Source: Fragilariopsis cylindrus CCMP1102 (lineage: Eukaryota; Bacillariophyta; Bacillariophyceae; Bacillariales; Bacillariaceae). Taken from it: a stretch of 64,000 nucleotides of DNA. Under the pieces are notes generated by a model. The model did no database searches, was not told where the DNA came from, and saw only the letters and a program-made list of their open reading frames with translations. Shown piece by piece: positions 1-64,000 of this stretch. The stretch covers positions 372,001-436,000 of the forward strand of contig FMBT01000305.1 of the NCBI GenBank assembly GCA_900095095.1, given 5' to 3'. Position 1 is the stretch's first letter. Every line of letters starts with the position of its first letter. The position numbers were made by a program, and so were the translations under genes.

Positions 1-2276
1 TCCTTTCTCACCTGATATTAATGACACAACCATTCATTTTGAAAATCAACGCCACCAAGAAAATGACAATACAACTGAAAGTCCGAAAATACCACACAAC
101 GATACAGTTGAAAATGCTGATATACCAACTACACCTACTTCACCTATCCTAAACAGACAAATGTTCTCTCCAAAATCATCTCAACCATCCCAACAACCAA
201 GTGTTGCACCTGCAAGTCCAATACGTCGATCAACACGTTCAAACTTTGGCAACGCACCAGTCAAATTTGATCCGTCAAATAATTTAGCAACCAACTATAC
301 TAAAGCTGACACCAACACATCACCAATCGAACACTACTGTAAGACGTTAGGAATCAAACTACCAACAGCCACAAGAGGTCAAACAATTAGTCAAGGCGGC
401 TGCAAGAAAACTAGCTATACTTGTGAACAACAAAAACTACCAAAGGTAAAAAGAAATCAACTCAACTCATATCATCTCAATTGCTTAAACTGGTCAATAC
501 TACTCAACGTTTGCCACACAGGCTTAACAACATTGGACGCATTTGTATCTGAAGCAAATAAAAACACAATCAATGGCTACCTTGAATACTTTAATCCTGC
601 CTTATTAGTTACAGTTGCTGATAAGGAAGATAATCCAACCCTGAAGGAAGCTATGAATGGACCAGACGCAACTGGCTTTATGAAAGCAATGGAGATAGAA
701 ATTGAAACCTTAATCAAAATGAATGCATTTATCGTGGTCGACAGAGAACCATGGATGAATGTAGTATCATCTGTCTGGGCATTCAAAAGGAAACGATATC
801 CTGATGGATGTTTACGAAAACTAAAAGCCAGAATATGCGCTCGTGGCTTTGAGCAAATAGAGGGAGTTGATTACTTCGAGACATATGCACCAGTAGTACA
901 GTGGATGACAGTTCGCTTGGTACTAATTATGACAATACTATTGAACTTAGAGAACAAACAAATCGATTACACTGCAGCGTTTTTGCAGGCACCACTCGAT
1001 CATGATGTATACGTTGACATGCCAAAGCTGTTCACCGTTGAAGGAAAAGTATGGAAGTTGCAAAGAGCAATCTATGGGCTGAAAGACGCTCCCAGGGCAT
1101 ACTTTCTTCATACTAAAAACAAATTAGAAGAATTGGGATTTAGACAGTCAGATGCTGACCCATGTTTGTTTATATCACCAACAGTTATCTGTCTCATCTA
1201 TGTAGACGACGCACTATTTATTTACAAATCACCCGAAGAAGTTAACATACTAACATCAAGAATGAAAGAAATTGGACTACTTTTTGAAGAAGAATCCGAC
1301 GTAGCTGGCTATTTAGGAGTTCTAATCGATCGAGATCCAGATAATGACACAATAACACTTAGACAAAGTGGTTTAGCACAACGAATTGTCGAAGCTCTGC
1401 ATCTCGATGACGATACAACCTCCGTACGAACGCCAGCTGACTCCTCTTACCATTAGATGAAGATGGAGAATTGGCACATGAACTATACAACTATGCATCT
1501 GTAAATGGAATGATACAATATTTGCAAGGTCACTCGCGCCTGATATAACTTTTGCTTCATCGCAAACATCAAGATATACATTCAATCCAAACGATCACAC
1601 GAAATAGCACTTGAACGAATAGGACGTTACTTGAAAGGTACGATTGATGGAGGATTAATACTTAAACCAAATTTAAATGAATCACAATACAAAATTGATA
1701 TTTATGTGGATGCTGCTTTTGCAAGTGGCTGGGGTACAGAGATTGGAACGAATCCAGATTCAGTCAAATCTCGTACTGGATATATTATTGAAGTAATGGG
1801 TTGTGGAGTACTATGGTGCTCCAAATTGCAACCATGTATTGCAACATCAACCATGGAATCGGAATATACTGCACTATCGATGGCTTTAAGAGCCGCGATT
1901 CCTCTAATTGAAGTTACAACAGCAATAAACAAAGGACTTAAATTCACTACAACTAAACTACTAACATTTAAAGCAACTGTTCATGAAGATAACATGGGTG
2001 CTCTACGACTTGCTCAACTTGAACCGGGTAGAAATACACCAAGATCAAAGTTCTATGCATTGAAATTGCATTGGTTTCGATCTTGGCTGAAACCAAAAGA
2101 AATAGAAATCATACATTGCCCAACTAAAGACCAAAAGGCCGACTATCTTACGAAAGCATTAGGACCGACAATGTTTGAAGCATGCAGACTATTATCAATG
2201 GGCTGGTGATCCCATTACAATCATCACTTTTTAAAGGGAGCCGTATAAAATCGAATTTACAAGGCTCCAAAGGGAG
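1..2276 (+). mobile_element. Ty1/copia LTR retrotransposon, 3' part of pol (broken)
   Basis: This is the 3' portion of a Ty1/copia-type element whose 5' end lies outside the window. Seen in order: a low-complexity linker such as follows integrase, a reverse transcriptase region (about 660-1400) with a YVDD catalytic box near 1200, and an RNase H region (about 1690-2200) ending in the ADYLTKAL-type motif usual for copia. A purine-rich tract precedes a TG that should open the 3' LTR at 2277. It looks broken, with about one or two breaks in the part seen. Age cannot be judged without the other LTR. Diatom genomes commonly carry copia elements of the CoDi groups; assignment to a subgroup would need a tree. 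Confidence 0.9.
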
Positions 2277-2480
2277 TGTCAAAGTAATTTAGATTGTGCG
2301 CGCACGTGATGTCAATTATATCATATGCAGATATTTAGTTAGTAGAAGAACTCATAATTTAACATAACGTAAAACATAAACTTAACTTACTACGACTTTA
2401 CTAATAGTGTGTACGTTTAATCTCTTCATAGTTTTGATTCACGAGAATGAGTCCCATTTTCTTTCATCCTCCATCATCGC
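2277..2480 (+). repeat. Probable 3' LTR of the copia element (right edge uncertain)
   Basis: The sequence directly after the purine tract opens with TGTCAAAG, a typical LTR start. The right edge is not visible because the 5' LTR is outside the window. A CA dinucleotide in the 2440-2530 stretch could close it. The ABC-F gene begins at 2754, so its promoter may overlap or adjoin this LTR. Confidence 0.4.
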
Positions 2481-2753
2481 AAATCAAATCATCGGAATCA
2501 ATCGATGGATCCATAAAAAAATTAGAAAAATAAATCAGACTGAAAAATAAAGTTCCATAACTTATTGTCATGTCTGTCACCATCAACAACCACACAGGCA
2601 GGTGCAGCATCATCGAACACACCTCTTTTATTACGCATACTTGAATGCCGATATAGCATACAAACTAAGTTATAGGATTTGATAGGAAACGAGACACTGA
2701 GAGTGTGAATTTCTGCGACGAAAAGAGATAGAGATACAGAGAAAACAATAATC

Positions 2754-5681
2754 ATGGCGTTGATTACAGTATCCGTTCCCCGTGAATGGTCATGTATCAT
2801 TACTACTATCTCACTTATTTTGACACAAATTTTATACTTTTCTGAGCCTTCGATTGCCTGGATGACAACGACAACGACGTTGACATCGTTGACATCAACG
2901 AAAGCTAGAATACAACAATCGTATCATTACGACGACGAAGAAATGAACTCTATAACGACCAGATTTATTTCATCAAGGCGGTGCAATAGTAGGCAATTTT
3001 TGAATAAACTCTTTGCTACTACTTCCACGGACGGTTCTTCTTCTTCATCGACATCATCATCATCATCATCATCACGTTCTGGACCCGTGCTATCGGTAGA
3101 AAATCTAAGTTGCACTCATGACGGAGGAGGGACATATCAACTTCAAAATGTAGATTTTAATCTTCAACGTGGTGCTAAGGCGGCATTGATTGGAAGAAAT
3201 GGCACGGGAAAGTCTACGCTATTAAAAATCCTTCACGAATCATATTTGACAACAAATGATATAATGTCATCTTCCTATTCTTCGTCATCATCATCAGACT
3301 ACAAATACACAGGGAAGGTACAAATTCCTAAAACGATACGAATATCGATGGTTGATCAAGAACCACCAGCACCTGGCGATGTAACGGTTGGTGATGCTAT
3401 TTTAGGAATCGACATAGATAACGTGTTCTCTTCTTCTTCTCTTTCATCCAAAAACATAATGGATGTTGTAAGGAGATACGTTGTATCGTCAAAATACGCC
3501 GCCGCTGGGGAAGGTGATGGTATTAAAGATATTGGTTATGATCCAAGTATTTTTGTTAAAGCAAGTTCTGATATGGATGATCTAGGTGGATGGGACGTCT
3601 TAACAAAGGCTGAAGAGATTACAACGAAGTTGAAAGTTCATCATCTGCAAGATCAACCGCTAGCAAAACTTTCGGGTGGAGAACGGAAACGAGTGGCTCT
3701 GTGTGCGGCTCTCATTGAAGAACCTGATGTACTACTTTTAGATGAACCTACAAATTTCCTGTCGTTGGCAGGCGTAGAATGGCTTGCCGATTTATTAACG
3801 GAAAGAAGCAGTGGTGGTAATAACAAACAATTAACAATTCTCATGGTAACGCACGATCGATCCTTTTTAGAGCAAGTCTGTGATCGGATTGTTGAATTGG
3901 ATCGTGGATCACTCTACGAGCATCCAGGAACGTATTCATCGTACCTACAGGCTAAGGAGGAACGATTGGCTACCGAGGATGCAGCGATACAATCAGCCAA
4001 GTCCAAATACAGAGTCGAATTGGAATGGATGAGAAGACAACCCAGGCGCGTGCAAGCAAGAGCAAATCTCGCATAGACGCTTACTATAAATTAGAAAAGG
4101 CCACCAAACCAAGGCCGAGAGATCCGAATCTTAATCTAGTAGAAATCAGTGATGGATCTACGAGAAGGATTGGTGGCAAGATCGTTTCTCTGGAAGGCGT
4201 TACGCTAACATTTCCTGGCGACGAAGGTAGCGAGGATCGTGTTATGTTAGACGATTTTAGTTATGATTTTTGTTTCGGGGATCGAATCTGGTACGTTTTA
4301 TTTTTTTGAGTCTTTTCGTTCTACTATGCCTATCATTACATTTCTCGTTTCATTATAGCCGTTTATCTCCGAGTAAGATTTTGAAAAATCTTTCGAGCTC
4401 ATATAGTTCATTGTCACAACTTTCTTCTTATTCTTATCAGTCTCGCTGGAGCCAACGGTGTTGGCAAAACAACATTTACAAAACTTATAACCGGCGAATT
4501 AGAGGCCAATAGTGGAATCGTCGATGTTGGAGATACTGTTGGTAAGTTTATGCATTCGTGATTATCTCAAAGAGCATTCCCTAGTTGGTTTTTTTACTCA
4601 TCTACTTAATTAACTGACCTTTGGAAACCTTTGTAGTTCTTGGCGTGTACGACCAGCTTGGCTTGAAGTTCGATGCAGTAGCAGAAAGTCAAACTGTCAT
4701 GGAATTCGTTGTTGATCAAATTCAAGCCGGTGTGGCGAACTCTATGACAGATACTCCTAGTGAAGCCAGGAACTTGTTGCAACAGTTTGAATTCCCGAAA
4801 ACTCGATGGGATGAACGGATCTCGATTCTATCAGGAGGAGAAAGAAGACGGTTGCAACTACTATCGGTGCTGAGTGTCGTGAGTGGCTTAACAAGTGTCA
4901 TTAAAGAGTATGCAATTCGAAAAATCTTGACTGACATGTGCGCTCATCTTTTTTTGTCTGCCCCCTATTCATCATTCACAGAAACCAAACTTTTTAGTGC
5001 TCGACGAACGTAAGTCTAAACAAAATAATGCCACCATCTTCCAGTGATTCTAATCTCTAAATCTACTGTAACTTACTTGTGTCTCGCTTGTTCGTTCCTT
5101 TTGCTTCTTCATTTGCTTGCACACTAACAGCCAGTGTTGACATGGATCTAGATACCCTATCGGCTTTGGAAAATTACCTAGAACAGTTTCAGGGTGTTCT
5201 TCTTGTTGTTAGTCACGACCGTTCGTTTGCTGATAAAGTAACCGATCATTTATTTGTATTTGAGGGAGATGGTGTAATAAAGGACTTTCAGGGCAGTCTC
5301 TCCGAATATGGGAGCTGTCTAGTCGAGTTAGAAAATCAGAAAATTCAAGACTCTGTAGTAGGGGATTCGAATGAAAGAGGGTCTACTAGCACTAAACAAA
5401 TCGACTACAAAGAAGACCAAGCCAAACGTAACGAGTTGCGCAACCTCGTCCGTCAATCAAAGAAGGAAATGCTGAACATAGAACGATCACTGGAAAAGCT
5501 TAAGCCTAAGGCAGCGGATGCGCAATCAGAGATCGATGGGTCTAGTAACGATGAAGGCTGGACTGTATTAGCAGAACTAACCGATAAATTAAATGGAATC
5601 AACGAAGAAATAGATGACAAAGAAATGAGGTGGCTTGAACTGGCAGAACAGATAGAAGAGGTTGATTCCGAAGAAATATAG
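2754..5681 (+). CDS. ABC-F family ATPase (Uup/EttA-like), N-terminal targeting region
   Basis: Soluble twin-cassette ABC-F ATPase; the family acts on ribosomes rather than in transport. Exons read as 2754-4290, 4441-4541, 4637-4878, 4982-5009 and 5131-5681, all with GT-AG introns (150, 95, 103 and 121 bp), giving about 819 residues. The first cassette has Walker A GRNGTGKST, signature LSGGERKR and Walker B LLLDEPTN. The second has GANGVGKTT, LSGGERRR and a DEP split by intron 4. A charged coiled coil of the Uup C-terminal type ends the protein. The N-terminus (about 90 residues) is hydrophobic and then Ser/Thr-rich, suggesting targeting to an organelle, perhaps the plastid. One base appears to be missing at the CCC at 4041-4043, where the frame must change within the conserved RRQP-QAR-SKSKSRID linker. 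The gene converges on the MYND gene 150 bp away. Confidence 0.9.
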
Positions 5682-5746
5682 AAACTATATCTCTAGCTAG
5701 GAAACAATACAAGTAGTTAATTTTGGCCTTTTTTATCGTAATATAT

Positions 5747-5829
5747 AGTTATTGTTTTTATTATTAATGTACAAATATTGGAGGTTGATCGAAAACTAAT
5801 AACTATAAACATTTATGCAAAAGCGTGCA
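5747..5829. repeat. Direct repeat copy A flanking the MYND gene
   Basis: About 60 positions here match 7464-7583 closely in the same orientation, including AGTTATTGTTTTTATTATTA and then GATCGAAAAC followed by ATAAACATTT. The copy ends at the stop codon of the MYND gene. Confidence 0.75.
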
Positions 5830-5830
5830 C

Positions 5831-7171
5831 TTATGTTTTGATAAGCTTTGGACACGTATCCTTGTGTGACACGGCATATTGCCCTCCTTTGCCTTTCCAG
5901 TGCTTTTTTTGGCATGCTTCTGAACAATACCAAGTGACCTTGCATCGAGTGCATTGGAGAGAGGCTGGTTCGTAACATTGTTTACAAGTAGTGTTCTTGG
6001 CAATTTTCGCCAACGCTTTGGAGGTATTCAGAATCTTCCAAAATGGCACAGCGACAACATCGTCGTATGGAAACGATTCAAATTTCAATCTGCAACCAAA
6101 GCCCGATTTTAGGTCAAAAGCCACAATCTTGGCCCGATTATGCGCCTTCATCCCTGGAGCTAGGTAAAAATCAGGGGTGGCCGATCCAGGAATGTTGTCG
6201 ACTTTTGTCGTAAGTTCCCATACAGCATTGTTGCGCTTCTCAACTATCATGTTTCCTTTAGTCAACAGTTGGAATAGAATGGAGCCATCGTCATTTGGTT
6301 TCTTCCCACCAGCATATCGCTGTTTACGGAGCCACTCTAATAACCCTGGTGTCCGCTCCCACGAACTCTTGTTGTCGTTGACAAGGCAAACTGCTTCCTC
6401 CATGCCGCCACTCGAATAAGAATCTGGCTTTCTAGGGAGGGGGATGTCACCCAGTAACAAACATGGAGGATAATTATTGCACATTAGTGCTTGTACCAAC
6501 GTGTCTTGCAGATCAGGCTCAGAGCAGACGCCTAATTTGAATCTTAGAAAATCAATGATTACAAAACCGTAGCGAAAACTTGCCTGTCTACTTTTCCTTC
6601 CTTCGGAATGCTTTTCTGCAATTTCTTCCGCCAATTTGTAGTCCCCGATTTGAATGAGGGCATTGAATAAAAGCTGTTTCACTCCTTGATTGTCGTTAGG
6701 ATTCACTTTGAGGATAAAACGAAACTTTTCAATCGCATCAGCTACTTTTCCTAGACTACATTGAACACGAGCAAGGCCGCATTGTGCCCTAAGGAAAGGT
6801 CGGTGTTCCGTATGCCCCCAATCAATTGAAGACTGTTGTACCATATCAGGCCACATCAACCGAGATGCGGTAAGTGCCATCTCATAGGTCTTCTCTGCCT
6901 TATGCAGATCTGGTGGACTGATCTCGCTGACGTAAAGACTCGCCCAATAATTAAGAGCTTCCACACTGAACGGGAAGATGGCAAGAGCTTCATGCAAAGC
7001 TGAAAATTTGTCTGAAACTGATTCTACATCATAGGCATCGTATACACGATATATAGCTTCTTCTTCGTTAGCGTCATAGCGTAGAATCGGCGAACATATA
7101 TCTGGAGGCGACGTTGTGTAAGTTCGAAGCTCCGATGCACGAGGAAGAATTGGGACTGGTGGGGTTTCCAT
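5831..7171 (-). CDS. TPR and C-terminal MYND zinc-finger protein
   Basis: Intronless gene of 446 residues. The C-terminus (about residues 397-440) is a MYND zinc finger with the expected spacing: CKQCYEPASLQCTRC, then YCSEACQKKHW, then a His and Cys before the end. MYND fingers mediate protein contacts in transcriptional or signalling adaptors. Residues about 50-210 contain TPR-like helical pairs (HEALAIFPFSVEALNYWA, AEKTYEMAL, AIEKFRFILKVNPND), similar to ST7-type TPR arrays. The middle section is not recognised. No SET motifs are seen, so it is not a SMYD methyltransferase. The start at 7171 is the first ATG of the open frame. The gene is bracketed by two diverged direct repeats at 5747-5829 and 7464-7583, which is unusual. 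No frame breaks are seen. Confidence 0.85.
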   Translation of the reverse strand: METPPVPILPRASELRTYTTSPPDICSPILRYDANEEEAIYRVYDAYDVESVSDKFSALHEALAIFPFSVEALNYWASLYVSEISPPDLHKAEKTYEMALTASRLMWPDMVQQSSIDWGHTEHRPFLRAQCGLARVQCSLGKVADAIEKFRFILKVNPNDNQGVKQLLFNALIQIGDYKLAEEIAEKHSEGRKSRQASFRYGFVIIDFLRFKLGVCSEPDLQDTLVQALMCNNYPPCLLLGDIPLPRKPDSYSSGGMEEAVCLVNDNKSSWERTPGLLEWLRKQRYAGGKKPNDDGSILFQLLTKGNMIVEKRNNAVWELTTKVDNIPGSATPDFYLAPGMKAHNRAKIVAFDLKSGFGCRLKFESFPYDDVVAVPFWKILNTSKALAKIAKNTTCKQCYEPASLQCTRCKVTWYCSEACQKKHWKGKGGQYAVSHKDTCPKLIKT

Positions 7172-7463
7172 GGCAACAGAATTTTTGAAGAGTAAGGCAA
7201 AGGATTGGGAGAAGAGAGTATAGTTGTCGTCACAAAGTAAGTCCTCGCAGAAGATCAGAATTTGGGAACAACGACGGGCAACTTATCGGAGGAAAAACTA
7301 TATTTTACCGAAATTCAAAAATATAGTAAGAAATAACGTCTTTTTGTTTGAATGTATCTACTCCTTTTGGTTGAACGTGTCAACAACAACTTCTAAATCC
7401 ACGTCTAATCCTATTGTTTTAAGCACCGGCTTTTGGCCGTCCGGAAGTCACATAAGCGTATAA

Positions 7464-7583
7464 AGTTATTGTTTTTGTTTTTATTATTAATTATTATGAT
7501 GGCCGTCCTCCGTCCGGCACCGTAAAAATATTGGGGGCTGATCGAAAACGAATAATTATAAACATTTTTGCAGAAGCATGTAC
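7464..7583. repeat. Direct repeat copy B upstream of the MYND gene
   Basis: Second copy of the 5747-5829 segment, same orientation, with about 35 extra bases in the middle (GATGGCCGTCCTCCGTCCGG region). The outer parts align with only a few substitutions. Confidence 0.75.
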
Positions 7584-8540
7584 TGTATCATAGACGGGTT
7601 TTTTGCAATGCTACAGTAGAATGCGTGTATGCAAAGCATGTATGGAAATTATTTAGGCGTGCTTTAACCACTAAGGGGTGTGTGCATACTATTTTTCAAA
7701 GCGTTTATGTAAAAGTGCTCAAAAGATAAAAATATCAAGTTCTTTCTAGGAAACCCAAAAATATTAGTGGCGGAATCGGAAGGCCCCCACCCTAGCTAGC
7801 TACCCTAGCTAGCTAGCTAGCTAGCAATCTATTAGCAATGTGAATAGCGGAGGAATTAGACACGACTTCGACGAGGTTCATTGACAGGCTTGCGATAATT
7901 CTTCAAAATTTTACACTCATAAGCAATACTTAGGATGTATAAACTTAAGTTCAACTAAAATGACAAAATTTGTCTGGAATCTTGACCCCCTACTCATTGC
8001 GACGACGATAAAAAAAGTGATGCACATGCACATTCTTATTATTTATTTGTCGTACTTCAAGGAGCGCAGTCGTACGTAAAAACGTACTTCAAGGGAGTAC
8101 AGTAAGTAAAATAAAAAAAAGCTTGTACAGCCTCCCACATGCTTATACATCTAATTAGCAACCCGCATAGGGCTTAATAATTATTTTATCTTCGCTCCGT
8201 TTTTAGGTAAAAATGCACCAATCAAAATTCTTTAAATTGGCACGTATTGCGAAATCTATTAATAGAAGATCCGTGCCACACACAGAAGAGAAACGTGCTC
8301 GGCATGGGTTATTCGCGTGGATCGTTTCAATTATTTCTTAACAAAAATCAGAAATCACATCCATTGAAATATGAATCATCATTACAGAAGAGAAACTAGA
8401 AGGGATCGATCATGAAATAAGTTGCAAAGATTTTATCTTTTATTCTATCACTTCACAGTTTAGTGTGCTCATACTAGTAGTCTCATTTTCTTAAAACCTA
8501 TTTTCTCAAAACCTACGATCAAAATAGAACAGAGAGAAAG
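7584..8540. other. Intergenic, with a CTAG microsatellite
   Basis: No coding signal is seen. A CTAG tetranucleotide run lies at about 7792-7825. The 13-base word ACAGAAGAGAAAC, or a close match, occurs near 8281 and again near 8385, about 150-260 bp upstream of the next start codon. Confidence 0.6.
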
Positions 8541-11284
8541 ATGGTTTCGTTTATCAAAGCATTTGCTACCGTTGCAATCTGCGGTAGCCTACTCGTTACT
8601 TCTACCAATGCAGAAGGACATACCGCGGACAAATTGTCCATGTATCCAAATGGATTACCTTGTACTCCGTGTCCCATCGATATGTCTACTGCAGTTACAA
8701 GAGCAGTTGATATGGAAGAGTGTACAGTCTATGTGAAAGTTAATTTATTTGCTAGTGAAACAGGTACGTATATTAAGAAGATTGTTGAGATACGACTTCT
8801 TTAGTGTGATGTGTAGGTAGTACCGTAATATTTGTGTGCTGACACGAATATGTGTATTTCTTTTCTTCTTTTTGTTGCTGTTGTTTGGACAAACAGGATA
8901 CTTCGAGATTGAGGGATGTCAAGGTGTGAATCCTACGTTGCATCTTACTGTTGGACGTACTTATCTGTTTGATCAAAGTGATGATTCGAATTGGTATCAT
9001 TTAATTGGTTTCGCGTACGAAGCTGATGGTGCACATGTTGCTGTGGATGAATTAGAACCTGGGATTGCACCAGGATCTTCAAATTGTTCCGCTACATTCA
9101 GTTGTCCCGCACCGATGTATTACATGGCAGGAGAATATACTGGTTCGTACAGTAACAATCCAAGTCTTGTTGATATCCCTGAGGGAGGCTCTGATGATTT
9201 CGGTCTTGATGCTGTTGAACCACTTTTCTTTCATCCGTTGGGTGATTGGCAAGGATATGGTCCATTCGTTACAGCATTAAACTTTAATGATGAAAATTTG
9301 ATGAAGATATTTTCTATTTCTGTCATGTTCATGCGGGTATGACTGCTCGTATTAAGCTCCTAGACGCAGAAGGGAACATGAAAAGTACCGCTAACGTACC
9401 CGAAATTCCATACGGATATACAGCGATTGATATTTTTGATTTCGGATGTGGTACATTCAATTTAACTGATTATGAATCCCTTGAAAGCACTGATTCATGT
9501 CCAGATATTTTTGTTTGTGAGGATGGTATTGATCCCGAGACAATTTATCCAAAATGTGTCCAAGCTATGAATTGTCATATGATGGCATCCATGACGACCA
9601 ATGCTGTAGGAACATCGGCCTTGTTTTGTCATCAGATGATCCCCCATCATCAAAATGCTGTCAATATGGCGAAGGCATTATTAAAAACGCACGATATTAT
9701 TTGTCAAGAAGAGGGTCCAACCGAAGAGGGAGCTGTCATTCCTTGGGAATGTGATCTTGCACCAATCCTATATGATATCATCAATGTCCAAAATTCACAA
9801 ATTATTGACATGTACGGTGCCTTAGATCAACTCGGTGCTGACGCATACGCAAACTGTGATGTTGAATTTCAAGAATATGATAATGTCTTTTCGCGTCTAC
9901 TTTCCGAGAAACAACCTGAACCACAACAATTTCTTCGCGATCTCGAAGGACACGAGGAAGGCGAATCTACTTACAAAAGCGCTATTGATTGCACACCTTG
10001 CGAAGGTACTGATGGTGAATGTACTGTGAAGGTCGGTGTTAATTTGGTAGCCGGTGAATGGGGTTACTTTATCGTTGAAGGTTGTGATGGAGTTAATCCC
10101 ACTCTACATTTGGAAGTCGGTCGTACTTATTTGTTTGATCAGAGTGATGTTTCGAATTGGTACCATTTGATTGGTTTCGCGTACGAAGCTGATGGTGCAC
10201 ATGCTGGTGTTGACGAATTAGAACCTGGTATCGCACCCCCTGGTTCTGATTCAGATTGTGCTGATACCTCGAGTTGTCCTGCCCCCATGTACTTCATGGA
10301 TGGTACCTACACTGGTTCATACAGTAACAATCCTGATCTTGTTGATATCCCTGAACCACCATCTGATGACTTTGGTTTAGATGCTGTCGAACCATTATTC
10401 TTCCATCCCATCGGAGACTGGGAGGGTTACGGTTCGTTCGTTACCGCATTGAAATTTGACGATGAAAGCTATGATCAGGATATATTCTACTTTTGCCATG
10501 TACGTATTTAAATATATATATATATATATATATTGTCTTTTTGTATGCACGATGATTGATATATTATTATCTGCTATATCATACTAATAAAGTGCTGCTT
10601 TCCTATTTTCGATCCCTAATAATATAGGTCCATTCTGGAATGACTGCTCGCATCAAATTAATTGGATCTGATGGAGCAATGAAGAGTGTCGAAAATACTC
10701 CTGAAATTCCCTACGCATACAGCCGTGTCTCTTCTTTCGATAGGTCGTGTGGTACATACGACCTTGAGAAGTTCCAACCGAAAGACAACCCAATGTGTCC
10801 TGAAAGTTTTGTCTGTTATGATGGAGCTGGTACCCTCGCCGATACAGTGGAGTGTGTAAACAGCATGGACTGTGCAATGCTTGCTGGTATGACAGTATTT
10901 TATGGAGACGACGGGAAGGATAGTCGTATGAACGATGTTATCTTATTTCTTCGTAGCATGATTCCTCATCATCAAAATGCTGTTAACATGGCGAAAAATT
11001 TATATATTTCTGGTGACGTTGATTGTAGTAATGAAGGTCCAACCGAGGAAGGAGATAGCGTTACTACCGCATGCCTCTTGGCTCCAATTGTGCAGGGAAT
11101 TATCAATACCCAGAACAGTCAGATCCAAACCATGCGAGGCCTCCTTGAAGCTTTTGATGTTACAGAGAAGAAGGAATGTGGGTTAAAAGATATGGAGTCA
11201 TTATCTGATGCTGATACTTGTACCACCACAATGTCTATGTTTGGAGCCTTAGTTGCTGGCCTTGGCTTGGTTGGATTGAACTAA
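8541..11284 (+). CDS. Secreted protein with two cupredoxin-like + DUF305 modules
   Basis: Exons 8541-8763, 8897-10499 and 10628-11284, about 827 residues. A signal peptide (cleavage near TNA-EG) is followed by two copies of one module. Each copy begins with a CTPC motif, has a cupredoxin-like domain with a His (NWYHLIGFAYEADGAH) and a C-terminal C-x2-H-x2-M set (FCHVHAGM or FCHVHSGM) fitting a type-1 copper site, then a DUF305-type helical domain with MIPHHQNAVNMAK and a later NSQI-x2-M. The end is a short hydrophobic tail (FGALVAGLGLVGLN) that could be a GPI signal. DUF305 domains are often found with copper handling in bacteria; that role is inferred here. One base is apparently missing in the TTT at 9297-9299, just before the first C-x2-H-x2-M motif. 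The paralogous module, whose matching motif is split by intron 2, confirms the intended frame. Function is probably surface copper or metal binding. Confidence 0.8.
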
Positions 11285-12376
11285 AGTTGCAGTAGTAGTT
11301 GTTGGGTTTCAATTTGTATTGGGTCTCCGGTGTGAGGTTTTTGTGAACGCGTCATGTCACGAGTGACGCACTTCGCTTCCTCACATCAATAAAGAAAATG
11401 AATGAAGTTAAAAAATGAACTATATATGTTATGATGAGATAGTAATGACCACACCCCTGCCAATCTCATCATGTACTCATTACTTTTATATAATCTATGT
11501 AATAAGGAAGTAATAAAAATAATAGTACAACAAGTTAACTAAGTAAGGATACAAGTTATTATAAAATCTATGTAATAAGGAAGTAATAATAGTAATAGTA
11601 GGACCTACAACAAGTTAACTAAGTATACAAGTGTATAGATATCATCTATACGATATATCTAGTCTCTTTAAGCATGGCATAGTCATAGCAATCTTGACAG
11701 TGACCTCGAATAGCTTAAGTGTGACTATTGTATTTCAACAGTAGTGGTGACTATTTTGAATATCAGTCAAATATCTAACAAAAGGTCACAATTGTCGCAA
11801 ATACATTGTATGTTTAAAAGTAGATGTTCTTGTTTGTTTCTGTTATTGAGAAAACATTTAATATATTCAGTATAATATAGTGATAGTTGATAGAAAATAT
11901 ATTGTCTCTTAATTATATGTAAGTATATTTAGTTTTATTGTTAAAGAGAATTTGCACTCTTCCTCATTTTGAGTGTGATGGAATGAGAGAACAACGTATT
12001 GACATAGCAGCTTTCTTTGTGGATGGAGTAGTTAGCATCAGTCCCACAAAAGCAACAGGTACCATTTTTAGATTTGATCCCTCTTTGGAGGGCAGTGGTT
12101 GGGTCAGGTTGGACTTGTTACTACTATAAAAAAACTCCACAGCTAAAGTGTGACAGTTTTCACCGCATACATGTATCATCAATTTTATGAGACAATAGTC
12201 CAAAAACTAGCTGAAAAATAATAGATTGTTTGATAGCTCATGATACAGTTGTGAATATTATTGTTTTCATAGATAGACAAAGTTATTGTTTGGATTGCTA
12301 CCACCAAAGCTGAGGAATTCACATGATTAATCTAATGATATATATATAATACTATTATTGTTGTAAGTGATTATTA
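11285..12376. other. AT-rich intergenic, 3' flank of the cupredoxin gene
   Basis: A hairpin GCGTCA...TGACGC lies at about 11350-11370, shortly after the stop. No convincing gene is seen; a 63-residue open frame at 11938-12129 has no recognisable features. The tandem repeat at 11492-11633 is listed separately. Confidence 0.5.
11492..11633. repeat. Tandem direct repeat, two copies of about 70 bp
   Basis: Both copies begin AATCTATGTAATAAGGAAGT and end with ACAACAAGTTAACTAAGTA followed by ACAAGT. The second copy (from 11565) differs by a short insertion (AGTAGGACCT region). Confidence 0.85.
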
Positions 12377-12934
12377 TTAACAGCTTTCAAGCTATGAGGA
12401 ATTTGGTGGTATTTTACGCGTGTTAAAAACAAGCAATAATTTCCATCTAAAAGGATAAAAAAAGATGAAAATCTTTGGAGGTGCGAATATATGTGAAGTG
12501 ATTGTCAAAATAAACTAAGATTCGACGCATTAGCAACTTGAACACAGGGATGTTTCAACAATCTGGTGGGGAGTCACCATCTCCATTATGACAGTAGTTA
12601 TTAGATTCGTAGTGATACTCAAATATTTTGAGTATTTAAACAAATTAATTATCGCGCAGGCACACATTTAACGCGATACTTAGCGCTAACCGCGAATTTT
12701 CAATAGGTTCTGGTCACTAATTAAGTAGGTACGGGCTTATTACAGCGTGGTGCGGCCCATACAAAGAACTTTTCGTGTATTGAATAAGAAAGCACACGCC
12801 GTTGAACGGAGACGCGCTGTGTCTCAATAGAACTGTTTCAGTCCCATTTTTGAGGGAGAAATGACCCAAAGAAAAAAGGGGTTGTTTTTCATGCCCCATA
12901 TATTTATATGGGGCCATAGCTTGAAAGCTGTTAA
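12377..12934. mobile_element. Non-autonomous TTAA-flanked inverted-repeat element (MITE-like)
   Basis: Perfect terminal inverted repeats CAGCTTTCAAGCTATG (12381-12396 and, reversed, 12915-12930) are each flanked by TTAA (12377-12380 and 12931-12934). The enclosed 550 bp has no transposase frame. A subterminal palindrome GCCCCATATA/TATATGGGGC sits next to the right repeat. TTAA target duplications are the hallmark of piggyBac-type transposition, so a piggyBac-mobilised MITE is the best guess. The CAGC terminus is not the classic CCC start, so the superfamily is uncertain. Confidence 0.6.
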
Positions 12935-13930
12935 ATATAATTTAATGTGCAGGCAGGACTTATTATTGCCCTGCTGAAACTACAGGTGGTTGTTAAATTT
13001 ATCAAGTAGCATGGCATGGATCCCACCAAAATTGGTCAGTACCAGATACTTCATGTCCATCCTCTCCTCTCAAATTATTTTATGATATAGACTGTGTGAT
13101 GATATTTAATTATTATTTCACCATTTAAACATCAACGATTGATTGATTGTTGTTGTTGTTGTTGTTGTTGTGGTTACTTCAGCTCGGCCAATGGCGTGTA
13201 GTGAGAGATTGAATGAATGGTGAATGTAGTTGTTGATGTGTACTTGTAGTTAGACTGTACTAGTAGCTACGGTATAACCACATACACTCAAACAACAACA
13301 ACAGCATAATTGTTTTGGGGGGAGACGATTTTTTCGATTTTTGTTTTGTGCCACAACAAAAGTGACGTGTTGCGACTTTATTAGTAGTCCTACGTCACAG
13401 TAAGACCTCTTATTGGCTGTTTTCTTGCTTGTTCAAGGTTTTGAAGTGAAATTCTAAAGTGAATGAATCTGAGAATCGAATCGTTGGAAAGGGATTCCAT
13501 TTTTGTCCGTTTTCGCGCGATAAACTACGAAGCACTCTTACTTCACAAGAATTTCAACAATTGTTTGCTTGTTAGCTCGTCCACAGATCTGAAGAGCTTT
13601 GATGCTATTAGCGTCTGTGTGACTGAAGACATCTTGTCAATACATAACACATACCGCATTAACAAATACAAGATTGAAAGCAATGCTGACGAGTAATAAC
13701 TACACTTTAACAACGAATACGAATGAATCTAGCTACGTAGCGGCGTGGTGTCAACTCTTCTCGAACATTCCAAAAGTATCAGTGCCGACAAGCTAAGAAG
13801 AGGAAGCAAAAACGCCAATTGATTCGCTATATTTGTTACCCCCCAACATTCCCCAACACAATATTTATCTCATCACTTTTCTAACTACACTCAAAAACAA
13901 GTACCACGATATATTACCCATTTTCTAACT
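12935..13930. other. Intergenic upstream of the Mpv17-like gene
   Basis: Contains a TTG trinucleotide run at about 13148-13170. A 77-residue open frame (13463-13696) has no recognisable motif. No other structure is seen. Confidence 0.5.
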
Positions 13931-15360
13931 ATGCTAAGCAGCAGAATTTCATCACAAGGGCGACGATTACTGACAAGCAGCAGTTTCCATAGCAAACGAT
14001 CATTATCTAACAAATATGATTATCGCGATGTCATCCATCATACGATGACGTCATCGGCAAGGGCAAGGACGACGGCATTGACAAGGAATACGGGACGAGC
14101 CCTCCGACAAAAAAATATCTCTTCGGCTAGCAATCGAGGAGGAAGACGTGCAGCTGATAATAATACCGTACTATCTACCATATTATCTCGACAACAAAGA
14201 CATCGACGGAATATTTCATCATCGTCGTTTGCCGAGGGAGGAGCAACAAGAGCAAAAAGTGGAGGAGGCAGTCACAAGAACAACAGTAACAAAAGTGAAA
14301 AGTCATTCTTTTCTGTATTTTCATTTTCATATATATTTCAATGGTATTCCAAACTGCTTGATACGAATCCAATTATAACAAAATGTTTATCTGCTGGTTT
14401 TATTTCATCAATTGGAAATGTATTAGCACAAGGAATCAATCATCGTCAACAGCAACAAAAGGAAGAAAAAAAAAGCAAATAGAATACGAAAATAATTTTA
14501 GTGACGTTGACAATACAACGAAACAAAAACAACAGCAGGAAGAAAATCAGCAACAACAACCCGCGGCATTCCAGATTGATATAGCACAGGTATCACGATT
14601 TGCATTATTGAATATTCTATTTGTTGCACCTATATTGCATCATTGGTATCAATTTATTAATAAAGCAGTACCAGGCCGAGCATTTTCAAAGGTATTACAA
14701 CGTACATTCTGGGATGAATTTATATTTACTCCTATGTACTTACCAGTATTCTTGGGTATGTTATGGAAATCAGAAGGTACAACTAATGATAATATAATTA
14801 AAATGATTATATCAGAACTTCCATCAATTATTACTGCTGAATGGGTAAGTTCAAATAAGTTGAAAGTTGTTGTTTTTCCGTTTGTGCGTGGGCTAATTCT
14901 TTAAGAACTTTAATCTGAAATTTGAACAACCGACTTTTTACTAACAAAAAATCGATTTCAATTTATTCATATTATTTGTTCCTTCCTCTATTGTTGCCAC
15001 GCTTTGCTACAAAATACTGCTTATCAGCTCGTTTGGGTTCCAACTATGATTGTTACCTTTAGATATATACCTATGAAATTTCAAGTTCTAACTATAAATT
15101 TAATTGGTATTTTTTGGCAAACATTCCTTTCCTATGCTGCTAATAATGCACACGATGAAACAAATAATGAGGATGTTGAAAAATTAGAAATTGGTAGTGA
15201 TAATGGCAACAACAGCACCGGCGACAAATCTAACAATGACGATGACATGGTCATGGCTAGTAGCAGTAGCAGTAGCAGCACCAGCATTATTGTAGAAGAA
15301 CACGCACCATTGGTATTGAATACTACCATTCGACAAACACACCAAAACCGACGTAAATAA
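13931..15360 (+). CDS. Mpv17/PMP22 family membrane protein
   Basis: Small integral protein of the inner mitochondrial or peroxisomal membrane family. Exons 13931-14844 and 15028-15360 (intron 183 bp, GTAAGT...CAG), about 415 residues. The first 110 residues are Arg/Ser-rich with few acids, like a mitochondrial presequence. The core has the family order: WYSKLLDTNPIITKCLSAG, a GNVLAQG segment, then a Gln/Glu-rich insertion, SRFALLNILFVAPILHHWY, DEFIFTPMYLPVFLG, and the closing LVWVPTMIVTFRYIPMKF that matches the W-x-P-...-N/F-x-x-V/I-P signature. The poly-Gln insertion between the first two core helices and the acidic/Ser tail are additions to the usual roughly 200-residue fold. One base appears missing in the A9 run at 14466-14474, where the frame changes inside the low-complexity insertion. 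Confidence 0.85.
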
Positions 15361-15663
15361 TAAATAAACAAATCGAATCCAACAGCTATAAAAGATCAGA
15401 AATAATAATACATAAATAATCAGCAGATAACAAGTCTAGATGGATTGCTAAGCATAGTTCAGCTTTTATTTATCATGTTCTACTTTTGGACTTAGTAAAT
15501 ACTTTTAGAAAGCGATGAAGCATTAAACTTTTAGTGTGGATTCATTGCGTAGAATATTAATATAAATGATGTGTGTAACGTTATATAATGATGTATCACA
15601 ATTTTTTGTATTGCGTGGTTGATTGTGCGGCGACGTTGCAAGAACTATTTCATTTTTATCAAC

Positions 15664-17097
15664 TTAAAAGTCCTCACGTAACGTAGGTACCGAGGCAAAT
15701 CCTAATATACCACAAGTACCGTTAACATTGTGTTCTGTGGACCTACTCATTAGGATGTATCCTTCGTCACCCCAAGTTGCTCCCCAGCTATTCCTTACCT
15801 TAAAATAATCCTTTCCGTCTAAAGTACCGTATCCGACAGCTGCAACTCCATGATCAAGATTATCACCACAGCCTGGATCGTCGAAGACACCAGATTTGTA
15901 GAATTGAAACGATTGTTGATCAGCCTCGATGGCAACCGAAACTGGTTGTTTAGCAATAGCCGCCACAAGTGCATCAATATTATTTTCTACATCGTAAAAG
16001 GTCTTAACACGCGTATGGTTCACTGGGGTACATTCTCCCTTCTCAGATCCGCATCCACGAAGCCAACGTTTGTGCATCGCATATGGATAATCAACCTCTG
16101 AACAAATACCGGTAGAATTCTCATCAAATAAAAATGCATTGTCCATTAGTCCACCACCGCATCCCATATCAAGCTTGTCACAATCGACCAATTCTTGTTC
16201 CGACAGACTGGTTAAGTTAGCCGTATCGATAAAGTGTGCACCTTCAATTGCCACAATGGCCGAGAATGCCCAGCACGAGCCACACATTCCTATTTAGTTA
16301 GTTAGTAGCAGCAAAGAACGGAGATAACAGAAGCACTGAATGTAAGCAAAAATTGATAGAGTGTGTTGCATCCATACTCGGCACGACGATCAATCATAAT
16401 GGATGACCAAGTTTTTGTTTTGTACAGTAAAATTATTTTCCTTTACCTTGATTCTTAACTGGAACTATAGCTCCCTGTTCAACCCAATCAACGGAGTCAG
16501 GGACATCTTGTAGTAATGTACGACGAAGCTTCGTGGCTGTTACGGCATCATCAGCAGCATATGACTTTGGTCGGCTGGCTGTCATAATACCTGGACTATA
16601 ATCTCCTAGTTTATTTAGCTCTTGGTATTCGTCTACAGTCAAATCAGAAAAATGATTATGACCGAGTATGTAAGATGAAGGTGGTTGTTGCGTATTGTGG
16701 GCTTCGATAAAGGCTTGATAAAGAAAAAGAAAATCATGGGTAATTAATTCGTTTGTCGTTAGTGGTAGGTAGGTTTAAGAAGAAGAAGAAGAAAAAAGAC
16801 AAATCAATCAAAGGCAATAATCTCAACAGTAGTAATATACATACCATTATTTCCCTTCCAGATCCCAAGACGCAATTTAGTTTCCTCATTTGTATCATAC
16901 ATTTTGGAATGTTCTTCCATCCAAGTGAAGAATTCAGGAGCGCTCACGGCATCGGCAATTCCGACGGCATCCAGAACATGCTCTTTCATCCAAGTAAAGA
17001 ATTCCGGAACACTACTAACAACATCATCGACAACATTGGCATTACTAACCTCAATAACGAAGCAAGTAAAGAGGAATGCGGAGAGGGAGAATTTCAT
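15664..17097 (-). CDS. Papain-family (C1A) cysteine protease with I29 propeptide
   Basis: Secreted or lysosomal thiol protease of 381 residues; exons 17097-16845, 16713-16447 and 16289-15664, with introns of 131 and 157 bp. There is a signal peptide ([20 protein letters not shown]). The propeptide is of the inhibitor I29 type ([17 protein letters not shown]..., [18 protein letters not shown]). The mature enzyme starts near [21 protein letters not shown]. Catalytic Cys is in CGSCWAFS, His in [12 protein letters not shown] and Asn in VRNSWG. The phase of each junction restores conserved sequence (NQG-MCGSCW spans intron 2). The propeptide N-terminus carries an in-frame duplication of about 23 residues, each copy containing PEFFTWM(K/E)EH. 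No frame breaks are seen. Confidence 0.95.
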
Positions 17098-17557
17098 TAT
17101 GATATATAGTATGTTTTAATATAATAATTCTGAAGAATTATGTAAAGGTAGGAGTTGTACTAGTAGTGATTACAGGTTGTGAAACAAAGATAAGACTTGA
17201 GCAGAATTAAGTTAATTCTTCGACAGAATCCAGAATTTCTCTACCGGTTATGTGAATTTTTTGTGCGTTGATTTGTTGTCAAATGTACTACTAGTACTAC
17301 TAGTACTGTCGTACAATAATGTAATGTGATTGAGAATATCAAGAAAGCTTTAAAAACAAAGCATCAAGAGAAATCTTTTACATCCGGGAATGAAATCAAT
17401 CACGCTCTTCATGCGATAGAACACTACTGACGACGACGACGACTACATGCACAGTTGAGGGAGTGTATACTATACTGGACACTTCTAGGAATGTATCAGT
17501 CAATCTAATCATAGGAATTATATGTGCATATTCTTTTTCTATAGAAATACGCATTTT
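17098..17557. other. Intergenic between protease and myosin genes
   Basis: Upstream flank of the protease and 3' flank of myosin. Only short ACTAGT-containing repeats near 17285-17310 are seen. Confidence 0.5.
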
Positions 17558-20500
17558 TTAATTAAAGAAATAGCTCAGGAGACCACTGCGAGATTCATTG
17601 CCAGTCTCTTCATCAATATCATCATCAATATCATTAGGATGTACAGGAAGTTCATGGGAACCTGGAATGAAATCCATTTCAATTTGATCAGCGACAGTCA
17701 AGACGCGTTCAACTAATCTATGATCTCGACAATTCTCTTGAATAATGTCTGTAATTTCCTGAAGTGCTCTTTGATACTCGAGTCTGGACTGGACCTCTGC
17801 TATATATGTCGCCGACTTGAGTTTCAACTCTTCTTTCGATTCTACCTGTAAAATATTCAGCTTGTGAGCCTGGCCTTTGTAACTTTGGACATCGTTCACC
17901 AATTTCATATTCGTTTTACTCAATTGTTTCGCATGCTGATTCAATGCAGAAAAAGAAGCTCCCGCAGATGCATTGGCATCCATTAGGCGTTGATTGTTAT
18001 CTTTCAGAAGATCAAAGTCAGTCTTTAGCTGCTGATTCTGGCCCCTGAGTCGAAATACTTCTTTGCGTAGGTGTTCAAGCATTTTACCACTCTCGTCCAT
18101 CAGTTGCTGTTGTTCTTCAGTCAAATCTTGAGCGTGCTGTTCTTCTGCCGTTTTCATATCTTCGTCGTCTTTTCCTGGTTGATCCGATTTTGTGGACAAA
18201 GAAGCTGCAGCGGCAGCAGCCAAATCTTCTACCTCTTTAGCTTTTCTGGCCTCTTTTTCTTTATGTTCTTCCATTGCCGCCGTCAATCTTCCCTCTGCTT
18301 CCTTTTCTGCTTCGAGTCTTTTCGTTTCTGCCTCTTCCAACTTCTTTTGCAAAGATCTGAGTTGATTTTCTAGTTTAGCCTCTTCTTTCTTTTCTTTCAG
18401 AGCTTGTTTGTATTTTGGACGCTGCAAACAACCTCGAATCATTGCCTGGACGACAATAGTTGCTTCAATGCTTCTTCGCAGCTCCCGCTTATCGCAGTGC
18501 ATTCTCCATTGGGTTTGAATCAACGTAGCCCTTACTGATCGTCTCAGGTGATATACCGCACGGGTAGCAAAGAGAATACGATACCAGCATTCGATTCGGG
18601 TAGCAGCTTCGCGCAATTTCAAGTAGGCTCGTCTTTGTATCATTCTGCGATAATCAGCTTGCAACGTCATAACAACTTTTCGGTATCTTGTGTACCTTAA
18701 TTTGAAAACAAACCGACGAACTTCTGTCTGTATGGTGACAGCATACGAACCCAAATATTTCATACGTTCTGCTTCTAAGAATTCTAGCGCCCCAGCTCGA
18801 AAGTATGCCCGTGTCTTTCCCATTACAAATGCTCGAAATTTCGATCCATTCTTCTCAAATTCCATTTCTCTCAATGCTAGAGTCAAAAGGATATCAGTCG
18901 CCTTTTTACACCTCGCGTCTACATCTAAAGTCTCATTTTGTAAGACAACAATGTGATCACCCTTCGGCCATAACGACTTGAATCGGTCCAAGACTGATAT
19001 ATGCTCCAATCGATTTGGGAAAGCTGATCGGGAAATCGTCACCGCCGCTACAACTCCGGCGCATCGTAATTGCTCCACCGTACTGATATGATTCATAAGT
19101 AGAGGTGCCTTAATACTATTTGGCTTGATGCAACGGATGTATCTTGTCTTGGTTTCATTTAGGGTTTCCATTAATCTTGATAGCTGGCTTTTGAATTTCG
19201 TCCATACGGTTTCAGATACGATATTAGATGTGCGCTTCTTTAATCGTTGACTAGTCGTATTATGGACTGATTTTGGACGTTTTTTCTTTTTGGAACCAGT
19301 ATTAGTAGACGAAGAACCAGAGTTGTTCAGTGGGTTCATCATGTCCTCGTTGGTCAACTCATTAGCAATGATAGCGTTACTCGATAACTTCGCGCAATCC
19401 AACAAGTCACTAGGCAAATTGTCTGTGTTCTTCACGACAAAGTTGGTTGCATCGTAGACGACCTTACCAGCATAATGAAAGATTCCAAACTCTGTATCTG
19501 CTGCATGCTTATCACGGAAGAAACACCGATTTTCTTTGTTCATGGCCTGTGCTTTGTAAACAAAAGTTTTGTCACTTCCTTTCGGACGGACACATTCCTC
19601 ATTCAAAAAGGCAAGTAAGCCCATTCTTCCTTCGACCAAATCTAGTACGTCTGTGTTATCGTCATAGGTGATCTCTTCCAATTGAATGCCTTCGTTTTCG
19701 TATTCCACTTGAACACTACGAAAAATATCTTGGGTGAATTTTTGTTGTAGTTTCTCGTTGCAATAATTAATGCAAAGTTGTTCAAATCGATTTACCTCAA
19801 ATGTTTCGAATCCAAAAATATCTAAAAGTCCGATAACACCAAATTCGTTCTTTGATGACGCTATTTTGTTCTGAGAATCCACCCGACGGTAGTTCTTCTC
19901 GGAACTGGTAGCATCGTTGATGGTTCGAACCAACCACAAGAAAGCTTTTGCATAAATCTCCTTGGCAAATGCATCGGTAGACTCCTTAGCTTTTACAGGT
20001 GTTAGGGGGACCGCAAATACTTCACCACGAGCTTCTATACTCCGTACTGTTAATGATTTCCTAAGTGCGATAGAAATTTTGCTGTCGTCATCGATGTCAC
20101 TCATTCCCATCAATTCACTCAATTCCTCGAGTTCATCAATACTACTAATGTCACTAGCATCATGATTTTCACTGTCGTCACCTTTTATTGCATGACCAGG
20201 TTGATGATGAATACCGAGTGCTAGCATTCCGGACGAAGATTCAAGTTGGGCTGGTACAAATTCAATATTCCCTAACTGAAGGACGACACAAATAGCCCGC
20301 AACAGCATCTGTAGGATTTCTCCCCGTACACCAATTAACTCTAATGCTTGCAACGTAAGTTGGAAACGTTCAGAATCGTCTTGCCTTCAATGACATTAAT
20401 TTCAGTTGGACCACATAACAAAAGGATTCAGTATCGGTATCTTCTAGACCGTCCCAAATTGCAATTTTCAATTCTTCAGGCGCGGCCAACAATTGATAGA

Positions 20501-21732
20501 AAATATGATACGTTCGTTCAGAATCGTGATGGTGTGTCACACGTGACTTTTCTAGTAGGTACACTTCACATTTACTACCAGCCAAGATAGCAGGTGAGAT
20601 CCTCCAGTTGACGTTATGTCATATTGGAGTTGAAGATATTTACCAAACCGTGACGAGTTGTCGTTTCGTAATGTTGTTGCATTACCAAAAGCCTCTAAAA
20701 GTGGATTAGAGTCTAACACGCGCTGAACAATACTATATTCTTGTTTTCCTGTTTGCTATTTTTTTTTGCGGCGTTGGTCTCTTCTTGAATACTCGCAAGA
20801 TTGTGCATAAGAATTTTAACTGTTTCTGTTTTCCCTGCACCAGATTCTCCCGAAACAAGAATAGACTGATCTGCTTGTTCCGTCAATAGACCCTTATAAG
20901 CCAAACAACTCGTTTCGTACACATGTGGTGGGAGTAACGTTCGGGGATCGCTATCTTTAGAGCGCTGACGTTGAGACATCTGTGAATCTTCTGAGGTTGT
21001 TGGATTTATTCCTGCGTTTTGATTATATTATATTATTATTATTATTATTCTCTGCAGTGAATTTACTATTCCATACTAAGGCCTGTGAATATCGATTCCG
21101 TACTTCAATACTGTACAAATGATGAAACCATTGGTACGGATTACATGCTAAGATAATATCCCAGTACGTGAATACGGTAAGGATTCTACATGCCGGGCCT
21201 TGATGTTGTATAGAATTGCAGCCTCATGTAAAAAGGGTAAATCGACCATATCGTCCACAACCTGTAATAGACCCTCATTATTGACATTTTGCAACGGTAA
21301 ATACTGGTTCGGATATTTGATCCGATTCTGATCATCAGTTAAATCAATAGTTTCTGTTCGGAATCCTTTTGATGCCGCCCTACCCCCATCGCATTGGATT
21401 GCCTGTTCATTTTTATATTGTGGTACGGAAAGATGAACAACATTAGATATTCTTTCCTTCACTATAGCTGGAATCCAACTATGTTCTTTATCAAGTATAT
21501 AAACATAATTGGAGTGTTGGTAAATATCACTATCGGTGTTATCAGTTTCATTTTCATGATTGTCGTTATCATCGTTGTCATCGGTGTCATTCGTATTATT
21601 TTGGGTGACGACGTCAACAAGTTCCACCTCCACCTCTTCCTTAGGTGGTTCTGTGACTTCTGCATCGTCGGCGGCCCTCGGGGACCCTCGCTCCGGCGGT
21701 CGCTCTGGTGATGGTGATGCCTGTCGTGGCAT
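17558..21732 (-). CDS. Myosin heavy chain with IQ motifs and coiled coil
   Basis: Actin motor, roughly 1,375 residues. The N-terminus is acidic and disordered, followed by the motor start ([21 protein letters not shown]). P-loop [10 protein letters not shown] lies near 20840, switch I-type NDNSSRFGK near 20650, and relay [17 protein letters not shown] near 19800. After the motor (ending about 18850) come five or six IQ-type basic helices, a coiled coil with long Glu/Lys runs, and a short tail. The 17558-20353 stretch is one uninterrupted frame. The 20.35-21.17 kb part keeps conserved motor sequence but needs single added bases near 21160, 20752, 20593, 20411 and about 20380. An AAT-rich stretch at 21020-21060 holds either a 55-bp intron (GTAAAT...GCAG) or a further shift. 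The class is not assigned. An alpha-kinase gene lies about 1.1 kb upstream on the same strand. Confidence 0.92.
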
Positions 21733-22110
21733 TTTTGTAACAAAAATTTCTTTTTAAGTTAGTCTATTCGTTTGGCGTTAGCGAGTTTGCTATAGCACAA
21801 TGCCAATATAAATTAGGTGAGTAAAGGATAAATAAATAAATAAATGCTGATGTTGATGTGTTGTAAAAAAATAGATTTTAATAACGCCGACCATGCAACA
21901 CACAAATAAGTTTCAAAATTTTGAAAAATCGAGCACAAAGAATTTTAATATATTTTTTATATTATAATATAACTTGTGTCACGCGGGAATTGTGAAAAAT
22001 TGTAAACTGGATATCTGTCCTTCGTACGACCACGTGAAGTAAACTTCATAAAATGATTTTGATCTCTGAAAGCGTTTCGACGGAATGGAATCCTACTAGA
22101 GGAGAAGCAC

Positions 22111-22383
22111 ATGTGCCTATTTGGAAAACTTGACTTTGAATCAGCCGTAACCTTGTTTGCTCGTAATGTGTCCACAGACCTAAGACGTAGTCATCCACTC
22201 CTAAAATCCCCAGATGAATTAATTTCTTATATCTACTCTCCACCCGAGAAAATTCAAGATGATATGTACTACGGAAAGCGAGAGGAAAAATTATGGAATC
22301 TCTTTGGTGCAGGAGTACCAAGCGCCTGCATAGACAGGGCTAAGTCTTGCAGTGAAAAACGAATCCTACAACTACTAACCTGA
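22111..22383 (+). CDS. Small unrecognised open frame, 90 residues
   Basis: Open frame between the myosin and alpha-kinase genes, with balanced composition (AVTLFARNVSTDLRRSHPLL, PDELISYIYSPPEKIQ). A second short frame opening at ATG 22053 runs into it in a different phase, so this could be the tail of a slightly longer gene. An antisense frame of similar length exists at 22046-22321, and I cannot exclude that one. Function unknown. Confidence 0.3.
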   Translation: MCLFGKLDFESAVTLFARNVSTDLRRSHPLLKSPDELISYIYSPPEKIQDDMYYGKREEKLWNLFGAGVPSACIDRAKSCSEKRILQLLT

Positions 22384-22814
22384 TGGGAGAAACCAGACGA
22401 ACATGAATCACAGATCTCAATGCATAAACTTTTTCTCTAAAATATGGAAAAGTAATTATAAACGAGGATGATGTAGATAGATAGATAGAAGAAACAAATC
22501 AAGATAGTTCGTGCCATATGTGTTATGCTGTCCTGGTGTTTGAAAAGTGTATGCTCCTCTTCTCTATATTGCTTATCTTATCTTGTAATATCTGTAGTAG
22601 TTCGTATAGGCATCAACGCTTTACGTCTTTGCCATTTGTGTTCTGATAGTCCAATTTATAGATGCTTATGATCGTTTATTTTGGTGGTTGTTGTTCGTTG
22701 CTTACAGAAATGCATACCAAGCTCTATGCTTGTGGTTCTAATGTTTGATATTGTTGCTTCTGTTGCCGTTGTCGTTGTTTTATTTATTTTCCTTACTGGG
22801 TCTGCGGCTATGAA

Positions 22815-23840
22815 TTATACTTTACGTTGGCTGGTTTTTCGTTTTTTGGCAAGAATGGTATTCAGTGTCCGCATACGATCTGTATCCGTTTTCTTACTTC
22901 CTAGGGTAAGGCTTAAAGAAGTGGTAGATTGCAAAGGGATTCGGTTGGACTTCACCGGTCGCTTGGGTTTTAACCAAAGTTTGCTACAGAATTTTCCACA
23001 ACGGTGGTGAGCAAAGAAGTTGTCGATCCCTTCGGCTCCCAAATCGCCTGAACCGTATTTCTTGGAGTTGTCATGCGACATGACTACAGGATCTGTCAAA
23101 ACATAGTCCTCTTTGTAGTGTACACCCTGTAGATCACACAAGAGGTATTTTCCACTTGTTTTGTGGAAGGAATAATGCGACAGAGCCTGCATAAAATCGC
23201 TTGAGCCAAAATATCCGCTGTTGCTGTTGAACTTTAGATAATCTCCCTCAAGCATAGGTTCACAGAGCTTTTTCTTGAATTTACCATTAGTGTCAGGATC
23301 GACGTCTTCCCAAATCGATGGTCGATTGAGTCTGACTGTTTTCACACCACGTCTAAAAGAGAATTCGCTCATAGAATTGTTGAACGCCTTGATGATTCCG
23401 GCTGCCTTATCTACAGCAAGAATATCTTTATCGAAGAAATGGTCTTCATATACTGACCCAGTTTTGAATTCTTTTAGAACACAAAGTTCCCCGTTTTGTG
23501 GACCACCATCATCGAAACGAATGCGAGGATTCGGACTGTATTTAGCCTTGTGAACCCATCGAAAGTTACCTTGGCTCCAGCGATTTTCCAGTATGATACA
23601 GTGCTTTGACTCGCTCTTAACGAATAAGTCTTTCCTTGAACGCTTTCCATCCGGTACACTGAAAACCATATCTTCATTGCTGCTACTTTTCTTACTTACT
23701 GTTAGATCAATCACGCCTTGCTCGCGGACTCTCCGTACAAAATCAGCTGTCGACGACGCATCATACCCACCGACACATTCAACCGATGATGGGACGTTCT
23801 TGTGGCTTCTTGGGGTTGACTTAGACCTACGACGAGACAT
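22815..23840 (-). CDS. Atypical alpha-kinase (MHCK/eEF2K family) domain protein
   Basis: Single-exon protein of 341 residues. The alpha-kinase fold covers residues about 80-310: a GNFRWVHKAKY start, the VLKEFKTG segment, FMQALSHYSFHKTSGKYLLCDLQG (the catalytic core where LLCDLQG matches the family LVxDLQGV), LTDPVVMS, then YGSGDLGAEGIDNFF and the zinc-binding HHRCGKFC end. These atypical Ser/Thr kinases include myosin heavy chain kinases and eEF2 kinase. The N-terminal 60 residues are basic and Ser-rich. No WD40, Sel1 or calmodulin-binding region accompanies it, so the substrate is unknown. Its position next to a myosin heavy chain gene on the same strand is suggestive only. No frame breaks are seen. 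Confidence 0.88.
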   Translation of the reverse strand: MSRRRSKSTPRSHKNVPSSVECVGGYDASSTADFVRRVREQGVIDLTVSKKSSSNEDMVFSVPDGKRSRKDLFVKSESKHCIILENRWSQGNFRWVHKAKYSPNPRIRFDDGGPQNGELCVLKEFKTGSVYEDHFFDKDILAVDKAAGIIKAFNNSMSEFSFRRGVKTVRLNRPSIWEDVDPDTNGKFKKKLCEPMLEGDYLKFNSNSGYFGSSDFMQALSHYSFHKTSGKYLLCDLQGVHYKEDYVLTDPVVMSHDNSKKYGSGDLGAEGIDNFFAHHRCGKFCSKLWLKPKRPVKSNRIPLQSTTSLSLTLGSKKTDTDRMRTLNTILAKKRKTSQRKV

Positions 23841-25628
23841 GTTCAGAGTTTGATTAATAACCGAGGCAATTTTTTAATGATTGCAGGGGTAGAATATAAG
23901 CGATAGTTACAATATAAGCAATGTTTTCATAGAGTAAAATCATCATGCTTAGCATTTTGATCAATAATTCAAGTTTTTCCTTGTACCATTGCGTTGGGTC
24001 TTGTGTGACTGGACTGTAAGGAAACGTTATCATGTGCAACAAATTTGTAAGTAGTGTATGACGATATTTGTCCCACAATGCAAGCTGCCAGAATATCTGC
24101 TTCATCTCTTAATTTTAGATAGTTTGCAATCATAATATGCAACACTCAGCTTAAAAATCAACATCTATTAGATAAATTAGTTCCCACTAACGTTAATAGT
24201 AATTTTTGAATCGCGGAAAAATTGGAAAAATACTGTTTAAAATTTGTGATCGCAAAGCAGTGGATTTTAAAAGAATGAGGGGATTTTTGCGCTTAGCATG
24301 AGGAATGGATACGTAGTTCTTGATGATGATCCTAAAAGAAATCATTTTTTGTGTGATTGGTTTCCCACTAGCATAGCATTCCTCCAGAACATGACAGGAA
24401 GGAGAACCTCCATTCTTTGACACATGTCATTTGGAAAACCAACTGGACATATGACATGTTTTCTTAGCATCAAATAATGTAGCAGTATAGCGTAGGTGAT
24501 AAGATCGTGGAACTACTAGCAACCGGGAATAAAACCACAATTACTAGCCAGTACAATTATAAGACAACAGCCCAGCTTGGCAGCTGCAACAAGGTAAGCC
24601 ATACCAACTCACAACTCATCACAACAAGAACAACAACAACCTAGTTGATTAGACTATTGAATAGATAGCTCATGATTACTTTAGAAATTAATTATAACAC
24701 TAACTATTGACTTACTACAACTAGCTTAACAGTCTAAGGTAACGTTGTGGCAATGAACCAACAATTTGAAGACGCTAAACTACACAAACAAGTGTGAGAA
24801 CAAGAAAACAACAACAGCATACTGTAAGTTCAAAACAGAACAAGAGAAAGAGAAAAAGAAAACAGCATCATGGCTTGGCACTACCAAGTATAGTAATATG
24901 TATAGTCTGAGTTATAATTCTCCTGTTGCTGGGATTTCTTCTTAACTAACTCTAAAACAAAATAAGTACAGTGTATCAATTGAATGTCAGCACGTAAATT
25001 AATTGCTGCCGGCCAACCTCCACAACTAAGAGATACAATAGTAGTAAAGTATCTAATAAACTGAAAATGGAAGACAAGCATGATGTAACAATAATTATAT
25101 AATATACTATAGTAGTAATTCTTCAAGCTGTATGAAAAACTATGAGAAGAATAAGATTGGAAAACTCGTTTATGTCTAGTAGATTCATTCATGTCAATCA
25201 TCGCTCGAACCTTAAAAAAATAATGATCTATCGAAGCAAGCGAAGATTGACCCCATTTTGTCTTAGTGTACTACAAGCGTAACTTAGGAAGTGTGATAAA
25301 TAAATAAACTCTTAATTGGTCCGTGATCTAATCACTCTTCTCAACAAAAACACTTACAGTGAATCTTTGATGAACGTACATTGTGAATTCAAGTTACTTA
25401 GTGAAGGCATATAAGGCCGCCAAAAAAACGTGTCGAGCATGAATGAACGATTGCGCGCGCCCACGTGGCCACACGCCATTCAATTTTCAAACACAACCAT
25501 AAAAAATATATGTTCGTCGAATTCTTTTGCTGACACAAAGACAATTCTTTCATTGATTTTGGGAATGGTTTAGAAAAGGTCTACCAGTATCCATTCATAA
25601 TACATCAAAGAATTTCAAAGTAGGCAAC
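23841..25628. other. Gene-poor intergenic upstream of the FEA1-like gene
   Basis: Nothing convincing is coded. Short frames, for example minus strand 24193-24423, show no motif. The 200 bp before 25629 contain a GC-rich patch GCGCGCGCCCACGTGG that differs from the AT-rich surroundings. Confidence 0.5.
25461..25468. promoter_or_regulatory. Palindromic G-box/E-box CCACGTGG upstream of the FEA1-like gene
   Basis: The palindrome CCACGTGG lies 161 bp before the start codon of the FEA1/phytotransferrin-like gene, in an unusually GC-rich island. CACGTG cores bind bHLH and bZIP factors. From memory, a CACGTG-type element has been implicated in low-iron induction in Phaeodactylum. Its function here is inferred from position only. 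Confidence 0.3.
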
Positions 25629-27736
25629 ATGATGATGAAGTTTTGTACTACCGTTTTAGTTCTTGCGCTTATTACCACCGGCGATCTAGGCGTGTCGGCA
25701 TCGTCGTCGCTTCGCTCGTTATCTACCGATCAACAACAACACGGTCGTCACCTTTCTTATGAGCTCATTGCATATTACGAACCGAAATCTCAAGTAACTG
25801 ATCACGTAAGTGTAATAATATTTACTATTCGTCCTTGTTATGCTCATGGTGTCAGTTAATACATCAATACGATTCTATTCACTAACCATTAAAAATATAA
25901 AAAAATTACCTTCCCTGTCCAATTAACACATCAGAATGCTATCGATCTGGATCAAGAAGCGATGGAAAATTCGCTATATAAAAATACTGATCAATCCTTC
26001 CAAATTGCTCGTGACATCTACACAAATGGTGCACATTCGAAATCGGTTGCTGAGATAACACTCACAACACCTTTAACTAAAGCTATGAAAAAGGGAGCGT
26101 CCGTTACTGGAAAGAATTCTGATGGTGCATTAGTTGTTGGTAAGGTATATGATGATTATGCTACTGGTTCCAGTGCTATTGGTGTACAATACAAGGTTAT
26201 TAATATCCAAAAAAATTATATGAATTGTCAGGTGGGTGGTCTTCAATCACCAAATTTACAAGGATGCTTAGCAGCAAGTGGTTTATTAAATGTTGATGGT
26301 ATTGATGGTGACTTATCATATTCGTACGATCCAACAACTAAGAATGTTAATAAAAGAACAATTCAAGGTTTCAGTACAAGTGCAGAAGAAAAAATGTACC
26401 GATGTGAGAATTGTCCATATAATACTTATCGTAAATTTCGTGAATATTACGGTTTCTTCGATTATGCTGATAAATGGATTAATGCTGCATTTGATGGTAC
26501 ATCAACTGCATTTAGTAACGGGAATGGTAATTTTGCATCATATGGATTTGCTGGTAAACCGGTAAGTTTTACCAAAAAAAAAGTTACAAGAACAATAAAT
26601 ATCATACCACTTTGCACACACGCACGCGCCAAAAAAGAAATATTGCAACAGTATGCAGCGTTACAAATTCAAATTGCACAACCACTCATCTATTTTTTTG
26701 ATTTTCGTTTATCGTTGTATCATTATTGTATATTTAATTTTTGAATTCTTCCTTACTCATAACTATCTTGATAATAATAATAGAGGCAATTAAAAAGGCC
26801 ACTGCCTACATGAGTATTTGGATGTATGTTATCCGTGAAATGGAGGATGCACTTGATGATTGTAATGAGGGATGTAAAGTTGAAGGTTGTAATGATGATC
26901 CTGTCCATGCTTGGGATGAAGCTGTTGCATTTTACACAGGTTCTCTTGAGGGTGGCGATGGGGCCGGTGATGGGAAACTCCTTTATGCACTTGCCGATAA
27001 AAGATGTAAAGATTTTAGAACGTGTGGTGATATGGCTAAAGAATCAAAAGGAACAGCCCATACAAATGGAATTATTATGCAATCATTCAATATCGGTTCA
27101 AATTTATTAATACAAGGGAAGTGTGCGCAAGCTAAACCATACAAGGAAATAATTGAAAGAATGATGGTCGTACCATTAATTCAAGGTACACTCCGATACG
27201 CATACATACTCTGTGCGCAGCTCGGGAAAGCATTAACTGGTAAAGATCTTGAAAAAGCTGAGGCAGAAGGTGCAGTATTTGCTGCATCCGTCCTACCCCT
27301 CGTGCATGCATGTGACGAAGATGCTGCAACAACAATTTATAATATGATGAGAACTGGACAATCCGGCCCCCATGACTATAGTGTAGTTAAATCTGCCTTT
27401 GAATCTGTATACGAATGTATGGGTGTTCGTAATGCTGACGTTGGCGGACTTTGGAGCGATGAGACCGGTTCGTACCTCGCTGGTGCAGCACCACTTAAAG
27501 TTGCATCATCTTCTGGAGAACCTAATATTGGTTTGATCGTTGGATGTGTTGTGGCTGGAATTGTCGGCGGTATCATTCTTTACTTTATTGTATCCAAGTT
27601 ATGTGTTGTGGTTGCAGTAAGTCCAAAAGAAGCTGCTTCTGCCGGTGATATATCTAAACCTGACAAAAACGAAGAAGGTGCACTACCTGCTGCAGAAATT
27701 ACCAACAGTGATGGAGAAGCCGTCCAAATTAGTTAA
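25629..27736 (+). CDS. FEA1/phytotransferrin-like iron-assimilation surface protein
   Basis: Exons 25629-25805, 25935-26561 and 26786-27736 (introns 129 and 224 bp), 584 residues. There is a signal peptide (MMMKFCTTVLVLALITTGDL...). Two related halves, each with Tyr-rich helical stretches, include MYRCENCPYNTYRKFREYYG and the HAWDEAVAFYTGSLEG plus CKDFRTCG motifs I associate with the low-iron-inducible FEA1/ISIP2A (phytotransferrin) family. A single membrane helix near the C-terminus (PNIGLIVGCVVAGIVGGIIL...) is followed by a short acidic cytosolic tail, matching diatom phytotransferrins. Family members bind ferric iron with carbonate at the cell surface and are internalised. All splice junctions keep frame. 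The family call is by motif recollection; a generic surface protein is the alternative. Confidence 0.72.
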
Positions 27737-28383
27737 AAACCATACGAGAAAGAGCAGCTCTGATATTTAAATTACATAAAATATATATAACATTTTTTTG
27801 ATGACGGACGTACATGATACGATGCGTGTGTGATGATAGAGTATAAATTATGATATAATATGTAGATGAAAATGAAAACGATGATAAGTCACTTTGAATG
27901 TTTCGGTATTTCCTTCATTCCCCTTTTCACTCATTATTTGTTAGAGCGTATTATGAATCCGATTGAGGGAAATTTTGTATCATACGAAGTAGCTATGATG
28001 ATACTACCAACTGCAGTATGGCTTGTACAATTTGTCTGTCTGATACTCAAGATTCTAAAAACAAATATATAGTCTTTTCTTTTTTACTCATTATTGCCTC
28101 TGCAATCTTCATGAGTACAGTACAGATGATGACTCGTAACTGTAACTCAAAGACTGGTGCTTCAAAGTGTTCAGCATTTTGTTCTCTCTATTCTGGGAAC
28201 CGTATTTCCCCTACAAAAAGTACTTCAAGTAATATTCCATATCCTACGTAACCCTTCGTTCACAAAAATCCAACAAATACATACCGGTAACAGCAGCAGA
28301 GTTTATAACTTCGACGGAAAGTTGCTGTTCATTCGATCGAATAATAGCCTTGAAAATTGATCAATCAACAGTGATAACATAAC
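27737..28383. other. Intergenic
   Basis: Between the FEA1-like gene and the next gene on the same strand. Short frames at 27866-28072 and 28018-28251 have no recognisable content. Confidence 0.5.
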
Positions 28384-30072
28384 ATGGAAGACTATTCGCA
28401 GTTACCGCCAGCCCTTCGTTGGGCTGCTATAAAGTCGGCAAAGAAAAAACCAGCCATCACTGATGCAAAGCGTATATCATTGAAAGATGATTCGAAAGCA
28501 ACGCGTTCACGTCGATCGAAATTCGAAGATAGTTGCAGCAGTGTAATATCAACGCATACCGGTACTTCTACGACAGACGCAAGTAATAAATCAGCAAAAC
28601 ATTCTACTGAAATGCTGAAAAAGAAGTTGAAAAAGGTACAAAAAATGTTAGATAAAAGTACAGTCGGTACAAAGGAATACAAGAACTTGCAGAAAAAGCG
28701 GACAGATTATCAAAATCAAATTACACAACAGGAAGAGAAAGAGGAACGAGAATCTTGTGGTGTCGCTTCACATTCTTTGAGTACTAGTTTACATTCATCG
28801 AAGTCGAAATTCGAAGATAGTATCAGCAGCAGTGTAATGTCGACGCATACTTCTACAACAGACGCTAGTAATAAATCAGCAAAATATTCTACTGAAATGC
28901 TGAAAAAGAAGTTAAAAAAAGTAGAAAAGATGTTGGATAAAAGCACAGTCGGTACAAAGGAATACAAGAACTTACAGAAAAAGCGGACAGAATATCAATA
29001 CCAAATTGGACAACAAGAAGAGGAACAAGAATTTGAAAAAGATATTAAAAGCACAGACAATACGAATATCAAATTGGATGCGAGGGAGGAAGCTAGACGA
29101 TTGATGCAAGTCGCTCTAGAGAAGAAAAAAGCAAAGGCGAATGCTGGTCGTCCAAAGGCTAAACGTTCGAAGGAAGAAAAGGAAAAAGCACTGTTGGAAA
29201 AGAAACAAACTGAGAAAAGACTCGAAGAAGAACGTCAGCAGCAGCAGCAACTGGCTATGGAAAAGAAACGCAAAGAAGAAGAGAAGAAAATAATTGAAGA
29301 TCAAGAAGAGGAAGAACGACAACGACAACATGCATACATCGACGCACAGGCCGATAGAAAGAAGAAGGAATCCTACCAGGAAGAGGCTCGAAGACTCAAA
29401 AAAGAGGTGATGGAAAAGAAACGAATTCAAGAGAGACAAGAAGGGGAAGAACGACATCGACAACGTCAAATTGATAATGACGATAGAAAGAAACATGAAA
29501 CTGACTTGGAAGAGTTTCAAAGACTCAAAAAAGAGGCGATGGAAAAGAAACGAATTCAAGTGAAACAAGAGGAGGAAAAACGACAACGACAACGTCAAAT
29601 TGACAATGACGATAGAAAGAAAAATGAAGCTGACTTGGAAGAGGCACGAAGACTCAATGAAGAGGTGATGGAAAAGAAACGTATTGAAGAGGAACAAGAA
29701 GAGGAAGAACGACAACGACAACGTCAAATTGACGAGGAAGATCGAAAGAAACATGAAGCTGACTTGGAAGAGTTTCGAAGACAAAAAAAAGAGGAACTGG
29801 AGAAGAATTATATTCAGAATAAAATAAAAGGATTTGCCACCGCCGAAGAGGAAGAAATAACGTGGAAGCGAGCAGTTTTGGAAGAGGCCCGAAGTCTCAA
29901 GAAAGAGGCGATGGAAAAGAAACGTATCCAAGATAAAATAATGAAAAATGACGACAATAATAATGATAGTGATAGTGACAGTGATAATAGTGGCAGTGAT
30001 AGTGGTAGCGACAGTGATGATGACAGTGATAGTGATAGTGATAGTAATAATGACAATGATAGTGATAAAGAG

Positions 30073-30104
<32 letters not shown>

Positions 30105-31338
30105 AAAACAACGGCAATATCAAGATGACGACGACGAAAAAAGGAAAGAAAAGAAGATAGAGTGCGAGGAACACAAGCAGAAAGCTAGAGAAGAAACGAT
30201 GGCTGTTGATATTCACGACATAGAGCAAAACAACAGGGAGACGGACCAACAATCACAGCGACAAGAAAGGACTGAAAGTGAATCAAAGGAAGAACAAGAT
30301 ACAACACAACCACAAGAAGCAACGAAAGGCTTTCTAGATCTTAAAACGCTAGCCGAGCCGTATTCCGATAACACTAAAAAGATTCTTAGAGACCTCGAGA
30401 GCAACGAAATCAGACAAGATAAAATTGAAAGGATCTTGATGCAAAATGGTATTGCCATCACCGAATGTATCGCATACGAAGAAGCCAAAGACAAAATTGC
30501 CGAGATCACAGATTCGATGAAAGAGCTGATGGCAGCAGAAATGGATTCATACACAAAGGAGAAGAAATATTTTACCCTCGAGGAACAGCTAGCTAAGTAT
30601 ACAACAGCATTGATGCTTACTGATGAGTATGCCGAAGACCAGATACGTCTAGAACAGAATTGGGAGGATTCGATTGAGAATGACAACATTGCTGCTATTC
30701 AAAAGCTTCGTTCCTATATGCCTGTTAAAATACGTCATATGACAGAAGATGAACTTGCTACTAATACAACTCCTAATGGAAAGACTCTACCTATAAAATT
30801 TGCAAGGAAGTTCAAAAGAACCAACGTCTTACAGCTCCTTAGGGTCGACCCTGATGATATTGAAAATATGCACCCATCCACACTTGAGAGTATGAGAACC
30901 ACGGGTCTCACCTTGACAGAGCGCCGAGCTATCCATGAACACTTTAAAGGAATAGTCGACAGGTGGGCAGAAAAAAAATCCGACCCATCCATGGAGAAAA
31001 AATGGCAGTGGTACCAATCGCTGAAGAGAAAATTTAGAGAGATGTTGAATGCATATTCGAATTGCGTTGAGAAGTACGGTCCTCCTGGAAATCATCAATA
31101 TGCTAAGCGGGATGACCCTGGAGGAGGCGGTTGTCCTTTATTAGGAAATCAGTGCCCGATCAAGGCAGATGCTACTATGGATTATAGTGAAGATTATGGC
31201 TACACTAAGGAGGCAGAGTATGAAAACTCGGACGGTGATAGTGTACCAAGAAGAAGTCCCCAAGAGGAAGCGTGTTTGCTTTTTTTCGGTCACAACAAAA
31301 CACATCCGCCAAATCCAAGTCTTCCGAAGCTGAGATGA
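28384..31338 (+). CDS. Large charged coiled-coil protein with hairpin repeats and a conserved C-terminal domain of unknown function
   Basis: 984 residues to the first stop. Residues about 45-115 and 140-215 are near-identical copies of a block ending in a helical hairpin (LKKKLKKVQKMLDKSTVG, then KEYKNLQKKRTDYQNQI). Residues about 230-525 are coiled coil with 42-residue repeats. Residues about 525-575 are an Asp/Ser and Glu run. Residues about 730-950 form a distinct globular domain: TTALMLTDEYAEDQ, NTTPNGKTLP, RTTGLTLTERRAIHEH, KYGPPGNH, GCPLLGNQCPIKAD. The same domain recurs immediately downstream (31.6-32.3 kb). The first stop comes 60 bp after a T7 run (31280-31286); one missing base there would carry the frame on through 31335 into the next gene, making one protein of about 1,300 residues. 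Function unknown; not recognised as a named family. Confidence 0.8.
28517..29030 (+). repeat. In-frame duplication of about 230 bp (two copies)
   Basis: 28517-28740 and 28805-29030 are highly similar at DNA level, starting CGAAATTCGAAGATAGT, and encode two copies of the Ser-rich block plus helical hairpin. Low divergence suggests a recent duplication. Confidence 0.85.
29386..29940 (+). repeat. Coding minisatellite, 126-bp period, about 4.4 copies
   Basis: Starts near 29386, 29512, 29638, 29764 and (after a small size change) 29880. Each unit encodes about 42 residues with EEARRLKKEVMEKKRI and RQRQIDNDDRKK-type segments. It builds the coiled coil of the enclosing gene. Confidence 0.85.
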
Positions 31339-32361
31339 TGGAAGAATTCCGTTGTCGTCTTCATCTGGATGCAAATGAGACTGATGTAGACACGAAGCTA
31401 CTTCGTGAATTGTCGCATTCTCATAAGCGTATCAAAACCTTGGAGAAGCAGCTTGCTTTTGCTGGCCTGAGCTCCCCGAAGAAGATATTTCGTACAGTTT
31501 CGCAAAGGCTAGGGTGTGTGATTAACAGTAGAATTGGAAAACATTGCTACAGCCATGGGGAACACAACTGACAAAAAGCTGGCTGAGCAAGAGCGCGAGT
31601 TTGGGAGACTATCGCAAGAGCTGGATAAATATAACAATGCTTTGATGTTGACGAAGGAATGGGCTCAGGAGCAGAAAGATAAAGAGCGTCAGTGGGAGAT
31701 CAATGTGTCACAAGCGAACTATGTAGCTTTGCAAAAAATTCGACGTCATATGCCTGTGGATATTCGAAACATGAGTGAGACTGCTTTATCTTCGTATTCT
31801 ACGCCAAATGGCAAGGTTCTTCCCATGTCGATCGTTAAAAAGTTCAAGAGGACTAATATTTTGATGATATTGCGCACAGATCCTGCTGATATTGAATTGA
31901 TGCATCCATCTTCAATAGAGGCAATGAGGACAACCGGTCTCACTTTAACAGAACGCCGTGCATTGCACGAGCATTTGAAGGAAACGGCTCCCAAGTGGAA
32001 GGCAATGAAAAGCGACAAATCGTGTGAGCGAAAATGGATGTGGCATGCCTCTTTGCAGAGCAAATTGAAGGAGATGATAGAACATTACGATAAACACACA
32101 GAAACTTATGGGCCTCCTGAAAATCATCCATACAAGAAACGCAACGATCCTCCTGATGGTCCCGGATGTCCACTGCTTGGTAATCAATGTCCTGTCAAGG
32201 CAGATCTATCTATATATTATAATGATGATTATGGGTTTCCAGATCAAGCAGAATACGAGAAGCAATCAGTAGCAAAGTCGAATCTATTAACAATGGATGA
32301 CATTGATAAGAGAAAACGAGAAGATGAGGCGTACTACAATGGTAGCAGTGATCATTCTTGA
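31335..32361 (+). CDS. Second copy of the conserved unknown domain (separate gene or continuation of the previous one)
   Basis: An open frame from ATG 31335 (MMEEFRCRLHLDANETD...) changes phase between about 31500 and 31560 into the frame ending at 32361. The latter encodes a domain clearly paralogous to residues 730-950 of the upstream gene: NNALMLTKEWAQEQ, YSTPNGKVLP, RTTGLTLTERRALHEH, TYGPPENHPY, GCPLLGNQCPVKAD. The start overlaps the upstream stop as ATGA, which is unusual for a nuclear gene. Loss of one base in the T7 run at 31280 and two more near AAAA/GGGG at 31538-31556 would make a single two-domain protein. Alternatively 31552 ATG starts a separate gene of about 270 residues. I cannot decide from sequence alone. 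Confidence 0.65.
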
Positions 32362-32785
32362 ACAGAGTGTATTCACTAGCAATAGGGCCATCATCCGAGC
32401 CGAGTGAGTCAGGAAAGGACATAATACCAAAAGCAATACATATCATATGGTAATATTATATAGAATTGAATAACAAAACAATAGCATCTTCATATCAAAC
32501 ATCAACTCAATGTCATCCTGTCATGTACTGTATGTCATCAGTCTCTGATTGCTGCCAAACATGTTTATGAACAAGAAGTGAATACCTAGCTAGATAGACT
32601 GTAACAACGACCTATACTAGATTCTCTGTTTACTTTACAAGTATACAATAGGATCAAATTTGAAGATTTATCTTATTATATAAAATTATTAATTAAGTAT
32701 TGTTTGACAAGTTCCTTTTTTAGGAATGTCGATTTACAACTATATATATGAACAATGAACAGTCAACTTTAATATTTATTTTAAT
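32362..32785. other. Convergent intergenic spacer
   Basis: Between convergent genes; AT-rich, probably 3' untranslated ends. Nothing else seen. Confidence 0.5.
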
Positions 32786-33865
32786 TTATGCTTTTTCTGT
32801 ACCAAGCTGCATCAAAGAATCATCGACTTGTTGGACAATTTCTGATGTACTGTACTCATTGGCTTCACCACCCTCCTTTTCGATCTCACCCTTGATCCAG
32901 AAATAGGTCTTCTTAAGTCCATCACTGATCTTGATAGTAGGTTCCCAACCCAACTTTTCTAGAATCAACTTGCTGTTGGAGTTACGTCCTCGTACACCCA
33001 TAGGTCCGTCAATGTGCTTAATTGGAATTTTCTTGTCTTCGAAGCTTAATGCGATGTTAGCAAATTCAATCATATCAACCATCTCCGTTGAACCCATATT
33101 GATAGGAACAGCGCAGTCAGAAAACATTAACCGTAACACACCCTCCACACAGTCATCGATGTAGGTGAAGGATCGGGTTTGTTTACCATCACCCCACATT
33201 TCGAAGTGTTCTGTGGAGGTCAAGGCCTTACGGCAGAAGGCTGCTGGAGCCTTTTCACGGCCACCCTTCCAAGTTCCACATGGACCATAAATGTTATGGA
33301 ATCGTGCAAGACGGATGTTGATATCAAAGTCACGACCGTATGCTAATGCCATTTCTTCGGAGTATAACTTTTCAAGTCCGTACATGTCTTGAGGACGGGC
33401 AGGCCATGCATCGGATTCAATAAGACCAGGATTGGCAGGATCTTCCTGCTTGGCCTCATTGTACACACATGCACTTGACGAGTAGAAGAAATCCTTAACG
33501 TTGTTACGACGAGCTGCCTCAAGCATATTCATACTAATAGCAGTGTTATTAAATGACAAGACACTTTCATTCGATACGATGAAACCCATACCACCCATAT
33601 CTGCGGCAAGATTGTATACTTGAGAGCAATCCTTACAGGCATTACATGCAACCTCAAGTTTACGTAAATCACCCTCAATAAATTCATCACAAAATTCATC
33701 ATTCTTCATAAATTCATTTGTTTTCCAATCGACACAAATTACGTACCAACCTGCCTCTTTAAGACGTTTCGCGATGTGACTGCCGATGAAACCAGCACCA
33801 CCACCGACACATACTTTTTTACCTTCGCCCTTAGGCAATTCGAATGCTCTCATTTCAGTAGACAT
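32786..33865 (-). CDS. GME: GDP-D-mannose 3,5-epimerase
   Basis: Converts GDP-D-mannose to GDP-L-galactose and GDP-L-gulose, supplying ascorbate synthesis and L-galactose for glycans. 359 residues, close to plant enzymes, intronless. It is an extended short-chain dehydrogenase: Rossmann GGAGFIGSHIAKRL near the N-terminus, NLAADMGGMGF, catalytic SSSACVYN with the family Cys, Y-x3-K as YGLEK, and the substrate lysine in GTWKGGREKAPAAFCRKA. FEMWGDGKQTRSFTYIDDC and GVRGRNS further mark GME rather than GDP-mannose dehydratase. No signal peptide, so cytosolic. It is flanked on both sides by genes carrying the KKLKK hairpin repeat. No frame breaks are seen. Confidence 0.97.
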   Translation of the reverse strand: MSTEMRAFELPKGEGKKVCVGGGAGFIGSHIAKRLKEAGWYVICVDWKTNEFMKNDEFCDEFIEGDLRKLEVACNACKDCSQVYNLAADMGGMGFIVSNESVLSFNNTAISMNMLEAARRNNVKDFFYSSSACVYNEAKQEDPANPGLIESDAWPARPQDMYGLEKLYSEEMALAYGRDFDINIRLARFHNIYGPCGTWKGGREKAPAAFCRKALTSTEHFEMWGDGKQTRSFTYIDDCVEGVLRLMFSDCAVPINMGSTEMVDMIEFANIALSFEDKKIPIKHIDGPMGVRGRNSNSKLILEKLGWEPTIKISDGLKKTYFWIKGEIEKEGGEANEYSTSEIVQQVDDSLMQLGTEKA

Positions 33866-34366
33866 AGTTTGTATAGTATTTGTTTGTTTGTTTGATATAT
33901 GTGCCTTGTAGTGTTTTATGAGATAACAAACATGTACCGGTATATATATGACAAAAAAAGTGAAACTTTCTTCTCGTTCTGTTGGCGATGTGACCGTTTG
34001 AAAATGACTTTCGATACGTGTCTTAACGCGTGAAAACTTAATTATAGTATGTTTTCAAATTAGAAATTTTAATTGTACCGTGTCGAAATTATTGATGCCA
34101 GCTGCCAGCTCACCACAGAAAAGCTAAATAAATCGAGTCACGTTTCAATACTTAATTGGGAAATGGGAGGGGGGCGCTTTGTATTCTGTCATGAAATGGG
34201 ATTATAGACAGATTTATCACCCCTGTAATGAAGAGGCGTCTAGCCCTAGCTACAGTAGTAGGTTACTTACTTGTACGAACTACAGCATATCATAACATCT
34301 ATCTATGGTAAAAGGCAAGAGTTGGAATGAATCAATCAACTTATCAATTATCTTTATTTAACCTTG
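33866..34366. other. Intergenic upstream of GME
   Basis: Promoter side of GME and 3' side of the hairpin-repeat gene. No distinct element recognised. Confidence 0.5.
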
Positions 34367-36058
34367 TCACCCCTTTTTTATCAATAATAATACATCTAAT
34401 TCACTTTGATATTCTTTTCTTTTCTTTTTCATCTTTTTTAATTTTTTAGGATCATCTTCCTTAGCAATAGATTTATCAGACTTACGTAGTTTTTTCTTTA
34501 AAGCTGCAATGCGTTCTTCATTTTCTTCATTGTATAATGGTTCTGGTTCTGGTTCTTCTTCCTTTTCTTCATCTTGTTCGTCATTATGTCCATTCGATGC
34601 TTCATTATCATTGCCATTCTCCTCCTCATCCTCATCCTGTTGTTTCAGTATATCTAACATCGCTTTATATTCTTTTTTCTTTTGCTTTAGTGATTCAAGT
34701 TCGTTAGGATCATCAGTAGTCGATATTAGTTTTTTCACTTTCTTTAGTTTCTTTTTTAATTTTTTTCGATCGTGTGGTACAATATATTGTTGATTTTTGT
34801 TACTCTTGCTAACGTCGCCCTCTTTTTCTTCATGTTCTTCCTCGACGAAATCTATACTATGATCACTTTCCTCTCATCTTCAGTATTTAGGTTACCCAAT
34901 AATGGTTTTGGGCTAACCAACATACCATTACCGGACTTATTTAATAATGCCTTTGTGTATTGGTCGTGTTTCTTTTTTAGTTTTTTTACTTCAATGGGAT
35001 TCAATTGGTATATTGCTTCATTACCTACTGCATGTGCTGTAAGCATCTTATTGACCTTCTTCAATTTTTTTCTTAGTGTTGACTCATCGTAATGATTAGC
35101 GTTACTGCTACCCGTAGAGATGGAAAAATACTGGCAGAACTGTTTTCGGACTTAAAACTATTATCAAGGTCTTCTGCTGGTCCTGCTGTATTTTCTCGAC
35201 TATTACTATGATTCGACAAGCTTCCGTTACTGTTATTGTGATTATTAGTATTCTTATTTTGTAGTAAAGCTTGAGTATACTGTTCTCGTTTCTTCATTAA
35301 CTTTTTTACTTGAACGGGAGACAACTGGTGTATTAATTCATTACTTACTGCGTGTGCTGTAAGTACCTTATTGACTTTCTCCAGTTTTTTTCTCAGAGTC
35401 ATCTCATCGTAATTATTGGTATTACTATTGGCTGTGGAAATAGTGAAAAGACCAATACCGGCTGACAGCGAGCTCATACTACTATTATTTGCATTTTTGC
35501 TGCTGGTATTAGGAGTCGATGTTCTTGATTCTGAATGAGAAGGAGACTCTGCGATGGGATGTAATAACGCATCATTGCTAAAACTGTTGCTGTTGTTGTT
35601 GTGATTATTGTTGCTTATATTGCGTTTTTTTACTACTTGTTTTGGCATAAAATCAGACATGGAAAAATTCAAACTTGCACAGGAACCTTCCATACCCGGT
35701 TGTTCCATAAGTGTCTCTAATGGTTCCCCAAGTAATTCATTCGGTTCAATTTCAGCCGTTTCTTCAAATAAGTCATCCGTTTCAGCATAATTCATAATTT
35801 CTTCAATTTCATTCGAATATTGAATTCTTTCTTTTGTAATTTTGCTATTATCTTCTTGTCTTTTTCCTTTGATATTAATTTGGATGTTTTCCGTAATTTC
35901 TTCTGCAGGAGTATGATCTCATCTGTTAGACCCTGATACTCTTCCCGTTTCTCAATCAATTCTTTATTGTCGTCATCTTCGTCGTCTACCGCATTATCAA
36001 GCCACGTTTCTAATAGAGCTATTCTCTCTTCGAGAAATTCAACCTCTGCAGATTTCAT
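34367..36058 (-). CDS. Protein of five KKLKK helical-hairpin repeats in low-complexity linkers
   Basis: About 564 residues once three single-base losses are allowed (near 35823 in an AA pair, near 35118 in a T5 run, and near 34864 in an AAA). Five related units occur: LQKKLRKTSKLIS...LQKK; LRKKLEKVNKVLTAHAVSNE...KKLMKKREQY; LRKKLKKVNKMLTAHAVGNE...KKLKKKHDQY; LKKKLKKVKKLIS...LKQKKKEY; and LKKKLRKSDKSIA...MKKKRKEY. Units 2 and 3 share even their leaders (LFTISTANSN and IFSISTGSSN), which shows the intended frame where the shift lies. Linkers are Asn/Ser/Glu-rich. A single-pass frame without the shifts would stop after 88 residues. The hairpin resembles the charged helical pair seen in PYM or eIF2A C-termini, a resemblance only. 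Function unknown, probably nuclear or cytosolic. Confidence 0.7.
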
Positions 36059-37038
36059 CGTTGTCGTTGGTTGAGTTGATGATGAATTATATAAGTGTTG
36101 CTCTTGCTATGGCATTAGAGTATCAAATATGATTCGGATAACTTGTCATGCTGCAATAGCGGTTATATAAGAGGTATGATATTGTATGATGTTGTATGAT
36201 GTCTATGATGTAAAATGAATGATGAGTTGCTGGTTGCTGTTTGCTGCAAGATGATGGAGTACTGTACCTGGAGAAGAAAACTCTGACCTAAAACTAACCA
36301 AAAATGTCTTCATTATTGTGAATTGTGCCGGAAATCGCCTTCAGTATGATTAATAGGCTCCTTTGTTGAGGGCTTATGTATATGTAGAAATAAAATATGA
36401 AATCACCAAGTTGCATTCGCGATGTTTTTATGATAATGACTAGCCATATATAAAAGACAATAGTTACGGTAACAATTAACTGTTAAATCGTAGAGTCGCG
36501 AAAAAGGAGCCGCGGAACGCTCATTTTTGTCGATTCATCTTCTTAGCCAATTTTGCCGTGAAAATACGATCCAAAATTTTCATTGAATCGCACAACGCAT
36601 GGAAAAAATGAAGGAAATCGAGTCTTGTGGACAAAAAAATTAGCTAATTACCAACAAATTATTTTTAAAATACAGTACTACTACTTGAAGTACGCGCGTG
36701 GAAAACTGAGAATTCTCAGTTTACGCATTTTACGTGCAAATACGCAATAAAATATGAATTTATGAGGAAAAGTACTACTGTATGGAGTGTCTAATAAATC
36801 AAAGATAACATGCTCAAAAGTGTTAATAGTAGTATAACAATCTATTCTATTACATAAGGAAGAACATAGTGTACTTACTTTGACTTATTTTTGCTTCAGG
36901 AGTGTACTGATATTGATTCAGTACAATCTGAATTAACCATGATTTAACTAGTGAAATACACAAATAATGAAATCATTGTAAAAAGTCTCAAATCTAGTTT
37001 TTATATGCTGATACACTTAGGCTACATAGTTTTTAAAA
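36059..37038. other. Intergenic between hairpin-repeat and glycosyltransferase genes
   Basis: AT-rich. No open frame of interest and no recognised element. Confidence 0.5.
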
Positions 37039-37076
37039 CCGTTCTCAAGCTATACCACCGTTCTCAAGCTATACCA
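37039..37076. repeat. Perfect 19-bp tandem duplication over a stop codon
   Basis: CCGTTCTCAAGCTATACCA occurs twice head to tail (37039-37057, 37058-37076). The inner copy contains the stop codon of the glycosyltransferase gene on the minus strand. Confidence 0.95.
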
Positions 37077-40000
37077 ACTTTTCATCCTGCCAACGCCACG
37101 TTCTTGGTCTTGTTGCAATGTCCAAAAACATATCCTCCCATCCTTGTACACCTTCTTCTATTTGATACAACTTTTCATATGCGAGTTTAATTATACGCTC
37201 ACGAGTTTCAGCCTTATAGGATGAACTTGAGGTTGCATGTTTTACAGCAATTTCAACGTATTCGTTGCTATCCTTAGCAATAAAGTCGTCGATGCCCATC
37301 ATGCGATAATATGCCTGCGTCCAACGTTGACCAATGGTCTTATGCGGAAGAGTAATAACAGGTGAGCCCACTTCAAATGCTTCTCTTGATGTCGTGTCGC
37401 CACCAAAATAGACAGAATCCATGACTACATCTGAAATTGAATACATTGCCATTAAATGATGATGTTTCATTCTAGGAACGAATACGATTCGATCTAAATC
37501 AACACCCGAGGTGGAATCAAGTCGTTTTGAAATTCGTGTATGAAGATTGTCTAGCGTATCACTGCCCCGCATATCAACAAGAACAATCAAAGCCTTTTTA
37601 TCATGTTCTTGTATTCCCGCAATGATACTATCGAACGTAAAATGAAATTTGAATGGTGCCTGAGCGCAGAAATAAATATTCGAGTTTGAATCTTTTATCT
37701 TGTTGGCAGCGATTTTGTCCTCTGGTAGTACTAGATCAGGAAGTGTGTCCCGTGTGAAATGGCTAAACTTCGCTCCATTATTAATCACGGAATGTCCGTT
37801 TTGAGTTCGAGGCTCAAAGTATTCCCATGTAGGATGTTCTGGAAGGACAAGAAGTTCTTCAGTGTAGTAACTTTGGGCAACCTCACGGTCGGACTGCTCC
37901 GCTGCTCCCCATGAAATGAAGTAGTCCATAACGTCCTTGGGAATACCCGAAGTAATGGGATGACCATGCGTATACGCCTGAATTGGGGCAAGTTTTGCAA
38001 CAGCTAACCTGTGCATATCATCACTCATCCACATGTCAAGATATACGAGCACATCATACTTTCGATTTACTATATCCGTACGTGCTTTGTGAAGACCCGG
38101 ATCTTGAACCCCTGCTCCAAACTTTTGTAGGTATAGATTAGTGTGTGGCTTCATAGAAAGCCCCGCGCTTGTCTCTGTTAACGGCGTTCGAGGGTAGTAA
38201 ATCATTTCTGCTTCGAATAACGGATTCTTCTGTAACATGTTAATTGTCCTTCCAAAGTTACCCCAAATACTCGACTCACGCGTAAAGAAAGTAGAAATAA
38301 ATCCGATACGCATAGGTTTGTCTTCCGTAACCGGTTTACGTTGCTTCGGTATTCTGGCATTGTGTAAAGAAGGAGCTGTCAATGCGAGCGTCGAAGAAAA
38401 CACTTTCATGTACAATTGAACCCACTTGCTCATCTCGTCGCGAAAATCCAAATCGTAATAGGCAAGTTCGAATGCCATGTGAAACACCATAATACGTTCG
38501 CAAACTAATTCATCAACTCGAGGGATGAGTTCATCAATTTTCTTGTGAAAATTTGCAACGATGCCATTAGCTTCTTCAACATTCATCGGAATATGAGGAA
38601 CATACGTCGCTCGTAATATTTCAGAAAAACAATCATCGTGTGGATAATTCGATGCGTGAACACTTTCCAAAGCACGGTTAGTTTCATCCGGATAGTATGC
38701 CTGTTTGTACCAAAATGCAGCACGCATATCGATACCATATTGAACGATTGAATCGGTTTTAACGACAGGTTCGAGTTCGGTATTAGAAACTGTTGATATT
38801 AATCGTACAATACCTTGCGTTGGTAGTGCTATTTTTTCGGGACCGACCCTCGTGTTAATGGGACTATTGACTTCTACCATTCCCAATGCTAATGTAATGA
38901 GCGAACTTTTGGGATTAAATGTGAGAGCATTTTCATAGATTTGACGGGCCCTGTCGGAATTTCCACGCAATTCCTGCCATTTTCCAGAAACGAATAAGGC
39001 TTCAGCATATTGCTCGTCAGAATCATGTCTCGACCTATCAGGTGGAGTATCAAATTCGTTCATACGCATTGTCAGGATGGTAATCCATTGCTCAATACGT
39101 CCCTCGGCCCAACCTGGGAAGCCCCAATCGTATCGATTAGCTGCCATCAACGCCATCTGTCGTCTTTTTTTGATACTTTCTGGTCTCCAATAATTTTCGA
39201 TGGTAAAGGTAAGTGCCCGTGTAAACAAAGTAGAGTGCTGTTTCATATCCTGATTCATCGGGTAGATGAAATCATTGGATCCAATCGTTTCTGGTAATGC
39301 ACCACTTTGTGACGTAACGACGGTTACACCTGCACTCATAGCTTCAATGGCAGCAATACAACTTGTTTCTGGCCAAATACTTGGATATGCAAATATATGC
39401 GACCGCTTCAATGCCTCGCGGACTTCACCGTTGGGCTTGTACCCGTGATATGTACACCCGGGATGGTTGCGGCAAACATCAAATAGTGGCTGGTACGGTT
39501 CATCTCTGTGTTCCCACCCGTACACTTCAAAGCTCGAATATACATCCAGATGAATTTTTTTCCCATACTTGTTGTTGTAAAGTTCTACAAATACCGGAAG
39601 AAGGATTTGTAACCCTCTGTGGGGTGTCGTATGGTAAATCAAACGGATCGGACCATTGTCCTTATTCGTGGATTTGTTCATAATGACATCATGGTCGAAC
39701 GGGACGATTGCATTTGGTAGTACAACCGCTTGTTGGCCAAAATTGATGTTAAATTTTTCCTCGTATGCTTTCTTCTGCCATTCCGATACAAAAACTATGG
39801 CAGCAAATTGATCCCGGGCAGCAATAGCTGCAATCGCTTCTGGATCACCTGGCAAATCATGAAGCCAGAGAATATTTTTCTTGTTGCTACCAAGTTCGCG
39901 TACCCTTGATGCCGAGAACGAAAAATTATCCCGATAGATTTGAGGTAATCGTGATAGCAACCCATCATGCATCATTTCTGTTCCGCCCATTGCATTTTTG

Positions 40001-40143
40001 ATCGATCCATCCTTTCCGATAGAACATTCACCATCGTGTTCGAAATGTTCACAAGTGTTATCAACAGCATCAATAATGGCAAAGAAGCCGCAGACAACCA
40101 CGATGGTTACTACCAACAAGAAATGGCGACGTTCAAGCATCAT
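37069..40143 (-). CDS. Type II membrane bifunctional glycosyltransferase (GT4-like + TPR + OGT/GT41-like)
   Basis: 1,024 residues in a single exon. A short cytosolic tail and one membrane helix (residues about 8-27) give a Golgi-type signal anchor. Residues about 85-350 are a GT-B, GT4-like transferase: FVSEWQKKAYEEKF, VLPNAI, HTTPHRGLQ, HPGCTYHGY, and the nucleotide-sugar E-x7-E region in WPETSCIAAIEAMSAG (near residue 262). A TPR-like pair follows (SGKWQELRGNSDRARQIYENA). Residues about 610-1010 resemble the O-GlcNAc transferase/SPINDLY C-terminal catalytic domain: RIGFISTFF, DVLVYLDMWMSDD, APIQAYTHGHPITSG, FISWGAAE, and FGGDTTSREAFEVGSPVITLP. It would act in the secretory pathway lumen, unlike cytosolic OGT. 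Donor and acceptor are unknown. No frame breaks in 3 kb. Confidence 0.88.
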   Translation of the reverse strand: MMLERRHFLLVVTIVVVCGFFAIIDAVDNTCEHFEHDGECSIGKDGSIKNAMGGTEMMHDGLLSRLPQIYRDNFSFSASRVRELGSNKKNILWLHDLPGDPEAIAAIAARDQFAAIVFVSEWQKKAYEEKFNINFGQQAVVLPNAIVPFDHDVIMNKSTNKDNGPIRLIYHTTPHRGLQILLPVFVELYNNKYGKKIHLDVYSSFEVYGWEHRDEPYQPLFDVCRNHPGCTYHGYKPNGEVREALKRSHIFAYPSIWPETSCIAAIEAMSAGVTVVTSQSGALPETIGSNDFIYPMNQDMKQHSTLFTRALTFTIENYWRPESIKKRRQMALMAANRYDWGFPGWAEGRIEQWITILTMRMNEFDTPPDRSRHDSDEQYAEALFVSGKWQELRGNSDRARQIYENALTFNPKSSLITLALGMVEVNSPINTRVGPEKIALPTQGIVRLISTVSNTELEPVVKTDSIVQYGIDMRAAFWYKQAYYPDETNRALESVHASNYPHDDCFSEILRATYVPHIPMNVEEANGIVANFHKKIDELIPRVDELVCERIMVFHMAFELAYYDLDFRDEMSKWVQLYMKVFSSTLALTAPSLHNARIPKQRKPVTEDKPMRIGFISTFFTRESSIWGNFGRTINMLQKNPLFEAEMIYYPRTPLTETSAGLSMKPHTNLYLQKFGAGVQDPGLHKARTDIVNRKYDVLVYLDMWMSDDMHRLAVAKLAPIQAYTHGHPITSGIPKDVMDYFISWGAAEQSDREVAQSYYTEELLVLPEHPTWEYFEPRTQNGHSVINNGAKFSHFTRDTLPDLVLPEDKIAANKIKDSNSNIYFCAQAPFKFHFTFDSIIAGIQEHDKKALIVLVDMRGSDTLDNLHTRISKRLDSTSGVDLDRIVFVPRMKHHHLMAMYSISDVVMDSVYFGGDTTSREAFEVGSPVITLPHKTIGQRWTQAYYRMMGIDDFIAKDSNEYVEIAVKHATSSSSYKAETRERIIKLAYEKLYQIEEGVQGWEDMFLDIATRPRTWRWQDEKLV

Positions 40144-40779
40144 TTTCTTTCGCTTTCTCTGAACTTTTCTTATTGAATATATCTTTCAGAAGAGGAATAC
40201 ACAGAACCGAGCTCACACGATGATGCTTTACCGATATGGTATCGGTACGATAACTGAAACGTTACTGTCTCGTTTCTCGTTGATATCGATCAAAATATTA
40301 TACAAAAGCTACTTCATCTCGCAAACAATATCTAACTTAATTATTATTATTTATTTGTACTTACAGTACTACCATAAACATCATCGAGGGCACTACCAAG
40401 ATACAAGGGGCCTATGTCATGTGGTCAAAAATTGGTTTCCGTACGACATGTTCAATGTCGACGGGATTTGGACATAAAAATTAAACTCTAATTCAGTACG
40501 GAAGACGAAATGAGCTTTAGGCGCTATCGCCTGGAATTATTAGACAATAAAAGCGCGTTAAACCCTTGTTGTCGCTGTTGTTGTCCTTATCTAGTAGTAG
40601 AACTTTAATGGTATAAAAGGAGGATATAGCCTAGTAGCAAGAGAAACTTTGACAATTATTTCAAATTAAAATGATGGAGTATCATTTCGCACCACTTATT
40701 GAGAAAGATCTTGAGTTAGCATTTAGCTAGCTAGCTAGTTTTACTCCACTGCAGTGTAGAATCGACTCTGAACACCGTA
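40144..40779. other. Intergenic
   Basis: Upstream of the glycosyltransferase and downstream of the PPR gene; a short TAGC run lies at about 40725-40738. Nothing else seen. Confidence 0.5.
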
Positions 40780-43192
40780 TCATCTTACATTTCGGCTCCA
40801 TGACGGTGGGAAATCGTCCGACCTCATCATTTTATACGTTACTGGAGACGTACCCGATTTAATTTCCAATAGCGTTGATATGATTTCAGGCGGTGTTCCC
40901 GACAAAAGTCTATCGAGTACATTTTTGCTTAACATTCCATCTTTTTTGCACTGTTCGAATGAATATGAGATAGATTTCCTCTTCAATTCTCCATCAGGAA
41001 GTAGATTATTACATAGTTTGAACCAGAATGCATAGGTGAAGGAATCTGGAGAAATTTTAGAATTTCGAAGGTCGTTATATGTTTGAGCGGCTATTTGAAA
41101 CGCCTTTAGTTTCTCTCCACTATCCCCAACGCAGTTTGCGGCAGAATTCAAAAGGTAGTTGTATGGATAAGCATTTGGACGTAGCTTTGGGTCCTTGTTT
41201 TTTTTGTATAAGCCGTTCAGCTGTTCGAGTAGATCCCTCGCTTTTATAATATTATCGAGAGTAGGATTTTTCGAGAGAGAAAGAATAACCATTGTATAGG
41301 TTCGTAGATTAGGCATCATTGATGGATCTTCCTTCTCCTGATATATCCGCCACGCTTCGTAGAAAAGGTCAAGACTTTGTTCGGCGACCGCAGGATCATT
41401 TTTTGACTTGGAGAAGCACTCGATCACAGTCGTATAGCTGATAATATCGGGATTACAGTATTGGGATAGTTTGAGTAAATTAAGAATATCTAGTGCCTTT
41501 CGAGGGTTGACACTTCCTTTACTCTTGGCAATATTATTGATAGCCATATTGTAATAAGCACTTGCAGGATCCAGAGATTTATCACCCGATTCCCATAACG
41601 TATGCATTGTTTCTAATGCTTGCACTGCGTGCATTGGTGCATCATCATCTCTACTAGTAGCCCACGCTCTCAAAACGCAATGGTATGTAAAGCAGTCTGG
41701 ATGTATTGCTGGTTGTTCTTCTTTGTTTTTGTCCATAAAATCAACTATCTTTAGTATTTTCTGCAGGCTACCGCTTCCGTCCTTGTCTGTGGTGTAAGCA
41801 TGAAGAATAGAGTTATATGAGTAAACATCTGGGACAAATGTTTTACATTTCGTCCGTATCTCGTTTGCTTTCCACAACACCTCCTCTGCCTTATCTGTAC
41901 GCCCAACTCGTGCCCAAGCAGATACCACACCGTCTATAATTTTAAACAAAGTTGTTAGTTGACGAAACGGAGAGGGAAAACAATAAAATTAGTTGAATTC
42001 AGTATTTCCCGTTTGTTTTGTCACACGACTTCAGGTGGATCAAATATTATATAAACTACTTACTGAAAGCGATTAGTTCGGGCTCCATATCGGCAGAAAT
42101 ATTGTCACCATCTTCGAGGTTCTTGACATATTTTTCAAAGTGATCTATGTATTCATAAAGTAGTTCATGAGCTTTTCCCGCTGAGTTTGACTTTGTCCAA
42201 GCTAGTATTGCATTTGTGTAAGATTCACTATTTGGAAGATCCAAAGTCAACGTCTTATTATTTTTCCTGATCAACTTCATCTCATTAAGTATACGATCTG
42301 CATGTCCAGGCGCATCTTTTTCGCGAACTTTCGACCATGCTTCAAGCACGAAGTGGTATGCCTGTAATAACGTTTCGTCGTCGTTTGGAGAAATTTCTAG
42401 TAGCCTTTTTAGATTATTTTCTGCCATTTCAACACACTCTCTATCTCCGCGATTGCCTTGCTGCCATGCCCAAGCGTTTACTACATGTTTGAAAGTTTCT
42501 ATTGAAGGAGTGATACCCTCTTCTTCTATTTCATCGAGAAGAGCCTGTGCCTTTTGTGCATATTGACGGTTCCCTCTTGGAGTGGAACATGCGGCATATA
42601 CTTGGAGGACAAGATTACATGTACGTATTGAGACCTTCTCGCTCAGATAATCCCATACCTCATCGTACAGATCCTCAACTATATCGGCAGCACAAATTAC
42701 TGTGGAATCTCCACCAACCCATCGCAACCGTCCACGTTTACATAGTGCCTCTAGTACAATTTGGTACGTCTCCTCATTGGCAACACCAATACTTACCATA
42801 TGTTGAAGCATAGAGGTTACTCGGTTTGCTCCATCTATGTCTGAATCCAATAGGGCTGGACGATTTCGTCTATCCATGTTTGAGGAGCTTGAAGACTCGT
42901 CAAACGTGTCTTTTCGAGATGCTAGAACTCGCCTCATATCTATATGAAAACGGTTAGTAGGGTCTATGTAGTTGTCATTATTTGTGTTATTGGTTATATC
43001 TCCGTCAAGAGATTCAATCCCACCGATGGCTGTAGTCGTCTGTAGGCTCTTAGATTTTGTGCTCGTACTTGTATCAATTTGAAAAGAACATGAAGAAACC
43101 AACGAAGAAGGAGCAGTAGCGAATCCTTCTATTGATTCTAGGAAAAATGCCACATAAAGCATTATCGGGGTAAGGAATTCATACCTCGTCAT
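40780..43192 (-). CDS. Plastid-targeted pentatricopeptide repeat (PPR) protein
   Basis: RNA-binding helical-repeat protein for organelle RNA maturation. Exons 43192-42064 and 41933-40780 (intron 130 bp), 760 residues from the chosen start MTRYEFLTP. An upstream in-frame ATG at 43246 would add 18 Lys-rich residues and bury the signal peptide, so it is less likely. The start gives a hydrophobic signal (IMLYVAFFLESIEG) followed by GFATAP, fitting the diatom bipartite plastid presequence with Phe at +1. More than ten degenerate 35-residue repeats follow, for example TPSIETFKHVVNAWAWQ, VPDVYSYNSILHAYT, HPDCFTYHCVLRAWA, PDIISYTTVIECFSK and RPNAYPYNYLLNSAA. No E, DYW or SMR domain is seen. No frame breaks are seen; the junction F-N-G-V-V-S-A-W is in phase. 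Confidence 0.92.
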
Positions 43193-43859
43193 CGTCGTGA
43201 TTTTAAGCTTCTTTCTTTTTTTCTTTGTAGAGGTATTTTTCTTCACAACGAGATGAAGTTTTGTAACGCCATGGTGGGTATCAAGTATTTATGATTTATG
43301 ATGTTATTTGTTAGTGATTGTTCATTGTAGTGATGGATTGTCAATTTTTTTGAATGGTGCATACGGTAAGTTACCGGTGCGGAATATGAACAGCTTTTAA
43401 CGTAAGATGTTTCATTCCCTAATAACACGTGAATGGATAAATGTTCAAATGCTTGATAGAATTAGAAGTTAGGGTTAGTGTTAGTATTCGTGAAAAAATT
43501 ATATCTAAAATTATTATGTAAAAAATGAGTACCGCTTTCCAATATGCGACATGAATTGATTGATTCGGCTTCTAATTGTAGGTCGGAATCTTTGTTTTCA
43601 AGGATTATTACATTTAAACGAATTAGGACATGGTAGGAATGCGGGACGTGGAGGGGACGTGTCGGTCGCGTGGAATTCTTATTTGTGGGTCTAACAAATA
43701 CAGTAATAGCTAATAGCCTTCGAAGTTTTACTGCATCTCATTTACTGCATTTCTTTCAATTCTCTATTGGCACCTTGATTTAACCTAAACCTCACATACT
43801 TTTCCCATCGACTTGATTTTTTACAAACGACAGTACGAAACTATACGAAGTTCAAAACC
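43193..43859. other. Divergent promoter region, PPR and surface-protein genes
   Basis: Start codons of two divergent genes bound this stretch, so it should hold both promoters. No specific site recognised. Confidence 0.5.
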
Positions 43860-46563
43860 ATGAAGCTTTCGTCGGTTCTATTTCAACTTTTTGTCGCCGA
43901 CTTCCTCGTCGCGACGGGTGTTCGTTCGGATGAGATCCCCACCGGTACGTTCAAGGGATGCTCGACTCCATCCTTCGAATGGGTAACCTACGACACTCGC
44001 GCCACTGCAAGCTTCAAGCCAAACGGGGAGCATACGCCAATGGGTATATCTTCGCTGCTGGAATGGTTAGATCCAACATTGATACCGATGTGATGGAAGC
44101 CGATCCCGATGTCCTAGAATTGTCGCTCATCGGCCCCTTTACGGAATCCGACGGGACCGGAGCCAGCGCGACCGTGCGGAACGCCAAGCTCCAATCCTAC
44201 TCGGCATCCATTGGAGCCGCGGAAAATGCCGGGGGGTCGTGGCATCAGTACGATGTCGGCATTGCCAAAATTGACGCGAACACGGGCGAGCCAACGAACT
44301 TCTTTTCGTGGGGAGGTGATAGCTTGGAAGAGACTGCTGCTCTTGCCGCATCTGGAGACTCCATTGTCGTATCTGGTCATTTCACGGGACACTTGGCTGC
44401 TGAACTTGCGGATGGAACTACCAAGACTATTTGGAACTCCAACGTCGGCGAGGGAGGCATTGCACTCGATGAAGATCAGTTTCATCCTAATAATAAGAAC
44501 AGCCATGCGGAAACAGGTAAGCAATATACAAAATACGAACGAATAGATGTTTGTTACGTTGAAATAAAGATCGCGATCCCCCCAATGCTTTTGAAATAAT
44601 CCTAACGCACTGTGACATTAATTTTGACAAACAGGTGTGGATGATGGCTTCATTATTAAGGCTAATGCGGACACAGGTGTTGCCGACTGGATGGTCCATT
44701 ATCCTCAATCAAGTGCGGATGCTGAAATCGTATCTGTCGACTTCGATACTTCCAATAATGTCTATGGGGCAGGTTATTCTTGCTCCAAAGGAATAGAGGA
44801 CGAATTCAAGGTTTGTGACGGTGTTATCGCCATGTTTGCTTCAAGCGATGGCGAGCTCATGTGGGAGAAAGAATTTCCTGATATGGGTGCCTTTTTCGAA
44901 GTCAAGTATGATCTCGAACAAGGTGGTGCACTGTACGTGTCAGGAACGACAACCTATGGCGGATCTACAGCGGGAAATCCGAAGGATCACCCATACTGTG
45001 ACCACGATAGCTGCTCTGTCATCATGCGCCTATCGCCTACCGACGGTGAGGTACAATGGGTGCGTACTGTGAAGGGATCTCCGCGCTGGGGAATCTTTGA
45101 TCAGAAAGGTGGTCTGGAACTTGCCGTAGAGGACCTAGACGGGCCATACATTTATGTGGCAATGGATGATACAGGCGAAGGCGAGGTCGAAGTGGCATCG
45201 CTCAATACAGGCACCCCATATGGCGGTTGCTTGTCAGCAGATGGTGTGTTCACACCCGAGTACCATGTATTTCTGAAGAAGGTAGTTTCTGGACCAAGTG
45301 ATTGTCTCTTTTTCGATCCTTCTGGTAATTCTACTTTCATTAGCAGACAAGACCCAAGGGCATCTCCTGCGTCATCAGTACTCAATGATGTCAGCTGTGG
45401 AAAACAAAGTGGGAAGGATGCATGTTTGATGAAGTTTCACAAGCATACTGGTCTACCAACATGGGCTGTAGATGTTCCTCCATTATCTGGCATTGTACCA
45501 GCTCCCGATGGCGTATCTGTTTACATTTCTGGTTACTATTTTCCTGGTAGTACTCCTGTACTCTTTGACTCTGTCTCACTCCCAGGGTATCTTTTTGAAG
45601 GTGGAAAAGGATCCCAATCAGACGGTATCTTCAATGCCAAGATTTCTGCCACGGACGGAGCTGGCGAATACGTGATGCACTCTGGTGGAGGTTTCAACGA
45701 TCGTGCGATGGACCTAGTGGGGGATGCTGAGGGTAATATTTATACTATTGGATACCAGAAGAACCTGGTTATGTATTGGGGACACAATCTCAAGACGACC
45801 GTAGTGGAAACTGATGCAATAGATCCCACCAAGACCGTAGCTTCGAAAACGCATGCGCTTGTAGCAAAGATTTCGGCGTCCACCGAGTCCATCCCCACAT
45901 GTTTGACGACGTGTTCTGGCAACACCGATGAGGCCGTCATTGAATCCAACTCTTGTTTCATTGATGGCAAGTGCTATTCTGCAGGTGTCACTGGCGATCA
46001 GTTTGGGTTGTCATGCTTTCAGTGTGATCCAACTCGGGATCAGAGAAACTGGGTGGAAGCACCTTCGCTAGGAGTGACGCAGTGTTTCATTGACAAGAGA
46101 TGCTGGGAGATCGGAGAGCCTTTTTTACCAGCGCCGAACGTGGTCTGCGAAGATTGATTCGACGTGCCAGATGTGTAGCCCGGCAGACAACGCCCTGGAA
46201 TGGTCTGTGAAGGATGGATACGAAGTTGTTGCTGACAGTATTCCCCCTAATGACTGCGCTGTACCTGCAGTTGAGACTGAAGCACCTGTTCCAGCGCCTG
46301 TACCAGCACCAGTTCCTGCACCTGTGTCAGCACCATTTCAAGCGCCTGTACCAGCGCCTCCGGCTCGGATTCTGTTACGTCCAATTCTAGTAGCTCTGAT
46401 GTCGATGGTAACAAACTCGGTGGTGGTGCTATAGCTGGTATTTCTGTGGCCTCTTTGGTAGTTGTAGGTCTTATTGCTTTCCTTGTTGCTAGAAAGTCAA
46501 GGTTTGCAGGTGAAAAATTTGATGAAACCCCAGAATCCTTTGGTGGAGACGTTGTAGCATAAG
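43860..46563 (+). CDS. Type I cell-surface protein: propeller-like repeats, Cys-rich modules, Pro-rich stalk, membrane helix
   Basis: Exons 43860-44516 and 44635 onward (intron 118 bp), about 860 residues. Signal peptide MKLSSVLFQLFVADFLVATG. Residues about 30-650 contain repeated blade-like segments (VGIAKIDANTGEPTNFFSWGG, IIKANADTGVADWMVHYP, FNAKISATDGAGEYVMHSGG, LVGDAEGNIYTIGYQ) suggesting a beta-propeller. Two Cys modules follow (CFIDGKCYSAG...CFQCDP and CFIDKRCWEIG...CQMCSP) of the type found in extracellular proteins, then a (VPAP)n stalk and a helix AIAGISVASLVVVGLIAFLVA. Apparent single-base losses lie in GGGG near 44024-44027 and near 46361. The frame also changes near 46155 and about 46500, where one extra or two missing bases are needed, so the exact C-terminus (46514 or 46563) is uncertain. 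Exon 1 is visibly GC-richer than neighbouring genes. Confidence 0.75.
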
Positions 46564-47322
46564 AACGAATGGACAAATAATCTGGTTTGATATTTTACTT
46601 TGAAATCACTTGTTGGCATGCAGCCAATGCATTGCCAAGTTCCTCCCGGAATACTACCGCATCTGCAAAGTTGAAATTTTGCATTCCTCAGGTTCTGATT
46701 GAGTATTTTTCCTTTAAGTCGATAGCATTGTTCTAATGGCACGTATCCTTTCGATTCTGCCAAAGTCTGAATCCAAGGAAAGGATTGTGTGATGATCCTT
46801 GTTGTGCTTCATCTGGTATCCTTCTGCGGTTGGGTATGGTGTTCCAGTCAGGTGTAGGTATGACAGGTAACATTTACTTTGTGCTTAGCACTTGTTGTTG
46901 TTGTAGTACCTTTAATCTCTAACTATTAGAATAAATACGAATACATACAGTAGTTGTTAACGTTCTATTAGTTATTAGAGTTACAATGATGTTAGAGATT
47001 AAAGTGAGCACAGTATGTTGTTTACATCTTGCTCCTATTCTCTTGTGTGTTGTTGTTTCTTCTGTACAAAGCTATCTCCATCTATTCGGTAAAGAAGAAG
47101 GAGTCTAGTCACACGAGTCACTTACAAATAGTTCTTATAGATACACACAGATAAAGAAAAGTCGTGTAGCATGAGCAAATACGCTATTGCAGTTTTTTCT
47201 TTCTTCTTTGAAATGGATCAAGCGTCTCACTATTGTAGGCATAATTACTGTAGTTAATAGCGACACATTGTTTTAAAAGGGTAGTAAGACATGTAAAATT
47301 TCCAGTAGCGTATGAAAAATAT
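46564..47322. other. Convergent intergenic spacer
   Basis: 3' flanks of the surface-protein gene and the trefoil-CHI gene. No coding signal seen. Confidence 0.5.
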
Positions 47323-50300
47323 TTATAGTACATAGCTGAGGCTCTTTTTGAGTTGGATTTCCTTCTCAGCCATCATTGATCTCGTATCGTCAAGGATTTC
47401 AACAGAGGAGGCACCAGATTCGTCACTATCCGAGTTTTCAGAGTCGGCAGGAACTGCTACCATATATGATGACCCAGTCGTCTTTCGTGTCACGACTGAT
47501 TTTGTTCGCGTAGACCATTTTGCTGGGAAACTTGCAATCAAAAGTAGAAGGAGGTACAAGTGGACCATACCAAAGATGAGTTTTTGAGTAACATTCGATG
47601 CTGACATAGAACCCTCCTCAAGTCCAATAATGCGTGATATTATTCGTGTGTACGTCGTTTCTCGTTCTGGTGTTGTGACAGAGCTTTGTTCGAACAAATT
47701 GGCAGATATCTCTTCCAGTTCACTATCGGTAATCCAACCTGGAAAAGGAACAGGAATCGATACCGATTTTTGATCAGAAGGATAAAATGATGATAACGCC
47801 TGGTTTGTAAAAGTCGACACATGCTTGCCGATAAGATCTGTCCGTCGTTCTACCTCCTCACCCATTTTTCGTGCTGTGGATCCAACAGAACGAGCTTTAT
47901 CCATCGCACCACCAGCAATATCATGGGCTCCGCTTTGTACAAAATCAGCAAGTGTCGCTGCTTGAGACGAAATTGCGCCTCCGACACCTCCAATTAATCT
48001 AAAGACCGGTTTACCTGTAGGGGCGGCGTGAGTCGCTGTGTTTGTTTGGTGCGAGGAATACGGGGTAGCATAACCTTTCACTTGAGAAAGAGGCGCTAAT
48101 AACATTGGAAACCCATCTACAACCCGATCTAAGAAGTCATATGACATCGGATTATCCAAACGCAAGTACTCATAGAATATACCTTCGGCAATATCTGGTC
48201 TTTGAAAGGTATCCATAAAAACTCCATTCAGACGAACCTAACAAAAAAAATGGTGAGTAAATAAATAATTTAAAAAAAGTCTCTCACTTTTTTGGGTAGA
48301 TTTCTTTTTCTTTTTCACGTACCTCCAAGTCTCCATTCTTTCTCCAAGTAAAAACAAGTTCAGTACCTCGTGCGCAGCAAGATGGATCTGCGTTGTATTC
48401 TGCGGGTGCAACTTGTGCACACGTACAACGATTAGGATTGTCAGGTGACATTGCAATGCCTAAGAATATTGGATCGGCAGGTCTTGGTCTCATACTAGAC
48501 CCGATCAATAAATCTTTAGCTTCTTGTGTAAGCATTTTCCAATCGGCATCGAGACTGGATCTCATGGTTTCGGTTGAAAGTTGCATGTTTATCTTCAAAA
48601 ATATTGTTCTATCAAAACTACCCGCAGGACCGTTATTTGTAGTAAAACCTTTCATAGAACGAAGGATATCGAAAAATTCTGGTCTTTCTCTAAGACCTTC
48701 CGATGACAGACTAGCATACGGTTCGAAACTTGGATCAGCTAGAATATCACGTTTGGATGCATAATATCCAACACCGTAAACCTTTTGATTCAATTTATTC
48801 GATCGAAACGATCCAACATGGAGCAACAACAACAGACAGTAAGTTAGAAGAAGAACACGAAAGAAGCATACCAACAACTTGACTTTAACGAAAAGAGGAG
48901 GAGGAACGATTTGTTTTGTTTTGTGTGGGCTTACCTTAATTTTCAACATGGTCTTAGTATATTGACCGACACCTGTAAGAGTGTGCCGACCAGCATCTTT
49001 TCGTTCATGTCCAAGATATTGACATAGATCTGTATGATAGATGAGACCATTTTGAGGATCCGTCCATCGTTCCTCATTAGAGGTTGCAACATATGGATTC
49101 ATTTGAATTTTTCGTATAATCGGTTTTTCTGATAAAGAAGGAGAGGAAGAAGGACTATCATTAGTATGGAGTACTTTCGGTGGTTGTGTTAATAATGATG
49201 ATCTCTTCTTCTTTTCTTCTCCTTTGAGTGATTTTTTGTTTTAGTTGTTGTGAGTTTCGTATGATGACCTGTTGCAATCAGTATAGGATTTGTATTTCCA
49301 AAAAAGCGAGGAATTGATTGCTTTGAAATAGCAGTTCCATCAGTTTGAGCAGTTTCCGATAATCTTCTATGTGGTAAGATGGATGTTACATGAAATGGTA
49401 ACAAACGTAACTCTGGTGTACGATCTGTAAGAACTGATGCATGACTGTGTGCAATGTCTACTCGTGATGGAGGAAGATTAATATTTTTAGTAATTTGTTG
49501 CTGTTGCTGTTGCTGTTGTGGTGGTTTTTTGATACTATTATTATCTGACGATTTTTTAATTGTAGATGATGGTGGTCGTGGTCGTGAAGAAGGAGGATAT
49601 TGATGCATATCTTCTTCTCCACGCTCCTGCTGTTGATAATTGTGACGAACAAACTGTATTTGAACTACTCTGTTATTGACACTTTTCTTCTTGTTATCAT
49701 CTCCATCATTATGATCCAATAATAATGAGGAGGAGGATGATGATGATGATGATGATGTTGAATTTTGATTACTATTATGATTCGTATTAGCGGGTTGATT
49801 ACCATCACAAGAGCTGAGGAACGCTTCTGATGATGCATCATCAGAATTCCTCCATACACATGAATCAAGATTTAGTCGTTGCTTGTTAAAGAGACCACTA
49901 CGGTTTTTTGTCCCGGTTGCCGCTGCCCTTCGACTGCTACTACTACTACGTGTACTACCAAAACCTACTCTTGTTGGTTTATCAAAGTGTAACGTCCCAT
50001 ATTCGTTTACTTTCCAATACCATGCACGATCTTGTGAACAGGATACAATAACAAGTTTATTATCCTTTCTTCGTCTTGTTAGACAATCCATATCAGTGAA
50101 ATCTTCATTTTTGTTATTTCCATCCTTATTAGTGGATTGCTGCTGTTCCTTGGATGAGATTGTTTCTATCTTTTCTTCCTCGGATAATAATTTGTTGTTC
50201 CCCCCAATAATAAGCTGATGGTCCTGATCTGCATATACTTGTAGTGCATAATAACCTTGAATTAATGCTTCTTGTTGATTCTCATAATCAACATCTTCTG

Positions 50301-50655
50301 TGGCCCATCGGATCCATTGTCTTCGCCTCGCGTGACGTTTCGATTTTGGTATCACACGCCATAAATTTGAATCACCACATTCAGAAAATAAACCCATCGG
50401 ACCAAAACATTTTGAATCATTTGCATCTTGTAACCAATATGGTTCTATTACAGGTAGTTTATTATTATTATTATTATTGTTATTATTATTGCTGATGTTG
50501 TTGTTGTTGTTGTTTGCATCCTCCTCTTGTTGTTGCTTTATTGATGATGATGGATTCTTGATCTCGCCTGTAATGGATATCGTTGTTAGAACAGGACAAA
50601 CAAGATGCAATACGACAAGGAAAAACCTTGATGAACGAGTTCTTGCAATTGTCAT
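47323..50655 (-). CDS. Secreted beta-trefoil (ricin-type) plus chalcone-isomerase-like protein with C-terminal membrane helix
   Basis: Read as one gene: exons 50655-48935, 48781-48323 and 48237-47323 (introns 153 and 85 bp), about 1,031 residues. A signal peptide is followed by an Asn-rich linker. Residues about 75-290 look like a ricin-type beta-trefoil (CLTRRRKDNKLVIVSCSQDRAWYW; CVWRNSDDASSEAFLSSC) broken by low-complexity inserts. A Ser/Gln-rich spacer leads to a chalcone-isomerase-like fold (KVYGVGYYASKRDIL, FDRTIFLKINMQLSTETMRSSL, VRLNGVFMDTFQRPDIAEGIFYEYL). A membrane helix near the end (LIFGMVHLYLLLLLIASF) precedes an acidic tail. The join between the trefoil part and the CHI part crosses one apparent lost base in AAAA near 49220; only about 90 bp of fully open sequence separates them, with no room for a promoter. 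Two genes is the alternative. Catalysis is unproven; many CHI-fold proteins bind fatty acids. Confidence 0.65.
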
Positions 50656-51555
50656 GATGAATCAATCCTTTCTTCTTCTCCTTTTTCACGTTCCGTGCCC
50701 TACTATTTTCTTTACAGTGTTGTTGCTATGCTTTTTTTTGTTTTGTTCTGTTCAACTAATGTTGTATGTGATCCTCCCCTCTATCTATTATTGACATTGT
50801 CGATTAGTTTCCAAATTGTTGTTACTCAATTGATAATCTTGTCAAAGAATAATTGCACTTCCCACGCTTTAAGTAGTACAGTAGTTTGGGTGCGTATTGA
50901 TTCGAATGATTGATATCTATCTGCTCTGTTATTTTGTTTCTCACATTAACAACTTCGTTGATTGGCTTGATAGCTCTCTTTATTTTTTACTTTTGGTGTT
51001 GAAATACAATCATTGATTTGTTGCACATCATAATAAACTTCATAAATTAGTGCACTGCGGTGATTACTGTGATTACCGGTAGGTAACCAGGAAGTTGTCA
51101 ACTGTAGTACGCTGGGCAACGTGGTTCACGTCAGGATTCACGTCAACTAAGAAACTAACAAATCAAAGTTACAGGACATCCATCGACGTCATCTTTTTAT
51201 TTTAATTCAATGCTTTCCACGTGGAATGTTGAAAATGTTGACTTCCTTATTTAGATTTTAATAACTACCGTATTAGAACTTCTAGCTTACATACTTCCTC
51301 CGGGCAGCGCACATTGTCCACGGGGTAAGCATGATAATATTCTAACTGCTAAAGCACACTATAATGAATTGTATTACGTACTAACGTTACTGTACTGTAT
51401 GCAATTCAGGTAAAGAGTTTAATAAAGTGCATATAGACTGTGCCCAAAACTGCTTAGCTAGTTTAATTTTCTGTAGTAGTAGTTTTGAAAGAATGAATGA
51501 ATGAATGATAGATTGATTGGTTGGTTGAAACAGGCAAGCAAGCCATGTTGTGAAC

Positions 51556-51587
<32 letters not shown>

Positions 51588-52098
51588 CAAGCAAGATGAT
51601 GTGAAAGAGTGTGTACTATTTTTGCTGGATAAATATCATCCCTCCGACCCTTTTCTGTCAGGAAATGCAGTCCATGCAGGATCTTATCCGAAATTCAGAA
51701 AAAGAAACTTGGGCTTCAAGATTAATCAAGTTCTTACGATTTATTGATTATTGCACCGTACGTACTAGCTAGGAGTGTGTATTTTTCGTAGTACTGTTAC
51801 TATACAAATATGATGTAAGACTAGAAAGAAAAAATGACAGAGCATGTGTCATGTCTGGCTGCAGAAGAATAAACAACTGATGAATTATTAGAAGCAATAC
51901 TATTTATTGATTATTGTGATGGTTCTGCTACCTTCTTCTTCTTTTTCTTCCTTGTTTTAGTTCGTTGATTCCTACTTTTTAAGGAAAACTTCTGTCCTTA
52001 GGTATGTCTTCGTTACAATTAGCCCTCCATCATCATATGTTGCTAGCAATACCTCCAAGCGTACAGAATGAACGAGGTTCTTTGATATTGTATTTTCA
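50656..52098. other. Intergenic with a GA microsatellite
   Basis: A GA dinucleotide run of about 29 bp lies at 51560-51588. No gene recognised. Confidence 0.6.
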
Positions 52099-52575
52099 TT
52101 AAAATACCGTTGTGTTCTTGACAACCTTGCCGTTGATTTTTCCATCCACTGGTACCATCATCTTTGCCACAGCTTCCTTGACGAGATCAGTGGCATCTGG
52201 TCCCAATTGGGCCCAGCTAAACCAACTGGTTTCTTCGTTGGCACTGAACAATTTTTCTGGATCGGGTCCGTTGAAAAACCACAGTCCTTCGATTTCCAAA
52301 TTCTCCAACGTATGAACCACAGCAAAACACTCGTCCGTCATCGAGGACATACCGCTTTGTGCCATAAGATTCGTAACAATTTCGACCGTATCGTTTAGAT
52401 TTTCATTAGAGTCGGCTTCATCATACACCATTGTCCAGATTGATGTTGCTTCAGAGTCGTAGGTAGACCAGAATTTGGTCATCAAATCGTCATCCTTAGC
52501 AGCGAAAGTAGCCTTCCAAGCCTTCACTAACTCGGCCCCATTGGCAGTGCTTGTTGTATCAGTCGTGTCCGCCAT
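52099..52575 (-). CDS. Standalone EF1B-gamma C-terminal domain protein
   Basis: 158 residues, intronless. Residues about 35-135 match the conserved C-terminal domain of elongation factor 1B gamma: FWSTYDSEATSIW, a central MAQSGMSSMTDECFAVVHTL, IEGLWFFNGPDPEKLFSANEETSWFSW. The usual N-terminal GST domain and Lys-rich linker are absent, and the sequence starts directly MADTTDTTSTANG. In full-length EF1G this domain follows a GST-like dimer domain within the eEF1B guanine-exchange complex. A free domain is uncommon, and its role (translation or stress) is unknown. The C-terminus (VDGKINGKVVKNTTVF) is hydrophilic. No targeting signal, so cytosolic. No frame breaks. Confidence 0.8.
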   Translation of the reverse strand: MADTTDTTSTANGAELVKAWKATFAAKDDDLMTKFWSTYDSEATSIWTMVYDEADSNENLNDTVEIVTNLMAQSGMSSMTDECFAVVHTLENLEIEGLWFFNGPDPEKLFSANEETSWFSWAQLGPDATDLVKEAVAKMMVPVDGKINGKVVKNTTVF

Positions 52576-53348
52576 TTTGAAATAGAAATTGAAATTGAAT
52601 TTGAAGGTCGAATTGGAAGAATAATGATATCAAGGGTTGACGAATGCTGATGACTATATATTTTCAATTTGGTTACACATTCCGCTATCTGATATCCAAT
52701 GGTCAAAAAATGTTCATCAATCGTGGTCATTAATGCGGGGGGTGGGGGGTGCTGGAAAAAATCGCTCGATTTCAATTTTAATTAAAATCGAATCAATCAA
52801 ATCATCAAAACACGCGCAACAAGAACAAGCAAGAACAAGAAATCATCACAGCATCACAAGAAACAAGAACAAAGAAAACAACAACGGTCAATCTCGAACG
52901 GCACGTCGTCGTATCACGACAATATCATGATGCAATATGCAAAGAAAATCTCAACGCCTATTTAGTAGATCAGCTATTGTTAAAGTATTTAATACTGTTC
53001 ACGCTACTAGTAATTAAATCGTTTTCGACTAATTGGCCCGAGCTGTTGTTGAATAACGACTAAATATTGTTTATTTTTTCGACAATTCTAATTCTATATA
53101 TAGGAGTCGGATTTTAAGTCTATACAGTGTAATACTAAAAGGATTGATGACGGTGTGGAAACATAATATAGTACTCTAAGAGAATCTCTTTTATTTTTAT
53201 CATCATCATCATCATCATTAAAAAGTTTACAATTATTTAATTCAATTTCTCTCTCTCTCTACCAGCAACGTGTTCTGTTCGCATTTTATGTACGTAATGT
53301 TTATAATTATTATTATCATCATGATCAATTGTTGTAATTAGTTATTAG
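52576..53348. other. Intergenic
   Basis: Upstream of the EF1G-domain gene and downstream of the PP2A scaffold gene; contains a G-rich patch at about 52736-52751 and an ATC run at 53201-53219. Nothing else seen. Confidence 0.5.
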
Positions 53349-55517
53349 TTATTTCTTTGGAATAGCAGCCAAGGCCTCAGAACAAGCCTGACGACAGTCA
53401 ACATCTTCTTCTTCCGCCATGCGACTTTCTAATGCTGGTAAAATCTGAGCCTGGACGACCGCAACCTGTGCAGGATCTTCTGCGGTAACAATCTTTGTTA
53501 TACCCTGAGCGGCGACCATGCGTACATTCGCTACCCGATCGACTAATCCACGTAACATTTGTAATACGGTATCATTCCATAATGTACCACCTGCTCCGGA
53601 ACTATTCTCACCGCCATCCTCCCCACAGGCAAAGGCTGTTGCCGCATGTGCTTGAAGGATAGTTATCCGGATCAAGTAACTACCGGATGCTGCATGATTA
53701 TAAATCCGTACATGTTGTGGTAGGATGTGTTGGACCATCCAATCCTGTCCCGCAGCGTTGACTAATACCGGCATACCTGCAACACATGCCGTTCGGACAC
53801 ATGCAACTGGATCTAATAGCAAAACTAACCATGCCGGTTCAAGTAGTACATTGGCAAAGAAATCCAATCCACGTGCTTCCGCTAAGTGTGGTAATAACTT
53901 CGCAACACCCTCTCTAACTCTCCAATTGGTCGCCTTGGACATATTCAAAATACTACTAACAACTCCATTCATACCATTCAATAGATGAGATAATTTATGT
54001 AGATTCCCTAATACCTGAAGTTGTACCTCTTGGAATTCATCTTGCAAAAAACCTTCCAATAGTGGACCGAATGTTTGAACGATTAAGGAATCATCCAATG
54101 TACCACCCTCAGAACTATCCATAATAGCAAGCGCGGTCTTACTGCGGACCTCCATGACAACATCATCCGCCAGGCTAGGTAGTAATGGCATTAAGTAATT
54201 TGAAAATAATGCACTGCCACCCCAATGGACCATCCGTGCAAAGTGTCCAACAGCAGCAGCACGTACTTCAGCTTCTGCATCCGAAAGTAAAGAAACAAAG
54301 CATGCAACTACCAATGCTTGATCATTTGCATATTTTGAATTTCCCTGAAATCCAAGATTGATAGCAACATCACTAAACTTTTTAGCTAAATTGTGACGAA
54401 CACGCCTGTATTATATTCAATCAATGATATTAATATTAATCGGGTCATCAATGATAATAATAATGGTATGATAATAATATGATAATGATAGGAAAAAGAA
54501 GAGGAAAGAAACAGAAAAAGAAACGAAAAAATGCATGAGAAGAAACTCGCTTCATCAAGAACCACCACCACCAACAACAACAACAAAATGATATATGTAG
54601 TATAATATGTAGAATAAGACAAGAACTTACCAACTTGTATCGGTACTACCTTCCTTTAATAGTGGTAGGAAATATTCTTTTGTCCAGTCTGGTGTTTTTC
54701 CAAAGGATGGACCAACATCAGCCATAGATGCAACAGCTAACATCCGTACACTATCTTGGTCGTCTTTACATAATTGTTGTAATACAGGAATTAAATCATT
54801 GGCTGCCTTATCTTTCGAACCACCTTGCAATGTGGAAATGAAGGATCCTAAATGTTGTGACGCTGCCCGTCGGACCATCGGTGTTTCATCTAAACACAAT
54901 TCTTTAAATAGATACGATAATTCTGAATATTTTGTTAACGTGTGTAATGCTGGTAACATCCCAGCAGCGGATACCTTAGCGGTAAACCAATCCGCACCGA
55001 CTAAACGTTTTGCCATGCTCACTAATGTTGTGACAACCGAGGCATCTAATGGTGTACTTGAATTTGCTGTTTGATTACCCATATTTGTACATAAATGATT
55101 CATGAGTACAACAGCCTCGTCACGTACCACAGTTTCTTCCACAGCAGCAAGTCGTTCCACAATTGGTAATAATTCCATAACCTCGGATGGTTTTGTTAAT
55201 AACGCAGGAACAAATGTTTGTATTTGTTTTGCCATAAGTAGTAATAGTTCATCATCCATTGGTGGTTGCGATAGTGCGACCTGTTGCAGGTATGGTAATA
55301 AATCAGATTGCACTGTTGTTGTTCCCATAGCATATGCAACAACTGGTAAACGTTTCATTGCATCAATTTTTGCTTCACTATTACCAGTTTCCATTTGTGT
55401 TTGAAATAAATCAAATGGACCCATATTATTTAATTCGTCAACACCCTGTGGAATACTCCTTGCCAATGTTAAGGATGTTGCTGGTGAAATCCCAGCGGGA
55501 GATAATGAAAGAGACAT
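53349..55517 (-). CDS. PP2A scaffold (regulatory subunit A, PR65) HEAT-repeat protein
   Basis: Scaffold that joins the catalytic C subunit and variable B subunits of protein phosphatase 2A. Exons 55517-54631 and 54405-53349 (intron 225 bp), 647 residues, slightly longer than the usual about 590. About fifteen HEAT repeats are visible, with strongly diagnostic stretches: LLPIVERLAAVEETVVRDEA, GADWFTAKVSAAGMLP, RRAASQHLGSF, RVRHNLAKKFSDVA, SRMAEEEDVDCRQACSEAL. The intron junction T-S-W-R-V-R-H-N keeps phase. The N-terminus carries about 40 extra residues. Cytosolic or nuclear. No frame breaks. Confidence 0.95.
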
Positions 55518-57846
55518 GATTTATTATTATTATTATTTATTTTTGTTATCTTTTATGCCTTATTTTGACGACACGCACAGGGGGGGGCGATATGAAAAAA
55601 TGAAGTAAGGTGTGTCGTCCCAAAATGTAGAGACGATACTTTTGGATTCGATTCGACTGAATGAGTAGTCTGGTTACTACTGAGTGGGCTGGTAGATACA
55701 AGTATTTGTACAAGTACAGCAAAAATGCAATGATTGGGATCGATCGACGATGGTGTCTATTGTAAAAAGATAGAGACGTTATTGCCGTAGGGTGTCTTAG
55801 CTAAGCATTGTCACCAGTCTTTGTCGTGGGGCATCGTGCAATTCGGTATGCTTCCAGTACCACAATCGCTACATAGTACTGTGCACACATACCTAGTACT
55901 AGTACTAGTACGCACAACGAACAAAGTACTGTACGCGCTAATTGCTAATAACGTTACAGGCAGTTTACATAGTACTGTAGTGCAGTAACTACTGTGTATG
56001 CGCAAATGGAGAACACCCACGCACAACGAGGGGCGATTTTTCAATTTGGGGGAGATGATGGTAATTTGTTTACATTGTTACTTACTCGTCTTGTGCTCCT
56101 GTACTAGAGTACTGTCTACTGTACTATAGTAGTAACAAGTGATACACAGTTGTAATTGTTTTGCTTACTAATGATACAGTGAGTATTAAAATTGTATAGG
56201 GATTTCTGTTATATCTCCTTCCCTACACACACACACACACTACTAGCTACTCAATCACACATTTTGATCATTGTAGTATAGTAATAATAGATAGTAGTTT
56301 TATAATATATCTGAAATTACAAAATAGATCTATTTTTGTTTGTCCCTTTCGCAGAATACATTAATCCATGCAACTTTTATTGTGTGTTGGACTTCACCTT
56401 GTAGATACTTGTACGTACCATAAAATATTGATGCCCAAATGGTACATCTTTCCAACAACTGTAACCCATGGCATGCCATGGCGATGGACGCGTATAGACA
56501 GGTTTCTCCCAGAATATTAAGTAGATCTTCTTCTGGAGGCTTCATTTGATAATACAATGATGTGTGCTTGTGCTTGTGCTTAGATTTGGATTTAGATCTA
56601 GATTTAGATTTAGATTTGGATTTGGATTTGGATTTGGATTTGGATTTGAATTTGGATTTGAATTTGGATTTAAGGTCGGTTGAGTTGAGTTGATTTTGCC
56701 TCCTTTGCATAGCATGAGGCAATGTGTTCAGTCAGAACTTACACATACTGTGTACCACTTGTACTCTACCTGCACTACCATCTGTTCAATCCATTGGCAA
56801 TTAATCCGTCACAGAGTTTCAATTCCACCTCTGACTTTTGAGCATTTAACATAGACACAACATACAGTACAAACATCCTGACAACATCTCAATCATGTGA
56901 GTAAAATGATTTTTCTTTATTTCTTGTGTCCAATTTTTGGCGAGCTGCCTCTGCGCGCCAAACTCGTGCGTGCTAAAACACCACGATCGCAAATGATACC
57001 AAAAAAATTAATAATTGCCGAGAATTATAGCTTAGCTTCGCTACATTCTTGATTTGTGAAATAATAAAGATTCGAATCAATCGTTGCATCATTCTTTTCC
57101 TTATTTTATTCTTGTTACTTTACGTAGCGAAATAGATCGAGTTTGTTTTGTTACCAACCAAGCTTCGATAGTGTCATATACAACAAGGTATGTATACAAG
57201 ATTAATGTGTAGCTTTATCCGATTTTCGTTGGATTTGATTTGATTTTTTCTTTGCAAGAATCATCATGATGTAATGTATGCGTTGACGCCCTTATTTGAT
57301 GCTACGTAGATTTCTACGTTAAGATACTACCAGAGCAAAAGTAGGATCGAGACACGATAATTTTTGAACTTTGCTTTGGTGCAATCGAGATTGTTTGGTT
57401 AAAGCCAGATAATGTTATAATGTAGTGTACCTCCTATACACTCCGAAAGATGATCACGTCATTTTCGTTTTCATTTTTAAAACCTGATACACATTTATTA
57501 TCTATCGGAAGCAAATAATGATCTCTACAATTGTTTTTAATTTGCATAATTTTCTCAATAGTGACACGTATTTCTCATTTCAATCAATCTCCTTTTCTTC
57601 TTCTTCTTTTTCACGGAATTTCTCTTTCGACTCTCATCATACTCAGATCTCATACTAGATCACTACGAACACAGATAACTATATTGTACTCGTTGCCGTG
57701 TCAAAAATAACAGGTGGATTGGCTGAGTCGTAGAAATCCATTTAATTTAATTCAATTCAATTAATTTGTATATAAACAATACATCCGCAACGCACAGATA
57801 TAAATACAAACAAACAATCAATATAAATACAAACATACAATCAACA
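55518..57846. other. Long intergenic region with microsatellites
   Basis: Contains a G8 run near 55581, short CTAGTA repeats at about 55890-55910, an AC run at 56224-56240 and a GATTTG-type hexamer array at about 56586-56665. The last kilobase should hold the promoter of the MYB-HDAC gene. Confidence 0.6.
56330..56722 (-). CDS. Doubtful small open frame with a Lys-Ser array, 130 residues
   Basis: An open frame whose N-terminal half is (Lys-Ser)n encoded by the hexamer microsatellite at 56586-56665. The second half (EEDLLNILGETCLYASIAMAC, ERCTIWASIFYGTYKYL) is non-repetitive and could be a real small protein. No family recognised. It may simply be a frame opened by the microsatellite. Confidence 0.3.
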   Translation of the reverse strand: MPHAMQRRQNQLNSTDLKSKFKSKFKSKSKSKSKSKSKSKSRSKSKSKHKHKHTSLYYQMKPPEEDLLNILGETCLYASIAMACHGLQLLERCTIWASIFYGTYKYLQGEVQHTIKVAWINVFCERDKQK

Positions 57847-60800
57847 ATGGGTGAGCCAGATAGTTACTTTGATTACGATCCGGACAATCATAATGATAAT
57901 AATATCAATGCATCCTCAGAAGAAACAACTAAACAACATACGCAGTTTTTAGATTTGACGAATGGTACAGGTGGTGTCGGGGAGAGCATAGGATTGTCGA
58001 TGGCATATAACGATGACGATAATTACGGAATATCCAATGATGATGATAATAACGATACTATGATTGGTGGTGATAGTACCAGTTTAAATAGTATTTCTGC
58101 ACCGCCCGACTTATTTTCATCGATGAACAACACATCAACGATTCAACATTCATCGATTACTCTTCCTAGTATTGGCGGTATCAGTAGTGCCGTTGGGGGT
58201 GGGGGTGAAATTATGATGATTATATTGATGCTGCAATTACTGGTGGAGGTGAAGGATTATTAAAACTTGATCCTAGTCCATTAGGAAGAGTTGTAGAAAC
58301 AGGTCACGAACATACCGGCCGGTGGACGAAGGAGGAACATGATGCCTTCCTTAGTGGACTTAAGATGTATGGGAAGGAATGGAAAAAGGTTGCAGCTAAG
58401 GTTAAAACAAGGACAGTCGTTCAGACTCGTACCCATGCACAGAAATATTTTCAAAAATTATCCAAGGCAACGGAAGGAAAAGAAGGTGCAACAAGGTTCA
58501 AATGGGAACAGCATCCGATTCTAAGAAAGGTGGCAATAGTAGTAGTGGTGGTTCTGCCTCGAAGAAAAAACATCGGATAGTGACGACGGCGGCAATGACA
58601 CCATCTTTGTCAATTACGACTCCTTGTCGATAACAACGACGATACCATCTATATTAGATAAGATTTCGAGGACAACTAGTGTCGCATCTGCCGCTCAAGT
58701 TATATCGACATTGTCAGGACAGAGACATCTAAATAATAATATTACCGGTACACTTCCATCATTGTCTTTCGGTCGACCATTAGAAGCATCCCCACCGTCT
58801 CCATCTAGAAGTCATGGTTTTCATCAGACATCGGATGCAGTTGGTATTGGTACAATGAATAATAATTTATCGCACCAAGCAGCAGATCGGGGTGGTATGT
58901 TTCAACCGACCCATGGATTTTCAAGCTCCTTTGCTACAACAACTAGTGCATTCAATAATAATGAATCATTAAATCCAACAGCATCTTCAGTGAAATCATC
59001 TTCTATTATTGGTACCAAGGCATTCCCTAGTAGCATGAAGATTATCGCACCAGATCATGATTCGGCAATAAAACGAGGCAAGTTCCCAGAACCATCACCT
59101 GCCGCCTGTGGAAAACGAAAGTTAGCAGAAATTGCTGCAGCTCGTATGTTGGCAGGTGTACTAGCGTCGGAACCATTACTACCACCACAGTCGTCGTCGT
59201 CGCAATCCTTTTCCGATGATAGGAATATTACTATGCAGCAGCAGCAATCATCTATGTTGAATCCTTTCAGTAGTAGTAGAGATACATTGACTGCTGCTGT
59301 TGCTAATCATATGGATCACCGTGATCGTAATAATCCATTTGGTAACATCGATGATATCGATGATGGGATGGCAACACCACCTCCAGAAGAAGTAGAAGGA
59401 AACAATAATATTGGAGCTGCTCAATCAACCAGTGCTACTGCTAGTTTCGAAATGTCAAAGATACCTAAGCAACAGGGCGTCGTCGGAGGAACTAGCACCA
59501 ACATCAACAACACCACTACTCCAAGAAAGCCAATGGGACTATCATTACAAATTGTTAATCCAGAATCACTAGGAATTTCTCATGAAGAAATAGCAAAACG
59601 AAAAAAGGATGGGAATTTGTCTCCCCAAACTCCGTGGGAAGGTCAACTTCAAGCTTTAGTAAGGTAAGATATTCTCTAACTTCGACGGGAATGTAAAATT
59701 TTGACTTGCTTGTTACCATCCAATGTATAAGAACATCTGATATGATATGCATATGAACTAACTCACACGCAAACAACAACTGCTGCTGCCTTAATCGTGA
59801 TGGATGAACCAATCGATTCCCAATCAGCGAGGAGGAGAAGCGTAAAGGACCAACGCAAGAGACGACCACTGTAGGCCTACCGAATGCACCAGGAATGGGG
59901 GTACTTGATATGCCTGTAGTAAACTCTTCCGTACATCCTATTTGCGGTCCTGGTTCAGGATTTGGACGGAGTATCCTTCACAAAGCTGTATGTGATATTG
60001 ATATTTTTACGCTTCAAAGTCAACTCTCATCACGGCCTGACAATTTTGATCGTCGAGATGAAAAGGGATATTGTCCAATTCATTCAGCTTGTGCGTTATG
60101 CATGAAAGATCCAATGAATTCTATCCGGACGACTGAAATTGTGCGAATGCTAATCGCTGCTGGTACCGATGCATCTATTCGTGATCTAGAAGGGAACACA
60201 CCTCTTCATTGGGCAGCTCGAGCTGGAGATAAAGCAACAGTAGAACTGCTGCTTGTTAAAAACAACCCAAAAGGTAAGATTAAATTTATGATAATGACAC
60301 GTAAAGAGATATGCAAAGTAAACGTGTAGAAAGCATATGCACAAAATGGATCTCATTTTCAATATCATTCTTTCCGCTCCTTTTTCTTTTTTGCATTCTT
60401 CAAATCATATATTTAACATAATTTGTTCAGATGCAAAGAATGAACGCGGAGAAACACCATTGCATTGGGCCATGCGTTCTGGACGACTAGGAATCCCAGT
60501 TGCATCCATCTTACTAGAAAATGGTGCTCGGCCATCTGTTTGGAATACTAGCTTCAAACGACCGATAGATGTTGCTGCTGATGGGTTTTTCGATGAGTCC
60601 GATCCGGTGATGGAACTTAGATCCCTAGACGAGAAAAAGAAGAAACTGAAGAAAGAGCAGAAACAGAGACTACGCGAAGCTACCGTGGAGACGAAAGAGG
60701 CACGTGCAAATCTATTTGACTGTTCTCCCCAATCAAGAACTCTTCTCTTGTACCATCCTGAATGCCTAGAGCATATTCCAAAAGCAGAAGGTGACTGGGA

Positions 60801-62404
60801 AAATCCGAATCGTATAATCAGTATAATGGAACGAATTCAAGGGAATCATGAAAATTCTGGTGCTCCGTCAATATACCCTCGTGAGATACAAATTTCACAA
60901 GAATTTGAACGTGCAAAACTTGATCTATTGAGTCGGGTTCACAGCACCGAATATCTCAATTTCGTTAACGAATTAAGCAAAGATCTAGAGCGACAGCACA
61001 AAGCTCAAAATGGCAGTGACGATTCTGATGATAATTGTGGAACCCCTCCTGTTGTCCCGTTCACCCCAATGGTAAGATCTTATTCTTTTTGTCATAATGT
61101 ATTCCGAGGTTTTGTTCCTATTTATTATAGTATAATCTTACCATAGCTCTTCTCTATTCTTTGACTTGTTCAGGTACAAAGGTCTATGATAAAAGAAATC
61201 CAAGAATCACATGTAAAAATTGGTGAACATTCCGACACTTCTTTCAGTGCAGGCTCGTTACGAGCAGCTCGTAGGGCTGCCGGAGCAGTACAGCACGCCG
61301 TTGACTGGTAAGGTTTTGTTTGCATTTATTTCTGAGATGATTTGATCCATTTGTTACTTTTATCTGGTTTCATCTCACTCCTTTTTCATATATATCAAAT
61401 ATTTTAGCGTTCTTGTCGGAAGACACCGAAATGCATTTTGTATTGTTCGACCACCGGGTCATCATGCTGGTATTAATGGTTTATTGGACGGCGGAGAATC
61501 TTGCGGTTTTTGTATATTCAACAGTGTCGCTGCTGGTGCCATGCATGCCATTTCTAACGAGCGATTGATGTGTGAACGCTGTGCCATCGTCGATTTTGAT
61601 GCTCACCACGGGAATGGTACTGAAGAAATCGTTCGGAAATGCCATGACCCGGGAAAATTATTCTTCTTTTCTATTCATGTTTACGATAATGATAAAAAAG
61701 GAAAGCGTGAATCGAAATCTTTTCAATATAAGTTTTATCCTGGAACTGGAGATGAGGATGATCTCCCTCTAAATATTATCAATGTTCCGATCACTCCACT
61801 ATGGAAGGAAGGAAACCAAACTCCCGTTCAAAGGGAACACAACACTCGTCATCGAACTCGGAATCGAGGAAGTCAAAGTGACGACGGAAGCTCATCAGAA
61901 ACTGGAACTCCAAGAGTTAGCGATGCTGAAGTTGAATCAAGGATAAGGTCGAGGGCGTCCTCTCCCGTCCCGTTCAATGCAAACGCACCGGGGGGACGCA
62001 TTGCATATAGAAATTCAATTCAGAATAGATTACTGCCTGCTCTAAGAGCTTTTAATCCTGATCTGATCCTGATAAGTGCAGGGTTTGACGCTTGTAAGGG
62101 TGATGTGGGGAATGCTAAACATGAGATGGGTGGAAAAGAGAAAATGGGTATTGATCTTGAGCCGGAGGATTATGCATGGACGACCCGCAAAATTCTTGAG
62201 ATTGCTGATATATGTTGCCAAGGCCGCGTTGTGTCCGTCCTGGAGGGTGGATACGGTAGACATAGCACCTCAGGGGTTCATGATCCCACAGAACCACTCG
62301 ATAAATCTATTTTCAGTGAATGTGCGATACGACATGCTCATGCCATGATCGATCCGTACGATGCCGAAGGAAGGTTTGGATCTTCTTCACAAAAGAGCAA
62401 GTAA
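57847..62404 (+). CDS. SHAQKYF-type MYB + ankyrin repeats + class II histone deacetylase, apparent fusion
   Basis: Exons 57847-59663, 59828-60273, 60431-61071, 61174-61307 and 61408-62404; about 1,345 residues if three single lost bases are allowed (AAA at 58208-58210, near 58495, and CC near 58622). The N-terminus is Asp/Asn-rich. A single MYB repeat follows (58319-58455; GRWTKEEHDAFLSGLKMYG, then RTHAQKYFQKLSK), then a Ser/Asn-rich 400-residue linker, ankyrin repeats (RSILHKAV, YCPIHSAC, NTPLHWAARAGDKATVELLL, ETPLHWAMRSG) and a deacetylase domain. The latter keeps RPPGHHAG, the zinc ligands in VDFDAHHGNGT and SAGFDAC, and VLEGGYG. All four introns are in phase. If real, it tethers a zinc deacetylase to DNA through its own MYB domain. 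The alternative is a MYB gene abutting an ankyrin-HDAC gene, but no stop-promoter gap is evident between them. Confidence 0.8.
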
Positions 62405-63176
62405 CGTTACAAACTGTAGTAGGAATATAATATGATTTTTAATTTTGGTTATCTCGCATCAGAATAAATTTGTTATAAGATAAGTGCAGTAGTTTTAAAG
62501 CTTTATGCTAGTTGTTCGCGGTGTATTCAATTTATTTCTATTTTACTTTCATACCAAACACCGAAAAACTGATCATCTCAGTCTTCTCAATAAAGTACCA
62601 ACCTGCTTGCTGATATATAAAACATTGCAGTGGCACCAGATTAGAATAGTATGAACTCCATTAAAAGAATCGCAAAGTGGAAGGTAAAAAGTAAACATTT
62701 AACGGGTTGTTATGCGGACTAATTTTCACGTACTAGCTAGTACAACCTTCAACCTACAGTAATTTAAATTTCGTTCAAAAGCTGAGATATTACCGTATGA
62801 TCTCATCGTCGAATGAATCGTGGCTACAGTACTTAGCATTGTTGTCCCTTTTTATTAGCAAGCACCCCTCCTCACCTGAAAGTGCCGGTGGTTTCGATTT
62901 GCTAAAATCATTGTAATGATTTCAAGGCAAGGGATTACTGTACAAGTATACTACCCATGGTTTTCTGGCCCATTTGTACCCTTTTACACTGGACTTTACA
63001 GGGCTTCGCTTTACTATCATGTACCGACATAGAAAAGGGAAGTAAAGAGAGTAGAGTAGAGAGATAAAGGTTACAGTTACAGCTTTTGAAAAACAACAAC
63101 AGAGGAATCGCAATCCAGCTGCATGTTTAGTATTATCATAATACTAATATAGTTGGCGTACAAGTATAATATCAGC
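62405..63176. other. Intergenic
   Basis: 3' flank of the HDAC gene and promoter side of the last gene. No feature recognised. Confidence 0.5.
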
Positions 63177-64000
63177 ATGTGGGGATGGTGGCAAGAAGTA
63201 GAAGAAGATGGATACGACAACGACAACTCAAATTCGTATTCGTTTGCCATTCTAGATCGAATTTTAGCCGCCGGCGGGGAAGGTGATGACGGTGGAGTAG
63301 GGGGTCGTAACAGTACCAACGACGATCCGTATGCAGAACAAGATCCTTATGCAGTGTTACCCCTGGATTACACAATATTATCCTACGGAATAGCCACATT
63401 GTACTTGATTCTAATCGTAGAATCGATACGTCATTATATCGACCATGCGGCACACGGACGACCCTTCTTTAAGGCCGTCCTACTGACGGCTTATAGCGAA
63501 TGTAAGTATGCATGGCACAGCACCTATGTTATGTTCTTGGGATAATGCATGTATTTCTTCTTTCTTTGTTTTTAATTTACACACACACTGACACTGACAC
63601 TGACACTGACACTGTTCAAATATATTATGCCACCCTCGTATCGTTCACTTTTTTTTCTCCTCTGTCCTCTTTCTGATGTATATTTTGGAAAACGATCACG
63701 TTTATAGTGGCAACTCTTGGAATTGTCGAGTTTGGTTTATTTTTGTGGGGAAAGTATGGTACCATTGACAAGGTGGTGAAAACAAAATTCGCCGACGTTC
63801 ATTTTGCCCTCTTTTTCACGGCACTGTTCAACGCTTTTCAATACAGTATAACATCGATCGCATCAACTCGCTTCTCTAATAGTCAGTGGGTACAAACGGA
63901 ACAATTAGAACTAGATCACTACGTTGAAATTCGAGAAGAATACGACAGGGTTGATAGGATGATGGGACACCAATCTACTAGAATCGGCAACAAATGGATC
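63177..64000 (+). CDS. Multi-pass membrane protein, 5' part (runs off the window)
   Basis: Exon 1 63177-63501, intron 63502-63707 (GTAAGT...TAG, containing an ACACTG repeat at about 63580-63615), exon 2 63708 to beyond 64000. The start is ATG 63177 (MWGWWQEVEEDGYDND). An acidic/Gly-rich N-terminus precedes membrane helices YTILSYGIATLYLILIVES, ATLGIVEFGLFLWGKYG and DVHFALFFTALFNAFQYSI. A conserved-looking charged loop follows (ELDHYVEIREEYDRVDRMM). No family recognised with confidence. The frame is open to the window edge. Confidence 0.75.

Follow-up and report, generated by a model that had tools for sequence, protein, structure and literature searches.

The plus strand of the window analysed here (the whole 64,000-nucleotide stretch, C384:372001-436000 of a 67.9-Mb, 818-contig assembly) probably carries at 57847-62404 a single gene in which a MYB repeat, ankyrin repeats and a histone deacetylase (HDAC) are fused; we put the probability of this gene-level fusion at roughly 0.7. 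The best explanation of the locus is a product of about 1340 residues with the order MYB (SHAQKYF class), Ser/Asn-rich linker, ankyrin repeats and class II-like zinc deacetylase, and a single transcript would be expected to carry all three domains. Given the order of the domains, canonical introns that keep the phase and coding signal with hardly a break, a boundary between genes is difficult to place, and the fusion proposed in the first-pass annotation is retained; the frame changes in its upstream part can be counted and explained in more than one way. The evidence comes from one locus in one diatom species; the assembly is assigned to a diatom by its silicon transporter genes (PF03842, 27 rows), a family that exceeded the cut-off in 0 of 14 control genomes.

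The translation of 58212-58577 contains a MYB repeat at residues 36-80 (PF00249, 49 bits) that belongs to the SHAQKYF class (NCBIfam TIGR01557 myb_SHAQKYF, 41.7 bits, cut-off 29.3). The solved structure closest to this repeat is PDB 6nvz (E 3.7e-13), a SHAQKYF protein whose source is Entamoeba according to the accessible text of PMC8854648. The C-terminal part, when spliced, matches Ank_2 (63.1 bits) and Hist_deacetyl (199.9 bits, cut-off 27.9, profile positions 3-287 of 298), with the ankyrin repeats lying N-terminal to the HDAC domain in the same frame. The three domains that had been reported in one run of sequence are indeed present there. The catalytic exon contains the motifs PPGHHA, DFDAHHG, AGFDA (preceded by an insert) and GGYG, all of which line up with HDAC6. 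We take these to be the catalytic His pair, the zinc ligands and the catalytic Tyr; on that assignment the zinc ligands claimed at first reading are in place, and the enzyme, judged by its alignment to HDAC6, looks catalytically competent. Solved matches of the catalytic part include HDAC6, chain 5ji5, HDAC15, HDAC4 and Clr3 among the best, and class I enzymes are absent from the names in the best 60 of 68 such matches and in the 41 of a second structure comparison; the domain looks like a class II-like zinc deacetylase. Basic patches in the linker look, by eye, like nuclear signals.

Table 1. Predicted features of the MYB-ankyrin-HDAC gene, in window positions (a slash marks an exon/intron border).
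Feature	Position	Strand	Basis or remark
ATG and acidic/Asn-rich N-terminal coding stretch	57847..58207	+	Codon use, HMM
MYB-bearing frame	58209..58500	+	Codon scores, HMM; right-hand limit uncertain, models place it between 58493 and 58546
SHAQKYF-class MYB repeat, spelled THAQKYF	58317..58451	+	PF00249, TIGR01557, 6nvz match
Lys/Ser/Gly-rich stretch in third frame, valid if the two-deletion version is right	58503..58620	+	
Ser/Asn/Thr-rich linker with basic patches (by eye)	58622..59663	+	Open frame from 58546
Intron 1, AAG/GTAAGA ... CCAATCAG	59664..59827	+	Linker to ankyrin exon, in phase
Ankyrin exon	59828..60273	+	Ankyrin match about 59976-60263; Ank_2 42.2 bits, Ank 45.9 bits
Intron 2, AAG/GTAAGA ... 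TTGTTCAG	60274..60430	+	In-phase splice model
Exon spanning the last ankyrin repeat, a charged stretch and the beginning of the HDAC domain (about 60799)	60431..61071	+	
Intron 3, GTAAGA ... TTGTTCAG	61072..61173	+	In-phase splice model
Short HDAC exon	61174..61307	+	In phase when spliced; inside continuous HDAC match
Intron 4, GTAAGG ... TATTTTAG	61308..61407	+	In-phase splice model
Catalytic HDAC exon and stop codon (62402-62404)	61408..62404	+	Hist_deacetyl 155.5 bits; HDAC6 alignment

Coding continuity was assessed with a codon HMM whose training set was 5580 codons from other genes of the window, the MYB-ankyrin-HDAC gene being left out, and reversed sequence served as the control. This model treats 57849-59659 as a single coding run whose frame breaks twice, and when frame breaks are forbidden it places just 5 bp and 12 bp of non-coding sequence in that interval; its call for the N-terminal part is 57849-58213, and the short HDAC exon received no call of its own. 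Codon scores across the scored blocks of 57847-59663 are positive in exactly one frame, which switches at about 58208, 58500 and 58620. The N-terminal stretch has coding-like codon use in a frame with 0 stops, against 21 and 6 stops in the other two. The Lys/Ser/Gly-rich stretch scores positive in its sole stop-free frame. The linker is one open frame (58546-59664) with coding-like codon use and 0 stops in both scored blocks (58622-58851 and 58852-59663), its score being positive before as well as after its first ATG (58855).

How these frames are joined can be modelled in more than one way. The passage from the N-terminal stretch to the MYB frame (about 58208) needs one frame change in the models scored. 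From MYB to linker, two missing bases (-1923.6 nats) and one extra base (-1920.7 nats; this version makes no use of 58503..58620) fit about equally well, and since the single indel fits slightly better than the pair, three missing bases are not the only solution. The three single missing bases of the first-pass annotation are therefore one of several versions that fit. Breaks of frame also occur elsewhere in the window: the HMM places 15 in the 42.7 kb that it calls coding, 2 of them in the MYB-ankyrin-HDAC gene and 13 in other places, and the reversed window gives 0 breaks with 6.5 kb called coding. Several of the HMM breaks in the window lie in clusters, at 34874-35919 (34874, 35105 and 35919), 46142-46366 and 31249-31526, and the window's other genes need the same caution over frame breaks.

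We regard the frame changes as probable indels of the assembly. Among 84 rows of conserved families, reading of the rows found abutting or overlapping frames at 8 places (TCP1, 3 places in 22 rows; HSP70, 2 in 35; silicon transporters, PF03842, 3 in 27). Another HDAC gene, class I-like by eye, is a 294 aa open frame on contig C182 and is split on its allele on C301, where the alignment of the two has one base missing in frame; this pair is direct evidence that the assembly contains either an indel error or an allele that is broken. Several regions of the assembly are present twice as near-identical haplotigs, and the counterpart of the window, C54, differs from it at one base within the MYB-ankyrin-HDAC gene (58970, read as Leu to Ser) and retains the same frame changes. 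Being common to C384 and C54, the changes did not arise at random in a single contig, and one has to suppose an error that is shared or systematic; an error common to both haplotigs is possible if both were assembled from the same reads. Two or three frame changes in about 415 bp are dense against the window's own error rate. The two haplotigs are 99.6% identical over the 20 kb compared, yet strongly different at window positions 46684-46794.

Intron 1 ties the MYB and linker part to the ankyrin and HDAC part, and it is consequently the feature that decides the claim of fusion. All four introns of the strongest-site model are GT-AG, in phase and have GTAAG donors, and the frame is open to the stop at 62402-62404, which bears out the statement that the ankyrin and HDAC exons are joined in phase; this combination of sites gives 1111 residues counted from 58546. 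Within the ranges tried, five splice-site combinations are open to that stop, and introns 2-4 are common to them all; only intron 1 varies, four further donor/acceptor pairs there also keeping the frame open. The 9-mer at the intron 1 donor, AAGGTAAGA (AAG/GTAAGA), occurs twice on the plus strand and 0 times on the minus strand of the window, and both copies are those of introns 1 and 2 of this gene. Taken singly, the exon that follows intron 2 gives an Ank match of 21.9 bits (cut-off 21.1) and a Hist_deacetyl match of 18.9 bits, under the cut-off of 27.9.

The most direct challenge to the fusion makes intron 1 an intergenic space, with a SHAQKYF MYB factor whose long Ser/Asn tail ends at TAA 59665-59667 and a separate ankyrin-HDAC gene that begins at about ATG 59895. 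Read unspliced, the linker frame does reach that TAA at the donor itself, where a MYB gene could therefore end; in the ankyrin frame the last upstream stop is at 59805 and the next ATG at 59895, the space between linker and ankyrin exon is AT-rich, and the accessible text of PMC5112689 describes oomycete ankyrin-HDACs with no reported MYB. However, the stop sits exactly within a strong donor, and splicing from this donor to the in-phase acceptor yields a 164 bp intron similar in length to intron 2 (157 bp). Coding-like sequence, which the HMM calls from 59809, precedes any usable ATG, and a mere 227 bp (59668-59894) would have to house both the 3′ end of one gene and the promoter of the next. 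We consider a border at this place unlikely, although it is the foremost of the competing explanations.

A border could instead be sought near 58580, between MYB and linker, in which case the linker would be the long disordered N-terminus of the ankyrin-HDAC protein. The MYB frame ends at TAG 58578-58580, frame changes are located in this part, and a freely placed gap of at least 100 bp (58536-58656, start and stop codons not required) lies just 5.9 nats below two indels; but when a real stop and a real new ATG (58855) are required the deficit grows to 23.8 nats, the linker frame is coding-like for ~77 codons ahead of that ATG, and the gap is 12 bp once frame breaks are forbidden, all of which makes such a border very improbable. 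Alternatively, the fusion could be real and the frame changes genuine, the gene being a decaying copy or containing unusual small introns. GT-AG and GC-AG pairs >=40 bp (at least 40 bp) apart were scanned for introns that join the frames (donors 58440-58579 with acceptors below 59000, and donors 57900-58212 with acceptors below 58316); no joining candidate has a GTAAG, GTATG or GTGAG donor, and the best of them is a weak rival. This is 58486-58564, with the weak donor AAG/GTGCAA, which would restore the frame from MYB to linker and scores below the two-indel version by 5.1 nats and below the one-indel version by 8.0 nats. Genuine changes would also account for the frame state common to both haplotigs. 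Against them, the four other introns of the gene use GTAAG, a second weak intron would be required between the N-terminal stretch and MYB, and the MYB core is intact; we find this explanation highly doubtful. With penalties of only 5.9 and 5.1 nats, the border lacking start and stop codons and the weak intron are both disfavoured, and a single gene with assembly indels is the reading we prefer.

Both halves of the preferred fusion have known relatives. Rider and Zhu reportedly described in 2009 an ankyrin-repeat histone deacetylase in Cryptosporidium, with relatives in photosynthetic eukaryotes. By its description that protein likewise joins ankyrin repeats to a deacetylase, and the descriptions consulted name no MYB domain. 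The accessible text of PMC5112689 reports class II HDACs with 3-4 ANK repeats from oomycetes, which are likewise stramenopiles; these share the pairing of a class II enzyme with ankyrin repeats, and a MYB domain is not named (a word search of that text for "myb" gave none). The same text reports oomycete PHD - two AP2 - HDAC - Med27 proteins, which are likewise deacetylases with predicted DNA-binding domains of their own, but they have AP2 and PHD in place of MYB and ankyrin and so represent a different fusion. As ankyrin-HDACs and AP2-bearing HDACs have already been described, there is no novelty in joining ankyrin repeats to an HDAC, nor in an HDAC that has a DNA-binding domain of its own. 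The initial view that no named family has this order therefore needs narrowing: it holds for the full MYB-ankyrin-HDAC order as far as the search went, whereas the ankyrin-HDAC half is a described family (the protein of Rider and Zhu and the oomycete class II enzymes). Likewise, the idea of a deacetylase with its own DNA-binding domain is already in print (PMC5112689), and the MYB version is what appears to be unreported. Among the matches listed in the literature searched, part of it as partial texts, no MYB-HDAC fusion was found, and within that scope the addition of MYB to an ankyrin-HDAC appears to be a new combination. Counts of MYB-SHAQKYF proteins in algae are given in the accessible part of PMC4827209.

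The single-repeat SHAQKYF MYB factors, of which 6nvz is an example, have the same repeat as the diatom protein. Class II enzymes of the HDAC6, HDAC4, HDA1 and Clr3 type are among the best solved relatives of its catalytic part, and no MYB appears in the molecule names among the matches listed. Enzymes of that type generally reach DNA through partners.

Within the diatom genome, the closest MYB stretches elsewhere (contigs C651 and C89) are 65% and 56% identical to that of the fusion, and the open frames of these two loci (L029 and L030) show, by eye, no HDAC or ankyrin. L030, on C89, is an 864-aa open frame in which a related MYB, SHAQKYF-like, lies between long flanks of low complexity. A motif that it seemed to share after the MYB repeat was rejected, with a shuffle p of 0.014 for the first stretch and 0.203 for the whole length (0.921 for L029). 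Genome searches with the linker at E 0.001 and E 10 found no paralogue besides the allele, a search with the join of linker and ankyrin returned the locus itself and its allele and nothing further, and the ankyrin/HDAC exon as query gave no second ankyrin-HDAC beyond the allele. A scan of genome contigs gave 33 pattern matches, one of them a bacterial deacetylase-like locus, and no orthologue was confirmed in the viral-contig scans.

To our knowledge, most deacetylases are thought to reach genes via bound partners. SHAQKYF MYBs favour GATA-like or TATCC-like cores. We lean slightly toward the idea that the diatom protein is a one-piece repressor, in which a flexible tether connects a sequence-reading MYB repeat to a class II HDAC coupled to ankyrin repeats, and whose targets should be readable from the MYB site. 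As predicted from the domains, the MYB repeat would dock on a short DNA site, the long linker would give reach to nearby nucleosomes, and the HDAC would strip acetyl groups from nucleosomes near the MYB site, while the ankyrin repeats might hold a partner or assist the catalytic domain; the protein would then be a gene-specific repressor that carries a deacetylase of its own to the sites it binds. According to the accessible text of a review that cites Rider and Zhu (PMC2942773), enzymatic function has been shown to depend on ankyrin repeats. If it acts in this way, the diatom protein would be a parallel in nature to engineered targeted repressors, the targets of a diatom HDAC could be mapped directly by the MYB site alone, and MYB would be added to the domains known to be joined to HDACs in stramenopiles.

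Two short repeats lie upstream of the gene. A 6-bp unit, GATTTG, forms a tandem array of 14.8 copies at window positions 56583-56671, and a 23-bp unit is present in two copies (95% match) at 57798-57844, directly before the ATG.
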